Below, one piece after another: positions 1 to 62,004 of a DNA stretch of 62,004 nucleotides. Below the pieces are notes generated by a model. That model saw nothing but the letters and a program-made list of their open reading frames with translations, had not been told where the DNA came from and did no database searches. Location of the stretch: assembly GCA_903857795.1 (NCBI GenBank), contig CAIOGM010000090.1, forward strand, positions 1-62,004. The letters run 5' to 3'. The position numbers and the translations under genes were made by a program. Position 1 is the stretch's first letter, and every line of letters begins with the position of its first letter. Origin of the DNA: an uncultured Geobacter sp. (GTDB lineage Bacteria; Desulfobacterota; Desulfuromonadia; Geobacterales; CAIOGM01).

Positions 1-327
1 CAGCGTAATGTTTTAAGTCGGCTAGCAACAGCTCACAGGGAGAAGTGCGCTCAAAATTAGATAATATTTAGTTAAAGTTTAGAGTTGGCACGGTTTACTG
101 GCTAAGATTTTCCAATGTTACATATTTTTTTATTTTTTTTTGTTCCAAGCGTCTGCGATATTTTTTTCAAACAGCCTTTTTCTTCCAGACACTATTTAGC
201 ATGAGGATTCAGGTCAAGCTGGCAATCAAGAACAGGCCTCAGCTATTCATGGACATTCCGAACTTCGATATCGGGGATGGTCTAAAAAGCAATGGGTAAG
301 GGCTTTTCCAGTGGTATAATCGGCAAC
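1..327. other. AT-rich non-coding flank
   Basis: No open frame here has a credible start, ribosome binding site or recognisable motif. The stretch is clearly AT-richer than the housekeeping part of the window and holds long T runs around 120-170. It lies downstream of the minus-strand exonuclease gene, so it may carry that gene's 3' untranslated region, but no clean terminator hairpin is visible. Confidence 0.5.
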
Positions 328-942
328 CTATGTCCGGAACTTTGCCATGAACTCGTCAACTTTCTTTTTCGGCACCTTTCCAAGTCGTTGCATCAGCGTA
401 AATGGCACTTCCGGCAGTTCGTACATCTCTTTGATATCGGCAATCATGTTGATCCATAGATGGGCCGCCATCGTCGCATCGGCTAGGGCACGGTGATGAG
501 TGCCATCGGTCACGATTCGTTTGTACTGGACTAACGTTTCGAGTTTATGGTTGGGAGCATCGGGATATAAACGCCTGGCAGTCAGCATGGAGCACGCAAA
601 CTCATTGTCCCGTTTGTGGTTAAGTCGATCCATTTCGGAATCGAGAAAACGGGAATCAAATGATGCGTTGTGAGCAACCAGAGGGAGATGCCCAATGAAC
701 GACCGCAGTTGCTCCATCACCTCTTTTATTTTGGGAGCCTTGGAAAGCATCTTGTTGCTGATGCCGGTATAGTCAGCTATGAAATTGGAAATCCGTACCT
801 CCGGATTCATCAGGCTCTGGTACTGGTCGACGATACGATTGTTGGCCACATGAACTGCCCCGACTTCTATGGTACGGTCGCCGTAGTGAGGTGATAGCCC
901 TGTGGTTTCGAAGTCGATGACAATAATATTGCAGGCACCCAT
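328..942 (-). CDS. 3'-5' exonuclease, DnaQ/epsilon-like (DEDDh)
   Basis: A 204-residue stand-alone DEDDh exonuclease. Exo I is DFETTG (D10, E12), Exo II is HNASFD (D96), and Exo III supplies H150 and D155 (HHRALAD), so all five catalytic residues are present. Such proteins remove 3' nucleotides from DNA or small RNA with two metal ions. The length fits an epsilon-like exonuclease domain without the polymerase-binding tail of true DnaQ, so a proofreading role should not be assumed. The ATG follows an AAAGGAAG ribosome binding site. It is isolated, in an AT-rich flank near a tRNA gene, which suggests an accessory repair or degradation enzyme. Confidence 0.85.
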   Translation of the reverse strand: MGACNIIVIDFETTGLSPHYGDRTIEVGAVHVANNRIVDQYQSLMNPEVRISNFIADYTGISNKMLSKAPKIKEVMEQLRSFIGHLPLVAHNASFDSRFLDSEMDRLNHKRDNEFACSMLTARRLYPDAPNHKLETLVQYKRIVTDGTHHRALADATMAAHLWINMIADIKEMYELPEVPFTLMQRLGKVPKKKVDEFMAKFRT

Positions 943-1319
943 AGTGCTTCCTTTCTATCAATTGAATACAAAGACCACTCATCGGTAGTCGAGCCTTGAT
1001 GATGGTGGGGTCACGATATCCGGAATGTTCACAGTCCCAGTAATCAGAAGGCAGCACGTACTACCTCAGTTCTATGTATCATACGTTGAGCCTGGCCCAC
1101 AGGAAAATATATGAGAGATGATGGGGCGAGAGTTGAAGGCAGCGAGGGAAAAACATCAGACATAGGACGCTCTATGGGGGAGGTCTGTCGGTATGGTTCT
1201 GATACGGTGCAGCAATAACATCATGACATCGGGGAGCGGATGAAACTTGCCGATATCCACCGGGTGAGCACCATTGTTCTTGAACTGCTGAAATCCTGGC
1301 AACCACTGAGGGGATAACC
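943..1319. other. Intergenic, mostly featureless
   Basis: Between the exonuclease start and the RlmJ-like fragment. The only open frame of note is a 25-codon plus-strand frame at 1240-1317 (MKLADIHRVSTIVLELLKSW...), which has no good ribosome binding site and which I do not recognise. With the fragment that follows it, this stretch may be decayed coding DNA. Confidence 0.4.
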
Positions 1320-1412
1320 TTGTACGATCACCACGTCAAAGCTGACAATCCTGGCGATGTCATCAAGCATGTCGGTCTCATTGCCGCCGTCGCCACTCTG
1401 ACGCCATGCTGA
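1320..1412 (+). pseudogene. RlmJ-like methyltransferase N-terminal fragment
   Basis: A 30-residue frame reads YDHHVKADNPGDVIKHVGLI, which resembles the start of the RlmJ (YhiR) family of 23S rRNA m6A methyltransferases, whose N-terminus has the pattern H..aGN.gDv.KH. It then stops (TGA at 1410-1412). The full family is around 250-280 residues, so more than 85 percent is missing. The fragment overlaps the first codon of the membrane protease gene that follows, so the insertion or deletion joint probably lies near 1395-1410. The assignment rests on one motif. Confidence 0.5.
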
Positions 1413-3661
1413 ATAAGGCCGTCGTAGGCATGTGGAATCTTGCGGTATCTCTTCCCATTGAGATCTGGTTCTTCGGCATCGCGAGTGTCGCCGCTATTGG
1501 TATTGCCTCTGCTGCGTGGTTAAACGGCCACCGCATGAGACAGACGGGGATGCTGGCCGTCTATTATCTGCTGGCGTCATCACTGCTGCTGGCAATCGCC
1601 GCACTCGTGGACTTTGCCGACTTTTCATTTCTGGGCGCTGGAGGTGACGCTGCCTCCGGCGTGATGCTGGGCAGCGTGATCGCTTATACCACTGTGGGGG
1701 TTATCGCCGGCAGGTTAAGCAGTCGTTTTCCGGCGGCACTGTCGTGGGGACTGGCGACTGCGCTCATTTTCGCGTTTAGCGCCGAATGGTACGCGGGATA
1801 TCGCATTGATTCTGAACACGAGTATATCCTCAACCTGGCAGCCATGATTGCCGGTTATGGCACTCTCCTGGCAATCAGACGGGTCAGACAAAATCTTAGT
1901 GACAACCAGCATGTTGCAGTCATCGCAGTCGCCGCGATGTATACGACCTGCCATGCTCCATTCGCAAATGATGTGACCATTGACGGAGCCCTGTCGTGTC
2001 TGCTGATGGTTCTGGTCGTCTGCCAGTTTTTGAAGGATCGTAACGGTGGTAACGGTCTTTCCCATGTAATTTGCATTTACCTGATCTTAATGGGACTGGG
2101 ATCTGTCATTCCCCCTTTGCTGCACACAATTTTCGGCATGAACAAACCCCTTTCCGGCCTGCCGAACCTGCTGATTTGTTACGGGGCAGCCGTGAAAGTG
2201 CGCGCACTCCGCCCTCAACTGCCCCGCAACATGTATTGGATCAGCATTTCCGACATCCTCATGACAGCTGTTACCAGCATATCCCAGGCTTCAGTAGCTG
2301 ACTGGATTGAGGTACACACAGCTGCCACCATTCTGCTCTTTGCCGTCACCTGTGTCTACAACGGGTACTACGGGGTAAACGCAGTTGAGACTACTCCTTT
2401 CTGGCGCAAGAGTCTTGGATTCGCCTTTTCGGCTGGTGGCGCTTCACTGGTAATCGTCTGCTGTGCTACGGCAGTGGTTTCCACCTGCTCAGTTCTGACT
2501 TCCAACTACGGTGTAGCCCGTGTGCTGTCCGGGCTTAGGGGCACTCCGCTCTGGCCGAGCGATGCCGTTTTCGTGAATATCGCCATGCGGGAGGAAAGCT
2601 ATTGGAATTACGCGGTCAAGAATCCCCCCACCCTTTATAAAACCGACCTTCAGGGGTATCTTGACAAAATTGCCCCTGAAAACGATCGGTTCAGTCAGAT
2701 TGTTTCAGTGAAAGATTATGAGCTGGAAGATCAGGGAATAGTGACTGAAAGCCTGGGCATCATTTGGCAACGGACCAACAGTGCCATGGTGTTGCAGAAG
2801 GTAGAAGATCAGTCATCTGCGGGCCGTCTCGGGCTTAAACGTGGCGATGAGGTCCTGAACATCAACGGCCTGGCCATCAAAGACCTCAAGGATAGCGACA
2901 CTTGGGAGAAACTGTTCGGGAAAACAAAAAAAGGACAACGGGTAAGCCTGTCGGTACAGGATCGGCATCGTAAGCCACGTACCGTTTCCGTGACATTCGA
3001 CGATGCTCTCCAGGCCCCTCCCTTCGGCAAGGTCATCCCTGCACGTAACGGAAAGATTGGCTATCTGTATCTTGAGAGCTTCAATGATTCGCAGTTCGAG
3101 ACAATCGACAGCCTGTTCGCATCGTTCAAGGCCGCCGGGGTGCGTGATCTGGTGCTTGACCTGCGGTACAACGGCGGTGGCCTTCTAGATTACGCGAGAC
3201 AACTGGCGGACCTGATAGCAGGGAACAACTTCCCTGGCGAAGCTTTTCTGCACATTATTCACAACTCGCGTTTTCGCGACCGTGACGATACCCTCGTCTT
3301 TGAAGCGATGGGAAACTCGCTGAGGTTAAAACGCCTGGTCGTGTTGACCTCCGAAGATACTTGCTCAGCCAGTGAGTGTCTCATCAATGGGCTCAGGCCG
3401 TACCTGCAGGTAATCACCATTGGCAAAGCCACCTGTGGTAAGCCATATTCGATGGAGCATCTCACCTTTGGAGAGTATGTCCTGCTGCCGGTCAATGCCA
3501 TGGTGGTCAACAAACGGAATGAGGCATTCTCGGATAGCGGCATCGAGCCGGATATTACGGCTAAAGATGACGTCAGTCATGATCTCGGAGACCCCGGGGA
3601 AGAAATGCTCAAGAAAGCACTTGAGGTTCTGGAGAAAGAGAAGGGATGCGGGATAAAATAA
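1406..3661 (+). CDS. Polytopic membrane protein fused to PDZ-S41 protease
   Basis: A 751-residue protein in two parts. Residues about 1-400 hold roughly ten hydrophobic segments. Residues about 455-540 are a PDZ-like domain (LGIIWQR, LKRGDEVLNINGL) and about 545-725 an S41 tail-specific protease domain with RYNGGG. The nucleophile is probably S654 in CSASE and the general base K679 in GKPY, a spacing of 25 residues as in CtpA enzymes. Usual Ctp proteases have only one N-terminal membrane anchor, so the multi-pass half is unusual. I do not recognise that half. The ATG at 1406 lacks a clear ribosome binding site; ATG 1431 (MWNLAV) is an alternative. The protease probably cuts envelope proteins near their C-termini. 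Confidence 0.8.
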   Translation: MLNKAVVGMWNLAVSLPIEIWFFGIASVAAIGIASAAWLNGHRMRQTGMLAVYYLLASSLLLAIAALVDFADFSFLGAGGDAASGVMLGSVIAYTTVGVIAGRLSSRFPAALSWGLATALIFAFSAEWYAGYRIDSEHEYILNLAAMIAGYGTLLAIRRVRQNLSDNQHVAVIAVAAMYTTCHAPFANDVTIDGALSCLLMVLVVCQFLKDRNGGNGLSHVICIYLILMGLGSVIPPLLHTIFGMNKPLSGLPNLLICYGAAVKVRALRPQLPRNMYWISISDILMTAVTSISQASVADWIEVHTAATILLFAVTCVYNGYYGVNAVETTPFWRKSLGFAFSAGGASLVIVCCATAVVSTCSVLTSNYGVARVLSGLRGTPLWPSDAVFVNIAMREESYWNYAVKNPPTLYKTDLQGYLDKIAPENDRFSQIVSVKDYELEDQGIVTESLGIIWQRTNSAMVLQKVEDQSSAGRLGLKRGDEVLNINGLAIKDLKDSDTWEKLFGKTKKGQRVSLSVQDRHRKPRTVSVTFDDALQAPPFGKVIPARNGKIGYLYLESFNDSQFETIDSLFASFKAAGVRDLVLDLRYNGGGLLDYARQLADLIAGNNFPGEAFLHIIHNSRFRDRDDTLVFEAMGNSLRLKRLVVLTSEDTCSASECLINGLRPYLQVITIGKATCGKPYSMEHLTFGEYVLLPVNAMVVNKRNEAFSDSGIEPDITAKDDVSHDLGDPGEEMLKKALEVLEKEKGCGIK

Positions 3662-3824
3662 ACTACGGGGTCGGAAAAAAGTTTGGAAGAAAAATACAGG
3701 TGCGGGCGTCTTGGTAGGTAGAGGTTCATCGTGGTGAATAGCATATATATTGCAATGAAACGCTATAGCAAGTAGAAAAATGTAAGGCCGGCACCACACA
3801 CAACGTGGCAGCCGGACCTTTCAC

Positions 3825-4073
3825 TTGAGGGAAATGATTATCGACAGAGAATTTAAGGAAGGAAGAAGGATTCCGCTTGAGGAGATTTCACGGGAGACTG
3901 ATATTCACCGGACTACTCTCTCCCGAATTGCCGGTCAACGTGGCTACAACACGACCACCGACAATTTTGACAAATTGTGCCGGTACTTTGATTGCCCCAT
4001 TGAACGTCTCATTGAGTACATCCCCGACGAGCAAGTGACACCGGAAAAAGAGTCCGTAAACACGCCTGGATGA
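3825..4073 (+). CDS. Small XRE-family transcriptional regulator
   Basis: An 82-residue protein with one Cro/CI-type helix-turn-helix. The pattern is PLEEISRETDIHRTTLSRIA, then a stabilising helix NFDKLCRYFDCPIERLIEYI. This resembles the small YozG-like regulators that are almost only a DNA-binding domain. The start is uncertain: TTG at 3825 or ATG at 3834, the latter with a GAGGG too close to be ideal. It stands alone between the membrane protease and a tRNA gene, a common place for regulators left by integrated elements. No partner toxin or phage gene is next to it. Confidence 0.75.
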   Translation: MREMIIDREFKEGRRIPLEEISRETDIHRTTLSRIAGQRGYNTTTDNFDKLCRYFDCPIERLIEYIPDEQVTPEKESVNTPG

Positions 4074-4145
4074 TCCAGATGCGACTGTGCTGCGAAAAGG
4101 GTTACAGTCATAATCGCGGCAGCTTAAAAATTGGAATAAAATTCG

Positions 4146-4174
4146 TGGGCACGGTTTGGGCACAGATTGGGCAC
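4146..4174 (+). repeat. Three TGGGCAC direct repeats, 11-bp period
   Basis: TGGGCAC occurs at 4146, 4157 and 4168, exactly one helical turn apart, so all three copies face the same side of the DNA. They lie about 130 bp from the 3' end of the tRNA-Gly gene. They could be arm-type sites for a recombinase or binding sites for a regulator, or the end of a lost integrase gene. The function is unknown. Confidence 0.45.
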
Positions 4175-4270
4175 AGCTTTAGTAAAGTAATGCAGAATAG
4201 AGGGAGGTCTAGCGGGGGTTCGAACTATATATCAGCAAGAATATCGGTAACACCCTGACATAGTATACAA

Positions 4271-4298
4271 AAAGGCCATATCCGAAGACATGGCCTTT
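4271..4298 (-). terminator. Rho-independent terminator of tRNA-Gly
   Basis: A perfect 9-bp inverted repeat, AAAGGCCAT/ATGGCCTTT, encloses a 10-nt loop. It lies just downstream of the minus-strand tRNA and runs into a short T tract on that strand. Confidence 0.75.
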
Positions 4299-4307
4299 AA
4301 TGTTTTT

Positions 4308-4382
<75 letters not shown>

Positions 4383-4397
4383 GCTGCAAGTCCCGTA

Positions 4398-4426
4398 TTT
4401 ATAGCAAAACTCCCCTTCCGAGTCAA
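4398..4426 (-). promoter_or_regulatory. Sigma-70-type promoter of tRNA-Gly
   Basis: On the minus strand the -35 box TTGACT (4421-4426) and the -10 box TATAAA (4398-4403) are 17 bp apart, 15 bp upstream of the tRNA 5' end. Confidence 0.8.
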
Positions 4427-4522
4427 CCCAATTTTTCGTTTTCCCCGAAAAATCATCCCTAAAAAACAGTCCACCACTGAGACACGGAGCCACAGAAAAT
4501 AATATTACGCAGTTTCAAATAG

Positions 4523-5446
4523 TTAAACTGAAGTGAGCTCTCTCGACTGACAGGGAATTCGCGTCGGATCAAAACGCCCCCTCCCCCACTCCAGAATCTC
4601 CCGGCAGGGAGCTGCGGCGACTTCCGCCGGCACCGTCTGCCCCAAAAACTCCAGGGAGGCGACGATGAGCCGACCGCCATCTGTTGCCAGATGAAGACCC
4701 TGAGTCAGAGAAACGGCACAATCACGCTTGCTCAGTTTGCTCCCTCCGGAACCGGTGACCAGGGGGAGATGGGCATGGCACGCGGTGGGAAGTCCGAGAA
4801 GGCGCTGGAGATGAATCTGTCGCGGGGTGGAGGAGAGGAGATCCGTTCCACGTACCACCTGAGTCACCCCCATGGCGGCGTCATCCACCACCACGGCAAG
4901 TTGATAGGCAAATGGGCCGTCCTTGCGCCGGACCACGAAATCTCCGCAGGCGTGAAGAAGGTTCTGCCGGTACTCCCCCATGACGGCATCGACAAAGAGA
5001 ATCTCCTCGTCGATGACCCGGAGCCGGAAGGAGCGCGCCCCCCTCCCCTCCTGCAAGCCGTCCCGGCAGACACCCGAATAGGGGGGGCCATCTTCACCGG
5101 GATGGGGGGCCGAGGCGCTCCGGGCCAGATCGGACCGGGAGCAGCCGCAAGGGTAGATCATCCCCTGGTCGCATAACGTCTCGAAAGCAGCCTCGTAGAG
5201 CTCCGTCCGCCTGCTCTGCCAGACCACCTCACCGTCCCACTCCAACCCGAGCCGCTCCAGCGTCCGGAGGATGTCGTCGGCCATCCCCGGGACGACCCGG
5301 GGGAGGTCCAGATCCTCCATCCGGATGAGCCAGCTCCCCCCTGATGCGCGGGCAAAGAGCCAGCTCCCCACCGCCGCCACCAGGGAGCCGAGATGAAGCG
5401 GCCCCGTGGGAGATGGGGCAAAACGGCCCACAGGGAGATGAGTCAC
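4523..5446 (-). CDS. gluQ: Glutamyl-Q tRNA(Asp) synthetase
   Basis: A 307-residue truncated glutamyl-tRNA synthetase. HLGS (18-21) and KLSKR are the class I signature motifs. The Cys cluster around YPCGCSR and YSGVCR is the zinc site typical of GluQ-RS. There is no C-terminal anticodon-binding domain, and the length fits YadB/GluQ. The enzyme activates glutamate and attaches it to the queuosine base of tRNA-Asp, not to the CCA end. It overlaps the ppnP stop by 4 bp (ATGA), so the two are co-transcribed. Some GluX-type synthetases look similar, but the length and missing anticodon domain favour GluQ. Confidence 0.93.
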   Translation of the reverse strand: MTHLPVGRFAPSPTGPLHLGSLVAAVGSWLFARASGGSWLIRMEDLDLPRVVPGMADDILRTLERLGLEWDGEVVWQSRRTELYEAAFETLCDQGMIYPCGCSRSDLARSASAPHPGEDGPPYSGVCRDGLQEGRGARSFRLRVIDEEILFVDAVMGEYRQNLLHACGDFVVRRKDGPFAYQLAVVVDDAAMGVTQVVRGTDLLSSTPRQIHLQRLLGLPTACHAHLPLVTGSGGSKLSKRDCAVSLTQGLHLATDGGRLIVASLEFLGQTVPAEVAAAPCREILEWGRGRFDPTRIPCQSRELTSV

Positions 5447-5757
5447 CCCAGGAACGAGCAGCAGTAGTCAGAGACGGTTGCGACCTTCATGGAGAAGGAG
5501 CTGTTGGCCGGCACTTCGAAGGCTTCACCCCCCACAACCTTACGCCATCCGTTCTCTCCGGCCAGCTGCAGCTCCAGCTCTCCCGCGAGGAGCTCCATCA
5601 GTTCGGCGCTTCCCGTGTTGAACGTATACTCACCCGGCAGCATGATCCCCAGGGTCTTCTTCTCGCCGTTGGGAAAGACGACCGTGCGGCTGGTTACTCC
5701 GCCGTTGAAGTAGACATTCGCTTCCCGCACCACAGTGACATTGTTGAATTCGGACAT
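5443..5757 (-). CDS. ppnP: Pyrimidine/purine nucleoside phosphorylase
   Basis: A 104-residue single-domain cupin of the PpnP (YaiE, DUF1255) family. Visible features are the N-terminal VYFNGGVTSRTV, the beta-rich GIMLPGEYTFNTGSAELMEL, and the C-terminal FEVPANSSFSMKV and DYCCSF. The family phosphorolyses uridine, cytidine, adenosine and guanosine to the base plus ribose-1-phosphate. It is the first gene of a two-gene unit with gluQ, and the ATG follows GGAGAGAG. Nothing in the sequence explains the pairing with gluQ. Confidence 0.9.
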   Translation of the reverse strand: MSEFNNVTVVREANVYFNGGVTSRTVVFPNGEKKTLGIMLPGEYTFNTGSAELMELLAGELELQLAGENGWRKVVGGEAFEVPANSSFSMKVATVSDYCCSFLG

Positions 5758-5787
5758 GACTCTCTCCTTGTGAATATGCCGAAACCC

Positions 5788-5808
5788 CGGAGGTTTTAAA
5801 AACCTCCG
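5788..5808 (-). terminator. Hairpin between htpG and ppnP
   Basis: A 10-bp inverted repeat, CGGAGGTTTT/AAAACCTCCG, almost without a loop, lies between the htpG stop and the ppnP start. The U tract is weak, so this is only a probable terminator or attenuator. Confidence 0.4.
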
Positions 5809-5899
5809 AGGTCTCAGAACGTGCCGGCATAACCACTGCCGGATCTCTATAGTGATGGTTTCCTCGTGCCCGGAGCCCAGCGCCCCGTACCCGGGTTAT

Positions 5900-7834
5900 C
5901 TATTTCGCGGCCCCCACCATCAGCGCGGTGACGAGCTTGGTGAAGTGCAGCGGGTCCTTGAGTGCGGTCCCTTCGGTGAGGAGAGCCTGATCCAGGAGCA
6001 GCTCACAGTAGTCGGCCAACCGGGGATTTTCCTTGTCCGCATCGAAGAGGGAGGAGAGGACGCCGATGAGGGGGTGATCCGGGTTCAGCTCCAGGATCCG
6101 TTTGGATTCGGGCACATCCTGGTTCATGGCCTTGAGAATCCGCTCCATGTTGGCGTTCATCCCGAAGTCGTCGGCCACCAGACAGCAGGCGCTGTCGGTG
6201 AGACGGCCGGAGAAACGGACCTCTTTAACGTTGTCCCCCAGCTTCTCCTTGACGAACTCCAGGAGCCCCTTGTGCTGCTTCTCCTGCTCTTCCTTCTTTG
6301 TCTCCAGCTCCTTCCGCTCGTCCTCGCTCCCCAGCTCCAGATCGCCCCGGTCCACGGCCTTCAGCTTCTTGCCGTCGTACTCGGTAAGAGCCTGAGCGAC
6401 CCATTCGTCCACCGGATCCAGGAGGAAGAGAACCTCGTACCCTTTTTTCCGGAAGATCTCCAGGTGAGGGGAGTTCTCCACCAGCGACCGCGAGGTGCCG
6501 GTGATGAAGTAGAGCTCCGTCTGCCCTTCGGGCATCCGCTCCACGTACTCCTTGAGCGACACAAGTTCGCCCGCCCCCTTGGTGGAGCTCTCGAAGAGCA
6601 CCAGCTCCTGGAGTTTCTCCTTGTTGGCGTGGTCGAAGTGGAGCCCCTCTTTCAGAACCGGTCCGAACTCCTTGAAGAACTTCAGGTACTGCTCGTTTTC
6701 CTTCTCTTTCATCTCCGCCAAGGTGGAGAGGACTTTCCCTACCAGGTTCTTCTCGATCCGCTTGAGCTGCACGTCCTCCTGGAGGACCTCCCGGGAGACG
6801 TTCAGCGGCAGATCGCTGGAGTCCACCACCCCCTTGACGAAGCGGAGGTAGTCGGGGACCAGGTGCTCGCAGTTGTCGGTGATGAAGACCCGCTTGACGT
6901 AGAGCTGTACCCCCTTCTTATGCTCCCGGAAGAAGAGGTCGAAGGGACGGTGGGACGGGAGATAGAGGAGCGCCCGGAACTCGCTGGTCCCCTCGGCGGC
7001 GTAATGGATGGTCTTCAGCGGCTTGTCATAGTCGTGGGAGACATGCTTGTAGAACTCCTCGTACTCCTCCTCGGTGATCTCGCTCTTGGGGCGGGTCCAG
7101 ATCGCCTTCATGGAGTTGAGAGTCTCTTCCTCCACCTTGGTGATCTTCTCGGCCCCCTCGATGGGCTTACCGTCGATCCCCCGGGGCAGCTCCTCGCGGG
7201 TGATGTCCATGGCCACCGGGTACTGGACATAGTCCGAGTACTTCTTGATGATGCCGCGGAGCTTCCATTCGTCCAGATACTCCTTCATCTCCTCCTTGAG
7301 GTGGAGGGTGATCTCGGCCCCGCGGCTCTCCTTGACGCAATCCTCGATGGTGTAACTGCCGTCTCCGGTGGATTCCCAGCGGCAGGCAGACCCCTTGTCA
7401 CCGGCGGTGCGGGTCACGATGGTCACCTTGTCGGCCACCATGAACGACGAATAGAAGCCGACCCCGAACTGGCCGATCAGCTCCGGATTATCCCGGACCT
7501 CCTTGCTCTTCAGATTTTCCAGGTACGCCTTGGTTCCGGAACGGGCGATGGTGCCAATGTTCTCCTCCACCTCGGCCATGGTCATCCCCACCCCGTTGTC
7601 GCTGATGGTGAGAGTTCCGGCCTCCTTGTCGGCGTGCAGCTTGATCTTCCAGTCGCTGTTCCCTTCCAGGAGCGCCTCATTGGAATGAGCCTCGAACCGG
7701 ACCTTGTCGATGGCGTCAGAGGCGTTGGAGATCAGTTCGCGGAGAAAGATGTCCTTGTTGGAGTAGAGGGAGTGGATAACCAGGTCAAGCAGCTGCTGTA
7801 CTTCGGTCTCGAACTTCTTGGTGGCCTTGCTCAT
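5900..7834 (-). CDS. htpG: HSP90-family chaperone
   Basis: A 644-residue cytosolic ATP-dependent chaperone. The N-terminal GHKL ATPase carries [15 protein letters not shown] and GQFGVGFYS. The middle domain has NVSREVLQ and the C-terminus is the dimerisation domain. The length is typical of HtpG. The ATG follows AAGGAG. It is monocistronic or first in a unit, with a good promoter about 45-75 bp upstream. Confidence 0.98.
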
Positions 7835-7879
7835 GGGTGCGGCTCTCCTTGCGGGGATTGGATGTGTGAGTGAGTTTAC

Positions 7880-7908
7880 AGGATAAGTACCGCCAGGGCG
7901 GATTTCAA
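7880..7908 (-). promoter_or_regulatory. htpG promoter
   Basis: On the minus strand, TTGAAA (7903-7908) and TATCCT (7880-7885) are 17 bp apart. The -35 region reads CCCTTGAAA, which also resembles a heat-shock sigma (RpoH) -35 element. The spacer holds the palindrome CCGCC-CT-GGCGG, a possible operator. No CIRCE element is present. Confidence 0.6.
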
Positions 7909-7948
7909 GGGGAACGGGGAATTTTTACCCATTATTACATAACGTCGA

Positions 7949-7974
7949 CGACCCCCGGGTTCCCCCGAGGGTCG
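7949..7974. terminator. GC-rich hairpin downstream of nifS
   Basis: The arms ACGACCCCCGGG and CCCCGAGGGTCGT pair with one mismatch across a very short loop. It lies between the nifS stop and the htpG promoter, and a TTTT run follows on the plus strand only. Probably the end of the nifU-nifS transcript. Confidence 0.45.
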
Positions 7975-7998
7975 TGGCTTTTGACAGCGAAAAGGGCG

Positions 7999-9168
7999 CT
8001 ACTTCTTGAGCAGCTCCTGGCCGAAGGGGGAAATCTGCCGGAGCCGCAGGATGATGGGGGGGAGCTCCCGGATGACGACGTCGATCTCTTCATCGGTGGT
8101 GAACCGGGAGAGGGAGAAGCGGATGGAGCCGTGGGCGCAGGTGAACGGCACCCCCATGGCCCGCAGCACATGGGACGGCTCCAGGGAGCCGGAGGTGCAG
8201 GCGCTCCCCGAGGAGGCGCAGATCCCCTTCTCCGAGAGCAGGAGGAGGATCGCCTCCCCTTCCACGAACTCGAAGGCGATGGAGAGGGTATTGGGAAGCC
8301 GCTCGGCCCCGCCGCCGTTGATCCGGGCGTAGGGGATGATCGTCAGGAGTTCCCGCTCGAGCCGATCCCGCATGGCCAGGACCCGGCTGTTCTCATCCTC
8401 CAGCCACTCCCCGGCCAGCTGACACGCCTTCCCCAGGGCGATGATGGCCGCGGTGTTCTCGGTGCCGGCCCGCCGGCTCCGCTCCTGATGCCCGCCCACC
8501 AGAAAGGGGCGAAACGGGGTCCCCTTGCGGAGGTAGAGGATGCCGATCCCCTTGGGAGCGTGGAGCTTGTGGCCGGAGAGGGAGAGCATATCCACGCCGG
8601 AGGCGGCCATGTTGATGGGAATCTTCCCCACCGCCTGCACCGCGTCCGTATGGAAGAGCGCTCCCCGCTCCTTGACCAGGGCGGCGATCTCTTCGATGGG
8701 GAAGAGCACGCCGGTCTCGTTGTTGGCCCACATGACCGAGACGATGGCGGTGTCGTCGTCCAGCGCCCGCTTCAGCTCCTCCAGGTCCAGCCGTCCGGCG
8801 CCGTCCACCCCCAGCTCAGTGACCCGGTACCCCTTCTTGGTGAGGCTCCGGCAGAGGGTGAGGACCGCAGGGTGCTCCACCCGGGTGGTGATCACATGAC
8901 GTCGGTCCGGAAAAGCCTCCAGGGCCGAACGGATGGCGCTGTTGTCGCTCTCGGTGCCGCAGGCGGTGAAGATGATCTCGGAAGGTTCCGCCCCCAGCAG
9001 GGCCGCCACCCGGTTCCTCGCCTCGTCCACCTTCTTCTGCACCTGGCCGCCGAAGAAGTGCATGGAGCTGGGATTGCCATAGAGTTCGCAATAGTAAGGC
9101 CGCATCTCTTCGAAGACCGCCTCATCCACCTTGGTGGTGGCGTTGTTGTCCAGATAGATCTCTTTCAT
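7999..9168 (-). CDS. nifS: Cysteine desulfurase, NifS/IscS type
   Basis: A 389-residue PLP enzyme that takes sulfur from cysteine for Fe-S cluster assembly. It has LDNNATT at the N-terminus, the PLP lysine in SLSGHKLHAPKG, and the catalytic cysteine near residue 324 in SSGSACTSG, in the extended loop typical of class I (IscS/NifS) enzymes. The start overlaps the nifU stop by 4 bp, so the two are translationally coupled. No nitrogenase genes are nearby, so this pair is most likely the general housekeeping Fe-S system of an anaerobe rather than a nitrogen-fixation accessory. Confidence 0.95.
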   Translation of the reverse strand: MKEIYLDNNATTKVDEAVFEEMRPYYCELYGNPSSMHFFGGQVQKKVDEARNRVAALLGAEPSEIIFTACGTESDNSAIRSALEAFPDRRHVITTRVEHPAVLTLCRSLTKKGYRVTELGVDGAGRLDLEELKRALDDDTAIVSVMWANNETGVLFPIEEIAALVKERGALFHTDAVQAVGKIPINMAASGVDMLSLSGHKLHAPKGIGILYLRKGTPFRPFLVGGHQERSRRAGTENTAAIIALGKACQLAGEWLEDENSRVLAMRDRLERELLTIIPYARINGGGAERLPNTLSIAFEFVEGEAILLLLSEKGICASSGSACTSGSLEPSHVLRAMGVPFTCAHGSIRFSLSRFTTDEEIDVVIRELPPIILRLRQISPFGQELLKK

Positions 9169-10031
9169 CCCTCCACCTCCTCCACCACGATGTCGCTGCT
9201 CACCATGTCACGCAGCTTCTGCTCAACGAATTTGGCCGTGTGCCCCGAGGAGTGGCAGCCGGCGCACGCCTTCCGGAAGGCGATCTGCACCACCGAACCG
9301 GCGATATCCACCAGTTCCAGGTCCCCGCCGTCGGCCCAGAGCTGGGGGCGAACCTCGTTCTCCAGCACCTCCTGGATGAGCTGCATTTTCCGGAGGTTGG
9401 TCAGCTTCTCCGGCTTCTTGGTGGCTACGACGGCCTTCTCGCCGAACACTTCGGCGATGATCTCCTTGATCTTGGGGATGCAACCGCCACAGGCGCCGCC
9501 GGCCTTGGTGAAGTGGGTCACCTGTTCGGCGGTGTGGAGCCGGTTCTGCTCGATGACCTTCTTGAGGAAGCCGTCGGTGAGGCCGAAGCATTTGCAGACC
9601 ACCTCCCCCTCCTGCTCGCCGTGAACATGATCATGGCCGTGACCGTGGGTGGGAACCGGCCCCCCCCGGTACTTGGCGATGGCGACCTCCAGTGCCTCCT
9701 GCCCCATGACCGAGCAGTGCATCTTCTCCTCGGGGAGTCCTCCCAGGAAATCAGCGATCTCCTTGTTGGTCACCTCCAGCGCCTCATCCAGGGTCTTCCC
9801 CTTGATCATCTCGGTGAGGGCAGAGGAGGAGGCGATGGCGCTGCCACAGCCGAAGGTCTGAAAGGTAGCTTCGACGATCCGCTCTTTGGCGTCATCGAGT
9901 TTTATGAAGAGTTTCAAGGCGTCGCCACAGGCGAGGCTTCCGACTTCACCCACTGCGTCTGCATCTGCTATGGCGCCCACATTACGCGGATTGAGAAAAT
10001 GTTCCTTGACCTTGTCAGTATAATCCCACAC
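9165..10031 (-). CDS. nifU: Fe-S cluster assembly scaffold NifU
   Basis: A 288-residue three-domain NifU. The N-terminal IscU-like scaffold (residues about 1-125) has Cys in SLACGDA, TFGCGSA and MHCSVMG. A His-rich linker (HGHGHDHVHG) follows. The central [2Fe-2S] BFD-like domain has CKCFG and GGACGGC. The C-terminal Nfu domain has CAGCHSSGHT, the usual CxxC. It assembles clusters from NifS sulfur and passes them to apoproteins. The start is GTG at 10031 with AGGAGG 8 nt upstream. The His-rich linker is longer than usual and could bind metal. Confidence 0.95.
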   Translation of the reverse strand: MWDYTDKVKEHFLNPRNVGAIADADAVGEVGSLACGDALKLFIKLDDAKERIVEATFQTFGCGSAIASSSALTEMIKGKTLDEALEVTNKEIADFLGGLPEEKMHCSVMGQEALEVAIAKYRGGPVPTHGHGHDHVHGEQEGEVVCKCFGLTDGFLKKVIEQNRLHTAEQVTHFTKAGGACGGCIPKIKEIIAEVFGEKAVVATKKPEKLTNLRKMQLIQEVLENEVRPQLWADGGDLELVDIAGSVVQIAFRKACAGCHSSGHTAKFVEQKLRDMVSSDIVVEEVEG

Positions 10032-10072
10032 GAGAGAACCTCCTGTTGCTAATTAGAGTATCGGACCGGGCA

Positions 10073-10101
10073 ACTATACCCAACCGTTTCTGTTTTGTCC
10101 A
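10073..10101 (-). promoter_or_regulatory. nifUS promoter with possible Rrf2-type site
   Basis: On the minus strand, TGGACA (10096-10101) and TATAGT (10073-10078) are 17 bp apart. The -10 box is embedded in GTATAGTTGCCCGGTCCGAT, which has the look of an IscR/Rrf2 operator. Repression by an Fe-S sensing regulator is an inference. Confidence 0.6.
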
Positions 10102-10135
10102 GCCTATAGTTTACCGGCTTCGTCGGGTATTGATA

Positions 10136-10876
10136 TCAGAGCTTCTTTTTCCCCTCGAAATTTCCCGTTGCCCAGTCGACCTGGGTCATTATCCCCCTTA
10201 AGATCGCCACCTCGCGGCTGTCCAACTCTGCCCGGGCGAAGATCCGGCGGAGGCTCCTCATGATGTGGGCCGGATTCTGGGGGTTGAGGAAGCCGATCTT
10301 CATCAGCACCTCCTCCATCTGACCGAAACAGATCTCCTGTTCGCCGCTGCTGGCCAGGCCCCTCGCCTCTTCGTCCAGGGTAAAGGTACCGGTGCGGGAG
10401 AAGAGCTCATAGCAGAAGATCAGCACCGCCTGGGAGAGGTTGAGGGAGCCGTACTCGTCGCCGGTGGGGATGGTGGCGTTCCAGCGGCAGAGTGAGACCT
10501 CTTCCGTGGTGAGGCCGCTGTCCTCCCGGCCGAAGACCAGGGCGGCCCGTTTGGTAGCCAGGAGGGGGAGGAGCCGCTCCGCCGCCTCGCCGGCGGTCAT
10601 CACCTCCTGCCGGTATTTGCCATGGCGTCGGGTGGTGGCGATGGAGAGCTCCGTATCGGCCAGGGCCTCGGCCAGGCTCTCGAAATGCTCCGCCGTGCCG
10701 AGGAGCTCCCGGGCCGAGACGGAGAACTTCACCGCATCGGGATGATCGATACGGCACCCCTTCACCACCCGTAAGCGGGTGATCCCCATGTTTTTCATGG
10801 CGCGACAGACCATCCCCACGTTGCCGGGGTGTTGGGGTTCCACCAGGACGATGGCGATATTGTCAAAATAATTCAT
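10136..10876 (-). CDS. TrmJ-type tRNA/rRNA 2'-O-methyltransferase
   Basis: A SPOUT methyltransferase of about 246 residues. The N-terminal motif PQHPGNVGMVCRAMKNMG, the FGREDSGLT motif and the C-terminal LNLSQAV form the knotted SAM-binding site of the TrmJ/LasT branch, which methylates ribose 2'-OH, typically at tRNA position 32. I chose ATG 10876 over longer frames because it overlaps the dedA stop by 4 bp (ATGA) and begins the conserved core. The C-terminal extension (about 80 residues) fits TrmJ dimers. Exact substrate unproven. Confidence 0.88.
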   Translation of the reverse strand: MNYFDNIAIVLVEPQHPGNVGMVCRAMKNMGITRLRVVKGCRIDHPDAVKFSVSARELLGTAEHFESLAEALADTELSIATTRRHGKYRQEVMTAGEAAERLLPLLATKRAALVFGREDSGLTTEEVSLCRWNATIPTGDEYGSLNLSQAVLIFCYELFSRTGTFTLDEEARGLASSGEQEICFGQMEEVLMKIGFLNPQNPAHIMRSLRRIFARAELDSREVAILRGIMTQVDWATGNFEGKKKL

Positions 10877-11490
10877 GATAGGTGACGCTCCTTCATCCGC
10901 CGGAGTCGGGCCCGGGCCGGCCGACGCCGCCACCAGGAGTGGACGAAGTGGGAGAGCCAGATGCAGGCGATGAGCCCGGCAAGGGTGCTGATAAGATACC
11001 GTTCGTAATGCTTCGCATCGGCCACCAGCGACGCCCCGGCGCCGAAGAAGTAGCCTACCAGGGAGAAGATGACCGCCCAGGACAGGGCGCTCAAGGCGTT
11101 CAGCCAGAGGAACTTCCGGGAGGGGAAGGTGGTCATCCCGAGGATGATGGGGAGGACGATCCGGAAGCCGTAGGTGTAGCGGGAGACAAAGGCGACGAAG
11201 TTCCCGTACCGCTCTATAAGCCTGAGCGCCTTGCGGAACTTCCGTGCCAGGAAATGGGAGTGGCCGAGTAGGAAATCCCCCTTGAGCCGCCCCAGATAGA
11301 AATAGAACTGATCACCGAAGAACGCCCCGGCGCAGGAGGTGGCGATGATCCCGGGGAGGGTGAAGTACCCCTGATAGGCGAAGAACCCGGCCAGGATCAG
11401 TCCGGCCTCCCCTTCCAGGAAGGTCCAGATGAAGAGAACCCAGTAGCCGTGGAGCTGGAGATTATCACGAAGAAACTGGTGAAGGTGCAC
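10873..11490 (-). CDS. DedA-family membrane protein
   Basis: A 205-residue inner-membrane protein with about five hydrophobic segments. It has the family features FLEGEAGLILAGFFA near the start, FYLGRLKG, and SRYTYGFRIVLPIILGMTTF with the conserved arginines of the central re-entrant region. DedA/VTT proteins flip polyprenyl or phospholipid carriers across the membrane. The gene is coupled to the downstream methyltransferase by a 4-bp overlap. A basic C-terminal tail (WWRRRPARARLRR) is cytoplasmic by the positive-inside rule. Confidence 0.9.
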   Translation of the reverse strand: MHLHQFLRDNLQLHGYWVLFIWTFLEGEAGLILAGFFAYQGYFTLPGIIATSCAGAFFGDQFYFYLGRLKGDFLLGHSHFLARKFRKALRLIERYGNFVAFVSRYTYGFRIVLPIILGMTTFPSRKFLWLNALSALSWAVIFSLVGYFFGAGASLVADAKHYERYLISTLAGLIACIWLSHFVHSWWRRRPARARLRRMKERHLS

Positions 11491-11590
11491 GGATGGGGCG
11501 CTCCGTAAAGGGTAAGGCGTTGAGAAAACAGTCTACCACGGAAACACATTTACTCAGTGCCAAAGATGGCAACTTACTGATTTCATGGCA

Positions 11591-11632
11591 CTCTCCCCCT
11601 CACCCTAACCCTCCCCCGCCAAGGGGGAGGGA
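11591..11632 (-). repeat. CTCACCCTAACCC-type palindromic extragenic element
   Basis: CCTCACCCTAACCCTCCCCC followed by GCCAAGGGGGAGGG forms a hairpin (CTCCCCC...GGGGGAG). This sequence type is widespread between genes in many proteobacteria. Here it supplies the last codons and stop of rsmA, giving the tail PSPLAGEG. A shorter relative (CTCACCCCTACCCTCTCCC) lies at about 60956-60974, after the histidine kinase. Confidence 0.7.
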
Positions 11633-12471
11633 ACGTTATCGAGTGCCTGGAAAAAGGGATTGCCCTGAAGCGCGCAGGAAAGCCGGGCGAACTCCTCCAG
11701 GGAGAGGGTCTCCCCCCGGCGGCCGGGATCGATGCCACAGTGATCCAATGTGCTGCGGAGCTGGACGTCGTCGGCAGCGAACTGCCCCTTGAGACAGTTC
11801 CAGAGGGTCTTGCGCCGGTTGCCGAAGGAGGCCTTCACCAGACGCCGAAAGAACGGTTCATCCCCCACGTGAAAACGGGGCGCCGGCAACGGGCGGAGCC
11901 GGAGGATGGCCGAATGGACCTTCGGTGCCGGGTGAAACGATCCCGGCTTCACGGTGAAGGCCACGTCCACGTCGCAGTGGAGCTGGCAGAAGACCGAGAG
12001 GATTCCGTACTCCTTCTCGTCCGGTCCCGAGGCGATCCGCTCCGCCACCTCCTTCTGGAGCATGAGGGTGAGGCCGGAGAAGAGCGGCATCCGGTCCAGG
12101 AGGAGAAAGAGGACCTGGGAGGAGATGTTGTAGGGGAGATTGGCCACCACCCGCCATGGAGCGGGAGCGCGGCCAAGCAGGAGCTGGTCAAGATCACAGC
12201 CGAGCACGTCGGCGGAGATGATCTCTACCCGCTCATCGCCGGCAAATTCGGCGCTCAGGTGCCGGACCAGATCCCGGTCCACCTCCACCGCCACCACCCG
12301 GCCGGCGGCCCCGGCCAGGAGCCGGGTCAGCGCCCCCCTTCCGGGACCGATCTCCAGCACCGGCTCACCGGAGCGGATCCCCGCCGCCGTGACGATGCGG
12401 GTCAGGACGTTCTGGTCGGTGAGGAAGTTCTGGCCGAACCGTTTGCGCGGAGGGGGAAACGGCCCGGTCAT
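11605..12471 (-). CDS. rsmA: 16S rRNA A1518/A1519 dimethyltransferase
   Basis: A 288-residue KsgA/RsmA. The start has KRFGQNFLTD; SAM binding is LEIGPGRGALT (motif I); the catalytic NLPYN follows. The enzyme makes four methylations on two adjacent adenines late in small-subunit maturation. ATG 12471 overlaps the tsaD stop as ATGA and is preferred to an in-frame GTG at 12480. The last residues (PSPLAGEG) come from an extragenic repeat element, so the natural C-terminus was probably a few residues different in the ancestor. Confidence 0.95.
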   Translation of the reverse strand: MTGPFPPPRKRFGQNFLTDQNVLTRIVTAAGIRSGEPVLEIGPGRGALTRLLAGAAGRVVAVEVDRDLVRHLSAEFAGDERVEIISADVLGCDLDQLLLGRAPAPWRVVANLPYNISSQVLFLLLDRMPLFSGLTLMLQKEVAERIASGPDEKEYGILSVFCQLHCDVDVAFTVKPGSFHPAPKVHSAILRLRPLPAPRFHVGDEPFFRRLVKASFGNRRKTLWNCLKGQFAADDVQLRSTLDHCGIDPGRRGETLSLEEFARLSCALQGNPFFQALDNVPSPLAGEG

Positions 12472-13499
12472 TGGAGCCACCGGTGCGCGGCCGCCAGAGG
12501 CAAGGGCCAGGAGGCCACCGCATCCAGGGTGAGATTGTCGGTGAGCCTCTGTTCCAGATAGAAATCGCCGGGGACGGCGATCATGGCGGCGTTGTCGGTG
12601 CAGAGGATGGGTGACGGGATGAAGAGTTCGACCCCCTTAGCGGCCGCAAGCCCGGCCATGCCGCCCCGCAGTCCGCTGTTGCAGGCCACCCCGCCGGCCA
12701 CCACCAGCCGCGAGAGCCCCTCGGCCTCCAGGGCCGCGGCCGTCTTTGCCACGAGGACGTCGGTCACCGCTGCCTGGAACGAGGCGCAGAGATCGCGAAG
12801 CGGCTGCCCCTCCTTCACCTGCTCCCCCTCCTTCCGGACCAGGGTGGCCACGGCCGTCTTGAGACCGCTGAAACTGAAGTTGCAGCTCCCGTCATGGAAG
12901 AGCGGTCGGGGGAGCGGGTAGCGCTTGGGGTCCCCCTCCCCTGCCAGACGGTCGATGACCATCCCCCCCGGATAGCCGAGCCCCAGCAGGGTGGCGCTCT
13001 TGTCAAACGCCTCGCCGGCGGCGTCGTCCAGGGTCTGCCCCAACTGGCGGTAGCGGCCGATGCCGTCCACCCGGTAGAGGTGGGTATGGCCACCGGAGAC
13101 CACCAGGGCCAGGAAGGGAAAGGGGGCCGGCCGCTCCAGGAAGCAGGCGAGGAGATGCCCCTCGATATGATGCACCCCCACGAAGGGGAGGTTGCGGACC
13201 GAGGCGATCCCTTTTGCCGTGGAGAGCCCCACCAGGAGCGCCCCCACCAGCCCCGGCCCCTTGGTGGCCACGACCCCCTGGATATCGTCCAGGGTGACCG
13301 CCGCCTGCCGCAGGGCCTCTCCGATGACCGGAATCACCGCCTCCAGGTGCTGGCGCGAGGCGATCTCCGGCACCACCCCGCCGTACTCCGCGTGGATCGC
13401 CACCTGGGAAGAGATCACATTGCTGAGAATCTCCCGCCCATCCCGCACCACCGCCGCGGCGGTCTCGTCACATGATGTTTCAATCGCTAGGGTAAGCAT
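12468..13499 (-). CDS. tsaD: tRNA N6-adenosine threonylcarbamoyltransferase
   Basis: A 343-residue ASKHA-fold enzyme that transfers threonylcarbamoyl to A37 of ANN-decoding tRNAs, with TsaB and TsaE. It has IETSCDETAAA, HHIEGHL (the iron-binding HxxxH), VVSGGHT, and VAGGVACN. The ATG at 13499 has no Shine-Dalgarno: only the edge of a 7-bp repeat array (ending CCGGACCTT) precedes it. The gene is essential in most bacteria, so its leader evidently tolerates, or uses, this array. It is translationally coupled to rsmA downstream. Confidence 0.97.
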   Translation of the reverse strand: MLTLAIETSCDETAAAVVRDGREILSNVISSQVAIHAEYGGVVPEIASRQHLEAVIPVIGEALRQAAVTLDDIQGVVATKGPGLVGALLVGLSTAKGIASVRNLPFVGVHHIEGHLLACFLERPAPFPFLALVVSGGHTHLYRVDGIGRYRQLGQTLDDAAGEAFDKSATLLGLGYPGGMVIDRLAGEGDPKRYPLPRPLFHDGSCNFSFSGLKTAVATLVRKEGEQVKEGQPLRDLCASFQAAVTDVLVAKTAAALEAEGLSRLVVAGGVACNSGLRGGMAGLAAAKGVELFIPSPILCTDNAAMIAVPGDFYLEQRLTDNLTLDAVASWPLPLAAAHRWLQ

Positions 13500-13500
13500 A

Positions 13501-13626
13501 AGGTCCGGGTTCTAGGTTCGGGGTTCCAGGTTCTAGGTTCTAGGTTCAATGTTCTATGTTCAATGTTCTATGTTCAATGTTCTATGTTAAGGGTTCAATG
13601 TTCGGGGTTCAATGTTCGGAGTTCAC
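13501..13626 (+). repeat. Heptanucleotide array A (GGTTCTA-type), 18 units
   Basis: Eighteen consecutive 7-bp units in strict register from 13501, among them GGTTCTA, GGTTCAA, TGTTCTA, TGTTCAA and TGTTCGG. The core GTTC is nearly invariant and positions 1, 6 and 7 vary. It begins 2 bp upstream of the tsaD start codon and so forms the tsaD leader. A second array of the same family in opposite orientation lies 85 bp away. Confidence 0.95.
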
Positions 13627-13634
13627 AGGTTCAA

Positions 13635-13657
13635 GGTTACATATTGTAGTTGTAACC
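13635..13657. promoter_or_regulatory. Inverted repeat between the two heptamer arrays
   Basis: GGTTACA and TGTAACC form a perfect 7-bp inverted repeat with a 9-bp centre, in the unique sequence between the arrays. It is either an operator or part of the stem-loop the arrays could form. The tsaD promoter should lie in this interval. Confidence 0.4.
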
Positions 13658-13710
13658 AGAACCGGTTAAGATAAAACATGGGTCACAGGTTCCATAAAAA
13701 TTGCCTTACA

Positions 13711-13780
13711 ACCCTGAACCTAGAACCTAGAACCTAGAACCTAGAACCTAGAACCCTGAACCTCGAACCTTGAACCTCGC
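13711..13780 (-). repeat. Heptanucleotide array B, 10 units, inverted to A
   Basis: Ten 7-bp units (ACCTAGA five times in a row, plus ACCCTGA, ACCTCGA, ACCTTGA), the reverse complement of the array A unit. It ends 1 bp from the stop codon of the PhoH gene. Together A and B can pair over most of the intergenic region. Confidence 0.95.
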
Positions 13781-13781
13781 T

Positions 13782-15098
13782 TTACAACAGATTCGCCGCC
13801 AGTTCCGCCAATTCGGAGCGCTCCCCCTTGGTCATGAAGATATGACCGGAGATCTGCTGCTCCTTGAACCGCTCCACCACGTAGGTGAGGCCGTTGCTGG
13901 AGGCGTCCACGTAGGGGTTGTCGATCTGGAACGGGTCGCCGGTGAGGACGATCTTGGTCCCCTCCCCGGCCCGGGTGATGATGGTCTTGATCTCGTGGGG
14001 GGTGAGATTCTGGGCCTCGTCCACGATGAGGAACTGGTTGGGGATGGAGCGCCCCCGGATATAGGTGAGCGCCTCGATCTCCAGAATCCCCATGTTCATC
14101 AGCTCCCGGTACCCCTTGCTGTGCCGCTTCTCCCCGTCGTGCCCCGCCAGGAGGAGCTCCACGTTGTCGAAGATCGGCTGCATCCAGGGGGCCAGCTTCT
14201 CCTCCATATCACCGGGGAGAAAGCCGATATCCCTCCCCATGGGAAAGACCGGCCGGGAGACCAGAAGCCGGGTATAGACGTTCTCCTCGGCCACCTTCTG
14301 CAGTCCGGTGGCAATGGCCAGGAGGGTCTTGCCGGTCCCCGCCTTCCCCACCAGGGTGACCAGCTTGACCGAATCGTCCAGCAGCGCATCCAGGGCAAAG
14401 GACTGCTCCTTGTTGCGTGAGGTGATCCCCCAGATCCCCTCACGGGGAGGAATCTGTATCAGCGGAACCATCCGCCCCTGCTTGAGGTCGTTGCGGCAGA
14501 TGGCGGTGTGGCTGGGGTTGGCCTCGTCGGTCAGCACCACGTACTGGTTGGGGAGCAGCCCTTCCAGAGGCTCGAGCCACCCCTGATTGTTGAAGCGGTC
14601 GATGGTTACGGGATCGCCGGACTTCTCCACGAACCCGGTGTAGAGGTCCTGAATCTCCACCTTGTCCGATTCGTAATCCTGGGCCACCAGCCCCAGGGTA
14701 TCGGCCTTGATCCGGAGATTGGTGTCCTTGGTGACGAAGATGACTGCGATTCCGGCGTTCTTCAGCTTGATGGCCACCGCCAGGATCCGGTTGTCCCCCC
14801 GCTCCTCCCGGAGTTCGTGGGGGAGCCCCTTCATCTGCGACTCCTCGTACATCTCCACCCGGAGGGCGCCCCCTCCTTCCAGGAGCACCCCGGAGGCCAG
14901 GGACCCCTTCTTCCGGAGGGCGTCGAGGATACGGGAGAACTGGCGGGCGTTACGGCCGGTCTCGTTCATATCCTTCTTGAACCGGTCGATCTCCTCGATG
15001 ACCGTCATGGGGATGACCAGGTTGTTGTCCTGAAACTTGAAGACGGCCTGGGGATCATAGAGGAGGACGTTGGTGTCGAGCACAAAGTTTTTGATCAC
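13782..15098 (-). CDS. PIN-domain PhoH-family ATPase (YlaK/PhoH2 type)
   Basis: A 438-residue two-domain protein. The N-terminal PIN nuclease domain (NFVLDTNVLLYD, EIDRFK, VTKDTNLRIKAD) is fused to a PhoH ATPase with Walker A VGKAGTGKT and Walker B FLIVDEAQN. PhoH2 proteins are RNA helicase-nucleases. The GTG at 15098 is chosen because AAGAGGAG lies 9 nt upstream; the longer frame runs back into the neighbouring gene. It lies 25 bp after the cysteine desulfurase stop, so they are probably co-transcribed. Confidence 0.93.
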   Translation of the reverse strand: MIKNFVLDTNVLLYDPQAVFKFQDNNLVIPMTVIEEIDRFKKDMNETGRNARQFSRILDALRKKGSLASGVLLEGGGALRVEMYEESQMKGLPHELREERGDNRILAVAIKLKNAGIAVIFVTKDTNLRIKADTLGLVAQDYESDKVEIQDLYTGFVEKSGDPVTIDRFNNQGWLEPLEGLLPNQYVVLTDEANPSHTAICRNDLKQGRMVPLIQIPPREGIWGITSRNKEQSFALDALLDDSVKLVTLVGKAGTGKTLLAIATGLQKVAEENVYTRLLVSRPVFPMGRDIGFLPGDMEEKLAPWMQPIFDNVELLLAGHDGEKRHSKGYRELMNMGILEIEALTYIRGRSIPNQFLIVDEAQNLTPHEIKTIITRAGEGTKIVLTGDPFQIDNPYVDASSNGLTYVVERFKEQQISGHIFMTKGERSELAELAANLL

Positions 15099-15123
15099 GG
15101 GAGACTCCTCTTGGATGTGATGG

Positions 15124-16263
15124 TTACGCGTGCAGGATGGCAGCCAGGGCATGGAGGATGGCGGCGATATCCGCCTCGCTGCTGAAAAACCCGGGACTGA
15201 CCCGAATGGTGCCGTGAGGATAGGTCCCGATGGTGCGATGGGCGTCCGGTGCGCAGTGGAGGCCGACCCGGACCGCGATGTCGAACTCCCGGTCGAGACG
15301 ATAGCCCACCGTCGACGGATCCTGACCGTCCAGGGAGAGAGAGACCACCCCCCCCTGCAGTTCCGGATCTGCCGGTCCGTGGATGGTCACACCGGGAATC
15401 GCCCGGAGCCCCTCAAAGAGCAGTCGGGTAAGCCCCTGCTCGTGGCGGCGAATCTGATCTACACCGCGACCCAGGACGACCTCAACCCCTGCGGAGAGCC
15501 CGGCGATACCGGGGGTATTGGCGGTGCCGCTCTCGTACCGCTCCGGAGAGGAGCCGGGCTGTTCCGGCCCCGACGAGGAGCCCCCGGTCCCCCCCACCAG
15601 AAGCGGGGTCAGCTCCAGGCCGGGAGCGATGTAGAGGAAGCCGGTACCCGGGGGACCAAGGAGCCCCTTGTGTCCCGGTGCGGCCAGGAGGTCCACGGAG
15701 AGCTCGTTCACATCCAGGGGGAGAGCCCCCGCGCTCTGTGCCGCATCCAGGAGAAAGAGGATGCCACGGCTCCGGGCCAGGAGGCCGATGGCGGCCACCG
15801 GCTGAATGATCCCGGTGACATTGGAGCAGTGAGAGAGGGCGATGAGCCGGGTCTCGGGGCGAAGCGCCGCGGTCAGCTCGGCGAGATCCAGGAGACCGCT
15901 CCGGTCGCAGGAGACCCTGGTGACCGACACCCCTCCCTGGGAGGCCCGATGGAGGGGACGTGCCAGGGAGTTGTGCTCCATGGTCGTGGAGACCACATGG
16001 TCCCCCGGCCTCAGGAGCCCCGAAACAGCCAGGTTCAGCGACTCGGTGGCGCTGTGGGTGAAGACGATCCGTGATGAATCCGCCACGTTGAGCAGCGAGG
16101 CGAGCCGCTCCCGCGCCAGGAAGACCATCCGGTTGGCCCCCATCCCCTGCCGGTGGCTCCCCCGGCCGGTGCCGGTCCCCACGTCGGTGAGAAAGGAGGT
16201 CATGGCGGCGATGACCTCAGGCGGTTTGGGATGGGAGGTGGCGGCGTTGTCCAGATATATCAT
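15124..16263 (-). CDS. Cysteine desulfurase/selenocysteine lyase-like
   Basis: A 379-residue class V aminotransferase of the cysteine desulfurase family called TIGR01977, distinct from the NifS copy at 8-9 kb. It has IYLDNAATS, the PLP lysine in APGHKGLLGP, and the catalytic cysteine in VGLHCAPDAH. The short loop around the cysteine is of the SufS/CsdA type. Its physiological sulfur acceptor cannot be told from context; the downstream gene is PhoH. It may serve tRNA thiolation or selenium delivery. The C-terminus has a small duplication, AAILHALAAILHA. Confidence 0.88.
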   Translation of the reverse strand: MIYLDNAATSHPKPPEVIAAMTSFLTDVGTGTGRGSHRQGMGANRMVFLARERLASLLNVADSSRIVFTHSATESLNLAVSGLLRPGDHVVSTTMEHNSLARPLHRASQGGVSVTRVSCDRSGLLDLAELTAALRPETRLIALSHCSNVTGIIQPVAAIGLLARSRGILFLLDAAQSAGALPLDVNELSVDLLAAPGHKGLLGPPGTGFLYIAPGLELTPLLVGGTGGSSSGPEQPGSSPERYESGTANTPGIAGLSAGVEVVLGRGVDQIRRHEQGLTRLLFEGLRAIPGVTIHGPADPELQGGVVSLSLDGQDPSTVGYRLDREFDIAVRVGLHCAPDAHRTIGTYPHGTIRVSPGFFSSEADIAAILHALAAILHA

Positions 16264-16449
16264 GAGAAGGGCACGGTATCACGTTTCCCGCGAGATTTCC
16301 ACGTGGTTTTCCTCCGGCTATTCCCAAGCGATGACGAACCACCGGGAGAGTGCCGGAAAAACCTGTAATTTCTCGTCAGTCATGCTATCCTCTCCGCCGG
16401 GCCGCTCCTGGCGCCGGCGTTCAACATCGTAAAAATCGAAAGGACAATC

Positions 16450-16740
16450 ATGACTCCGTTGACCGTAGTAGCAAAACTCGTCGCAAAGAAGGGATCCATC
16501 GAACAGGTCAAGGGGGAGCTGCTCAAGCTCATCGCCCCCACACGGGAAGAGGCAGGATGCCTGGAGTACCGACTCCACCAGGACCGGGACAATCCGGCCC
16601 TGTTCATCTTCTTCGAGAACTGGGAGAGCGAGTCCGCCCTGGAACGGCACATGAATTCGGCACATTTCACGAACTATGTGGTCGCCATGGAGGGGCTGCT
16701 GGAAGAGAAGGCGGTGCAGTTGATGACCGCCATCGTATAG
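16450..16740 (+). CDS. Antibiotic biosynthesis monooxygenase-like (YgiN type)
   Basis: A 96-residue ABM-fold dimeric alpha/beta barrel protein. The typical pattern is an N-terminal strand LTVVAKLVAKKG, a central CLEYRLHQDRDNP, then FFENWES, followed by HMNSAHF. Members are quinol monooxygenases or haem-type oxygenases acting without a cofactor, but many have no known substrate. AAAGGA lies just upstream of the ATG. First of three plus-strand genes. Confidence 0.85.
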   Translation: MTPLTVVAKLVAKKGSIEQVKGELLKLIAPTREEAGCLEYRLHQDRDNPALFIFFENWESESALERHMNSAHFTNYVVAMEGLLEEKAVQLMTAIV

Positions 16741-16802
16741 CCTGTAAACCGGGAGAAGCTCCGCACCTGCAACCGACTTAGACAAAAGAAGGGATAGCTT
16801 TA

Positions 16803-17267
16803 ATGAAGATCTGGATCGATGCCGACGCCTGCCCGCGGATAATCAAGGAGATCGTCTTTCGCGCCTCCCAGCGGCTCAAGCTGCCGGTCATCCTGGTGGC
16901 GAACAAGAGCCTGGCCAAGCACAACAGCAGCCTGGTCTCCTCCGTGGTCGTGGCCCACGGCTCGGATGTGGCCGACGACCATATCGCCGAACAGGCCGCA
17001 TCCGATGACCTGGTGATCACCGCCGACATCCCCCTGGCCGCCCGGATCGTGGCCAAGGGGGGGATCGCTCTGGACCCCCGCGGAGAGCTCTACACCGAAG
17101 AGAATGTGGGGGAGCGGCTTGCCATGCGTGACCTGATGACGGAACTCCGTTCGGGGGGATTGATCCAGGGGGGGCCGGCCCAGCTGGGGCTCACCGATCG
17201 ACAACGTTTTGCCTCGTCTCTCGACCGCACGCTGACGCTCATGCTGCGGGGAAAGCGACCGGAATAG
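16803..17267 (+). CDS. YaiI/YqxD family protein (DUF188)
   Basis: A 154-residue protein of the conserved YaiI/YqxD family. It starts IWIDADACP, with the two aspartates of a PIN-like nuclease fold, and later has [13 protein letters not shown] and [11 protein letters not shown]. The family is predicted to be a metal-dependent nuclease, but no role is established. The stop codon abuts the ATG of the next gene, so the two form one unit. Confidence 0.9.
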
Positions 17268-17807
17268 ATGGCGCTCCCCTCAATCATCCATCGGCTGGAG
17301 CTCCAGCTTGCCGACATCGACCGCTCCCGCTACGAGACACTCCAGACCACCGTCGCCCGTCACCCGTCGGAGACCGCCGAGCGGCTGGTGGCCCGCCTGC
17401 TGGCCTACGCCCTCTTCCATGAGGAGGGGCTCCTCTTCACCAAGGGGGTCGGCGCCGGCGACGAACCGGATCTCTGGGCCAAGGGGCCCGACGGTCGGCT
17501 GCTCTTGTGGATCGAGGTGGGTCTACCGGAACCGGAGCGGCTGATCAAGTCGGCCCGCCATTCGGAACGGGTGGCCCTCCTGGCCTGCGGTTCTGCGTTA
17601 GGAACCTGGGAGCGGCAGCAGCTCCCCAAACTGGCGGGGGTGAAGAATCTGACTGTCATGACCCTGGATCAGGGGTTCATGAACCGGTTGGCAGCACTGG
17701 TGGGACGAACCATCTCCTGGGAGATGACCATCACCGAAGCGACCCTCTATCTGCAGGTCGCGGGAGAGAGCCTGGAGACAGTGGTCACGGTGAGATCCGG
17801 CGCGTGA
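17268..17807 (+). CDS. yaeQ: YaeQ family protein
   Basis: A 179-residue protein of the YaeQ family, a PD-(D/E)XK nuclease-like fold. It shows HPSETAERLVARLLAYALF, GDEPDLWAKGPDGRLLLWIEVG (the EPD...EVG metal-site pattern, shown here in two parts) and an SARH motif. In E. coli YaeQ was linked to RfaH-related phenotypes; a biochemical role is not settled. It starts on the base after the YaiI-family stop. Its last 23 bp overlap, tail to tail, the minus-strand hydrolase. Confidence 0.88.
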   Translation: MALPSIIHRLELQLADIDRSRYETLQTTVARHPSETAERLVARLLAYALFHEEGLLFTKGVGAGDEPDLWAKGPDGRLLLWIEVGLPEPERLIKSARHSERVALLACGSALGTWERQQLPKLAGVKNLTVMTLDQGFMNRLAALVGRTISWEMTITEATLYLQVAGESLETVVTVRSGA

Positions 17808-18453
17808 GGGCAAGGAGCTCCTCGCTGGTGATCACCCCGATCCCCTTGCGCCGGTACCGCTCCAGCACTCGGGCCATGTCGTTGCGCGACCTGACGGCGT
17901 CGGTGACCACGGTGACCTTATACCCCCGGTTCAAGGCGCCCAGCGCCGTGTAGTAGACGCAGAAGGCGGCGTCTACCCCCACCAGATAGAGCTCATTCAC
18001 CTGCCGGTTGATGAGCAACCGCTCGAACTCCCCATTGGAAAAAGCGTCAGTCCGGTTCTTCTCGAAGTCGTTACTGTTGATGAGCCTGATCCGCCGGTCG
18101 ACGATGATCCGTCCCTGCCTCTTCCCCCCGTGAAGCCGGACAAAGAGATTGTTCCCGAAAACTTGCCGGACATAGGCGACCTCCATCCCCGAGGCGGCGG
18201 CCCCGTCGATGAGACGGTTCACCGTGGCGATCAATCCATTTGTCGGCGGGATGGTCACCGGCTGCCGGGAATTCGTCCCCGCATACCCTTCCTGAAGATC
18301 CAGGACCACCAGCGCACTGCGCGGGTCAGGGTAGCCGGCGATCCGCTTTCCTCTGGTGGCCATGAACATGCTCCGGACGAGCATGCTGAGAGCCACAAGA
18401 AAGAGTGTGCCGAGAATAGAGACGAGGATGAGTAACAGGAGGGTGAGCGACAC
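17785..18453 (-). CDS. Membrane-anchored cysteine hydrolase (isochorismatase-like)
   Basis: A 222-residue protein. Residues about 2-28 are one hydrophobic helix, followed by a basic stretch (RGKR). The rest is an isochorismatase/nicotinamidase fold. The predicted triad is D52 (VVLDLQ), K132 (EKNRTDAF) and C165 (DAAFCVYYT). The usual family enzymes are cytosolic and have no anchor, so the helix is unusual. The positive charges after it suggest a cytoplasmic catalytic domain. The substrate is unknown (an amide or a vinyl ether in characterised relatives). Confidence 0.85.
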   Translation of the reverse strand: MSLTLLLLILVSILGTLFLVALSMLVRSMFMATRGKRIAGYPDPRSALVVLDLQEGYAGTNSRQPVTIPPTNGLIATVNRLIDGAAASGMEVAYVRQVFGNNLFVRLHGGKRQGRIIVDRRIRLINSNDFEKNRTDAFSNGEFERLLINRQVNELYLVGVDAAFCVYYTALGALNRGYKVTVVTDAVRSRNDMARVLERYRRKGIGVITSEELLALTRRISP

Positions 18454-18527
18454 CGGTCAGAGTCCCCGGAGATTTGTGGTGTAGGTCTTGTTGGAAGCAA
18501 GATGGAATAACGTCGTGTCCTTCAGAT

Positions 18528-18884
18528 TCATGGGCCCTCCGGCAGAACGGTCTCGTCAACGTCGCAGGATAGAGGGGCGGGCGCCCCGGTCCCCTCGGTG
18601 GAGCCGGCTATGGCCAGGGCCTTCTGCCCCATCAGGGCCGAGGCCACCTTGCTCCGGGCAATGGCCAGAAGCCGCTGCACCGTGCCGCGCGACACCCCCA
18701 TGCAGTGCCCCGCCTCCTCCTGGGTCCGCCCCTCACCGTCACAGAGGTGCAGCGCCTCCAGCTCGTCATGGGCGAGCCGGATGATCTCCAGATCATTGAG
18801 CGGAGTGCCGGCCGGCTTGAAGACGGTGGCATCCCCTTCCCTCCGGGGGCAGACGCAGGTTCTCGGCTTACGTGGCCGCGACAC
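18528..18884 (-). CDS. DUF134 DNA-binding protein
   Basis: A 118-residue member of DUF134. It starts RPRKPRTCVCPR, followed by a sigma-70 region-4-like helix-turn-helix (TQEEAGHCMGVSRGTVQRLL). Members are often encoded near metal or Fe-S cluster genes and may bind a cluster through the N-terminal cysteines. Here it directly follows cydB (24 bp), so it may be co-transcribed with the cytochrome bd genes and respond to redox state. That is an inference from position. Confidence 0.85.
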   Translation of the reverse strand: MSRPRKPRTCVCPRREGDATVFKPAGTPLNDLEIIRLAHDELEALHLCDGEGRTQEEAGHCMGVSRGTVQRLLAIARSKVASALMGQKALAIAGSTEGTGAPAPLSCDVDETVLPEGP

Positions 18885-18908
18885 GGGCAGTACCTCGCAA
18901 TTACCGTA

Positions 18909-19937
18909 TCAGTACGCGTGCTTGTCGGCCAGGACCTCTTCGACCCGCACCGGAGCCCGGAAGATCCGGTAGATCCAGATCTTGTAGCCGATGACGATGG
19001 GGACGAAGATCCCCGCCACCACCGTCATGATCTTGAGGGTATAGAGGCTCGACGAGGAGTTGAAGATCGTCAGGCTGTAGGCGGTGTCGATGTTGGAAGG
19101 GATCATGTTGGGGAAGAGCCCGGCGACGCCGGTCCCGACGACCATGAGGATGGTCAGAGACGAAGCAGCCAGGGCGGACAGCGGCTTTCCTTTCCCGGAG
19201 AGGAGCCTGATGGCGAGCAGCGACCCCACCGCCAGGAGCGGGATGATCAGCAGCAGGGGATGAGCCAGGTAGTTGTCGTAGAGCCTGGTAGCGAACTTGG
19301 TGGCCACCAGGAAGAGCACGGCCACCACCAGGAGCAGCGGCCAGAGTCGGTCGGCCATCCGGTTGGAGCGCCGGCTCAGGTCGTCGGTGCTCTTCACCGT
19401 CAGGTAGAGAGCGCCGTGGACCGTGAAGAGGAGGACGAAGAGCACGCCGGTCAGGAGGCCATAGGGGTTGAGCAGCGTCAGGATGGAGCCGTGGAAGCCG
19501 TCGGCGTCGATGGGGAGTCCGGCGAAGAAGTTGCCAAAGGCCACCCCGAAGAGGAGCGCCGGGAGGAAATTGCCGACCATGATGGCGTAATCCCAGGTTC
19601 GCTTCCACCAGGCAAAATCCTCTTTCCCCCGGAATTCATAGGAGACGCCACGGACGATGAGGGCGCAGAGGAGGAGGAAGAGGGCCGTGTAGAGGGCGCT
19701 GAACATGAGGGCATAGGTGGTGGGAAACGCGGCGAAGGTCACGCCGCCGGCGGTGACGAGCCAGACCTCGTTCCCCTCCCAGACCGGGCCGATGGTGTTG
19801 ATCATGACCCGCTTGTCCCCATCGCTCTTGCCGAGGAGGTTGTGCAGCATGCCGGCGCCCATGACGAAGCCGTCCAGCATGAAATAGACCGCCCACAACA
19901 CCCCCCAGAGAATGAACCAGAGTATCTGATATTCCAT
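18909..19937 (-). CDS. cydB: Cytochrome bd oxidase subunit II
   Basis: A 342-residue membrane protein with about eight helices. Family marks include LDGFVMGAGML at the start, NTIGPVWEGNEVWLV, and SLYTLKIMTVVAGIFVPIV. Subunit II stabilises the haem b595/d site in subunit I. It starts 1 bp after the cydA stop. In an otherwise anaerobic lifestyle, bd oxidase scavenges oxygen at low concentration. I see no cydX-like small ORF immediately downstream. Confidence 0.96.
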   Translation of the reverse strand: MEYQILWFILWGVLWAVYFMLDGFVMGAGMLHNLLGKSDGDKRVMINTIGPVWEGNEVWLVTAGGVTFAAFPTTYALMFSALYTALFLLLCALIVRGVSYEFRGKEDFAWWKRTWDYAIMVGNFLPALLFGVAFGNFFAGLPIDADGFHGSILTLLNPYGLLTGVLFVLLFTVHGALYLTVKSTDDLSRRSNRMADRLWPLLLVVAVLFLVATKFATRLYDNYLAHPLLLIIPLLAVGSLLAIRLLSGKGKPLSALAASSLTILMVVGTGVAGLFPNMIPSNIDTAYSLTIFNSSSSLYTLKIMTVVAGIFVPIVIGYKIWIYRIFRAPVRVEEVLADKHAY

Positions 19938-19938
19938 C

Positions 19939-21288
19939 TTAAGCCTCCTGGCCGCGCGGCCTGATCATGGTTGTGAGGTCGTTATCCGGTCCCTTGCGGG
20001 CAAATTTCACCAGCAGATAGATATCGACCGCGCCGAGCAGCCCGTAGAGGAGCGTGAATCCGAACAGGGAGCCGATAACCTGCCCCATGCTCACCGACTT
20101 GGAGACGGCGTCCGAGGTCTTGAGGACCCCGTAGACGATCCACGGCTGCCTCCCCACCTCGGCCACGATCCAGCCGAACTGATTGGCCAGGTAGGGGAGA
20201 GGGATGGTGTAGACCAGCAGCTTGAGGAAGAGGGTCTGGTTTTCCAGCTTCCCCCATCGGGAGAAGAAGACCGCCCCCAGGGCCGCCAGGATGAAGTAGC
20301 TGCCGAGACCGACCATGATCCTGAAGCTGAGGAAGGTCGGCAGGAGCGGCGGCCGGAGTTCCGGCGGAAACTCCTTCAGCCCCTTGATCTCCGCATCGGG
20401 GGTATGGAAGGCGAGGAGGCTCACCACCTTGGGGACGCAGAGTTGCTCCACGCTGTTGCACTCATGTTCGGGATCAGGGAGCAGCAGCAGATTGAGGCCG
20501 ACCCCCCGCTTGGTCTCCCAGAGCGACTCCATGGAGGCGAACTTTGCCGGCTGGGTCGCGGCGACCTCCACGGCGGAGAAGTCGCCGAAGAGCGCCAGGA
20601 GAAAGGAGGAGGCGAGGCCGAAGGTGGCGGCGATCCGGAAGGAGCGTTTGAAGAAGTCGGTCTCGCTCTTCCTCAGGAGGTGCCAGGCAGAGACCCCCAT
20701 GACGAAGAACGACGCCACGGTGTAGCCGGAGAAGAGCTGGTGGGTGAACTTGAGGAGTCCGTTAGTGTTGGTAACCAGCGCCATGAAGTCCACCATCTCG
20801 GCCCGGTTGTTGCGCAGGACATACCCCACCGGGTGCTGCATCCAGCCGTTGGCCAACAGGATCCAGAGGGCGGAAAGGTTGGTGGCGATGGCCACCATCC
20901 AGATGGCAAAGGCGTGGACCTTCTTGGAGACCTTGTTCCAGCCAAAGATCCAGAGGCCGATGAAGACCGACTCCAGGAAGAACGCCACCGTCGCCTCGAT
21001 AGCCAGCGGCGCGCCGAAGATGTCTCCCACATAACGGGAGTACTCGGCCCAGTTCATACCGAACTGGAACTCCATGGTGATGCCGGTGACGACCCCCAGG
21101 GCGAAGTTGATGAGGAACAATTTCCCCCAGAACTTCGCCATTCTCAGGTAGGTCTCGTCCCCGCTCTTCACATAGCGGGTCTCCATGTACGCTGTCAGGA
21201 CAGAGAGTCCCAGAGTCAGCGGTACGAAGATGAAGTGGAACATCACGGTGACTGCAAACTGCAGTCGGCTCAAGGTTACAATATCCAT
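19939..21288 (-). CDS. cydA: Cytochrome bd oxidase subunit I
   Basis: A 449-residue quinol oxidase subunit. It begins LSRLQFAVTVMFHFIFVPLT, whose His is the haem b595/d ligand, and has the FTHQLFSGY region with the second ligand and the GRQPWIVYGVLKT block near haem b558. The quinol loop is of the short type seen outside enterobacteria. It oxidises quinol and reduces oxygen to water without pumping protons. A promoter and a possible operator lie 50-90 bp upstream. Confidence 0.97.
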   Translation of the reverse strand: MDIVTLSRLQFAVTVMFHFIFVPLTLGLSVLTAYMETRYVKSGDETYLRMAKFWGKLFLINFALGVVTGITMEFQFGMNWAEYSRYVGDIFGAPLAIEATVAFFLESVFIGLWIFGWNKVSKKVHAFAIWMVAIATNLSALWILLANGWMQHPVGYVLRNNRAEMVDFMALVTNTNGLLKFTHQLFSGYTVASFFVMGVSAWHLLRKSETDFFKRSFRIAATFGLASSFLLALFGDFSAVEVAATQPAKFASMESLWETKRGVGLNLLLLPDPEHECNSVEQLCVPKVVSLLAFHTPDAEIKGLKEFPPELRPPLLPTFLSFRIMVGLGSYFILAALGAVFFSRWGKLENQTLFLKLLVYTIPLPYLANQFGWIVAEVGRQPWIVYGVLKTSDAVSKSVSMGQVIGSLFGFTLLYGLLGAVDIYLLVKFARKGPDNDLTTMIRPRGQEA

Positions 21289-21334
21289 GTGCGTCTCTTC
21301 TCCTGTTCGCCGCGTCTCTGCCGGCGCCGGTTTT

Positions 21335-21377
21335 GTGCATACGCACGAGATTTACTATCCCGGTATGCAGATGTCAA
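21335..21377 (-). promoter_or_regulatory. cydAB promoter with adjacent palindrome
   Basis: On the minus strand, TTGACA (21372-21377) and a weak -10 TAAATC (21349-21354) are 17 bp apart. Immediately downstream lies GTGCGTATGCAC (21335-21346), an inverted repeat GTGC-N4-GCAC. Its position suggests a repressor site. It is not a good FNR box and only loosely like a Rex site. Confidence 0.5.
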
Positions 21378-21419
21378 TATATATTTCGCCTTACAATGTG
21401 GCGTTTTCCCTATGAACGA

Positions 21420-21452
21420 CAGCAGGGCAGCCCCACGGGAGCTGCCCTGCTG
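21420..21452 (-). terminator. Hairpin after the PEP-CTERM gene
   Basis: A perfect 12-bp inverted repeat, CAGCAGGGCAGC/GCTGCCCTGCTG, with a 9-nt loop. It lies 30 bp downstream of the stop codon. There is no U tract. Confidence 0.6.
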
Positions 21453-21482
21453 TTCAGTGTCGATTATGCGGATGTACGGAGG

Positions 21483-21767
21483 TTAAGAGCCGTTCCGGGT
21501 TTTCCTTCGTAATGCGAACGCCATGACCCCTCCGATTCCCATGCAGAGAAGCGGGAGCGTGGTCGGTTCAGGGACCGAGTAACCGTTGCCTTTTCCGTTG
21601 CCTTTTCCGTTGCCGTTGCCAATTCCGAAACCGTTACCGTTCCCGTTCCCACCGGCTGCGGCGTAGGCCGGGGTTATGGTGTCGACCTGCAACTGCAGCA
21701 AGGGAAAACCCGACAGCGTTAGCAATGATGCCGCGATGACCGTGGAGAGTGCTGTTCTCTTTTTCAT
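21483..21767 (-). CDS. PEP-CTERM protein, Gly/Asn-repeat
   Basis: A 94-residue exported protein. Residues 1-38 are a signal peptide (KKR, hydrophobic core, AYA-A). Residues 39-62 are almost only Gly and Asn with a few Lys, Phe and Ile (GNGNGNGFGIGNGNGKGNG). Residues 65-94 are a classic PEP-CTERM sorting tail: VPEPTT, hydrophobic helix, then RRKTRNGS. After removal of both ends only about 30 residues would remain. ATG 21767 follows GAGGGGG. It lies 122 bp downstream of an exosortase gene, so that enzyme is its likely processor. No homologous mature domain is recognised. Confidence 0.9.
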   Translation of the reverse strand: MKKRTALSTVIAASLLTLSGFPLLQLQVDTITPAYAAAGGNGNGNGFGIGNGNGKGNGKGNGYSVPEPTTLPLLCMGIGGVMAFALRRKTRNGS

Positions 21768-21889
21768 GGTGTCGCCCCCTCTTCTGTGTAGCCTCTCTTC
21801 TGTTTCACCACCTGCTCGTCCGGACAGCAACTACCGACACGACCTGCACTACCTGGGCATTCTGCATCACCTCCATTCTTACGTGAGCG

Positions 21890-22759
21890 TCAGTCATGCG
21901 TCTCAGCATTTTTAGCGATGACCCCCTCCATGCTGAGCAGTCGGATTACACCCCACAGGAGTAACAGCGCAAAGATGAAAAACAGGAAGCCGCCGCTTTT
22001 GTGAAGCCAGCCATCGGCTAAAATTTTTTCGTTGTTGTATACGCCGAGAACGGAGAGGACAAATATTCTGAGACCATTTTTGAAGATGGCGATGGGGATT
22101 ATGGAGAGCATGAGTACGACCCGTTTCCACGGGGTATCGAGAAAGATAAGAGCCGCGAATAAGCCGGTAACGGTCAGGGCGATCGTCGAGTGGATTCCGC
22201 TGCACTGTTCGGCCACGGTGACGTACAAGGTTGGCAGATAAAAAATGAATCCGTCCCTCACATACGGCACACCGGCGATCCTGAACAGGCAATCGGCGCT
22301 ACCGGTAGAGCCGATCCGGAGGAGGAGAATGAGCTTGTCCATCACTGCTACCGGTAGAGGAAACATGAAGATCAGAACAGAGAGCGGTGTAGCAGCCAAC
22401 CGTAGAGCTCTTGTCCCGTGACAGATGATCAAGCCTCCACTCCAGAGGATGACGGCCGCCAGGGATAACAGCGCAAGATGAACACTCTCCTGGAGTGGTC
22501 CGCCGAACTTTCCGAGGAAGAGATACAGTGCAAGAGCCGCGGCAATCACCGGAAGCCCCGACACGGGGAACCACGCCGCTCCCGTGGGGAAGCTGTCTTT
22601 TCTTATGAAGAATAAACAGGCGCTCAATAAGGGAATATATGCAGCGTGTGAGTAGTATTCGCTGTGAAGTGATTTCCCAAGGAACTCATTGAGATGCCAC
22701 ACGTACACTCCATATACGAACAGCCCATACACGAGTAAATAACTATTTTTACCACGCAT
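21890..22759 (-). CDS. Exosortase (PEP-CTERM sorting transpeptidase)
   Basis: A 289-residue polytopic membrane protein with about eight helices. The exosortase catalytic residues are present: C186 in EQCSGIHST, R231 in FKNGLRIF and H253 in WLHKSGG. Exosortases cleave PEP-CTERM tails and probably attach the protein to a surface polymer. ATG 22759 was chosen for the AGGGGG 7 nt upstream; an in-frame start lies 16 codons earlier. Unlike most exosortase loci, no exopolysaccharide cluster or PrsK/PrsR regulators are next to it; its only visible substrate is the next gene. Confidence 0.93.
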   Translation of the reverse strand: MRGKNSYLLVYGLFVYGVYVWHLNEFLGKSLHSEYYSHAAYIPLLSACLFFIRKDSFPTGAAWFPVSGLPVIAAALALYLFLGKFGGPLQESVHLALLSLAAVILWSGGLIICHGTRALRLAATPLSVLIFMFPLPVAVMDKLILLLRIGSTGSADCLFRIAGVPYVRDGFIFYLPTLYVTVAEQCSGIHSTIALTVTGLFAALIFLDTPWKRVVLMLSIIPIAIFKNGLRIFVLSVLGVYNNEKILADGWLHKSGGFLFFIFALLLLWGVIRLLSMEGVIAKNAETHD

Positions 22760-22846
22760 ACCGTGCCCCCTGAGTGTTTGTTCCGCATCGCCTGAGTGAT
22801 TTAGCAAAAAATAAGTATTTTCATGCTATCACCATGTCGTCTGAAG

Positions 22847-23266
22847 TCAACCGTCTGGGGAGACGCTCCCCTTGGAAAGTTCGATCCCTTCGGCCCGTTC
22901 ATCGATACGGACCGCCCGATCGACGTCGGCAGGGCGACCGCTCTTGTCATATCCGCGCCATGAGGTCCGGATGGTGAGAGTCAGCGACGCCGCACCCCGC
23001 TCCCCCTTTACCCGGCAGAAGAACCGGTACGGACCGAGCCGCCTCCCTCCCAGGGGATACTGTCCAGCCAGCCGGAGCTCCGCATCTCCAACCTCGTCGC
23101 AGTCAAGTGACCGCTGGACGACCTTCTCCAGCTCCGGTGTCGCGGCAAGGAGAGGCGTCATCTCCCCCCAGAGCACGCTCCCGCCGGCAGAGGCGGTAGC
23201 CGGGGCAAGCAGCACGAAAAGAGAGAGGAGCATCATCCCCGCTCCGGGGATCATCCGCAGGGTCAT
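22847..23266 (-). CDS. Secreted protein of unknown function
   Basis: A 139-residue protein with a clear signal peptide (hydrophobic core MMLLSLFVLLAPATASA, cleavage after ASA). The mature part has two cysteines (SLDCDEV and RFFCRVKG) that could form a disulfide, and an otherwise polar beta-rich sequence (TLTIRTSWRGYD). I do not recognise a family. Its start overlaps the stop of the upstream double-inhibitor gene by 4 bp, so the two are translationally coupled and probably act in the same compartment. Confidence 0.75.
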   Translation of the reverse strand: MTLRMIPGAGMMLLSLFVLLAPATASAGGSVLWGEMTPLLAATPELEKVVQRSLDCDEVGDAELRLAGQYPLGGRRLGPYRFFCRVKGERGAASLTLTIRTSWRGYDKSGRPADVDRAVRIDERAEGIELSKGSVSPDG

Positions 23267-23925
23267 CGTACCTCCTCCTTGATCATCATGGAACTCTCCG
23301 CCTTGACCGATCCCTGGAAGACGATCTTCTCCCCTTCGGTGAAGGTCCCCTTCCCCTGATGCTCCCAGAAGGTGCGGCTCCCATCGCTGTAACGCGCCCC
23401 CGAGGCCGACACGGCTTGAGGAAGAAGCACCCTACCGCCACCGGGGAGGAGCAGCGAAACCCGCTTCCCCTTGAGATCGAAGGAGGCCGAGAGCTCTGCA
23501 CCGCCGGAATCCTGATAGGTAACCGATACGATCGCCGGATCGGGTGGGCCAACCACGACCTCCACACTGAACGTCTCCAGCGGAGGGAGCTCCTTCTCCC
23601 AGGCGCGGCGGTACTGCAGCTTCAAGCGTGACATTCCGGAAGAGAGGGGAAGAAGACGGAAGGTGTAGCGTCCGCCGGAACCGGTGAGGGTGGAGTCGGG
23701 GAGATAGGCCGGCTCAGGGTCGGGGAGCAGGACAGTTCGGTCCAGATCCGCCACCTCCCAGGCGTACCCGGTTGTCGGGTTGCCGGCCAGGACGATGGTG
23801 ATGGCTTCACCGGCGGGAACGGAGAGTCTGCGGCCGTTGTCCTTCACGGTCAGCTCAAGGGCGCACGTTCCACCCGGCAGGGCAAGCAGCAACATACACA
23901 ACATCCAACGGGAAAGCAGGTTCAT
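23263..23925 (-). CDS. Secreted chagasin (I42)-MliC fusion inhibitor
   Basis: A 220-residue exported protein with two inhibitor-like domains. After a signal peptide (cleavage near TCA-LE), residues about 24-130 match the chagasin/I42 cysteine-protease inhibitor fold, with loop NPTTGYAW (49-56) and a YRRAWEK segment. Residues about 134-215 match MliC, the C-type lysozyme inhibitor, with SASGARYSDG and FWEHQGKG. Usual MliC proteins carry a disulfide; here the domain has no cysteine. Together they could protect the envelope from foreign proteases and lysozyme. I know of no described fusion of these two, but cannot search. Confidence 0.8.
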   Translation of the reverse strand: MNLLSRWMLCMLLLALPGGTCALELTVKDNGRRLSVPAGEAITIVLAGNPTTGYAWEVADLDRTVLLPDPEPAYLPDSTLTGSGGRYTFRLLPLSSGMSRLKLQYRRAWEKELPPLETFSVEVVVGPPDPAIVSVTYQDSGGAELSASFDLKGKRVSLLLPGGGRVLLPQAVSASGARYSDGSRTFWEHQGKGTFTEGEKIVFQGSVKAESSMMIKEEVR

Positions 23926-24186
23926 ATCATACCTCCATCTGTTTAATGACTGCAGAACTTATCCCACGTGGTGCAGTACTGTCAATAGCATGCCCGTGGC
24001 CGGGGAGAATCACCCCTCAAGAGTGGTCGAATAAGCGCTTATAGTTCTTTTCTCAATGCCGAAGAGTATAGAGGATCTCCTTGCGACGACCCTTTTCTTC
24101 TTCCCGCTCTCGCCACAAAGAGTTGTTGTGTAACCCTCAGGCTTGGAGTACAAAAGCTGAAGTTTAGTAACTTACAGGAGGATGTC
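23926..24186. other. Divergent intergenic region before phosphatase operon
   Basis: It separates the minus-strand inhibitor gene from the plus-strand phosphatase operon. An AGGAGG ribosome binding site (24176-24181) serves the first phosphatase gene. I looked for Pho boxes (repeated CTGTNAT) and saw none convincing. No clear -35/-10 pair stands out for the plus strand. Confidence 0.5.
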
Positions 24187-26253
24187 ATGAGTGATGACGC
24201 TTCACGAAAGAGGGAAAAGAGTGAAGAGATGAAGATGGTCCGTGGGCTCTCCCGTCGGGACTTCATCAAATATTCCGGCGGAGCGGTCGCCTGCCTTTAC
24301 CTGGGAACCTTGACCGCCGGCTGCAGCAGTAGCGGTTCCAGCCAGATCACCAGCTACCCTATTGATTCAACTGTGGTCACGACGACAGAGCGGGTGCTCT
24401 CATTCCCGTACACTAAGGTCGCGAATCCTGATACGGCGCTCCTGTCACAGGTTGACAAATACAGTAGCCACACCCCCCCTTACGGTGAGTGGACGTTCAG
24501 CGACGAAGGGCTCCAGATCGTGCCACGGTTCGACCTCATGCCGACTGCTTTTCCCGCAACCGCGGCGTCGCTTGTCAGAATTCGGCAATTCGCCAATTTT
24601 TTCTCCATATCCGATATCCATATCACCGACAAGGAAGCGCCCAACCAGATGATCTACTTTCAGCAGAAAGATCCGACCTACTGCGGGGTAAACACCTCCA
24701 TCTATTCGCCGGTTATAACCTGTACGACCCACGTCCTTGACGCCGCCATTCAGACGGTCAACGCCCTGCACAAGAGAAAACCCTTTACCTTCGGCATCTC
24801 CCTGGGCGACACCTGCAACAATACCTCATACAACGAACTCAGATGGTACCTTGACGTCATCGACGGCAAGGTCATCACGCCGAGTTCCGGTGCTCACTTG
24901 GGTGCAGACACCATCGACTACCAGAGACCGTACCAGGCTGCGGGGCTCGACAAATCGATCCCCTGGTATCAGGCCATGGGCAACCATGATCACTTCTACA
25001 TCGGCTCGGTCCCGGTCTATACCGGTTTTTCACCGAAGGTGCAAAATCCTATTTTTGACCTGGTAACTCCCTACACCAGCGATACCGTCTGGGCAATCGG
25101 GGATCTGCTCATCCCTAATTTACGTCCTCTTGGTGAGGGGGGTACCTTCCCGGCCCTGTTCGATCTGGAAAACATCAAGGGGGCTCCACAGTATTATGCC
25201 GGCGTTCTCGATGGCTTGTCTCCTACCGGCGCGATCATCAATGCGGGAACGAGCACTCCGCCAAAAGTTGCCGCCGACCCCAATCGTCGTCCGCTATTGA
25301 GAACGGAGTGGATCCAGGAATTTTTCACTACGACTACCCTTCCCAAAGGGCACGGCTTTCCTGACTCCTCCAAGCAGGACGGTTTTGCCTGTTACAGTTT
25401 CTTGCCAGACCCGAAGGTGCCGCTCAAGATTATCGTGCTCGACGATACCCAATCGGAAGCCGACGGCTCTCATGACATCCATGGTCATGGCTTTCTCGAC
25501 GCGCAGCGATGGCAATGGCTGCAGGCGGAACTCCAGGCCGGCGATAAAGCCAACCAGTTGATGATCATCGCTGCGCACGTCCCCATCGCGGTGAACTCTA
25601 TCGGGAGTGAGATGGAGTGGTGGGAGTCGGACAAGGATCCCAATGCCACGCTCCAGAACACGGTGAACCTTTTCGACTTGATCAATACGATCCAGAACAC
25701 GACATCGAATCTGATCATGTGGATGGCAGGACATCGTCATTTTAATACCGTCAAGGCTCTGAAACCGATCAAGGGTGAGTTTAAACCCTCTACGACTCCG
25801 TCACCGGTAACGGACAACCCGCCGGAAAGCGGCTTCTGGCAGGTGGAGACCTCATCCTTACGGGATCACCCCCAACAGTTTCGCACCTTCGAAGTATTCC
25901 TCAACAGTGACTATTCCGTTTCCATCGTCACGGTCAATGTGGATCCTGCCGTCGCTCCGGGAACACCGGCAGCGAAATCGCGTTCTTATTCGATCGCTGC
26001 GCAACAGATAATCCAGACCAACTTGCAGGAAAATAATCCAAATCTGACAGAATCAGTCGCTCCATATCCCGTTACCCCGGTCGAGACCATGGACCCGACC
26101 CGGGCTCAGGACAAATCAACGGATCCGACAATCATCTACGGTTCGGTCTATGGCGTTCCCTACTGCGCTTCGTACAATGCGGAACTGTACAAGCAGCTTA
26201 GCCCGGCGATGGTCACCGCTCTGAAAAAGAAGTACCCGTTGCCCACCGCTTGA
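24187..26253 (+). CDS. Tat-exported lipoprotein metallophosphoesterase
   Basis: A 688-residue metallophosphoesterase. The twin-arginine signal is SRRDFIK (R23, R24), then a hydrophobic stretch and lipobox LTAG-C46. The calcineurin-fold metal motifs are in order: SISDIHITD, LGDTCNN, GNHDHF, AAHVPIA and GHRHFN. Long insertions between motifs fit the TIGR03768 (RPA4764) family, whose substrate is unknown. Tat export suggests the enzyme folds with its metals in the cytoplasm. It is the first of four phosphatase lipoprotein genes in the same direction. Confidence 0.9.
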   Translation: MSDDASRKREKSEEMKMVRGLSRRDFIKYSGGAVACLYLGTLTAGCSSSGSSQITSYPIDSTVVTTTERVLSFPYTKVANPDTALLSQVDKYSSHTPPYGEWTFSDEGLQIVPRFDLMPTAFPATAASLVRIRQFANFFSISDIHITDKEAPNQMIYFQQKDPTYCGVNTSIYSPVITCTTHVLDAAIQTVNALHKRKPFTFGISLGDTCNNTSYNELRWYLDVIDGKVITPSSGAHLGADTIDYQRPYQAAGLDKSIPWYQAMGNHDHFYIGSVPVYTGFSPKVQNPIFDLVTPYTSDTVWAIGDLLIPNLRPLGEGGTFPALFDLENIKGAPQYYAGVLDGLSPTGAIINAGTSTPPKVAADPNRRPLLRTEWIQEFFTTTTLPKGHGFPDSSKQDGFACYSFLPDPKVPLKIIVLDDTQSEADGSHDIHGHGFLDAQRWQWLQAELQAGDKANQLMIIAAHVPIAVNSIGSEMEWWESDKDPNATLQNTVNLFDLINTIQNTTSNLIMWMAGHRHFNTVKALKPIKGEFKPSTTPSPVTDNPPESGFWQVETSSLRDHPQQFRTFEVFLNSDYSVSIVTVNVDPAVAPGTPAAKSRSYSIAAQQIIQTNLQENNPNLTESVAPYPVTPVETMDPTRAQDKSTDPTIIYGSVYGVPYCASYNAELYKQLSPAMVTALKKKYPLPTA

Positions 26254-26282
26254 ACTTTTTAACCCTGGACCGGAGGATACTC

Positions 26283-27779
26283 ATGATGAAAAAAAACACC
26301 TCTCTCTTGCTGCTGCTCATCTCCCTTGCCGTGGCGCTGCTTGCCGGCTGCTCTTCGGACAGCACGCAGTCGTCAGTTACCCCACTCAGCGCCGCCAATC
26401 TCAACCTCATCTTCGTAGTCAGTCCGGATGTAGCCTACAGTAGTCTGGGGGACGTGGATCCGGTCACGGCCAACCTCACCAGTCAGGGGTTAAACCGGTC
26501 GCTCCTCATGGCCACTTTCCTGCGGGAGCAGGTGCTGGGATCGAGGAACGTAACCGGCATCTATGCGCTTCAGCCCATGTCCCATCTGCAGATCAACAAC
26601 AGCTTTCCCGACATGAGCGCCCTGGTGAACGTCCAGCAGTTCGCCATGCTCAACCAGATCACCCTGCTTGGCGAGGGGAAGGACCAGCCCCCCTTTACGA
26701 CCGGTTACAGCTACCCGCTCAATGCATCCTACCTGTCCGGGGCGATCCCTGATGGTGTCATAGCGCCGTCCGGATTCTGTCTGGACTGCCAGGGGCTCGT
26801 GTTCGCTGACACGGCAGGGAATAACGCCGCCCTGGCAGCCACGATCATCAAGTCCAATACCCCGGGTTTTCACCTCTTCTCCGCGCCTTGGGAGACGATT
26901 CGCACTCTCCTGGCAGCCATCAATCAGCAACAGGGATACAACCTGACGCTTCCGACGGAGTATGGAGGGGGGAACCGGATCTACGCGCTCTCCATCACCC
27001 CGGCGGGGAAGGCCAGCCTGATAACCTTCGACAGCAAGCTGAACCCGACCGCCACCTATCCGACTGTCCCCGGAATGGCTACGCTGCTGGGGAGCGCCAC
27101 CTGTCCGGACTCAACCACCACGTCGCCTCAAGGTTTCAGCATAACCGTGACCAAGGATACGCCTGGCGCCATCATTCCCCCATCCACGGTTGTCAACCGG
27201 AACGAAACGCTGTACATGATCCGGCACGCGGAAGCTCACCCCACAACCGGTTGGGAGGACGGCAACTATGTGGCCGCCGGGCAATGGCGCGCGCTGGCGC
27301 TGCCCATGGCGCTGCGCGGAAAAATCAGGCCCGATGTGGTCTATTCCGTCGACCCGGCTCAGCTTGTCTCCCCTCCGGGGAGCACCCCGAACTGGTCGTA
27401 CGTACGGCCGTCTCTCACCATCGAACCGTACGTTATCGCCAACAACCTCCCTTTTTATCTGGTTTCCACTCTTGAGCTCTTCCCCGTCACCACTTCAGTC
27501 GCCAACACCCGTGACTATTTCTTCAAGGATCCTCGCTTCTCCGGCAAGACCATCCTGTTGGCCTGGGAGCACGATCATATTCCGTTAATTGTGAAGGCAC
27601 TGCTTGTGACCTATGGGAATCCGACCACCACCCCCACATTGCCCGACACGTGGCCGAGCGGCGACTACGACACCATCTGGACCGTGAAGATCGACAACGA
27701 TGGCAACCTGACGGTGGATAACCTGTCGTGCGAAGGGATCAATTCGGCGCTGCTACCGGCTACGGCGCCACGATTCTGA
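26283..27779 (+). CDS. Lipoprotein with tandem histidine-phosphatase-like domains
   Basis: A 498-residue lipoprotein (lipobox LLAG-C23). The C-terminal half has the histidine phosphatase signature YMIRHAEAHP (R314, H315) and a second His region WEHDHIP. The N-terminal half appears to be a diverged copy: NLIFVVSPD stands where the RHG motif should be, then GLNRSLLMATFLREQVLG matches the helix after it. So one half seems inactive. ATG 26283 (or 26286) follows GGAGG 6 nt upstream. It lies 29 bp after the Tat phosphoesterase stop. The substrate is unknown. Confidence 0.8.
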   Translation: MMKKNTSLLLLLISLAVALLAGCSSDSTQSSVTPLSAANLNLIFVVSPDVAYSSLGDVDPVTANLTSQGLNRSLLMATFLREQVLGSRNVTGIYALQPMSHLQINNSFPDMSALVNVQQFAMLNQITLLGEGKDQPPFTTGYSYPLNASYLSGAIPDGVIAPSGFCLDCQGLVFADTAGNNAALAATIIKSNTPGFHLFSAPWETIRTLLAAINQQQGYNLTLPTEYGGGNRIYALSITPAGKASLITFDSKLNPTATYPTVPGMATLLGSATCPDSTTTSPQGFSITVTKDTPGAIIPPSTVVNRNETLYMIRHAEAHPTTGWEDGNYVAAGQWRALALPMALRGKIRPDVVYSVDPAQLVSPPGSTPNWSYVRPSLTIEPYVIANNLPFYLVSTLELFPVTTSVANTRDYFFKDPRFSGKTILLAWEHDHIPLIVKALLVTYGNPTTTPTLPDTWPSGDYDTIWTVKIDNDGNLTVDNLSCEGINSALLPATAPRF

Positions 27780-27845
27780 GCCGCTTCCGAGGCTGACGGA
27801 GGGAGTGCCACGTTGTTGAGGCTCATCAAAAAGGAGAAGTAACTC

Positions 27846-29303
27846 ATGGTGAAAGCTGCGCGTTGTACCCTGTTTCTTCTTATGGTAACCATCTCTCTGT
27901 TCTGCGGCTGCAGCAGCGATTCCGGCGCCCCCGCCGGCAACAGCTTCTCCGCGGTTGTTTTCTCGGACATTCACTTCAACCCGTTTTATGACCCGACTCT
28001 TTTCACCGCGCTTAACTCTTCAGCGGTGGAGCTGTGGCCGGATATTTTTAAAGGTTCGAGCGTGCAATCAGTTTCGGTAAGGGGGAGCGACACCAATTAC
28101 CCTTCTCTGGTCATGGCGCTCTCCGGCATAAAACAGAATGCGGGAACTGCTTCGCTCATTATTTTCACCGGCGACATGCTCGGGCACAGCCTGACGGAAA
28201 CATTTTATAAAAATTATGCGAAAGATCCTACTCATCCGACTCCTGAAGACGTTGTCGCAATGAAGGCTTTTACCGACAAGATAGTCGCCTTTATCATGAA
28301 TCAGATCAGATTGTCGGTGGGAAGCATTCCGGTCATGTTCGCTATCGGGAACAGTGATTCGTATTCACTCATAGACGATGGCGCGAACAAGAGTTTCCGT
28401 GAGAATACGGCCGGTTATTTTTACACGAAATTTTTAAATAGCACCGTGGATCAGCAGACGTTTCTTTCCACCTTCAAGAGTGGAGGATATTATTCAGCGG
28501 AACCAGCCGGCACAAATCTGGTGGTTATCGGACTCGATACCGTTCCGTTTACCAACAACTTACAAAATACTCAGGCAACGGATGAGCTCACCTGGCTTGA
28601 GACGAAAGTGGCCGCAGCCAAAGCCGGCGGCAAAAAAGTCTGGCTCCTGATGCACGTGCCTCCCGGGGCTAACATCGACGGAGCGGCAAGTTCGGTCGAT
28701 GTCAACGGTCACAGCACCACGACACCCGCTTCAATGATGTGGGACACCTCGTCGAACTACCAGGAACGCTTCCTTACCATATTTGCGGCCAATCCGGGCG
28801 TAATAACCCTGACCCTTGCCGCGCATACCCATATGGACGAATTCCGCGTCATGACATCGTCCGATGTGCTCGAAATAACCCCCGGAATAACCCCGTACTT
28901 CGGCAACAACCCCGCATTCAAAGTGTTTACTTTTGCCAAAGAGAGCTTGAAACCGACAGATTATCGCTCCGTCTATTATGACCTTGGCTCAATGCCTGAT
29001 ACGTTCAATGATTACTATACTTTTTCGCATAGATACGCCATGCAAGGTCCTTCTTTGAATGACTCTTTGATCAGCGTATCCAATGCTTTTGACACAAACA
29101 ATTTCTACAAGAGTGCATACGCAATTGGATACAATTCCGGCAACAGTTCCTTGACTCCGGATCCGTATTCAAACACGCATTCATACACCCCGGTTATCAC
29201 GCAGCCGAGCCAAGTGACACCTTACATGAACTGGCCCGTCTTTTCCTGTGGCGCAAAGTTCATAAACCAGACAGATTTTTATAATTGCGTCAAGCCGCAG
29301 TGA
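27846..29303 (+). CDS. Lipoprotein metallophosphoesterase, sphingomyelinase-like
   Basis: A 485-residue calcineurin-fold phosphoesterase with lipobox LFCG-C22. The metal motifs are FSDIHFNP, FTGDMLGH, AIGNSDSY, LMHVPPG and AAHTHMDE. The DIHFNP start, the GNSD variant and the AHTHMDEF end resemble the acid sphingomyelinase/SMPDL3 branch, which also cleaves phosphodiesters or nucleotides. The C-terminal 100 residues include a Cys pair (FSCG, YNCV). The coding sequence is visibly AT-richer than the core genes. AAGGAG precedes the ATG; the gap to the gene before is 66 bp. Confidence 0.85.
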   Translation: MVKAARCTLFLLMVTISLFCGCSSDSGAPAGNSFSAVVFSDIHFNPFYDPTLFTALNSSAVELWPDIFKGSSVQSVSVRGSDTNYPSLVMALSGIKQNAGTASLIIFTGDMLGHSLTETFYKNYAKDPTHPTPEDVVAMKAFTDKIVAFIMNQIRLSVGSIPVMFAIGNSDSYSLIDDGANKSFRENTAGYFYTKFLNSTVDQQTFLSTFKSGGYYSAEPAGTNLVVIGLDTVPFTNNLQNTQATDELTWLETKVAAAKAGGKKVWLLMHVPPGANIDGAASSVDVNGHSTTTPASMMWDTSSNYQERFLTIFAANPGVITLTLAAHTHMDEFRVMTSSDVLEITPGITPYFGNNPAFKVFTFAKESLKPTDYRSVYYDLGSMPDTFNDYYTFSHRYAMQGPSLNDSLISVSNAFDTNNFYKSAYAIGYNSGNSSLTPDPYSNTHSYTPVITQPSQVTPYMNWPVFSCGAKFINQTDFYNCVKPQ

Positions 29304-29332
29304 TATCTATCCAGCAAGGAGAGACCATAAAA

Positions 29333-30460
29333 ATGCAAAAAAACATCACAAGACTTTTTATGCTCGCCATGTCGGTACTCATCTTCAACGGTTGTGGAGG
29401 CGGCGACAGTTCGACTGACCCTGTGGCGAAGAGTTTAATCGTCATGGGGGATCTCCAGGTCCCCCTTGCGACCATCTCTTCCAGCAGCACCACCAATGTT
29501 CCACAACTCCGACAGAATGTAGCAGACATCGCGACCCTGCCGCAGAAGCCGGATTACAGTTTTGTCCTGGGTGATTTGGTCGCGGCGGAACCGATGCCTG
29601 CAGATCAAGGGAACTCTTTAACGTCGGAACTTAACGCCTGGATTGGACTGTTTCATACTATTCCGAACAGTGACGCCATCAACCTCGTCCCCTTCCCTGG
29701 GAACCATGAGATGAACCTTATCGTCACGCCAACGCCTGACTCGAAAACCTGGTTTGAGACACCTGATTCATATTCCTACTCCACCTGGAGGAGCTGGACC
29801 GCAACTAATCTATTATTTCCCTTTACGGCAAATGGCCCCCAACCGACGAGCACCAATCCGGACATGCTGGTCAAAGATGAAAGCCAATTCTCGTTTTCAT
29901 TTAACTGGGGCGCCGTGCATATCGTGGTCATCAATACGGATACCTTGTCCACGGCCACGGATCCCGCGACCAACCAGCCCTACGCCGGCTGGATTCCGTA
30001 CAATTGGATCGCTGCCGATCTGGCTGCGGCTCAAAATGATCCGAAGATCAGCACCATCCTGGTCATGGGACATCGTCCCATCGAACCACCGGCGTTCGAT
30101 ACCTCAACCGAGGAACCGACCATATTGAATAAACCCTACCCGCTGGCGAACGCACTCGCGGCCTTGCTGCAGCAGACACCGAAGGTCAAAGCTTATTTTT
30201 GCAGCCACGTGCACGCCTTCACCGCCTTCAAGCTGACGGCTGCGCCACGCATTTGGCAGGTTGTTTCGGGGAACGGTGGCGCACTTCCCTATGTAAACTG
30301 GTTGCCGACAGAAAACCAATATTTCGGGTTCGCCGAGGTGCGTGTGCATCAGAGCGGTCGGCTTACGGTTGCAGCGTACGGCCGGGCGATTCCAACTCCT
30401 TACTATGGTGACACTCCAGTAGCTCCAGCGGTCCTCAAGAAGGTGATCACCCTGGAGTAA
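29333..30460 (+). CDS. Lipoprotein metallophosphoesterase, purple-phosphatase-like
   Basis: A 375-residue lipoprotein (lipobox IFNG-C21, then GGG). The calcineurin-fold motifs are VMGDLQVP (degenerate first motif), VLGDLVA, PGNHEMN, VMGHRPIE and CSHVHAF. It is closest in layout to small secreted metallophosphoesterases of the purple acid phosphatase-like type. The first motif reads GDLQ rather than DxH, so one metal ligand is replaced and activity should be tested. ATG 29333 follows AAGGAG at 12 nt. It is last in the operon and is followed by a strong terminator. Confidence 0.82.
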   Translation: MQKNITRLFMLAMSVLIFNGCGGGDSSTDPVAKSLIVMGDLQVPLATISSSSTTNVPQLRQNVADIATLPQKPDYSFVLGDLVAAEPMPADQGNSLTSELNAWIGLFHTIPNSDAINLVPFPGNHEMNLIVTPTPDSKTWFETPDSYSYSTWRSWTATNLLFPFTANGPQPTSTNPDMLVKDESQFSFSFNWGAVHIVVINTDTLSTATDPATNQPYAGWIPYNWIAADLAAAQNDPKISTILVMGHRPIEPPAFDTSTEEPTILNKPYPLANALAALLQQTPKVKAYFCSHVHAFTAFKLTAAPRIWQVVSGNGGALPYVNWLPTENQYFGFAEVRVHQSGRLTVAAYGRAIPTPYYGDTPVAPAVLKKVITLE

Positions 30461-30492
30461 CGTGGCACCAGCACGCATTGTGTGACTTTTTT

Positions 30493-30527
30493 GCCCGTCT
30501 ATCTCTCACCGGATAGGCGGGCTTTTT
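30493..30527 (+). terminator. Rho-independent terminator of the phosphatase operon
   Basis: An 11-bp stem GCCCGTCTATC/GATAGGCGGGC (one G-T pair) with an 8-nt loop is followed directly by TTTTT. This is the clearest terminator in the window. Confidence 0.93.
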
Positions 30528-30548
30528 CATGACTGTTTAATGGGGTGA

Positions 30549-31814
30549 TTATTCCAGTCCCATTTGAGCGGCGGCTCTCAGCCGGGCAACCCTCTCGACC
30601 ACGGGGGGATGGGAATAGTGCCAGGAGGCGTAGAACGGGTGGGGGTGGAAATTGGCGAGATTTTCTGTGGAGAGCTTGACCAGGGCCGAGGCCAATGCAG
30701 CCGGATCGCCGGAGAGGTCGATCGCATAGCGGTCCGCCTGCCACTCATGACGGCGGGAGAGCCAGCTGGAGAGCGGGGTCAGAGGGAACCCGGCCAGAGT
30801 CCCCAGGAAGGAGAGGAGCAGCAGCTGCGCCATGAACGAACTGGCCGGCGCCGGAGGGAGGCCGAAGAGCAGAGGGAGCTCCCCCGAGGTGATCAGCCAC
30901 CAGGCGAGAAAGGAGAGGATCAGGGCCGATAGCTCCGTCACCATGAGCCGGCTCCGGATATGCCCCAGTTTCCAGTGTCCCACCTCGTGGGCCAGCACGG
31001 CCAGAATCTCCCTGTGGCTCATCTGGTGGATGAGGGTGTCGTAGAGGACGATCCGCTTGACCCGGCCGATCCCGGTAAAGTAGGCGTTGGAGTGCCGGCT
31101 CCGCTTGGAGGCGTCCACCTGCTGCACCCTGGTGATGGTCAGCCCGGCCCTCCCCATGAGCAGCCGGATCTCCTCCTCCAGCCCCTCCTCGGTGACCGGC
31201 TCAAACTTGTTGAAGAGCGGCTCGATGACATAGGGAGAGAGGTACATGAGAAAGAGGGAGACAACGGCAAAGAAGAGCCAGCTCCAGAGCCACCACCAGC
31301 GGGGGGAGCCCTGAACCAGGAACAGGAGAGCGGAGAGGAACAGCCCCATGAGGACGAGGGAGAGCAGGGTCGACTTCAGCAGGTCGGTCAGCCAGATCCG
31401 GAGAGTCGTGGTATTGAATCCGTAGCGGGCCTCGAGATGAAAAGTCGAATAAAGGCTGAAGGGGATGCTCACCAGCAGCTGCACGCCGTAGAGGATCAGG
31501 AAGAAGAGGAGCCCTCTGGGGATGAAGGAGTCGACAAGGCTCCCGATCCAGCGGTCATACAGGGGGAGGAGACCGCCGAAGAGGAAGAGGATGAGGAGCG
31601 CGGCATCGAGGATGGAGTCGGCAAGCCCCAACCGGCTCTGGGCCAGGGTGTAGGCGGAGCTCTTCTCCAGGGTTACCCGGTCCACCGCCTCCTCGAATCC
31701 GGTGGGGACGATCCGGCCGTTTCGTTGCAGATGACGCAGATTGAGGCTACGGAGCAACAGACCGAAACAGAAGACGAGGAGCCAGGCGACAAGGAGGAGA
31801 TGGGGAGTTGACAA
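30549..31814 (-). CDS. Ste24-like M48 membrane metallopeptidase
   Basis: A 421-residue inner-membrane zinc protease. It has about seven helices, the zinc motif AHEVGHWKLGH, and the third ligand glutamate in RRHEWQAD. This matches the CAAX prenyl protease 1 (Ste24)/HtpX superfamily, longer than HtpX. Bacteria do not prenylate CAAX boxes, so it probably works in membrane protein quality control. The TTG at 31814, 6 bp after the trpE stop, is the likely start, with GGAG upstream. It is the last gene of the minus-strand run beginning at trpA. Confidence 0.9.
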   Translation of the reverse strand: MSTPHLLLVAWLLVFCFGLLLRSLNLRHLQRNGRIVPTGFEEAVDRVTLEKSSAYTLAQSRLGLADSILDAALLILFLFGGLLPLYDRWIGSLVDSFIPRGLLFFLILYGVQLLVSIPFSLYSTFHLEARYGFNTTTLRIWLTDLLKSTLLSLVLMGLFLSALLFLVQGSPRWWWLWSWLFFAVVSLFLMYLSPYVIEPLFNKFEPVTEEGLEEEIRLLMGRAGLTITRVQQVDASKRSRHSNAYFTGIGRVKRIVLYDTLIHQMSHREILAVLAHEVGHWKLGHIRSRLMVTELSALILSFLAWWLITSGELPLLFGLPPAPASSFMAQLLLLSFLGTLAGFPLTPLSSWLSRRHEWQADRYAIDLSGDPAALASALVKLSTENLANFHPHPFYASWHYSHPPVVERVARLRAAAQMGLE

Positions 31815-31820
31815 TGATAA

Positions 31821-33317
31821 TTACTCCAACCCCTTCTCCGCGATCTCGATGGCCCTGACCACCGCCATCGCCTTGTTGACCGTCTCCTGATATTCGGCGG
31901 CCGGGTCCGAATCGGCCACGATGCCGGCGCCGGCCTGGAGGTGAAACTTCCCCTCCCTGACCACCAGGGTTCTGATGGCGATGGCCAGGTCCATGTTGCC
32001 GGAGAAGGAGACATACCCCACGGCGCCGCCGTAGATCTCGCGCCGCACCGGCTCCAGCTCGTCGATGATCTCCATGGCCCGCACCTTGGGGGCGCCGGAG
32101 AGGGTCCCGGCGGGGAAGGTGGCCCGCACCAGGTCAAAGGCGTCCCTGCCGCCGGCAAGTTCACCGCAGACGTTGGAGACGATGTGCATGACATGGGAGT
32201 AGCGCTCCACCACCATCAGCTCCGTGACCTGCACCGTGCCGATGCGGCAGACCCGCCCCAGGTCGTTGCGTCCCAGGTCCACGAGCATGACATGCTCGGC
32301 CCGCTCCTTGGGGTCGGCCAGGAGCTCCCGCCCCAACCGCTCGTCCTCCTCCGGACTCTTCCCCCGGGGCCGGGTCCCGGCGATGGGGCGCAGCTCCACC
32401 CGCTCCCCCTCCTTGCGGACCATCACCTCCGGCGATGCGCCGACCACGAGGGTGTCGTCACACCGGAGGAAGAACATATAGGGGGAGGGGTTCAGGGTCC
32501 GGAGCACCCGGTAGACATCGAACGGGTCCACCGTAACCTCTCCGGAGAAGCGCTGGGAGAGGACCACCTGAATGATGTCGCCGGAGCGGACGTACTCCTT
32601 GGCCCTGTTCACCGAGCTCTCGAACTCTTCGCGGGTGATGTTGGAGCTAAAGGAGACCCTCCCCGCAACCGGCGGCGCGGCGCAGGGGGGAAGAGGGGCG
32701 CGGAGCCGCCTGATGAGCGCCTCAATCTTGGCGCCAGCCTCGTCATAGGCCGCCTCTGGAGAGTTCTCGCCGTCCAGGTGGGCGTTGGAAACCACCTTGA
32801 TCTTCTGGGCTACGGTATCGAAGATGATGATGGTATCGGTGATGACGAAGAGCGAATCCCACGCGCCGATGAGCGCCGGTTTCTCCGTGGGGAGCGCCTC
32901 GAAGTGGCGGACCATGTCGTATCCCATGTACCCAACGGCGCCGCCGAAGAAGCGGGGGAGCCCCGCGATCTCCACCGGCCGGTACCGGCTGAGGAGGTCG
33001 CGGACCACGGAGAGCGGATCATCCGTCTCGATCCGCTCCGTCTCTTTCCCTTCGGTCAGCAGCTCCACGAGCTTGCCGCGGGAGCGGACGATGGTGGTGG
33101 GGGACGATCCGAGGAAGGTGTAGCGGGCCCACTTCTCCCCCCCCTCGATACTCTCCAGGAGAAAGGAGTAGCGGCCATCGTCGATCTTCTTGAAGGCGGT
33201 GACCGGGGTATCCATATCGGCCATGATCTCCCGATAGACGGGAATCAGGCTCCCCTGACCGGCGAGCTGCGTAAACGTACGGAGATCGGGGGAGTAAATC
33301 GCAGGATCCGCTCTCAT
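31821..33317 (-). CDS. trpE: Anthranilate synthase component I
   Basis: A 498-residue chorismate-utilising enzyme that makes anthranilate with TrpG. The feedback site LLES (in YSFLLESIEGG) is present. The catalytic core shows RPIAGTRPRG, DLGRNDLGRV, VMHIVSNV and TFPAGTLSGAPK. It overlaps the cupin gene stop by 4 bp and lies 6 bp before the M48 protease. The other trp genes except trpA are outside the window, and no trpG follows. No leader peptide or attenuator is visible, as expected for a gene inside an operon. Confidence 0.96.
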   Translation of the reverse strand: MRADPAIYSPDLRTFTQLAGQGSLIPVYREIMADMDTPVTAFKKIDDGRYSFLLESIEGGEKWARYTFLGSSPTTIVRSRGKLVELLTEGKETERIETDDPLSVVRDLLSRYRPVEIAGLPRFFGGAVGYMGYDMVRHFEALPTEKPALIGAWDSLFVITDTIIIFDTVAQKIKVVSNAHLDGENSPEAAYDEAGAKIEALIRRLRAPLPPCAAPPVAGRVSFSSNITREEFESSVNRAKEYVRSGDIIQVVLSQRFSGEVTVDPFDVYRVLRTLNPSPYMFFLRCDDTLVVGASPEVMVRKEGERVELRPIAGTRPRGKSPEEDERLGRELLADPKERAEHVMLVDLGRNDLGRVCRIGTVQVTELMVVERYSHVMHIVSNVCGELAGGRDAFDLVRATFPAGTLSGAPKVRAMEIIDELEPVRREIYGGAVGYVSFSGNMDLAIAIRTLVVREGKFHLQAGAGIVADSDPAAEYQETVNKAMAVVRAIEIAEKGLE

Positions 33318-33691
33318 AGGCTGCCTCCCGGCGGCGACTCCCGATCATCCTGGTCACGGTTGTAGTCGTCCTGAAAGCGGACGATGTCGTCCTCTCCCAG
33401 GTATTCGCCGCTCTGGACCTCGATGATGCAGAGCGAGATCTTGCCGGGATTCTCCAGCCGGTGCCTGGTCCCCATGGGGATGAAGGTGGATTCGTTCACG
33501 TTGAGGATGAAACCCCGATCACCGCTGGTCACCCGGGCGGTGCCCGACACCACGATCCAGTGCTCGCTCCGGTGGTGGTGCATCTGCAGCGAGAGCCGCT
33601 CTCCCGGATGAACCTCTATCCGTTTGATCTTGTAGTTTCTGTTCTCTTCCAGGACCGTATAGGTCCCCCACGGCCGTTCTCCGATTTCCAT
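33314..33691 (-). CDS. Mannose-6-phosphate isomerase-like cupin
   Basis: A 125-residue cupin equal to the C-terminal isomerase domain of type II phosphomannose isomerases. It has RPWGTYTVL at the start, then GERLSLQMHHHRSEHWIVVSG with the metal-binding His residues, and PMGTRHRLEN. Stand-alone copies occur beside sugar-nucleotide genes. ATG 33691 (after GAGGAG) is preferred to the longer frame. It lies 2 bp after rfbD and overlaps trpE by 4 bp, so it is part of the same operon. It may isomerise mannose-6-phosphate for surface sugar synthesis. Confidence 0.88.
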   Translation of the reverse strand: MEIGERPWGTYTVLEENRNYKIKRIEVHPGERLSLQMHHHRSEHWIVVSGTARVTSGDRGFILNVNESTFIPMGTRHRLENPGKISLCIIEVQSGEYLGEDDIVRFQDDYNRDQDDRESPPGGSL

Positions 33692-33693
33692 GA

Positions 33694-34521
33694 TCAGCTC
33701 CTCGATGATAGATAGCCCTGCAGCGCCTGGCGCCACCCTAACGGGGTGAAGCAGGTATCCCGGGTCAGCTTGCCGCAGTCGAGTGTCGAGTAGAGCGGCC
33801 GGGGCGCAGGCCGGTTCAGCTCCGTGGTGGTCATCGGCTTCACGGTGACCGCAACCCCCGCCTCATGAAAGATCGCCCGGGCGAACTCGTTCCAGGAGCA
33901 GAAACCGGCGTTGGCCCCGTGGTAGGTCCCCCGACAGCCGCCGTTGATGAGGGCCGCGATGGCCCGTGACAGCTCCACGGTCCAGGTGGGTGAGCCGATC
34001 TGATCGTCCACCACGGAGAGTTCGCTCCGCTCGATGGCCAGCCGGAGCATGGTCTCCACGAAATTCTTCCCGTGCCGGCCGTAGAGCCACTGGGTCCGGA
34101 CGATGAGATGGTCGGGGTTCAGTCGGGCCTGCTCCTCCCCCAGGAGTTTCGACTGACCATAGACGCTCAACGGCCCGGTGGGATCGTCTTCAAGATAGGG
34201 GCGCCCCTTGCCGCCGTCAAAGACGTAATCGGTGCTGATCTGAACCAGCTTCGCCCCGATATCCGCCGAGCCCCGGGCCAGATTCCCCACCCCGTAACCG
34301 TTTACCGCGCAGGCGAGTCCGCGGTTCGTCTCGCAACCGTCCACATCGGTGTAGGCCGCGGCGTTCACCACTACCTCCGGTTTCAGGGTCACCAGGAGTG
34401 TCCTGACCGATTCAGGGGAGGTGATATCGATCTCCCCGATATCCACCCCCCGGAGTTCACCGGGAAGGAGCGACATCAGATCCCGCCCCAGCATCCCATT
34501 AGCGCCAACCACAAGAATCAT
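33694..34521 (-). CDS. rfbD: dTDP-4-dehydrorhamnose reductase
   Basis: A 275-residue short-chain dehydrogenase that performs the last step of dTDP-L-rhamnose synthesis with NAD(P)H. It has LVVGANGMLGRDL (Rossmann), the NAAAYTDVD motif, STDYVFDG and the catalytic YGQSKLLGE (YxxxK). It follows rfbB by 51 bp. The rhamnose genes rfbA and rfbC are not in this window, so the pathway is split across loci. Confidence 0.95.
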   Translation of the reverse strand: MILVVGANGMLGRDLMSLLPGELRGVDIGEIDITSPESVRTLLVTLKPEVVVNAAAYTDVDGCETNRGLACAVNGYGVGNLARGSADIGAKLVQISTDYVFDGGKGRPYLEDDPTGPLSVYGQSKLLGEEQARLNPDHLIVRTQWLYGRHGKNFVETMLRLAIERSELSVVDDQIGSPTWTVELSRAIAALINGGCRGTYHGANAGFCSWNEFARAIFHEAGVAVTVKPMTTTELNRPAPRPLYSTLDCGKLTRDTCFTPLGWRQALQGYLSSRS

Positions 34522-34572
34522 TTCATCCCTCCGTTGAAGTTACGCCACACGCCGCACGCAGACCGCCACACG

Positions 34573-35646
34573 CTACGCCCGGTTCCCGTACATCCGCTCA
34601 TAATAGTCCCGGTAGGCCCCGGAGGTCACCTTCTCGGTCCACTCCCGGTTCGCCAGGTACCAGTCGATGGTCTCCGCGATCCCCTGTTCAAAGGTGTAGG
34701 AGGGCTCCCATTCCAGCTCCGTCCTGATCCGGGCGGCGTCGATGGCGTAGCGCCGGTCGTGTCCCAGCCGGTCCTTGACATAGGTGATGAGGGAGCGGTT
34801 TTCCCCCGCCCCCCTTCCCAGCCGGGAGTCCAGCAGATCGCAGACGAGATTCACGATGTCGATGTTCTGCCATTCGTTGTTGCCGCCGATGTTGTAGACC
34901 CGGCCCGGCGCCCCTTGGGTGAGAACCCGCTCAACAGCCGAGGCATGATCCCGGACATGGAGCCAGTCGCGGACGTTCTTGCCGTCGCCGTAGACCGGCA
35001 GCGGCTTCTTCCCGATGATGTTGGATATCATGAGAGGAATCAGCTTCTCGGGGAAGTGGTAGGGGCCGTAGTTGTTGGAGCAGCGGGTGTTGAGGGTGGG
35101 GAAGCCGTAGGTCTCGTGATAGGCCCGCAGCAGCAGATCCGCGCCGGCCTTGCTGGCCGAATAGGGGGAGTTGGTGGCCAGGGGGGTCTCTTCGGTAAAG
35201 TAGCCGGTGGCGCCCAGGGAGCCGTAGACCTCGTCGGTGGAGATCTGCAGGAAGCGGAACTGCTCCACCCCCTTCTGCCAGTGACGCCGGGCCTCCTCCA
35301 GGAGGATCTGGGTCCCGAGAACGTTGGTCCGGACAAAGAGCTCCGGCCCCTCGATGGAGCGGTCCACATGGGACTCGGCGGCGAAGTGCACCACTGCGTC
35401 GATCCGCTCCTCGGCAAGCAGTCGCGCCACCAGCGCTCCGTCGCAGATGTCCCCCTTGACAAAGCGGTACCGGGGATTCCCTTCAACCCCCTTCAGATTC
35501 TCCAGGTTTCCCGCATAGGTCAGAAGATCCAGATTGACCACCCGGCAATGGGGGCGAACCGCCATGAAATGATGAATGAAGTTGGAGCCGATGAAGCCGG
35601 CGCCGCCGGTGACCAACAGCGATGCGGGGGTGAAGAGCTCTGCCAT
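34573..35646 (-). CDS. rfbB: dTDP-glucose 4,6-dehydratase
   Basis: A 357-residue extended short-chain dehydrogenase. It has TGGAGFIGSNF, STDEVYG with the catalytic Asp-Glu pair, and YSASKAGAD (YxxxK). It converts dTDP-glucose to the 4-keto-6-deoxy sugar, the second step of dTDP-rhamnose synthesis. ATG 35646 follows AAGGAG and begins the conserved MAELFTPASLLVTGG region. It lies 26 bp after lptD, placing LPS transport and LPS sugar synthesis in one transcript. Confidence 0.96.
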   Translation of the reverse strand: MAELFTPASLLVTGGAGFIGSNFIHHFMAVRPHCRVVNLDLLTYAGNLENLKGVEGNPRYRFVKGDICDGALVARLLAEERIDAVVHFAAESHVDRSIEGPELFVRTNVLGTQILLEEARRHWQKGVEQFRFLQISTDEVYGSLGATGYFTEETPLATNSPYSASKAGADLLLRAYHETYGFPTLNTRCSNNYGPYHFPEKLIPLMISNIIGKKPLPVYGDGKNVRDWLHVRDHASAVERVLTQGAPGRVYNIGGNNEWQNIDIVNLVCDLLDSRLGRGAGENRSLITYVKDRLGHDRRYAIDAARIRTELEWEPSYTFEQGIAETIDWYLANREWTEKVTSGAYRDYYERMYGNRA

Positions 35647-35672
35647 GAGGTACTCCTTGTCCGAGAGTAGAG

Positions 35673-37721
35673 TTAATATGCCTTCGACTTGCCCATCCCC
35701 CCGAGTCCGGCAAGGGTGAAGCTCACCATGAATTGCGTGGCGTTCTGGCGGTTCTGAAGCGAGAGCGTCACCCCCCAGCACTGGTGGCGGTACTCCAGGG
35801 CCACCGTATTCTCAAGAAATCTGCTGTCGGGAACAATATAGCGTCCGGTGTAGTGAACCAGCAGTTGCGGGGTGACATGAATTCCGATGCGCGCCTCAAG
35901 GTAATCCCAGGAACTGGTGGCGTAGTGGTACCCCAGCGCCACCGTATCTGCGGCGTCGTCACGATACTCCGTGGCCAGATCCACCGAAGAGAAGTTCGCA
36001 TCATAGACGTTGAAACGGGCGTCACTCTGCAGGGAGAGATTCTTCACCGGAGCAATCCGGGTTTCCAGCCGCAGGTCGGTAAGATGGCGTGAATCGACAC
36101 CGGAGGTCAGGAGGTCGCGACCGCTCTGCTGAAAATCATACCCCTGGCTCAGCCGGAGATAGAGGAGCTCGCGGTATTCGGAGACGCCGTCGGCGCCCTG
36201 GAACCTGCCGGTCAGGTAATTGGTCAGCGACCAGGTCAGCAGGCTCTGATTGGTCAGCTTGTCGCTGTAATCGAAATAAGAGGGGGGAGTAGTCACGAAT
36301 GCATCGACGAAGAGGTAGGAGAGCTCGGGGATCAGCACATGACGAAGCCGCTGCGCCCCCCCACCGCTCAGATCATAGACCCTGGTAAGGGTGCTCGATG
36401 CCGTGGCGCCGGTGGTCACACTCCCGGGAAAGTTCCCTCCGGTGCCGGCTGCGCCATAGGCGTTGTAGGCCGACTGCCGGTAGCCTCCCCAGAGAGAGAG
36501 ATCCAGAAACGGGGAAGGGGTGGCGTAGTAGGTCAGCAGGGGGGAGATCCGCAGCCTCTGTCCCTGCAGTCCCGTCTCCCGATAGAAATTGGTGAAATCA
36601 GAATCCAGAGAGAAGAAGAGCGGATCCAGGAGCGGCCGTTTGATACCGGTAAACGTTATGGTCGGGAACTGCTGCAGGGTCCCCGTATTGTTGGGCGCGG
36701 TCAGGTCGTAGATGTACTTGAGCTGAGGGGTCAGCGACCAGAACTCGCCATTTTTGGTGAAGAAAAGATTGGTTTCGAGAAGCTGGCGGTTGTAGTCGCC
36801 GGAGACGTCACCAAAATCGCGGAAAAAATCCTGGTCGGTGGCCAATTCCACGGATGACTTGAAGCTCAGAGTGGGAGAGAGATACTCCTGGTGTTTTTCG
36901 AATACCATCCCCCGGAACCGGTCCTGGCTGAGGTCATAGATCATGTAGCCGTTGGCGGAGCCGTTGCCGCTGTTGGGCCGGAGATACCGGTAGTCGGCGC
37001 CGAGCCCCACCCCCCGCTTGGTCTGGAGATCCAGATAGGTGGTCGCCTCCTGACTGGGGCTGATATTTGCGTAATAGGGGAGTTCGATAAAGAACCCCCT
37101 CTTGGAGGAGGCGCCGAAACGGGGAAGGAGAAACCCGGACTCTCGCTCCCGGGAGACCGGGAGGAGCAGGTAGGGGAAATAGAATACCGGGATATCCGCC
37201 ACCGAAAAGACGACATGTTTTCCCGAAGCATACTTCTCCCCGATGGAGATATCCGCCGCGCTGAAGCGCCAGGATGGGGGATCGGCCTCACACATGGTAA
37301 GCGATCCCCTGCTCACCGAATACTGTTTCTCACCGCTCTTCTCGATCTCATCCCCTTTAACCCGCAGCCCCCCCGGTTTTACTTCAAGGAAGGCATGAGT
37401 GATGGAGCCTCTCTGGGTCGCCAGGTTGAGATTGACCCGCTCTCCGTGGAGGGTCTCCCCCTTCCGCTCCACAATCACATGTCCCTGGGCCACGGCGGTC
37501 TCTTCGATCCGGTCCAGAGAGACGGTATCGGCATGAAGAGTCGTGCCGTCGCGGATGATCCGGACGTTTCCGGTGGCGGTGATGCTGTCGCCATCCCCCT
37601 CACTGGTCACCTGGTCGGCGGTTATGTCAATGGGGAGCTCCTCACCCGTGACAACGACCGGAAGCAGAAAGAGCAGGCAGAGGGTGATGAGGTAGGTCAG
37701 GCGCATGGCAGAGAGACTCAT
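35673..37721 (-). CDS. lptD: LPS-assembly outer-membrane protein LptD
   Basis: A 682-residue outer-membrane beta-barrel protein. After a signal peptide (YLITLCLLFLLPVVVTG), residues about 30-140 are an OstA/LptA-like beta-taco domain that receives LPS. The rest is the OstA_C barrel (YFPYLLLPVSRERESGFLLP is typical). Cysteines are few: MCEADP and HQCWG, so the disulfide pattern may differ from E. coli LptD, and E. coli's four-cysteine arrangement is not kept. The start ATG 37721 overlaps the folC stop; ATG 37706 is possible. Confidence 0.93.
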   Translation of the reverse strand: MSLSAMRLTYLITLCLLFLLPVVVTGEELPIDITADQVTSEGDGDSITATGNVRIIRDGTTLHADTVSLDRIEETAVAQGHVIVERKGETLHGERVNLNLATQRGSITHAFLEVKPGGLRVKGDEIEKSGEKQYSVSRGSLTMCEADPPSWRFSAADISIGEKYASGKHVVFSVADIPVFYFPYLLLPVSRERESGFLLPRFGASSKRGFFIELPYYANISPSQEATTYLDLQTKRGVGLGADYRYLRPNSGNGSANGYMIYDLSQDRFRGMVFEKHQEYLSPTLSFKSSVELATDQDFFRDFGDVSGDYNRQLLETNLFFTKNGEFWSLTPQLKYIYDLTAPNNTGTLQQFPTITFTGIKRPLLDPLFFSLDSDFTNFYRETGLQGQRLRISPLLTYYATPSPFLDLSLWGGYRQSAYNAYGAAGTGGNFPGSVTTGATASSTLTRVYDLSGGGAQRLRHVLIPELSYLFVDAFVTTPPSYFDYSDKLTNQSLLTWSLTNYLTGRFQGADGVSEYRELLYLRLSQGYDFQQSGRDLLTSGVDSRHLTDLRLETRIAPVKNLSLQSDARFNVYDANFSSVDLATEYRDDAADTVALGYHYATSSWDYLEARIGIHVTPQLLVHYTGRYIVPDSRFLENTVALEYRHQCWGVTLSLQNRQNATQFMVSFTLAGLGGMGKSKAY

Positions 37722-38992
37722 CCCTGGAACGGGTGGCTTGGCTGGTTGGTGAGGAGGCCGCGCGCCTCGCCCACGAGGTAGAGGGAGCCGGTGACGAGAA
37801 TGAGATCATCGGTTGCGGCCCGGCTGGAGGCCAAGGTCAGCCCCTCCCCGACAGTTCCGGCGGCGCTGGCCCGGGCGCCGCGGCCAGAGCAGTAGAGCGC
37901 CAGCGCTGCGGCCGATGTCGCCTGAGGGAGGTCGATGCCGACGGTCAGCACCTCATGGGCCAGGGGGAGGAGCGGTCCGAGCACTCCGTCCCGGTCCTTG
38001 TCGGCCATCAATCCGACCACCAGGAAGAGCCGCGCTCGGGGGATCACCGCCAGAGAGGTCAGCAGCGCGGCGACTCCGGCGGGGTTGTGGGCGCCGTCCA
38101 GCAGCAGGCGCGGCGGCCCGGGAAAGAGCTCCATCCGTCCCGGCCAGGAGGCGTTCCCGATGCCGCTCACAAGCGCAGCCGGCGCCAGGGGGAACCGCTG
38201 TTGGGAAAGAAGTTCGGCCGCAGCCAGGGCGCAGGCGGCGTTGTCCCGCTGATAGTCGCCGGGGATCCCGGGGATGAGGCCGGTCAGGGAGCAGTTGAGA
38301 CCGTGGTAGGCGAGGCCGTCCGGCCGCCACTCCCCCCGGAACTCCCTGCCACAGAGGAAGAGCGGCGCACCGAAGGAGGCGGCGCGCGCCGCGATCACCC
38401 CCAGAGCTTCCACCTCCTGGCCGGAGCAGACCACCGGAGCGGAGTCGGTGATGATTCCCCCCTTTTCAGCGGCGATCTCAGCGACACTCTCCCCCAGATA
38501 CCGGCAGTGATCCAGGCTCACCGGGGTAATCACCGAGAGGAGGCCGGGAACGACGTTGGTGGCGTCCAGGCGGCCCCCCAACCCCACCTCCAGGATCGCC
38601 AGATCCACCCGTTCCCGGGCGAAGTAGAGAAAGGCCAGGGCGGTAGTCAACTCGAAGAAGGTCGCCTTAACAGGTGCCGCCTCCAGCACCCGTTCCGCAA
38701 GGGGAAGGAGCTCCTCCTCGGAGATCTCTCGGCCGTTGATCCGGAAGCGCTCGGTATAGCTGATGAGGTGTGGGGAGGTGAAGAGGGCGGTCCGGTACCC
38801 CCCCTCCTGCAGGATCGAAGCAAGAAACGCGGATGTGGAGCCCTTGCCGTTGGTGCCGGCCACATGGACAATGGGGAACTGGCGCTCGGGATGGTGCAGA
38901 CGTTGGAGGATCAGCCGGATGGTCTCCAGGCCCGGCCGGATACCGAACCGTCCCCGGGCGAAGAGACCATCTCGTAGCTCGCTGTAGGTCAT
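37718..38992 (-). CDS. folC: Dihydrofolate/folylpolyglutamate synthase
   Basis: A 424-residue Mur-ligase-type enzyme. It has HVAGTNGKGSTSAFLASIL (P-loop), FTSPHL and the C-terminal LDGAHNPAG. It adds glutamate to dihydropteroate and then to folates. It starts 8 bp after accD and overlaps lptD by 4 bp. The accD-folC order is common in many proteobacteria. The C-terminal LTNQPSHPFQG is short and not conserved. Confidence 0.96.
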   Translation of the reverse strand: MTYSELRDGLFARGRFGIRPGLETIRLILQRLHHPERQFPIVHVAGTNGKGSTSAFLASILQEGGYRTALFTSPHLISYTERFRINGREISEEELLPLAERVLEAAPVKATFFELTTALAFLYFARERVDLAILEVGLGGRLDATNVVPGLLSVITPVSLDHCRYLGESVAEIAAEKGGIITDSAPVVCSGQEVEALGVIAARAASFGAPLFLCGREFRGEWRPDGLAYHGLNCSLTGLIPGIPGDYQRDNAACALAAAELLSQQRFPLAPAALVSGIGNASWPGRMELFPGPPRLLLDGAHNPAGVAALLTSLAVIPRARLFLVVGLMADKDRDGVLGPLLPLAHEVLTVGIDLPQATSAAALALYCSGRGARASAAGTVGEGLTLASSRAATDDLILVTGSLYLVGEARGLLTNQPSHPFQG

Positions 38993-39000
38993 GAAGGGGA

Positions 39001-39846
39001 CTAACGGTGCAGGATGGCGAGGAGCCGGGCAAGAGTCGGGCGCATCACTTTCCGGTTGACGATCAGGTCCACCATGCCGTGCTCCAGGAGATATTCGGCC
39101 CGCTGGAACCCTTCCGGAAGCTTCTGGCGGATGGTCTGCTCGATCACCCGGGGACCGGCAAAACCGATGAGCGCCTTTGGTTCGGCGATGTTGACATCAC
39201 CGAGCATGGCGAAACTGGCGGTCACCCCGCCGGTGGTGGGATCGGTGAGGACCGAGATGAAGGGAAGCCCCTGCTCTCTCATGACCGCCAGGGCCGCGGA
39301 GGTCTTGGCCATCTGCATGAGGGAGAGAATACTCTCCTGCATCCGGGCGCCGCCTGAGGCGGAGAAGATGATGAAGGGGCTCCGGCCGGTGACGGCCCGC
39401 TCGATGCCGCGGGTGATCTTCTCCCCCACCACGCTCCCCATGCTCCCCCCCATGAAGGAGAAGTCAAAGACGGCCACCTGGAGCGGCATCCCTTCCAGCA
39501 GGGCCGAACCGCAGATTATGGCGTCCTTTGCTCCCCCTTTCTTGAGCGCCCCCTCGATCCGGTCGGCGTAGCTCTTGGTGTCCTTGAATTCCAGGACATC
39601 AACCGAGATCATGTTGGCGTCATGCTCCACGAAGCTCTCCTCATCGAAGAGCAGCTCCAGGCGCCTGCGGGCGCTGACCCGGAAATGGAAATCGCACGAG
39701 GGACAGACATTAAAATTCTTTTCCAGGTCGCCCGAATAGATGTTTTCGTTACAGCTCTGACACTTGATCCAGAGCCCCTCGGGGGCCTTGGACCGTTTCT
39801 CCTCGGACTGCGCCATGGGCGCCCTGCCTCTGCTGAACCATCCCAT
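39001..39846 (-). CDS. accD: Acetyl-CoA carboxylase carboxyltransferase beta
   Basis: A 281-residue carboxyltransferase beta subunit. An N-terminal zinc ribbon has [11 protein letters not shown] and VCPSCDFHF. The crotonase-fold core includes [17 protein letters not shown] and SGGARMQES. With AccA it transfers carboxyl from biotin to acetyl-CoA in fatty acid synthesis. AGGAG lies 8 nt before the ATG, at the edge of a heptamer repeat array that fills most of the 175-bp gap to trpA. It is 8 bp from folC. Confidence 0.97.
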
Positions 39847-39857
39847 ATGGACTCCTA

Positions 39858-39955
39858 GGTTCTGTGTTCTATGTTCAAGGTTCTATGTTCTACGTTCAAG
39901 GTTCTGGGTTCGAGGTTCAAGGTTCAAGGTTCTGTGTTCTATGTTAAGAGTTCTG
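39858..39955 (+). repeat. Heptanucleotide array C, 14 units
   Basis: Fourteen consecutive 7-bp units (GGTTCTG, TGTTCTA, TGTTCAA, GGTTCTA, CGTTCAA and related) of the family seen near tsaD. The orientation relative to the downstream minus-strand gene is the same as at tsaD, and it ends 12 bp from the accD start codon. Here a Shine-Dalgarno is present. Confidence 0.95.
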
Positions 39956-40021
39956 GGTTTTCTGTTTTCCGATTTTTTTTGTGCGGAGAGCCTGGACATT
40001 TACCAGAAAAACGGTGCGATG

Positions 40022-40840
40022 TCAATCGCCGTCCGGGTTTGGGGGAGAGTGACGGAGCGCATCTTTGAGAGCGCCCACCAGGGCGGCAACCCCTTCTTTC
40101 AGCTCGCGCCCCTGATGCTTCTCGAAGAGCGCCACCAGGGCGCTCCCCACCACCACCCCGTCGGCGATGGTCCCCATCCGTCCCGCCTGTTCCGGGGTGG
40201 AGATCCCGAAGCCGACGGCCACCGGCAGCTCGGTCCGCTCCCTGATCCGGCTTACAGCCCCGGCAACCGATGTGGAGAGCTCCTGCCGGACCCCGGTCAC
40301 GCCGGTCACGGAGACATAGTAAAGGAAGCCGCTCCCCTGTCTGCTGACCAGGTCGATACGCCGGTCGTCGGAGGTCGGCGTCAGGAGTGAGATCAGGTCG
40401 ATGCCGCTTTTTTTCAGGAATCCCCGCAACTCGGATGACTCTTCCGGCGGCAGGTCGACGATGAGCAGGCCGTCCACACCGGCGGCTGCGGCGTCCACGG
40501 CAAACCGCTCCAGGCCGTAAGCGAGCACCGGGTTGTAATACCCCATGAGGAGGATCGGCAGCTGACTGGTCACCCGGACCCTCTTCACGCAGTCGAGGAT
40601 TCCGGCGAGGGTGGTTCCCGAGGCGAGCGCCCGCTCCGAAGCCCGCTGGATGGTCGGCCCATCGGCCATGGGGTCGGAAAAAGGGACCCCCAACTCGATG
40701 ATGTCGGCCCCCGCCGACTCCAGGACGGCGATGAGCTCCTCGGTGGTCGCCAGATCCGGATCGCCGGCCGTAATGAAGGTCACCAGCCCCTTTTCTCCCC
40801 GGTTACGGAGATCACTGAATCGCTCCCCTATTCTGCTCAT
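40022..40840 (-). CDS. trpA: Tryptophan synthase alpha subunit
   Basis: A 272-residue TIM barrel. It has [12 protein letters not shown], the catalytic Glu in [18 protein letters not shown], and catalytic Asp in [18 protein letters not shown] is near the C-terminus. It cleaves indole-3-glycerol phosphate and passes indole to TrpB. trpB is not visible upstream; instead decayed genes lie there, so trpA has either been separated from the rest of trp or the break lies in the scar region. It is the first gene of the accD-folC-lptD run. Confidence 0.96.
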
Positions 40841-41171
40841 GGCGCTGCTCTCCTTCTCTCATGGAATCATTGCATGAATACGTTATTTCTCCTGCAGAGA
40901 CAAGAACTTTTCCACTCCCTCCTCTACGTCAGCTCATGGCCAGAACCTCCCTCACCGGCGAAACCGTCAGGGTGGCCGCTGCCTGAAAACTCCTCATGAT
41001 GGTGACGGATGATTTACCATATCCGCAAAATTCCCATTTTTCACTCCTTTTTAGCGACTTCAGGACATTTAGTTTTTCATTTTTAGACTCATTTTTGCCG
41101 TTGAAAATAAGGATCTAAGAACCAGATCGGCCATTTTTGTGGTGATTATCACGATAGTTTAGGCTGTTGGC
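40841..41171. other. Decayed intergenic region upstream of trpA
   Basis: It is AT-rich between 41000 and 41170 and contains the HD-GYP fragment described separately. A minus-strand AAGGAG-ATG at 41037 opens only a seven-codon frame (MGILRIW) before a stop. The trpA promoter should lie here, but no convincing -35/-10 pair was picked out. Confidence 0.45.
40924..41013 (-). pseudogene. HD-GYP domain fragment
   Basis: The minus-strand frame reads IIRHHHEEFSGSGHPDGFAG and ends at TAG. The HD-GYP signature of cyclic-di-GMP phosphodiesterases is HHHExxDGxGYPxGL, so HHHEE, GSG and PDG fit while the Asp and Tyr have changed. About 30 residues of a domain of about 170 remain. Confidence 0.6.
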
Positions 41172-41438
41172 TTGGTCCGACCCCACCACCTTATCCTATC
41201 AAACCGGAAGATAATGCAAAAGACGCAGGAAATAGCTGAAGTCAGGCAGGAGGCCGGCGAGAAAATAGCTGAAGCTGAGCGTGAAGCGGGCATAGAAAGG
41301 CGGAAAGCAACTGAGGCCGAGCGGGAGGCAGGTGAGGCCAGGAAAAGAGTAGTGCGCAACTTTAAAACAGCGGGTGTTGAGATAACGATTATCATGCAAG
41401 CGACCGGTTTGAGCCGGGAAGAGGTTGATGATATTTGA
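41172..41438 (+). pseudogene. C-terminal fragment of Rpn/PD-(D/E)XK nuclease-like protein
   Basis: The frame is rich in Glu, Ala and Lys or Arg (AEREAGEARKR), a predicted coiled coil, and ends with ITIIMQATGLSREEVDDI. This ending is typical of Rpn-type transposase-related nucleases, whose last helices read ...i..iTGLs.eeI..l. The nuclease core is absent, so this is a remnant. A start at 41213 would give 75 residues, but there is no ribosome binding site. Confidence 0.55.
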
Positions 41439-41449
41439 TTGGAATTACG

Positions 41450-41554
41450 GATCTCGCCTTCACAGATCCGCTCGGCCACCGTCGCCATGAGATTGGAATG
41501 AGGTATAGTGTCGAAGTACTTGCAAAGATCGGCGTCGATGACTTCGGTATACCC
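41450..41554 (-). pseudogene. Group II intron reverse transcriptase fragment
   Basis: Directly after a TAA, the minus strand reads GYTEVIDADLCKYFDTIPHS, then NLMATVAERICEGEIR. This is the hallmark RT motif of group II intron maturases (EvDaDl..yFDtIpH..Lm..v..Ri). About 35 residues of an enzyme of about 450 survive; the frame then runs antisense into the Rpn fragment. Confidence 0.75.
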
Positions 41555-41613
41555 TTAAGGCCTTTTCCAACAAACCGACACCGCCCAGAAACAGCCGGTC
41601 AGCGGTTGGCTTG

Positions 41614-41730
41614 CTATTCAAGAGAAAGAACTAATCGCTTACCAAGAGCCGCCGCGACCTTATCCAGTTGACGAAGAGACGGCCAATGTTTCGGATTCTC
41701 CAAGCGGGAAACCGCAGGCCATGTAAGCTT
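41614..41730 (-). pseudogene. HigA-type antitoxin C-terminal fragment
   Basis: The minus strand encodes KLTWPAVSRLENPKHWPSLR followed by QLDKVAAALGKRLVLSLE and a stop. This is the C-terminal half of an XRE antitoxin of the HigA class. Its N-terminus is gone; the fragment is fused out of frame to the 3' end of the toxin gene next to it. Confidence 0.7.
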
Positions 41731-42025
41731 TATCGTGGGGACCAAGGGCAATAAACTTTATGGTGTCGTCAAGGCAGTCAGGACAATCTGCACAGAGAAC
41801 AATGGCATCGTCCCCCTTCTTTCGGCAAGTTGCGCAGTAAAGAAAAATAATCAGGAAATTGCGTTTGACGGGGCAACTGTAGAAACCACGAAAGTTTACT
41901 TTGAGCGGTTCACCCAGAGTCACAGGGTTTTCGCAGATCATATTCACTTTTTTTTGAACAGCTTCTTTTATTGAACTATGTATTTTTAGAGAAGCGGCAA
42001 AATCATCACTAAAAACAAGATTCAT
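41660..42025 (-). CDS. RelE/ParE-family toxin with altered C-terminus
   Basis: A 121-residue protein. The N-terminal 100 residues fit a RelE/ParE-type toxin: MNLVFSDDFAASLK, a basic strand VNFRGFYSCPVKRNFLIIFLY (given here as part of the core), and TIKFIALGPHDKAY near the normal end. The remaining 20 residues come from the HigA fragment read in another frame, so the toxin's own stop was lost by deletion. A run of cysteines (CATC, CADCPDC) is unusual for the family and could bind metal. It overlaps the antitoxin stop by 4 bp. Confidence 0.75.
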   Translation of the reverse strand: MNLVFSDDFAASLKIHSSIKEAVQKKVNMICENPVTLGEPLKVNFRGFYSCPVKRNFLIIFLYCATCRKKGDDAIVLCADCPDCLDDTIKFIALGPHDKAYMACGFPLGESETLAVSSSTG

Positions 42026-42276
42026 TTAAAGACCTCATCATAACTGAGCCAACTGACTGTGCCTGCCTTAACTCGCTCAATTGTGCTTAAAAGAGAATCA
42101 GAAAAATCAGGGTCAGCCAGAATTGTTTCAGTAGGGTCATTCTCTTTAACCCGCTTCAGCTTTAAAGCGAATTGGGTAAACACTTCGGAAACCGTTGTTC
42201 TTTGGGTTTCAGCATATTCCTTAATAAAGTCAATTAAGTCGGCGTCAAGAGTAAGATTGATTCTAGATTTTTGCAT
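42022..42276 (-). CDS. Ribbon-helix-helix antitoxin
   Basis: An 84-residue protein that begins KSRINLTLDADLIDFIKEYA, a ribbon-helix-helix DNA-binding strand and first helix, followed by TTVSEVFTQFALKLK. The C-terminal half would wrap the toxin. It precedes the toxin gene with a 4-bp overlap, the usual antitoxin-first order. AGGAGGTGA precedes the ATG, a near-perfect ribosome binding site. Its promoter spacer holds a palindrome, as expected for autorepression. Confidence 0.85.
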   Translation of the reverse strand: MQKSRINLTLDADLIDFIKEYAETQRTTVSEVFTQFALKLKRVKENDPTETILADPDFSDSLLSTIERVKAGTVSWLSYDEVFK

Positions 42277-42296
42277 GGCTCACCTCCTGGATGTCA

Positions 42297-42325
42297 TGTT
42301 ATGCGCATATCATGCGCCTTGTCAA
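42297..42325 (-). promoter_or_regulatory. Toxin-antitoxin promoter and operator
   Basis: On the minus strand, -35 TTGACA (42320-42325) and a weak -10 ATAACA (42297-42302) are 17 bp apart. The spacer contains the inverted repeat GCGCAT-ATC-ATGCGC (42303-42317, plus strand), placed so that a bound ribbon-helix-helix dimer would block polymerase. Confidence 0.7.
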
Positions 42326-42430
42326 GACAGTAAACCACGACCGGAGAAATATTCAACCAATGAGCAGTTATTCTTCGACCCTGGCCCTGGCCCACGGCGC
42401 AGTACCCGGTGGGTGAACCATCTCAGCCGA

Positions 42431-42673
42431 TCACCCGCAGGCACAGGTTGAGCTCTTGCATGAACTCTGGCAAGAGGGGGTGGCCGCTGCGGGGAGCTCC
42501 CCTCCATGGGCCCGGAAGCACTCCAGAGAAGAGCGGGTAACATACCACTCCCCCTCCTCCATAAGCCCCTCGATGGTGCCGGCCTTGATCAGCAGCAGTA
42601 GTTTCAATCCGGTAGTCCCAAGCTCCCTGGCGGCAATCTCCAATTCCACCAACTCTCCCACTTCCTTTTCCAT
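42431..42673 (-). CDS. Excisionase-like HTH protein with Cys-rich tail
   Basis: An 80-residue protein. Residues about 8-55 (ELEIAARELGTTGLKLLLLI, later GEWYVTRSSLECFRAHG) resemble the winged helix of small MerR/excisionase-type DNA-binding proteins. The last 14 residues are Cys- and Ser-rich (CQSSCKSSTCACG), which is odd for the family and might bind metal. The ATG follows GGGAG. It has no neighbour in the same operon, and could be left from a mobile element or act as a local regulator. Confidence 0.65.
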   Translation of the reverse strand: MEKEVGELVELEIAARELGTTGLKLLLLIKAGTIEGLMEEGEWYVTRSSLECFRAHGGELPAAATPSCQSSCKSSTCACG

Positions 42674-42832
42674 GGTTGATCTCCCTTATCGGCAACGACC
42701 CGGCAATTAAACTCATGTCGTCACCATCTTCCACAAACCGTGCCAGAGAAGAGTTTTCCCGATTTCACCCTAGTAACAGCTCATTATAGTTGGAGGAGAG
42801 GCGGGTCATACCGCAGAGTGCCCAAGAACAGG

Positions 42833-42863
42833 GCTCTCCTGCCACGTTACCGGGCAGGAGAGC
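42833..42863. other. Perfect 11-bp inverted repeat
   Basis: GCTCTCCTGCC/GGCAGGAGAGC with a 9-nt loop, in the 325-bp gap between the HTH gene and the small flagellar-type gene. There is no T tract on either side. It could insulate the sigma-28 promoter from upstream transcription. The rest of the gap up to that promoter shows nothing else. Confidence 0.6.
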
Positions 42864-42932
42864 AGTACCGGGCAAACTCACTCTTTGGGCACTATCCGCC
42901 GGAAGGAGTCAACAAGAGAGCACAAAAAAACC

Positions 42933-42959
42933 TCAACTTCTGTCCGGCAGCGCCGATAA
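42933..42959 (+). promoter_or_regulatory. Sigma-28 (FliA)-type promoter
   Basis: TCAACTTC (42933-42940), an 11-bp spacer, then GCCGATAA (42952-42959). The -10 element is an exact match to the FliA consensus and the -35 element is close to the TCAAGTTT-like form. It is 39 bp upstream of the ATG of the small gene that follows, with nothing between. Confidence 0.75.
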
Positions 42960-42998
42960 GTAGACTGATGAGCGGAATTGGGCACAAGGAGTATCAAC

Positions 42999-43217
42999 AT
43001 GACGATCTCCGGGATAACGACCAGCACCCTGGTCGCAGCGTACAGACCACCATCAGAGCAACAGCAGGGTACACCGAAATCGAAGGGGGGAGCGGCGGAT
43101 ACCGTTTCCATCTCGGCCAAAGCGCAGCAGCTGGCGAGCGACGGTGATACGGGGCTAGAGGAGAGCGCGGAGACGACGGATATGAAGGGGAATGAACTGA
43201 TGAGAGGTCTGCTGTAG
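42999..43217 (+). CDS. Small FlgM-N-like protein behind a FliA promoter
   Basis: A 72-residue protein starting MTISGITTST, with AAYRPPSEQQQ and then DTVSISAKAQQLASDG. The DTVxIS.KAQ.L segment resembles the middle of FlgM anti-sigma factors (D[ST]V.[LI]S.KA), but the C-terminal sigma-binding helices of FlgM are absent. ATG 42999 follows AAGGAG. Together with the sigma-28-like promoter this points to a motility-linked role. It ends 5 bp before the Nudix gene, which may be co-transcribed. The function is unknown. Confidence 0.7.
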   Translation: MTISGITTSTLVAAYRPPSEQQQGTPKSKGGAADTVSISAKAQQLASDGDTGLEESAETTDMKGNELMRGLL

Positions 43218-43222
43218 AGTAA

Positions 43223-43822
43223 ATGACGAGTAGTTATCTTCAACAGATCGTCCAGCGCCTTGCCGAACACGAACCGCTTCTCCTCCCGCCGTGGAATGGC
43301 GCCCAGGCGGCGGTGGCCTTCATCCTCAGAGAGGGACGGCAAGGAGCGGAAGCGCTTCTCATCGAACGGGCAATCCGCGATGGAGACCCCTGGTCCGGCA
43401 ACATCGGTTTTCCTGGCGGCAGGATCGAACCGGAGGATGGTTCTCTCAAGGAGACAGCCCAGCGGGAGACCCGTGAGGAGATCGGCCTCGATCTCTCACC
43501 ATGGAGGGAAGTGGGGCGCCTGTCGGACATCTCCGGCGCCCACCTACCGGTCCAGGTCGCCTGCTTCGTCTACCTCATCACCGGGAACCCACCGCTCCTG
43601 TTCAGCGACGAGGTGAAGGAGGCGTTCTGGGTGCCGCTGGCCGACCTGGCGGATCCGCAACGACGGATCACGGCAAAGATCCGTTTCTGCGACCGGAGCG
43701 TCACGACACCGGCGCTCATTCTCCCCCAGCACGACAAACCGCTCCTCTGGGGGATGACCTACCGGATGGTGTCGGAATTTCTTGAGATAGCAGGGACGGG
43801 AGAAGCGACGGCTACGGAGTAA
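43223..43822 (+). CDS. Nudix hydrolase, CoA pyrophosphatase-like
   Basis: A 199-residue Nudix enzyme. The Nudix box runs from GFPGGRIEPED to RETREEIGL (R81-L89), in the longer spacing seen in CoA diphosphatases. LLIERAIRDGDPWSGNIGFPG resembles the CoA-binding region of the NudL/CoaSE branch. It would hydrolyse CoA or a related nucleotide diphosphate. It directly follows the small sigma-28 gene. The substrate is not certain from sequence. Confidence 0.87.
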   Translation: MTSSYLQQIVQRLAEHEPLLLPPWNGAQAAVAFILREGRQGAEALLIERAIRDGDPWSGNIGFPGGRIEPEDGSLKETAQRETREEIGLDLSPWREVGRLSDISGAHLPVQVACFVYLITGNPPLLFSDEVKEAFWVPLADLADPQRRITAKIRFCDRSVTTPALILPQHDKPLLWGMTYRMVSEFLEIAGTGEATATE

Positions 43823-43849
43823 CTCGAAGATTCGCCCATGGGGACGGGT

Positions 43850-44677
43850 TCAGTAGATCGCGTAGTTCTCAGGATCGGAGAAGAGCTGCCGCAGGAAGAG
43901 GTTGTTCAGGTGGTGACCGCTCTTATGCGCCTCCACCTTCCCCAGCATCCGATAGCCGCTGGAGTAGAAGTCGCCGATGAGGTCGAGAATCTTGTGATTC
44001 ACCAGCTCCTTCCGGTAACGCAGTCCATCGGGGTTCATCACCCCTTCCGCATCCACCACCACCGCATTGTCCAGTGACCCCCCCTTGGCCAGTCCCATCT
44101 TCCTGATCGCCTCTATCTCCTCCACCATGGTGAAGGTCCGCGAGTTGATGATGGCAAAGGCGTTCTCCACATCCAGCACCCGCCGCTTCTGCCGCCCCAC
44201 CGGATCGCGAAATTCGATGGACATGGTGATATCGAAGGAGCTCTGCGGTTTCATCCGGACATAGGCGTCCTGCAGTGCGACCTCCACCGGCTTGAGGAGT
44301 TGCAGGTAGGTTCCGCTCTCGGGAAACTCATAGATCCCGACGCGCCACATCTCCTGATAGAACTCCCAGGCCGAACCATCCATGATCGGGACTTCGGGAC
44401 CGTCGATGTAGACGAGGCAGTTGGTGATTCCGGAGAAGTAGAAGGCGGCCATGAGGTGCTCGATGGTGGAGACCGAGGCGCCACCGCCGGCAATCAGGGT
44501 GGAGAGGCGGGTATCGGCTACCTGGTCGTAACGGGCAGGGATGACCTGTCCATCCCGGACGAAGGCGATACCAGGCTCCCTGCGGGGGATGAATTCGAGA
44601 TTCACCTCACGTCCGGTGTGGAGGCCGATCCCTTTCATGCTGAAGATCCGATTGATGGTCGTCTGATGTGTTTTCAT
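43850..44677 (-). CDS. lpxC: UDP-3-O-acyl-N-acetylglucosamine deacetylase
   Basis: A 275-residue zinc deacetylase, the committed step of lipid A synthesis. It begins TTINRIFSMKGIGLHTGREV. Zinc ligands are the His in TIEHLMAA and the His and Asp in VNHKILDLIGD; the catalytic His is in HKSGHHLNN. ATG 44677 is chosen at the conserved N-terminus; no strong ribosome binding site is visible. It stands alone rather than in the division cluster, where lpxC is often found. Confidence 0.96.
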   Translation of the reverse strand: MKTHQTTINRIFSMKGIGLHTGREVNLEFIPRREPGIAFVRDGQVIPARYDQVADTRLSTLIAGGGASVSTIEHLMAAFYFSGITNCLVYIDGPEVPIMDGSAWEFYQEMWRVGIYEFPESGTYLQLLKPVEVALQDAYVRMKPQSSFDITMSIEFRDPVGRQKRRVLDVENAFAIINSRTFTMVEEIEAIRKMGLAKGGSLDNAVVVDAEGVMNPDGLRYRKELVNHKILDLIGDFYSSGYRMLGKVEAHKSGHHLNNLFLRQLFSDPENYAIY

Positions 44678-44833
44678 GGGGCGAACTATTGCAGATTTCC
44701 CCGGCGGCGTCAAGAAGACATACAGCACGACTTCTCAAAGCTATTTTTCCTCCTCTGTGATATAAGATTAAAGAATCGGCTCGGACAGGGGGCTCCAGAT
44801 TGCATAGTTTAGCCGAAGAACGAGAAGGGACCC

Positions 44834-45526
44834 ATGGCTCAACCCTGGAATATCATTGAGAGCATCCCCACCGTTGAGGGGATTTTAGAACTCCGCCAGC
44901 GGGGCGAGCGGGATTTCCTGATCACCATCGGTCCCCAGGTGCTGATGAACAGCCTGGCCAACCGGTCGGAGGTGGTGCTCGGCCACCGCGGCTGCGACCA
45001 CCTCAAGGGACACCCCTCTCCGCGGGTTCTGGTGGGGGGGCTGGGAATGGGATTCACCCTCAAGGCGGTGCTGGATACCCTCCCCATTACGGCCATGGTG
45101 ACCGTGGCCGAACTGAACCCGGTGGTCCTTCAGTGGTGCCGGGGCCCCCTGGCGGCAGTTACCGGAAGCGCAGTCACCGATCCCCGCGTTACCGTGGAGA
45201 TCGGGGATGTGGTCGATCTGATCCGGAAGAGCGCCGTCAGCGGCGGCGGAGCGCGCTATGACGCCATCGTCCTCGACCTCTATCGGGGCCCTCACCCTAA
45301 GAGCGATCACCATGGTGATCCGCTCTACGGCATCAGGGCCATCGAAAACGCCCGCTCCAGCCTGACACCGGGGGGGATGCTGGCGGTCTGGGGAGAACAG
45401 TACGATCAGGCGTTTGTCAACCGGCTGAAGAGCATCGGCTTTACGGTGACCACCGAACGCCCGGGCCGGGGGGGGCTGCGCCATGCGCTCTTCCTGGCGC
45501 GGTTAGTAGCGAAGGGCAGAGCATAA
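44834..45526 (+). CDS. Spermidine synthase-like SAM-dependent enzyme
   Basis: A 230-residue Rossmann-fold protein. VLVGGLGMGFTLKAVLD is the SAM/decarboxylated-SAM binding loop and AELNPVVLQW, GDVV and AIVLDLYRGPH follow the spermidine synthase order. It lacks the N-terminal beta domain of classical SpeE and is shorter, so it may be a methyltransferase-like relative. It heads a run of small plus-strand genes. Confidence 0.8.
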   Translation: MAQPWNIIESIPTVEGILELRQRGERDFLITIGPQVLMNSLANRSEVVLGHRGCDHLKGHPSPRVLVGGLGMGFTLKAVLDTLPITAMVTVAELNPVVLQWCRGPLAAVTGSAVTDPRVTVEIGDVVDLIRKSAVSGGGARYDAIVLDLYRGPHPKSDHHGDPLYGIRAIENARSSLTPGGMLAVWGEQYDQAFVNRLKSIGFTVTTERPGRGGLRHALFLARLVAKGRA

Positions 45527-45552
45527 CGAAGATAATCAAAACGAGAGGTCCC

Positions 45553-46392
45553 ATGCTCCTTGTCGGCCAGTACAACCAACTGAAAATATCCCGGATCAAC
45601 GCCACCGGCGCCTTCCTCTTCACCGACGAGGGGGACCTGCTCCTCCCCGGGAAGTTTATCCCCCTGGGGGCCAAACCGGGAGACGACATCGACGTCTTCG
45701 TCTACTGCGACTCCGAGGACCGGCTGGTGGCCACGACCCAGAAACCTGATGCCGTGGTGGGTGAATTCGCCTTGCTGACGGTCAAGGATACCCATGACGC
45801 CATCGGCGCCTTTCTCGACTGGGGCCTGGACAAGGACCTCCTCCTCCCCTTTGCCGAACAGCCGGCTCCGGTGGAGAAAGGAGATCGCGTACTGGTCTGG
45901 CTCTACCTGGATCAGAGCGGCCGGATCGCCGCCTCGGCCCGGTGGGAACGGCAACTCCGCCCCGCCGACGGCTCCCTGAGGGTGGGGGATGAGGTTGCAC
46001 TCATGGCCTATGCCGTCACCGACCTGGGGATCAAGGTCATCATCAACAACCGGTATGGCGGTCTCCTCTTCCGCAATGAACTCTTCAGTACGCCGGTCAG
46101 GGGGGAGCGTCTCAAGGGGTTTGTCAGGAAGATCCGCAACGACGGCAAGATCGATGTCACCCTCCGCAAAGGGGGATTCCAGGAGACGGAAGAGGATCGG
46201 GAACTGATCCTGAGCGCTCTTAAGAATTGTGACGGCTTCCTCCCGCTTACCGATAAGAGCGCGCCGGAAGAGATTGCAGGACTCCTCTCCCTGAGCAAAA
46301 AGAGTTTCAAGAAGGCGGTGGGAGGGCTCTACAAGGAGGGGCTCATCCTGATGACTGCCGAAGGGATCTCTCTCCCCTCAGCCAGAAAATGA
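45553..46392 (+). CDS. S1-domain RNA-binding protein, CvfB/YitL type
   Basis: A 279-residue protein with several S1-like barrels (GQYNQLKISRINATGAFL, RGERLKGFVRKIRNDGKIDV) and a C-terminal winged helix (LSLSKKSFKKAVGGLYKEG). This is the CvfB/YitL layout: RNA-binding regulators of unclear targets. GAGAGG precedes the ATG. Its last 4 bp overlap the start of the dihaem cytochrome gene. Confidence 0.9.
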   Translation: MLLVGQYNQLKISRINATGAFLFTDEGDLLLPGKFIPLGAKPGDDIDVFVYCDSEDRLVATTQKPDAVVGEFALLTVKDTHDAIGAFLDWGLDKDLLLPFAEQPAPVEKGDRVLVWLYLDQSGRIAASARWERQLRPADGSLRVGDEVALMAYAVTDLGIKVIINNRYGGLLFRNELFSTPVRGERLKGFVRKIRNDGKIDVTLRKGGFQETEEDRELILSALKNCDGFLPLTDKSAPEEIAGLLSLSKKSFKKAVGGLYKEGLILMTAEGISLPSARK

Positions 46393-46658
46393 AACTGACT
46401 CGACGTGACTGGCTCTTTGCCGCGGTGATCGCCGTCGTCCTCGGCGTACTGCTGGTAAGCCGCGGGACGAAGAAGAGCCCCCCTGTTCCTCGTGACGACC
46501 GCCATCGTCCCTTGATGCAGCTGCTGGCTGACGGCTCCGGTCGAGAGCTGGTGGAGCGGGAATGTCTCTCCTGCCACTCTTACCGTGGCGCCCCTCTCGC
46601 TGCGGCGCATCCCCCCAAAGAGCAGTGCCTCATCTGTCATCCCGCGAAAGTGGAGTAG
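46389..46658 (+). CDS. Small membrane-anchored dihaem cytochrome c
   Basis: An 89-residue protein with an N-terminal helix (FAAVIAVVLGVLLVS, positive inside) and two haem-binding motifs, CLSCH (C59-H63) and CLICH (C80-H84), in the periplasm. Extra histidines (H39 in RHR, H74 in AAHPP) could be distal ligands. It overlaps the S1 protein gene by 4 bp. It is a possible quinol-to-periplasm electron carrier, but its partner is not evident from the neighbours. Confidence 0.85.
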   Translation: MKLTRRDWLFAAVIAVVLGVLLVSRGTKKSPPVPRDDRHRPLMQLLADGSGRELVERECLSCHSYRGAPLAAAHPPKEQCLICHPAKVE

Positions 46659-46665
46659 CAAAAAG

Positions 46666-47367
46666 ATGGACCGGTCATCCCGCAACCGTCTCACCGACCG
46701 GCTTCTAGGTCAGTTCCCCGGTGAGTCGCTCTTCGACAGGATAGCCCGTTCGGTCTGCCGGGCCGGCTGCCTGCCGCGCAAGGAGCTCTACGAGGCGTGG
46801 GAAGTGGCCCGCCGGGTGCGGCGCCGTTTCCGGGGAGGACGGGTGGTGGATCTGGCTTGCGGTCATGGGCTCCTGGCAAGCATCCTCCTGCTCCTGGACG
46901 ACAGCTCGCCCCTGGCTGTGGCGGTTGACCGGCGCCTCCCCACAAGCGCGATGCGCCTGGCGGCGGTTATGGAAGAGAACTGGCCCCGCCTGAAGGGGCG
47001 GCTGCAGTTGCTGGAGGCGGATATTGAGACGCTCCCCTTGACCAGCGATGACCTGGTCGTGTCGGTCCACGCCTGCGGCGGGGTGACCGACCTGGTGCTG
47101 GAGCGGGCGCTCTCGGTCGGGGCGCGGGTCGCGCTGCTTCCCTGCTGTCATGACCTGAAGGACCGGAATCTGGGTGGGCTGGAGGGGTGGCTGGACGGGC
47201 CGTTGGCCATGGATGTGCTGAGGGCCGGGCGGTTACGGGAGGCGGGGTACCGGGTCACGACTCAGCAGATTCCCTGTGACATCACCCCAAAGAACCGTCT
47301 GCTGCTGGCGGAACCGGAGGAGAAAAGAGAGGATACGAATTATGGGTGTCAGACCGAAACGAACTAA
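46666..47367 (+). CDS. SAM-dependent methyltransferase (Methyltransf_32-like)
   Basis: A 233-residue methyltransferase: VVDLACGHGLLASILLLL (motif I), AVDRR (motif II), SVHACGGVTDLVL and LLPCCHD. These last two motifs match the GSTCD/Methyltransf_32 group, thought to act on RNA. ATG 46666 lies 7 bp after the dihaem cytochrome stop. It overlaps the next gene by 26 bp. The substrate is unknown; the neighbouring tRNA-modifying enzyme hints at tRNA. Confidence 0.8.
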   Translation: MDRSSRNRLTDRLLGQFPGESLFDRIARSVCRAGCLPRKELYEAWEVARRVRRRFRGGRVVDLACGHGLLASILLLLDDSSPLAVAVDRRLPTSAMRLAAVMEENWPRLKGRLQLLEADIETLPLTSDDLVVSVHACGGVTDLVLERALSVGARVALLPCCHDLKDRNLGGLEGWLDGPLAMDVLRAGRLREAGYRVTTQQIPCDITPKNRLLLAEPEEKREDTNYGCQTETN

Positions 47368-47965
47368 TCGCTGCCAACGCTGTCGAATGCGGGAGGATCT
47401 CTGCCTCTGCCCCTCCATCCCGCTCTATGAGCTCGCCACCCGCCTGGTCCTGGTGATGCACTATCGCGAGCTTCCCAAGACCACCGCCACCGGCCCCCTG
47501 GCCCTGGTGGCGCTCCCCAACAGCGAGCTGCGGGTTCAGGGGTTGCAGGATCAGATCCTCGACTTCAACGATCTCCATACTCCCCAGCGGAGAACCCTTT
47601 TCCTCTATCCGGGAGAAGAGGTCCCCGTGCTCAGTCGAGAGTTCCTGGAGCAGGACCCCCGGCCGGTCAACCTGGTGGTTCCCGACGGCAACTGGAGTCA
47701 GGCGGCCCGGATGGGAAAACGGCTTCCCGGATTGAGCCATGCGGAGATGGTGCGACTCCCCGAGGGGCCCCGGACCCAGTGGGGAATCCGTAATGAACCG
47801 CACCCCCACGGCCTGGCGACCTTCGAGGCCATCGCCCGGGCCTACGGGATCATCGAGTCATTGGATGTTCAGGCCGGATTGGAAGAGTTGTTTCTGCTGA
47901 TGGTGAAGCGGACGCGCCAGGGACAAAAGACCCCCAAGGCGGGTGCGATGGAGCAACTGTGCTAG
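47342..47965 (+). CDS. DTW-domain tRNA-uridine aminocarboxypropyltransferase
   Basis: A 207-residue DTW protein (TapT/TuaA type), which adds acp3 to uridine in tRNA. The N-terminal cysteines CQRCRMREDLCLCPS are the family zinc site. The signature is VPDGNWSQA, where the usual Thr of D-x-T-W is Asn. The ATG at 47342 lies inside the methyltransferase gene's end, with a GAGAGG about 9 nt upstream. It ends 4 bp into the opposite-strand gene. In E. coli TapT modifies U47; the same target is an inference here. Confidence 0.85.
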   Translation: MGVRPKRTNRCQRCRMREDLCLCPSIPLYELATRLVLVMHYRELPKTTATGPLALVALPNSELRVQGLQDQILDFNDLHTPQRRTLFLYPGEEVPVLSREFLEQDPRPVNLVVPDGNWSQAARMGKRLPGLSHAEMVRLPEGPRTQWGIRNEPHPHGLATFEAIARAYGIIESLDVQAGLEELFLLMVKRTRQGQKTPKAGAMEQLC

Positions 47966-48336
47966 CTTGAGGCACAGTTGAGCTGCACCACCAGCGCCTC
48001 GAACGCCGTGGCGCTCACCTTCAGCTCCACCGGCTTGTCGTTCTCCTGATAGCCGATGGTGACGATCCCCCCCACCAGCTCATGTTCCATCTCGGCAAAG
48101 AGCACCGCCTTCGGGTCCAGATAGAGCCTCCCCGACTGGACGAACCCCCGCTCAAACAGCTGCAGCGCCAGCTCTTCCTGCTCATCTTTTCTCACCCGCT
48201 TGAACATCTCGTGGCGCACCGTAGCGCCGGCGTCGAACCAGACATCCATGAGACGGCTGTTATCGGTAACCAGCGGGTTATCCTCCGGGGTGACCAGCTT
48301 GACCGCTACGACCCGATCGGGATTGATATAGCGCAT
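47962..48336 (-). CDS. Conserved-looking protein of unknown function
   Basis: A 124-residue soluble protein with no membrane segment or signal peptide. It has a mixed alpha/beta pattern (RYINPDRVVAVKLVTPEDN; RKDEQEELALQLFERGF) and one cysteine near the C-terminus (LNCASS). AGAGGAG lies just upstream of the ATG. It converges on the DTW gene with a 4-bp overlap. I do not recognise the family. Confidence 0.7.
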   Translation of the reverse strand: MRYINPDRVVAVKLVTPEDNPLVTDNSRLMDVWFDAGATVRHEMFKRVRKDEQEELALQLFERGFVQSGRLYLDPKAVLFAEMEHELVGGIVTIGYQENDKPVELKVSATAFEALVVQLNCASS

Positions 48337-48388
48337 GGAGACTCCTCTTCAGACTTGATTTTATCGCCGGGAAAACGGCGACAGAGCC

Positions 48389-48428
48389 TTTCCCGGCACC
48401 CTCCCTATCACGGGAGAGTGCCGGGAAA
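48389..48428 (-). terminator. Hairpin after the octahaem cytochrome gene
   Basis: An inverted repeat with arms TTTCCCGGCAC-C-CTCCC and GGGAG-A-GTGCCGGGAAA (16 of 17 pairs) and a 6-nt loop, 8 bp after the stop codon. No U tract follows on the minus strand. Confidence 0.65.
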
Positions 48429-48435
48429 CGACGGA

Positions 48436-50568
48436 TCAGCGTGATTTCCACTGGAACTGGTGCGGCCAGTTGGCGGTATTGGCCGCATTGGTGAAGCCGG
48501 TGTGACAGACGGCGCAGGCCGAGTGGTTCGAACCGCCATGTTCACCGGCAAAATTCGAGGCTGAACCCCCTCCCCGCGAGGTGCTGTGTTTGTGACAGCT
48601 CCTGCAGTCACCCACCGCCATAGCCGCGCCCTGGTACTGCAGCGGCTGATAATTGTCGGACGCCTGATTGCTCGGGGTCATGGAGTGGGGGCTGCCGTGG
48701 CAGGCGGCACAGAAGACGCCGCTGTGCCCGACGGAATTGCGGTAGAGGGTGCTTCCCGTATCCACCTGGGCCACAGCTCCTCCGGTGTTACTGGTATTGT
48801 GACAGGTCACGCACTTGGGCTCGCTGGCCCAGGGAGCGCGAGAGCCGCTGGTGATGCTGGACGCAACCGTAGCCAGCGTGCCGTGGCAGGTGGTGCAGTT
48901 GCCGCCGACAGCGGTATGTTTCGTGCTCCGGTTACACTGGGTCACTGCCCCGGGATGACAGTCATAGCAGTTGGGCTGCGTTGCCAGGGTGGCATGGAAC
49001 CCGTGGATCGCTTCGGACAGGTACTTGATCCCCGGCTGGAGGGGGGCGTTGAGGACCGGGCTGCCGTGGCAGGAGGAACAACGGACCGGCTTGGAGCTCA
49101 TCAGATTGGTGCCCAGCTTGGCGTCGTGCTTGGCCAGGATAGCGTTGAAGACCACCGTCGGGTCGGATGAGTTGCCATGACATTTGCCGCAGTTTATTTC
49201 GTCGGATGTGGGGACGGTGGCGCGGGTCTGGGCCACCGTGGTCCCTCCGCTTTTCACGGTTACTTCAATGACCTGGAACGGGTTCCAGCCGCCGGGGCTG
49301 TCATTCATCGGAGTAACCGGAATCCCGCTGGCGATGAAATAGGGGGTGGAGGAGGCGACGTCGGTCTTGGCAAGCATGGTTCCGGTCAGGCCGTTGGAGA
49401 GCGGCCAGTCATCCAGGTTCAGGCCGTGGTCGATGGCCGGTGTCGCACCGAACAGTTGCTGGGCATAAGTCCAGAACTGAGCGAAGAGCCCCTTCTGGGA
49501 GGTGGTATTGTTGACGATCCGATATGATACCGTCAACCCGCTGTTAACCACCACCGGCTTGTTGCCTCTCTGGATGACCTGGGCCCGGACGGTGTTGTAC
49601 GGGGGGAGGATGACCGCCGTATCGTAGCTGGGGTTGAGGCAGTGCATTCCCAGGTCGTTCCAGGCCAGCACCACGTATTGGGCGGCTGCCGTCGTCGCTA
49701 ACCCGCTGCCGGCGGGAGGAGTCGTCTCTGTGACCGGTAAAGGGATAATCACCGGCGGGATCACACCGCCGCCGGCGGGGCCGGTGGAGACGATCAGGTT
49801 GACGGTCGTACCTTGCAGTACAGATGCCCCGGATAAGGGGCTCTGGCTGATGACCGCACCGCTGGGAACTGTGTCACTGCTTTGAGAAGTGACCGTTCCC
49901 ACAGTCAGCCCTGCCGTCGTGATAGCGGTCGTTGCTGCGACTTGTGTTTGGCCTACGAGATTGGGAACAGAGAGCATCACTGGGGCGGACCCCAGGGAGA
50001 CGACCAGATCGACGCCTGAACCGGAGACAACGTAAGCCCCGGCGACAGGACTCTGACTGATGACCACATCCATGGGGACAGTGGCGCTGTACTGGGGAGT
50101 AACGGTCCCGACCGTAGCTCCGGCGGTCGCGAGGGAAGCCTGGGCTGTTGTCAGTGCCTGACCTACCACGTTCGGGACCAGCACCGATGCGTTACTCCCG
50201 CCGATGATGAGGTTTCCGACGACGACGCTGCCGAGTCTGACGGTCAGTGGCCCGTTGATCGTGGTGGCACCGGTGACGGTACCGGAGAGCTGGTCATATC
50301 CCCCCTGCAGGGTCAGGTTGATGTTACGATTCAGGAGCCACCCCTCAAAATAGGTCATGGGCCGGGACCTGAAGACGTCATTGGAGTTAGCCACGGCATA
50401 GGCCGCCTGAAAGGAACCGGGCGCCGCCGCGAGATAGACCGTGGCGGCTGACGCCCCGCTCGGCACGAGCAGGGAAATGAGCAATAACAGCGTCAGCAGT
50501 TGGTTGGCGAGAGCTCGTTGGCCTCCCCGATACGTCCACACTCCGTTACTTCCGGCCTTTGAAACCAT
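48436..50568 (-). CDS. Secreted octahaem cytochrome c with two PASTA domains
   Basis: A 710-residue exported protein. A signal peptide (LLTLLLLISLLVPSGASAA) leads to a region of about 90 residues that resembles surface proteins of this group, then two PASTA domains (VPNVVGQALTTAQASLATAG and VPNLVGQTQVAATTAITTAG), a Pro-rich hinge, a central beta domain (WNDLGMHC..., no haem) and eight haem motifs: CGKCH, CSSCH, CYDCH, CTTCH, CVTCH, CAACH, CRSCH and CAVCH. PASTA domains usually bind peptidoglycan or muropeptides, so the protein may be tethered to the wall. GGAGG precedes the ATG. It is likely an extracytoplasmic electron-transfer protein. Confidence 0.9.
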   Translation of the reverse strand: MVSKAGSNGVWTYRGGQRALANQLLTLLLLISLLVPSGASAATVYLAAAPGSFQAAYAVANSNDVFRSRPMTYFEGWLLNRNINLTLQGGYDQLSGTVTGATTINGPLTVRLGSVVVGNLIIGGSNASVLVPNVVGQALTTAQASLATAGATVGTVTPQYSATVPMDVVISQSPVAGAYVVSGSGVDLVVSLGSAPVMLSVPNLVGQTQVAATTAITTAGLTVGTVTSQSSDTVPSGAVISQSPLSGASVLQGTTVNLIVSTGPAGGGVIPPVIIPLPVTETTPPAGSGLATTAAAQYVVLAWNDLGMHCLNPSYDTAVILPPYNTVRAQVIQRGNKPVVVNSGLTVSYRIVNNTTSQKGLFAQFWTYAQQLFGATPAIDHGLNLDDWPLSNGLTGTMLAKTDVASSTPYFIASGIPVTPMNDSPGGWNPFQVIEVTVKSGGTTVAQTRATVPTSDEINCGKCHGNSSDPTVVFNAILAKHDAKLGTNLMSSKPVRCSSCHGSPVLNAPLQPGIKYLSEAIHGFHATLATQPNCYDCHPGAVTQCNRSTKHTAVGGNCTTCHGTLATVASSITSGSRAPWASEPKCVTCHNTSNTGGAVAQVDTGSTLYRNSVGHSGVFCAACHGSPHSMTPSNQASDNYQPLQYQGAAMAVGDCRSCHKHSTSRGGGSASNFAGEHGGSNHSACAVCHTGFTNAANTANWPHQFQWKSR

Positions 50569-50664
50569 CGTTTTTCCTCCAGGCAGTTGTTACGTTTCCG
50601 AATGAAGCGGTTGATTTACTATTCATCGAGCGTTGTGCAGTGTGAACAAAGGTGGATCGCATCC

Positions 50665-51225
50665 CTACCCTCTCCTCTCCAGAGCCGCCGCTTTCCTCCC
50701 CCAGATGACCACGTACTGTCCCCCCGACAGAACCGTGGTAGTCAGCACGATCAGGAAGCCGCTAAAAAGTATCCCGGCTGCAGGGACGACCTCCGCATGA
50801 GTGGCCACCACCAGAAGGAGCAACCCGATCTGGGCGCAGGTGTTGGCCTTGCTGAGGAGGGTGGGACTCATATCTATGGCGCCGGCCCACTGGTAATAGA
50901 GCAGGGCGCCGCCGAAGATGAGCAGATCACGGGAGAGGATGGGGATAGCGACCCAGAGGGGGAGCAGGCCGGACCAGGTGAGAGCCAGGACCGTGGCGAG
51001 CATGAGAAGCTTGTCGGCAAGAGGATCGAGGATGGCGCCGAGTCGGGAGGATTGATTGAACCACGTGGCGATAAAGCCGTCCAGGGCGTCGGTGACCCCG
51101 GCTGCCAGGAGAAGCCAGAGTGCCCGGCTGAACTCCTCCTGAACGATGAAGAACGCCACCAGCGGCGCCAGGACCATCCGCCCCACGGTGAGAATGTTGG
51201 GTATGGTAAGGATGCGATCAGTCAT
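50665..51225 (-). CDS. pgsA: CDP-diacylglycerol-glycerol-3-phosphate phosphatidyltransferase
   Basis: A 186-residue membrane enzyme with about five helices. The CDP-alcohol phosphotransferase motif runs DALDGFIATW...GAILDPLADK; the usual Arg in DGxxAR is replaced here by Thr. It makes phosphatidylglycerol phosphate. The gene lies between a long GH13 gene and the octahaem cytochrome and is preceded by a strong hairpin, so it is probably independently transcribed. The Arg-to-Thr change leaves some doubt whether PgsA or a relative is meant. Confidence 0.85.
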   Translation of the reverse strand: MTDRILTIPNILTVGRMVLAPLVAFFIVQEEFSRALWLLLAAGVTDALDGFIATWFNQSSRLGAILDPLADKLLMLATVLALTWSGLLPLWVAIPILSRDLLIFGGALLYYQWAGAIDMSPTLLSKANTCAQIGLLLLVVATHAEVVPAAGILFSGFLIVLTTTVLSGGQYVVIWGRKAAALERRG

Positions 51226-51266
51226 GGATAACCGGCAGGTACTCCACTAAGGCGACCAGGAAGCGC

Positions 51267-51305
51267 GAAGGAGCTCCTGAACCGGGGAGATTCAGGAGCT
51301 CCTTC
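51267..51305 (-). terminator. Perfect 15-bp hairpin after the GH13 gene
   Basis: GAAGGAGCTCCTGAA/TTCAGGAGCTCCTTC with a 9-nt loop. Each arm is itself centred on GAGCTC. It lies 20 bp past the GH13 stop. No U tract. Confidence 0.7.
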
Positions 51306-51324
51306 GTCCCTTCGTGGAGCGTAA

Positions 51325-54300
51325 TTATGCTCTTTTCTCCAGCAACGCCAGGAACGGTTCCGGGCGGTAACGGGCTTTCTCCGCAGCCGCGGTGATGATC
51401 TCCACCCCCTTGTGCAGGAGGGTCATCCGGACCAACAGCTCCTCTGTGTCGACCCGACCGGAGAGGTCGCCGCTCATCTCGGCCAGGAAGAGCCACCGGA
51501 GCAGCAACTCCAGCCGCTCCTTGTTGAACCAGCTCTCGCCGCCGCTCTCATGGACAAGGACAAACGATCGGACCTCCTGGTCGTCGAACAGCTCCGCGGT
51601 CCGCTCGGCGGCGTCGGAGTCATCCCACGCCGTAAAGTATCCGGACTGATTCATGAGGAGCGCCATGAGAAGCCCCTCCCCCCCCTCGTTCCGGGGGAGC
51701 AGTTCACCGGCAGAGACGGGGATGTTGCCAAGGAACTCGGCGACAACCCGCTTCAGCCCGAACCGGTCGAAGAGTTCGGCCGCACCCTCGACCTTCGTCC
51801 CCATCCGCCGGAAGAGTCGGGAGAGGAAGAGGAAGGCGCGTCCCGCCGTCGACTCCAGCGGCTCTCGTACAAAATTGAGGATCTCGCCATGGCTCTTCCC
51901 GGTTGCCCGGTAGAGAAGCAGGCACTTCACCTCATCCAGATCCTCCAGGAGGAGCTGGACCGCTTCTGGGGGAGAGACGGCGCCGCCATGCCCCGCCACT
52001 GCCCCATAGAAACAGAGAGCCTGTTTCGCCAGGAGTGTCTGCAGCTCCAGTTCCCCGATCGGGGCGCTCTCCCCATCGAAGTAGCCCTCCAGAAGCGGCA
52101 GGAGTGTTGTACAGAGATCGCGACAGGGGGTGATCACATTTTCGTACTGTACCAGCTTGAACTCTTCCGCCATGCTGACCACCGGCCGGTTTCCCAGCCT
52201 CTGGCAGAGTTTTCCCCAGTTGCCGTACTCATCGTCCCAGATGACCTGGAAGTCCAGGAAGGCGTGGTACTCGTACCCGGTCAGCTCCACGAAGAGTCCC
52301 TTCTCCACCAGCTCCCTGCCGTGACGGAGGTACTCCATTCCGTTAGCAGCATTACGGAAGAGATAGTAGTGCCGACCGTCGCCGTTGAGTTCCAGGGCCT
52401 CGCCGAGACTCTTCCGGACGAGAACCGTCTCCCCATCTCCCCCCTTCACCCCGATGGCGGTGGAGACGTTGATCCATCCGGCGGTGTCGCCGTAGCGGTT
52501 GTTGTAGAGGACGATCCCCCGCTCGTCGCCGAAGCGGTTGGAGTAGGCAAAGACATTCTCGTCAACGTTGTCGCCGTTCCAGAAGTCGTAGAAGACGAAG
52601 TTCTCGGCGCCGCTGAAGAGCCGGCGGCGTTTCATGAGCGGGAAGACCCGCTCCTCGTGAACCTTGATCAGATGCTCGTCCGGCGTCTCGTCCCAGTAGG
52701 CCCGGCGGTACTCCATGCCGTACTTCTCGTGGAACCCTTCCACCTGGCCGTGACCGACCATGGGAAGCCCCGGCATGGTGACCAGGAGCACGGCGGCGCC
52801 GATGTACTTCCCTTCCTTGCCGAACTGCTCCACGGCGGTCCGCTCGTCCGGATTGTTCATGAAGTTGACGAACCGCTTGAGGACCTCCGGATTGAACTCC
52901 AGGACGTTCTTCACGGTCTGGCGATACTTGGCGTTCTCCTCCATCTTGAGCATATTCATGAAGGCGGAGTTGTAGACCCGGTGCATCCCCAGAGTCCGGA
53001 CGAAGTACCCCTCCATGAGCCAGAACGCCTCGGCCAGGAGCAGGGTGTCCGGCGCCTCAGCCGCGACCCGGTCCACCACCTCGCGCCAGAACTCCACCGG
53101 GAAGACCCGCTCGAACTCCTCGCGGGTCATGGCGTGCTCGGCCCGGGACGGCACTCCGCCACCGAGACCCGGTTGGGGGAACCAGAGCCGCTGGAAATGC
53201 TTCTTGGCCAGGGTCATGGCAGCGTCGAACCGGATGATGGGGAAGTTGCGGGCCACATGGATGATGGTCTGGATGACCGCCTCCCGCACCTCGGGGATCA
53301 GATAGTTGAGCTGGGCCGTGTCGTTCCACGGGATGCTCGTACCATCGTTGCCGTGGTAGATGTAGCGGGTCCGGCCGGTGTTGTGCTCATAATGCTTGAA
53401 GACCACCCCCGCATCGCTCCGGCGCCAGTAGCCGTCCTCGATGTGGATGCTGATGTGGGACGCGGACGAGAGGTCCGGACCGTCGAAGCTGTAGGAGGGG
53501 TACGGCGGGTAATCCAGCTGGACGAACCAGTCGGGATGTTCCTGGACCCATTTTGAGTAGATCCCCGTGTGGTTGGGAACCATATCGGCGGAGAGGCGGA
53601 TCCCCCGGCGACGGCACCTGTCACGCAGGAGCTCCAGGGCCGGTTGCCCTCCAAGGTCTGCGGCGATGACATAGTCATAGAGGGAGTAGGCCGAGGCCTC
53701 GGCGTCGTGGTTGCCGCAGAGGTGTTTGATCTGCTTGGAGGCGGGAGAACGCTCCCAGATGCCGATGAGCCAGAGGCCGGTAAAGCCCCAGCGCTGGAGC
53801 CGGTCCAACTCCACGTCGGGGATCTCGTCCAGCCGGTTGATGGGGCGGCCGTATTTTTTCGTCATCTGGTCCAGCCAGACATAGACCATCTTGGCCAGGA
53901 GGACTACGTTGGACATCCAGTCGGCGTCCTGGGAGAACGCCTCCGGCTCAGGATAATGGTCGTCGTAGACGGCGGAACCGTACCGCCCCCCTTTGCCGCC
54001 GGCGCCGGCGCCGAACTCCAGCACCTCCGGCGGTCCCGGCGCCCCCCAATACTCACGCTCCTCCTCGGTCATGATGTCGAAGGCGGTGAGCATCTCGGTG
54101 AGGAGCTCCTTGGGAAGGAGGGACGACCAGCGGCTCTTGATATACTCCATCTGACCCGAGAGGGAGTCGGGACAGGCGCGCAGCGGTGCTCTCAGCAGCT
54201 CCATGAGGGGCAATGCCAGGGATTTGAAGGGGGGCGCCGCGGCCAGCTGCTTGTCGAGGGCGCCCACCAGGGGCCGGAAGGGGGCTGCCTGGGCCAGGAG

Positions 54301-54828
54301 GGTGTCGTCAACCAGGATGCGGAAGGAGTCTATGGCCCGGTTCTCACCTGCCAGGGTCAGGAGGATGAACTCCTTCACCAGGCTCTTTTTACGAAGGTTA
54401 TCGCTGCCATCACCGGCCAGGTACTCCGCCGGACTCTCCGTACCGGCCATCATGGCGGCATTGGGGAAGTGCCCACAGAACGCCTCGGCCACACCGGCGA
54501 AGCCCGCCGACTGTAATGGATACTCCGCCACCGTCAGCGACCGCTCCAGGAGCGTGGGTTGCTGCTCGTCCAGGTAGGAATCAGCGAGATAGCGGAAGAT
54601 TTTGGACATGAGGGCATAGAGATTCAGCTGCCCGGCCGGGACCCAGCGCCCTTGCGCCTCGGGGCGTTTGTTGAGATAGGCCGCCAGGGTGCGGTAGACC
54701 ATCATGGGGGGGAGTTGGGGGGCATGGCGGCGGAGGATCTCGAACTCCGGCCGGACCTCCTGCCAGACCCCTTGGGCTACCTGAATATGATGGGGGAAAT
54801 AGATCTCGGTGCGACGGCGCGTGGTCAT
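51325..54828 (-). CDS. Large GH13 alpha-glucan enzyme
   Basis: A 1167-residue protein. The central GH13 barrel has region I DMVPNHTG, region II IRFDAAMT (nucleophile Asp), region III LLLAEAFW (acid/base Glu), and region IV FMNNPDE, where the usual NHD is NPD, as in the NTPD of GlgE maltosyltransferases. A long helical N-terminal part (about 300 residues) and a C-terminal part of about 380 residues have no recognised domain. No signal peptide is present, so it acts in the cytoplasm, probably on glycogen or maltodextrin, perhaps as a transferase. A promoter lies about 105 bp upstream. Confidence 0.85.
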   Translation of the reverse strand: MTTRRRTEIYFPHHIQVAQGVWQEVRPEFEILRRHAPQLPPMMVYRTLAAYLNKRPEAQGRWVPAGQLNLYALMSKIFRYLADSYLDEQQPTLLERSLTVAEYPLQSAGFAGVAEAFCGHFPNAAMMAGTESPAEYLAGDGSDNLRKKSLVKEFILLTLAGENRAIDSFRILVDDTLLAQAAPFRPLVGALDKQLAAAPPFKSLALPLMELLRAPLRACPDSLSGQMEYIKSRWSSLLPKELLTEMLTAFDIMTEEEREYWGAPGPPEVLEFGAGAGGKGGRYGSAVYDDHYPEPEAFSQDADWMSNVVLLAKMVYVWLDQMTKKYGRPINRLDEIPDVELDRLQRWGFTGLWLIGIWERSPASKQIKHLCGNHDAEASAYSLYDYVIAADLGGQPALELLRDRCRRRGIRLSADMVPNHTGIYSKWVQEHPDWFVQLDYPPYPSYSFDGPDLSSASHISIHIEDGYWRRSDAGVVFKHYEHNTGRTRYIYHGNDGTSIPWNDTAQLNYLIPEVREAVIQTIIHVARNFPIIRFDAAMTLAKKHFQRLWFPQPGLGGGVPSRAEHAMTREEFERVFPVEFWREVVDRVAAEAPDTLLLAEAFWLMEGYFVRTLGMHRVYNSAFMNMLKMEENAKYRQTVKNVLEFNPEVLKRFVNFMNNPDERTAVEQFGKEGKYIGAAVLLVTMPGLPMVGHGQVEGFHEKYGMEYRRAYWDETPDEHLIKVHEERVFPLMKRRRLFSGAENFVFYDFWNGDNVDENVFAYSNRFGDERGIVLYNNRYGDTAGWINVSTAIGVKGGDGETVLVRKSLGEALELNGDGRHYYLFRNAANGMEYLRHGRELVEKGLFVELTGYEYHAFLDFQVIWDDEYGNWGKLCQRLGNRPVVSMAEEFKLVQYENVITPCRDLCTTLLPLLEGYFDGESAPIGELELQTLLAKQALCFYGAVAGHGGAVSPPEAVQLLLEDLDEVKCLLLYRATGKSHGEILNFVREPLESTAGRAFLFLSRLFRRMGTKVEGAAELFDRFGLKRVVAEFLGNIPVSAGELLPRNEGGEGLLMALLMNQSGYFTAWDDSDAAERTAELFDDQEVRSFVLVHESGGESWFNKERLELLLRWLFLAEMSGDLSGRVDTEELLVRMTLLHKGVEIITAAAEKARYRPEPFLALLEKRA

Positions 54829-54931
54829 AGTCTACCTGCCTTCATGGGTGATGGTAACCGCCGGCGACGGCTTGGCCGATCCGGAGGAGCCGCAGGGAAG
54901 AGTCCCGTGGAGCGAAAAATTACTCCGCGTT

Positions 54932-54960
54932 AAACTACATGAGGCGAAAGCGTAAGTCAA
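54932..54960 (-). promoter_or_regulatory. GH13 gene promoter
   Basis: On the minus strand, TTGACT (54955-54960) and TAGTTT (54932-54937) are 17 bp apart. The GTAGTTTA block also occurs upstream of the transcarboxylase operon. Confidence 0.6.
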
Positions 54961-55001
54961 CAACGGAAGGGGGATGGACCGTGAGCGGGGTGATTACAAT
55001 C

Positions 55002-55031
55002 AAGAGGGGGAGCCGATCGGCTCCCCCTCTT
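55002..55031. terminator. Symmetrical terminator of the transcarboxylase operon
   Basis: AAGAGGGGGAGCC/GGCTCCCCCTCTT is a perfect 13-bp inverted repeat with a 4-nt loop; flanking TGATT/AATCA bases can extend it. It starts 5 bp after the last gene of the operon. The symmetry would let it stop transcription from either side. Confidence 0.8.
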
Positions 55032-55035
55032 GTGA

Positions 55036-55410
55036 TTACTCTTCCGACTCGCCCTGACGGACGATTACCTCTTCGGCTGCGCCGATGTACTGTAGATAGA
55101 GCCGTACATCGACGCTGTACTCGTCTCCGATCAAGGTTACGATCTCTTCCCTGATCTTTTTGGCCCGATTAGTCCGGTCGGCCTGGCGCGGGTCGTTCAG
55201 TCCGGCATAGATGAGCACGTGGATATTCTTCCCCACATCGCGGCGGCTGGCCTCGATGAAGTGCAGGGAGATCTGCTGAGCCTCAAGCAGCGCCAGGTTC
55301 CCTCCGGGAACGCGGAGGACATCCGCGACTATGGTCGGGAGGTTTGCCTGAATCTGATCGAGGGCGGCATCCGAGACTATCTTCTGGTGAAAGATCACTG
55401 TTTGCAGCAT
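55036..55410 (-). CDS. Unknown protein in the transcarboxylase operon
   Basis: A 124-residue soluble protein starting MLQTVIFHQKIVSDAALDQI. The alternation of strands and helices (ISLHFIEASRRDVGKNIHVL, later DRTNRAKKIREEIVTLIG) is reminiscent of tautomerase-fold proteins, but the catalytic N-terminal Pro is absent. AAAGGAG precedes the ATG, and the gene is 40 bp after the biotin carrier gene, just before the operon terminator. I do not recognise the family. The operon position suggests a role linked to carboxyl transfer. Confidence 0.7.
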   Translation of the reverse strand: MLQTVIFHQKIVSDAALDQIQANLPTIVADVLRVPGGNLALLEAQQISLHFIEASRRDVGKNIHVLIYAGLNDPRQADRTNRAKKIREEIVTLIGDEYSVDVRLYLQYIGAAEEVIVRQGESEE

Positions 55411-55450
55411 GGGTTAACTCTCCTTTGCTCTGTGGTGGTCGACAGCAGGC

Positions 55451-55846
55451 TCACTGAAATTCGATGAGAGCCTGGCCCCCTTTTACCGCCTCTCCCGGCG
55501 AAGCCATGATTTTTTTGACGGTCCCGGCGGTATGGGCGGTGATATTGGTCTCCATCTTCATCGCCTCCAGCACGACCAGCAGATCGTCCACCTGAAGCTT
55601 CTGCCCCACCTGAACATTGACCCGCTGCACGACTCCGGCTATGGGGCTGCGGCAGACCTTGTCATCAGGCAGGCCATCACCGGCAGGCGCCGGCGCCGGA
55701 GATTGGAGCGGCGCGACGATCACCGGCCGCGACTGGATGGTGGAGGTCGGTTCCGGGAACGAGGCCGGCATCCGGAGCTCTTCCCCCTCCGTCACCTCCA
55801 CATCCACCACATATTTCTTCCCGTCTATGGTCAGGGTCAACTGCAC
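55451..55846 (-). CDS. Biotin carboxyl carrier (1.3S-type) subunit
   Basis: A 131-residue biotinyl protein. It has an N-terminal strand pair (LTLTIDGKKYVVDVEV), an Ala/Pro-rich hinge (residues about 45-58), and a biotinyl domain with EAMKMET, in which K97 is the biotin site. This size and layout match the 1.3S subunit of transcarboxylase or the gamma subunit of biotin-dependent decarboxylases. GTG 55846 with AAGGAG 8 nt upstream is the start; the longer frame overlaps the upstream small gene. Confidence 0.9.
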   Translation of the reverse strand: MQLTLTIDGKKYVVDVEVTEGEELRMPASFPEPTSTIQSRPVIVAPLQSPAPAPAGDGLPDDKVCRSPIAGVVQRVNVQVGQKLQVDDLLVVLEAMKMETNITAHTAGTVKKIMASPGEAVKGGQALIEFQ

Positions 55847-55862
55847 GCTATGACTCCTTTTG

Positions 55863-56045
55863 CTATTTGGTTGTGCTGAAGGTGTGGGACGTCTGGATGG
55901 AGACCCGCCCCAGCTGTGACCAGGAGCTCGGCCCCTGGTCGTTGATGAAGCGGGCCCGGCGAATCCGGACATTTTTCCCCAGATAGGCGGCAATGGCCGC
56001 CGACATGATGATCAGCAGTTCCGGTGTTATTTCCGGCTCGGACAT
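55863..56045 (-). CDS. Small (60-residue) carboxylase-associated subunit
   Basis: A 60-residue protein, MSEPEITPELLIIMSAAIAA at the start, one amphipathic helix, then NVRIRRARFI and SSWSQLGRVSIQTSH. The end, SxWxxxGR, is like small proteins encoded between the carboxyltransferase and biotin carrier in other acyl-CoA carboxylase or decarboxylase operons (epsilon/delta-like). GGGAG precedes the ATG. It probably helps assembly of the complex. Too short to be certain. Confidence 0.65.
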   Translation of the reverse strand: MSEPEITPELLIIMSAAIAAYLGKNVRIRRARFINDQGPSSWSQLGRVSIQTSHTFSTTK

Positions 56046-56064
56046 GGTTTCTCCCGTCTGGACG

Positions 56065-57609
56065 CTACAGGGGAATCAGGCCATGTTTCTTCTGGGGCCT
56101 GAATTCCCGTTTGGAGTGGAGGATATCCAGCGCCATGGCCAGATAGCGGCGCGTTTCTGCCGGCTCGATGATGTCGTCCACCTGAAAACGGGCAGCCGCG
56201 GCGTAGGGGGTGGCGAAGGTCTCCCGGTACTCCCTGATCAGCTCCTGCCGGCGCAATTTAGGATCGTCGGCACTCTTGATCTCGTTTCTGAAGATCACAT
56301 CAACCGCCCCTTCCGCCCCCATGACCGCGATCTCCGCCGTAGGCCAGGAGATGACCCGGTCGGCGTCCAGATCCTTGCCGCACATGGCCAGGTAGGCGCC
56401 GCCATAGGCTTTCCTCAAGACCACCGTGAGCTTGGGCACGGTGGCTGCGGAGTAGGCGAAGAGCATCTTGGCGCCATGGCGGATGATCCCCCCATGCTCC
56501 TGCTGGACCCCGGGGAGGAACCCGGGAACGTCCACGAAGGTGATGAGCGGCATATTGAAAGCATTGCAGAAGCGGATGAAACGGGCCGCCTTGTCCGAGG
56601 CGTTGATGTCCAGCACCCCGGCCATGACGCAGGGCTGGTTGGCCACGATCCCCACCGGTCGCCCCTGGAGCCGGGCAAAGCCGATGATGATGTTAGGGGC
56701 GAAGGAGGGCTGCACCTCCATGAAGTCGCCCTGATCCATGACATGCCCGATGACCTCCCGGACGTCATAGCTCTGTTTCGGGTCCAGGGGGACCACGGAG
56801 TTCAGCCGCTTGTCGGGAAGAATTACCTCGTCAGCCTGCAACTGGGGCGGATCCTCCATGTTGTTGGCCGGAAGGAAGGAGAGGAGCCGCTTGCAGATGT
56901 TGACGGCATCCAGGTCATCCTCGGCGATAAAGTGGACCACCCCCGACAGGTTCATCTGGGCGGCCGGCCCCCCCAGCTCTTCGGCAGTTACCTCTTCACC
57001 GGTCACCGCCTTGATGACCGAGGGGCCGGTGATGAACATCCTGGCCGCCCGGGTCTGGATGACGAAATCGGTGAGGGCGGGGCTGTAGACCGCGCCGCCG
57101 GCGCAGGGGCCGCAGATGAGGGAGATCTGCGGCACCACCCCGGAGAGCATGACGTTATGGTAGAAGATTTTGCCGTAGCCGGAGAGGCTGTCTATCCCCT
57201 CCTGAATCCGGGCCCCACCCGAGTCGTTGATGAAGACGAAAGGCGACCCGGTCTTCAGTGATGCCTGCATCACCTGCACGATCTTGGCGCAGTGGACCTC
57301 GCCGGCGGCGCCCCCCCCAACGGTGAAGTCCTGGCTGGCAAGATGCACCAGCCTCCCGTTGACGGTCCCCCCTCCGGTGACCACCCCTTCGGCCGGCATC
57401 TCTTTCTCCGCCATGCCGAAGAGGGAGCAGCGATGTTTGGCGAAGAGCCCCGTCTCCTGAAAGCTGTCCTGATCCAGGAGCGCCCCCACCCGCTCGCGGG
57501 CGCTGAGACTCCCCGACTCATGCTGACGGTCGAGCCGTTCCTGCCCGCCCCCCAGCAGCAGCTCTTCCTTCCGCTGGTTCAACTCCTGTACAATCTCGTC
57601 TATGTTCAT
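56065..57609 (-). CDS. Methylmalonyl-CoA carboxyltransferase 12S subunit
   Basis: A 514-residue acyl-CoA carboxyltransferase with the two-crotonase-domain fold: the N-terminal half with NDSGGARIQEG and CGPCAGGAVYSPAL, the C-terminal half with DVPGFLPG and KAYGGAYLAM. Close to the propionyl/methylmalonyl-CoA type. In transcarboxylase the 12S subunit moves carboxyl between methylmalonyl-CoA and biotin. With the 5S and 1.3S genes around it and no biotin carboxylase, transcarboxylase is the best reading; a decarboxylase alpha subunit or PccB would look similar. Confidence 0.88.
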   Translation of the reverse strand: MNIDEIVQELNQRKEELLLGGGQERLDRQHESGSLSARERVGALLDQDSFQETGLFAKHRCSLFGMAEKEMPAEGVVTGGGTVNGRLVHLASQDFTVGGGAAGEVHCAKIVQVMQASLKTGSPFVFINDSGGARIQEGIDSLSGYGKIFYHNVMLSGVVPQISLICGPCAGGAVYSPALTDFVIQTRAARMFITGPSVIKAVTGEEVTAEELGGPAAQMNLSGVVHFIAEDDLDAVNICKRLLSFLPANNMEDPPQLQADEVILPDKRLNSVVPLDPKQSYDVREVIGHVMDQGDFMEVQPSFAPNIIIGFARLQGRPVGIVANQPCVMAGVLDINASDKAARFIRFCNAFNMPLITFVDVPGFLPGVQQEHGGIIRHGAKMLFAYSAATVPKLTVVLRKAYGGAYLAMCGKDLDADRVISWPTAEIAVMGAEGAVDVIFRNEIKSADDPKLRRQELIREYRETFATPYAAAARFQVDDIIEPAETRRYLAMALDILHSKREFRPQKKHGLIPL

Positions 57610-57660
57610 AATTTTTTTTTGCCTCAGCGGTGTTATCGGTCCCTGAGCGGAGTCGAAGGG

Positions 57661-59160
57661 TTACTGGTACGGCGCCACCGTCACCTTGTGCTGGCGACCG
57701 CTCAGGGTCACCGAGTAGGTGATGGGGCCGGTGATGGCCCCCTGATGCCCTTCAACCGGTTGAGTCTCCGACTCCCCGGTAACCGGGTCCTTCCCCAGGT
57801 TCCGCACCCCTTCGTGCCGTTCGCTGAAGAACTTGGGCGCAACTTGGGGGAAGAGAGCGTAGGTGAGGACATCCTCGTCGGTGCCATTGCAGCCGGTGAG
57901 GGCCAGCGCCTCCGCCCGGAGCTTGTCCCATTCGGGCTTCAGGAGGTCAGCCGGTCGGCAGGTGATCGGCTCCTTCCGGGCATGATCATGAGCCATCTTC
58001 ACCACGTCCGGATTCTTTTCGCCGGGAACGGCGCCGTAGTAGCCGAGCATGAGGTCGGCGAACTCGCCGGTCAGGACCTTATAACGCCCCATGAGCACAT
58101 TGAGCACCGCCTGGGTCCCCACGATCTGGCTACTGGGGGTGACCAGCGGAACAAACCCGGTATCCTTGCGAACCAGAGGAATCTCCTCCAGGACCTCTTT
58201 CATCCGGTCACCGGCCCCCTGCTGTTTCAGCTGGCTCTCCATGTTGGAGAGCATCCCGCCGGGGATCTGGCTTTTGAAAATCTCCGTCTCCACGCCGGTG
58301 ACCTGGGACTGGAACTCGCTGTATCTCCCCAGCATCGCCATGAAATGATTCTTCACCCTCAAGACCCGCTCCAGATCGACCCGGGTGGTGAAGCCGGTCC
58401 CCTCCAGCATCTCCATGAAGCTCTCCGTGGGATTGTGCCCCGGGCCCAGGCTCATGGAGCTGATGGCCGTGTCCACGCAGTCCACTCCCGCCTCCACCGC
58501 CTTCATCAGGCTGACCAGGGTGACACCGGTAGTGGCGTGCACGTGAAGGTGAAGCCGCAGCTCCGGGCCGCACGCCTCCTTGATCCCTTTTACCAGATCG
58601 AAGGCGGCCTGGGGTTTGATGAGGGCCGCCATATCCTTGATGCAGAGGGAGTCCACCCCCATATCCTGGAGCCTGCGGGCCTGATCCACGAAGAGCGCGG
58701 TGGTATGGATGGGGCTGACCGTATAGGAGATGGTCCCCTGGGCGTGCTTGCCGGTTTTCTTCACCGCCCTGACCGAGCTCTCGATGTTGCGCAGGTCGTT
58801 GAGGGCGTCGAAGATCCGGAAGACATCGATGCCGTTCTCCGCCGACTTCCGGCAGAAGCGCTCCACCACCTCGTCCTGGTAGTGGCGGTACCCCAGGAGG
58901 TTCTGCCCCCGTAAGAGCATCTGTAGCGGGGTCTTGGGCATGAGCCGCTTGAAGGTGCGGAGCCGCTCCCACGGGTCCTCGTTCAGGTAGCGGATGCAGG
59001 AGTCGTAGGTGGCCCCGCCCCAGCACTCCAGAGACCAGTAGCCGGCTTCGTCCAGTTCGGCGCAGGCGCCGGTCATGTCGTCGATCCCCAGCCGGGTGGC
59101 GATGAGACTCTGGTGGGCGTCCCGCAGGGCAAGTTCGGTAATATCAATGATTCGATCCAT
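57661..59160 (-). CDS. Transcarboxylase 5S (pyruvate/oxaloacetate) subunit
   Basis: A 499-residue carboxyltransferase of the pyruvate carboxylase/oxaloacetate decarboxylase type. It has ALRDAHQSLIATR, the carboxylated-lysine site CIKDMAALIKP, and the metal site HLHVHATTG. It ends (SVTLSGRQHKVTVAPYQ) without the fused biotinyl domain of OadA or PycB, as in the Propionibacterium 5S subunit. It would move carboxyl between oxaloacetate and pyruvate via the separate 1.3S protein. GGAG precedes the ATG. First gene of the operon. Confidence 0.88.
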   Translation of the reverse strand: MDRIIDITELALRDAHQSLIATRLGIDDMTGACAELDEAGYWSLECWGGATYDSCIRYLNEDPWERLRTFKRLMPKTPLQMLLRGQNLLGYRHYQDEVVERFCRKSAENGIDVFRIFDALNDLRNIESSVRAVKKTGKHAQGTISYTVSPIHTTALFVDQARRLQDMGVDSLCIKDMAALIKPQAAFDLVKGIKEACGPELRLHLHVHATTGVTLVSLMKAVEAGVDCVDTAISSMSLGPGHNPTESFMEMLEGTGFTTRVDLERVLRVKNHFMAMLGRYSEFQSQVTGVETEIFKSQIPGGMLSNMESQLKQQGAGDRMKEVLEEIPLVRKDTGFVPLVTPSSQIVGTQAVLNVLMGRYKVLTGEFADLMLGYYGAVPGEKNPDVVKMAHDHARKEPITCRPADLLKPEWDKLRAEALALTGCNGTDEDVLTYALFPQVAPKFFSERHEGVRNLGKDPVTGESETQPVEGHQGAITGPITYSVTLSGRQHKVTVAPYQ

Positions 59161-59214
59161 GGTGACTCCACTCTCGTGCGCTCAGATCGGGCGCTGTAGC
59201 ATCAGACAGGCGGT

Positions 59215-59244
59215 AAACTACATCCAGTTCAGGCTGAAGCGCAA
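59215..59244 (-). promoter_or_regulatory. Transcarboxylase operon promoter
   Basis: On the minus strand, TTGCGC (59239-59244) and TAGTTT (59215-59220) are 18 bp apart; the -10 and flank match the GH13 promoter. It is 55 bp upstream of the 5S ATG. The -35 box is weak. Confidence 0.45.
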
Positions 59245-59367
59245 GCAAATTAATGTAAATCGAACATTAGGTCAATCTCTGGAGAGTGGAATGAATTGAC
59301 ACCGGTGCTCTGCTGCTGGTACATCTAAGCGGCGTTTCACACACCTTATCGGAAAAGGACCTTCCCC

Positions 59368-60948
59368 ATGCGGCTCAACCTGATCACCAAACTGACCCTC
59401 GCCACCGGCGTCATCCTGATGGTGACCATGGCCTGTTTTGCCTGGCTCAGAATCGGCAACTTGGAGCGGCTCCTCCTGGAGGAGGCGGTCACCAGCGCGG
59501 ACAACCTGAGCGAGACCATCGTCCGGACTACCCATTATCAGATGCTGGATAACGATCTCCCCCGGGTCTTCCAGATGATCACCGAGGCCGGCAGTCAGAA
59601 GGGGATCAAGCGGATCAGGATGATCTCCAAGGAGGGGAAGATCGCCTTCTCCACGAAACGGAACGAGATCGGCACCCTGGTGGACAAGAAGGCGGCCGCC
59701 TGCAATATGTGCCACACGGGTTCCGCACCGCTCCTTCACGCCACCTCCATGAGCCGGAGCCGGATCTACCGTGACGAGAGCGGCGCCACGGTCCTCGGCA
59801 TGGCCAAGGGGATCTATAACGAGCCCAAATGTTCGGCAGCCGCCTGCCACTTCCACCCGTCATCAGCCCGGATTCTCGGGGTGCTGGACGTGGTGGTCTC
59901 CCTGGATAACATGAACGCGCAGCTGGCCGAATACCGGAACAAGGCCATCATCCAGACCATCATCCTCCTGGGGCTCCTGACGCTGAGCCTCACCTTCTTC
60001 ATGATGAAACTGGTCACCGTCCCGCTGCGACTGCTGCTGACCCACACCAAGAAGGTCGCCGCAGGGGATCTGGAGAGCAGCGTGGCGGTGCAGTCCGGGG
60101 ATGAGCTGGGAGAGCTGGCCTGCTCCTTCAACGGGATGACGGACAACCTGCGTCAGGCGCGGAGGGAGTTGGAGGAGTGGGCCCACAACCTGGAGGCCAA
60201 GGTGGAGGAGCGGACCCGCGAGCTGAAACAGATGCAGGCCCAGCTGGTCCGCTCGGAGAAACTCGCCTCCCAGGGGGAGCTGGTGGCAGGGATCGCCCAT
60301 GAGATCAACAACCCCCTCACCGGCATCCTCGTCTACTCGTCGCTCATCAGCAGCGACCCGAAGCTGGACCCGGAGCTCAAGCCCGACATTGAGACCATCG
60401 TCCGGGAGACCCAGCGCTGCGCCTCCATCGTCAAGGGGCTCCTGGACTTCTCTCGGGAGACCCCTCCCCAGAAAAAGCCGTTGGCCCTGGAGCAGGTCAT
60501 GGAGGAGGCCCTCAACCTGGTGATCCACCAGAGCCTCTTCCACGATATCGTCATCGCCAGACGCTACGCCGCGGATCTCCCCCTGGTCATGGCGGATCAC
60601 AACCAGATGGAGCAGGTGCTGATCAATCTCCTCCTCAATGCCGGCCAAGCCATGACCGGGGCGGGGGAGCTGACCATCACCACAGGAGTGTTCCCCGGCG
60701 GGGAGGCGCTCTTCGCCTCCATCCGGGACAGCGGCTGCGGAATCCCCGAGGAGCACCTGGGGAAGATCTTCGACCCGTTCTTCACCACCAAGGATCAGAA
60801 GGGGACAGGGCTCGGCCTGTCGGTCTCCTACGGCATCATCGCCAATCACGGGGGGAAGATCGGGGTGGAGAGTCAGGTGGGGGCCGGGACGACCTTCACG
60901 GTCATCCTGCCGCTGGCGGGGGTGGAGACGGAACCGGTCGAATCCTAG
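59368..60948 (+). CDS. Sensor histidine kinase with periplasmic c-haem motifs
   Basis: A 526-residue membrane kinase. TM1 is residues about 9-27. The periplasmic domain (28-192) has a canonical haem motif CNMCH (C112-H116) and an unusual CX4CH, C155-SAAA-CH161. TM2 is about 193-214. A HAMP domain, a coiled coil, HisKA with HEINNPLTG (H311) and HATPase_c (NLLLNAGQAM, GCGIPEEH, GTGLGLSVSYGI) follow. It would sense redox state or a ligand through haem in the periplasm. No response regulator is adjacent, so the partner is elsewhere. Confidence 0.92.
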   Translation: MRLNLITKLTLATGVILMVTMACFAWLRIGNLERLLLEEAVTSADNLSETIVRTTHYQMLDNDLPRVFQMITEAGSQKGIKRIRMISKEGKIAFSTKRNEIGTLVDKKAAACNMCHTGSAPLLHATSMSRSRIYRDESGATVLGMAKGIYNEPKCSAAACHFHPSSARILGVLDVVVSLDNMNAQLAEYRNKAIIQTIILLGLLTLSLTFFMMKLVTVPLRLLLTHTKKVAAGDLESSVAVQSGDELGELACSFNGMTDNLRQARRELEEWAHNLEAKVEERTRELKQMQAQLVRSEKLASQGELVAGIAHEINNPLTGILVYSSLISSDPKLDPELKPDIETIVRETQRCASIVKGLLDFSRETPPQKKPLALEQVMEEALNLVIHQSLFHDIVIARRYAADLPLVMADHNQMEQVLINLLLNAGQAMTGAGELTITTGVFPGGEALFASIRDSGCGIPEEHLGKIFDPFFTTKDQKGTGLGLSVSYGIIANHGGKIGVESQVGAGTTFTVILPLAGVETEPVES

Positions 60949-60990
60949 ACCACCTCTCACCCCTACCCTCTCCCACTGAGGTATGCAGTC

Positions 60991-61020
60991 GCAGGCCGGA
61001 TCAAGCGAAGCGGATCCGGC
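60991..61020 (+). repeat. REP element, solitary copy 1
   Basis: Solitary copy of the 30-bp REP: GC-AGGCCGGATCAAGCGAAGC-GGATCCGGC. It differs from the consensus GTAGGCCGG... at one base. The rest of the gap 60949-61172 shows only the CTCACCCCTACCCTCTCCC motif near its start. Confidence 0.9.
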
Positions 61021-61173
61021 AGTTTGTATGCGATAGCCCAAATATGCCGTGAAGTGCTGCCACACTACTTTTATCTGTCAATTGAACGAGCGCTACATCG
61101 AGGGGAGAGGGGACGTTGCGCGTGACAGTGGAGTTGAAATTGCGGCAGTATCTTTGAGGGAATTGCTCTCACG

Positions 61174-61263
61174 GTAGGCCGGATCAAGCGAAGCGGATCC
61201 GGCGGGATGGCTTCTGATTCCAACGACAAAATCGCCGGTTCCGCTGCGCTTGAACCGGCCTAC
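61174..61263. repeat. REPIN 1 (paired inverted REPs)
   Basis: A 30-bp REP (61174-61203), a 30-bp spacer beginning GGGATGGCTTCTGATTCC, and a diverged inverted REP (61234-61263: GCCGGTTCCGCTGCGCTTGA...). The two arms can fold into a long hairpin. It ends 9 bp from the RayT stop codon. Confidence 0.92.
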
Positions 61264-61272
61264 GGCATCAAT

Positions 61273-61788
61273 TCATTCAATTTCCATGTTTTTACAACAC
61301 TCCGGTTCGCTCTGTCCCCAACCATCGGGATACCAGCCATGTGCCTTAGCGTCACGATACGAACCGTATTCCCACTCCTCCGGTTTTAATGCAAACCCAT
61401 GCTTCACCGGATTGTAGTGGATGTAATCCAGATGTCTGCGCCAATCCTCTTCATCCCGAATCAGGTGTTCCCAGAAACGGGGTTGCCAGAACGGTTCGTC
61501 CCCATGCCACCCCCGCGATACGAAATGTTTTATTAGTCGCCAACGTGTTGAAAAATCGTTATCTTTTTCAGGAAGGCGCCACAGTGAATGGATATGATCC
61601 GGCATTATGACGATCGCATCGATGACAAAGGGGTGCTTGGTCATCACCTGCCGGAAAGCTTGTCGCAACCGGTCGACGTGGGTAATTTCGATAAAATGAG
61701 GGAGTCGTTTCCCCGTAACAACGGTAAAGAAATAACAGCCGCCAGGTTGATAAGCACGAATATAGGTTCGTATCGGCCAATGGGTCAC
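61273..61788 (-). CDS. REP-associated tyrosine transposase (RayT)
   Basis: A 171-residue single-domain Y1 transposase of the REP-associated group. It has the HUH motif as MPDHIHSLWRLP and the catalytic tyrosine in HLDYIHYNPVKHGF. The start is HWPIRTYIRAYQPGG, with YFFTVVT. RayT cuts single-stranded REP sequences and is thought to spread them. The gene lies exactly between two REPINs, 9 bp from one and 3 bp from the other, as a typical RAYT locus. Confidence 0.93.
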   Translation of the reverse strand: MTHWPIRTYIRAYQPGGCYFFTVVTGKRLPHFIEITHVDRLRQAFRQVMTKHPFVIDAIVIMPDHIHSLWRLPEKDNDFSTRWRLIKHFVSRGWHGDEPFWQPRFWEHLIRDEEDWRRHLDYIHYNPVKHGFALKPEEWEYGSYRDAKAHGWYPDGWGQSEPECCKNMEIE

Positions 61789-61791
61789 ACG

Positions 61792-61881
61792 GTAGGCCGG
61801 ATCAAGCGAAGCGGATCCGGCGGGGTGGCTTCTGATTCCATCGACAAAAGCGCCGGTTCCGCTGCGCTTGAACCGGCCTAC
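61792..61881. repeat. REPIN 2 (paired inverted REPs)
   Basis: REP 61792-61821, 30-bp spacer, inverted REP 61852-61881. It is almost identical to REPIN 1, in the same direction, and differs at only a few spacer bases. It begins 3 bp from the RayT start codon. Confidence 0.92.
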
Positions 61882-61967
61882 GAGTTTTCGGGTAAACGAG
61901 AGAAGTGTTTTCCAGCCTCAACAAATTCCGCCGTCCGACTGGTTTGCATCGGCCAATTGCTCTCACG

Positions 61968-61997
61968 GTAGGCCGGATCAAGCGAAGCGGATCCGGC
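61968..61997 (+). repeat. REP element at the window edge
   Basis: An exact match to the forward REP of REPINs 1 and 2 (30 bp). It is preceded by AATTGCTCTCAC, the same 12 bases that precede REPIN 1. The sequence GGGGTGG after it matches the REPIN 2 spacer start, so a third REPIN probably continues outside the window. Confidence 0.9.
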
Positions 61998-62004
61998 GGG
62001 GTGG

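Follow-up and report, generated by a model that had tools for sequence, protein, structure and literature searches.

Organization of the Locus

Four co-directional genes, g1 to g4, lie at 24187-30460 on the plus strand of the window, the whole stretch of 62,004 nucleotides from an uncultured Geobacter sp. that was analysed. The first, g1 (24187..26253), encodes a Tat-exported lipoprotein metallophosphoesterase of the TIGR03768 family (688 aa, lipobox Cys46). It is followed by g2 (26283..27779), encoding a lipoprotein with two tandem histidine-phosphatase folds (498 aa, Cys23), by g3 (27846..29303), encoding a predicted lipoprotein phosphodiesterase of the acid-sphingomyelinase/SMPDL3 type (485 aa, Cys22), and by g4 (29333..30460), encoding a probable lipoprotein metallophosphoesterase with a GNHE motif (375 aa, Cys21). 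An earlier, sequence-only reading had described four plus-strand open reading frames with gaps of 29, 66 and 29 bp and cysteines at these four residues, and both descriptions are correct when the ATG at 26283 is taken as the start of g2 and the ATG at 29333 as that of g4. A Shine-Dalgarno-like AGGAG or GGAGG lies 5' of every start. The terminator that had been said to close the unit was recovered 3' of g4 (30493..30522, plus strand) as a hairpin with a 12-bp GC-rich stem, a 6-nt loop and a T-run (dG -21.3 kcal/mol, z = -6.2 against shuffles), and the terminator scan gave no terminator-like match inside the intergenic gaps of g1-g4. We infer that the four genes are co-transcribed.

The residue after the lipobox-type Cys is Ser or Gly in all four proteins and never Asp, in agreement with the earlier reading, and their placement in the outer membrane is probable. 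This Cys is kept in 23/23 homologues of g1, 43/50 of g2 and 22/24 of g3, so that lipidation is a family trait of these three. The lipobox of g4 (F-N-G-C) is non-canonical, being weak at -2, and that of g3 has F at -3.

The 261-bp divergent intergenic region upstream of g1 (23926..24186, given on the plus strand) was searched for regulatory elements. With a Pho box model of two CTGTCAT-like half-sites 11 bp apart, the best match was 9/14, a value that shuffled sequence reaches as its best more often than any other; the consensus is that of E. coli, and a divergent box could escape it. The earlier statement that no Pho box is visible therefore holds for this consensus, none being found above shuffled expectation. 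The pstS loci of the same genome yielded no usable alternative Pho motif. No sigma-70-like promoter was found on the plus strand of the region, and the one match on the minus strand was near chance.

Further along the minus strand, at 21483-22807, a gene for a 115-aa PEP-CTERM protein lies directly 3' of an exosortase gene (PF09721, E=2.3e-44). The exosortase passed the cut-off of no specific exosortase model. The two are possibly a dedicated one-target exosortase pair.

Protein Families of the Four Products

The sequence-only reading had assigned the four phosphatases to three branches. They do fall into four families, but three of the four are metallophosphoesterases and one is a histidine phosphatase, which makes only two superfamilies.

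The g1 protein matches TIGR03768 with 798 bits against a cut-off of 387 (E=3e-240), covering positions 3-547 of the 547-position profile. This family (RPA4764 family metallophosphoesterase, an NCBIfam hypoth_equivalog) shares with g1 the Tat signal and the metal-binding residues, and the score is twice the cut-off. The calcineurin-type metal-binding motifs DxH, GD, GNHD, H and GHxH are all present; D143, H145, D208, H267, D268, H464, H516 and H518 are invariant in 23 homologues, and N266 is found in 22 of the 23. No solved structure was matched by the g1 profile in sequence searches. TIGR03768 is without a described function and is named in no paper of the open-licence literature that was searched; its association with g2 and g3 was likewise not found described. 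A second, divergent TIGR03768-like lipoprotein gene is present in the same genome (G000:C132:6386-7948, locus L085), where it adjoins genes for an M23 peptidase and a DUF1329 protein.

No Pfam or NCBIfam family was matched by g2, and its profile matched no PDB structure by sequence. An AlphaFold model built with 50 homologues (pLDDT 87) has two tandem histidine-phosphatase folds. In model comparisons, residues 30-254 gave Z scores of 13.7 to Rv2985/MutT1 and 12.3 to SixA, and residues 298-492 gave 11.6 to PGAM5. The C-terminal domain carries the RHxE motif (R314-H315-x-E317) and a second His, H430. R314 and H315 are invariant in the 50 homologues. In the N-terminal domain, S47-P48-D49 replaces RH and P202-W203-E204 stands where the second His is expected, so that by alignment and model positions this domain is without both the catalytic RH motif and the second His; D49, R72 and H101 are nevertheless invariant among homologues. 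The earlier description of g2 as a double-domain histidine phosphatase was thus right for the fold, but the N-terminal domain is without the catalytic residues, and judging from the model g2 is apparently a tandem of one catalytic and one degenerate domain. Both halves share the fold of the histidine phosphatase superfamily (MutT1 C-terminal domain, SixA, PGAM5, PhoE), and the C-terminal half carries RHxE and a second His. Unlike these proteins, g2 has the domain in tandem within a single chain, with the N-terminal copy degenerate, is lipid-anchored and belongs to no existing Pfam or NCBIfam family.

At residue 430 of the g2 alignment, about half of the family swaps the presumed second catalytic His (WEH), mostly to Ser (WES). 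With His kept in just 25 of the 50 relatives, part of the family may have no activity, and the alignment suggests that the WEH/WES split could separate two functional subfamilies.

The claim that g3 is sphingomyelinase-like was borne out by a profile match to the catalytic domain of SMPDL3A/acid sphingomyelinase (5ebe, E=2.5e-23). All metal-binding motif residues are present in g3 and are invariant among its homologues. The catalytic motifs are intact in g1 and g3, and apparently so in the C-terminal domain of g2. True acid sphingomyelinase has a saposin domain as one of its features; none was found in g3, whose sole Pfam match is Metallophos (37-329). Among acid sphingomyelinase, SMPDL3A-B and the bacterial RsASML, with which g3 shares the catalytic domain by profile and the metal-binding residues, g3 is thus set apart by the lack of a detectable saposin domain and by its lipid anchor. 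RsASML is presumably the nearest characterised bacterial protein to g3 known to us. It converts ATP to AMP and does not cleave sphingomyelin (PMC4140839).

The assignment of g4 as a purple-phosphatase-like metallophosphoesterase stood in part: the Pfam Metallophos match (E=1e-8) supports a metallophosphoesterase, but the purple label was not secured, with Metallophos_C, the PAP-type C-terminal domain, scoring 16.1 bits under a cut-off of 23. The single-sequence AlphaFold model of g4 had a pLDDT of 36. Among 97 Geobacterales genomes no close relative of g4 was found, only weak partial matches at 28-35% identity, and at E<=1e-12 there was none in 198 phylum-wide genomes besides the window's own. 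At another locus (L144:11558-12658) a lipoprotein metallophosphoesterase of similar size, remotely similar to g4, lies between g2 and g1.

Co-Occurrence and Clustering of g1, g2, and g3

The distribution of the families was determined in the genome itself and its same-order relatives (97 Geobacterales genomes in all), counting substantial matches only. Homologues were found in 22 genomes for g1, 15 for g2 and 20 for g3, one of the g2 calls (G096) being a weak fragment that adjoins g3. Depending on the pair, two of the three coincide in 12-14 genomes, and 10 genomes have all of them, with pairwise Fisher p values of 6e-8 to 3e-7 that ignore relatedness. The co-occurrence that the sequence-only reading had proposed to look for was therefore recovered for g1, g2 and g3 (p ~1e-7 per pair), which are also re-clustered across phyla, but not for all four families, since g4 is outside the conserved set.

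A scan of genome contigs gave 78 g2 loci, in records labelled as Desulfobacterota-type bacteria, Acidobacteria, Nitrospirae, Proteobacteria, Chloroflexi and others. A same-strand g3 lies within 400 bp of g2 at 25 of the 78 loci, and a g1 at 12. The orders g3-g2, g2-g3, g1-g2-g3 and g3-g2-g1 were all observed, as were duplications; Geotalea sp. SG265 is one carrier of the order g3-g2-g1. In one MAG (L138), g2 and g3 are naturally fused in a single frame of 945 aa (5074-7911) with a Pro-rich linker; its single signal region is N-terminal, and a second signal peptide is absent. In a phylogeny of 50 g2 proteins, the state of lying next to g3 has to change 11 times, at least 8 of them on strongly supported branches, so the g2-g3 association was repeatedly lost or formed anew. 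Co-occurrence, shuffled orders across phyla and the fusion support a functional linkage of g1, g2 and g3. No paper on such a cluster was found in the open-licence literature, and both the recurring association and the tandem histidine-phosphatase family appear to be undescribed in what of that literature can be searched.

Each of the three also occurs alone among the 97 genomes (g1 in 6, g3 in 4, g2 in 1), so they are exchangeable modules and not an obligate pathway. An obligate four-gene pathway was rejected on this ground. Genomes with a single one of the genes were the refuting condition that the earlier reading had set itself; given these and the lack of conservation of g4, its suggestion of an ordered, stepwise breakdown of one complex phosphate ester is not supported.

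Neighbouring Genes at Other Loci

The g2 directons elsewhere contain genes for PF04185 phosphoesterases with a lactonase propeller, metallophosphoesterases, GDPD, phospholipase B and a PLD-like lipoprotein, and also for HAD phosphatases, secretory lipases, DUF3089 hydrolases and choloylglycine hydrolases. Exported phospho- or lipid-hydrolase families account for at least 26 of 102 g2 directon neighbours, compared with 2 of 53 control genes at these loci, among the families listed (p = 4e-4); the scan used simple ORF calls, the 56 neighbours scanned were picked by hand from the 102 and only the top 25 families were counted, in the control likewise, so that 26/102 is a conservative lower bound. 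No phosphate transporter was seen in the directons covered by these partial scans. A 5'-nucleotidase-like metallophosphoesterase and a PF13350 phosphatase occur near g1 or g3, and nucleotide catabolism is represented among the neighbours by PreA, a thymidine/AMP-phosphorylase-like protein, a 5'-deoxyadenosine-deaminase-like amidohydrolase and a nucleoside transporter. Genes of two-component systems are often found close to the clusters. Genes for PreA, a dihydropyrimidine dehydrogenase subunit, recur beside g1, g2 or g3 clusters (L068, L073/L118, L078), and three genomes (L081, L084, L113) have genes for a CstA-like carbon starvation transporter adjoining or close to g1 or g2.

Base Composition and Transfer

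The earlier reading had taken the AT-richness of the operon as a sign of transfer. The GC3 values of g1 to g4 are 0.67, 0.76, 0.59 and 0.62, and most well-annotated neighbours have about 0.75-0.90; the AT-richness is real but uneven. A clean block transfer of the four genes is unlikely with GC3 so uneven among them, and the differences rather suggest that the operon was assembled piecewise in this genome. Transfer as such is supported for the g2 family: on the tree, the g2 proteins of Geobacterales fall into several well-supported clades together with those of other phyla, and on this phylogenetic ground horizontal transfer of the family is likely. The g2 of the window forms a long lone branch on the tree. 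Both g2 and g3 are absent from the three genomes of the same genus.

Proposed Function and Alternatives

We propose, with a probability of roughly 0.6, that the operon encodes lipid-anchored, envelope-exposed phosphoester hydrolases that scavenge phosphate together with organic moieties, and that its genes are interchangeable parts of an exo-hydrolase cluster that recurs and moves horizontally. The sources would be extracellular organophosphates such as nucleotides, phospholipid head groups and other necromass. By analogy with RsASML acting on ATP, g3 may cleave phosphodiester or phosphoanhydride bonds, and the C-terminal domain of g2, g1 and g4 would take off the remaining phosphomonoesters, with g1, g2 and g3 probably serving as swappable modules and not as steps of one fixed pathway. 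The neighbouring genes make surface localisation and the breakdown of phospholipids and nucleotides plausible; the substrates and physiological role of g1-g4 are put forward here as the probable ones. Points against the proposal are the lack of a Pho box and of a phosphate transporter, each within the scope of the searches above, the loss of the second catalytic His in half of the g2 homologues, the lack of conservation of g4 with the other three, and the genomes in which g1, g2 or g3 stands alone.

Secreted phosphatases are well known, and those of the Pho regulon are exported phosphomonoesterases and diesterases that scavenge organic phosphate. The proposed system would resemble them in this respect, but here no Pho box was found, four families share one operon, the enzymes are cell-anchored lipoproteins and modules are widely exchanged between genomes. 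In a more far-reaching version, offered tentatively and against which we would lean, g1-g2-g3 could be a mobile surface exo-phosphohydrolase system built around the new tandem histidine phosphatases, acting, as the g2-g3 fusion would suggest, as a complex on phosphodiesters and monoesters of necromass nucleotides or lipids in anaerobes and soil bacteria belonging to several phyla.

The missing Pho box would fit carbon scavenging from lipids and nucleosides in place of phosphate acquisition, with the phosphatases serving only to make uncharged molecules that the cell can take up and catabolise. Lipases, phospholipase B, choloylglycine hydrolases, thiolase, PreA, the nucleoside transporter, the thymidine/AMP-phosphorylase-like protein and CstA at other loci point the same way. 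The commonest partners of g2, however, are the phosphatases g3 and g1 and not transporters or catabolic enzymes, and we consider this explanation rather unlikely. An action on the cell's own lipids, on lipid A or on exopolysaccharide phosphates, in envelope maintenance or signalling, is quite improbable. Lipoprotein anchors would hold the enzymes at the cell surface, two-component genes are frequent near the clusters and the exosortase/PEP-CTERM system adjoins on the opposite strand, but the exosortase genes are divergent and were not seen as recurrent neighbours, and the patchy distribution and strong horizontal transfer would be unusual for housekeeping envelope enzymes. That unrelated lipoprotein genes have merely gathered in an AT-rich spot without a joint function is consistent with the GC3 spread of 0.59-0.76 and with the lack of any conserved association of g4, but is very improbable for g1-g3, which come together again in different phyla, in more than one order and also as a fusion.

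TIGR03768 and a previously unrecognised tandem histidine-phosphatase family thereby gain a common genomic setting and a role that can be tested, which would concern how metal- and sulfate-reducing bacteria and peat acidobacteria turn over organic phosphorus. With the g2-g3 fusion at hand, the functional link can be put to a direct test. More speculatively, surface phosphatases of Geobacter relatives could bear on the formation of uranium-phosphate minerals.

Divergent from the operon, at 23263-23925 on the minus strand, a single protein contains both a peptidase inhibitor of the chagasin family (I42) and an MliC-type lysozyme-inhibitor domain. At a g2/g3 locus of another genome (G087, L073:12836-13963), an I42 chagasin domain is fused to an alpha/beta hydrolase, and its gene belongs to the same run as g2/g3 and a 1007-aa lactonase-phosphoesterase lipoprotein.
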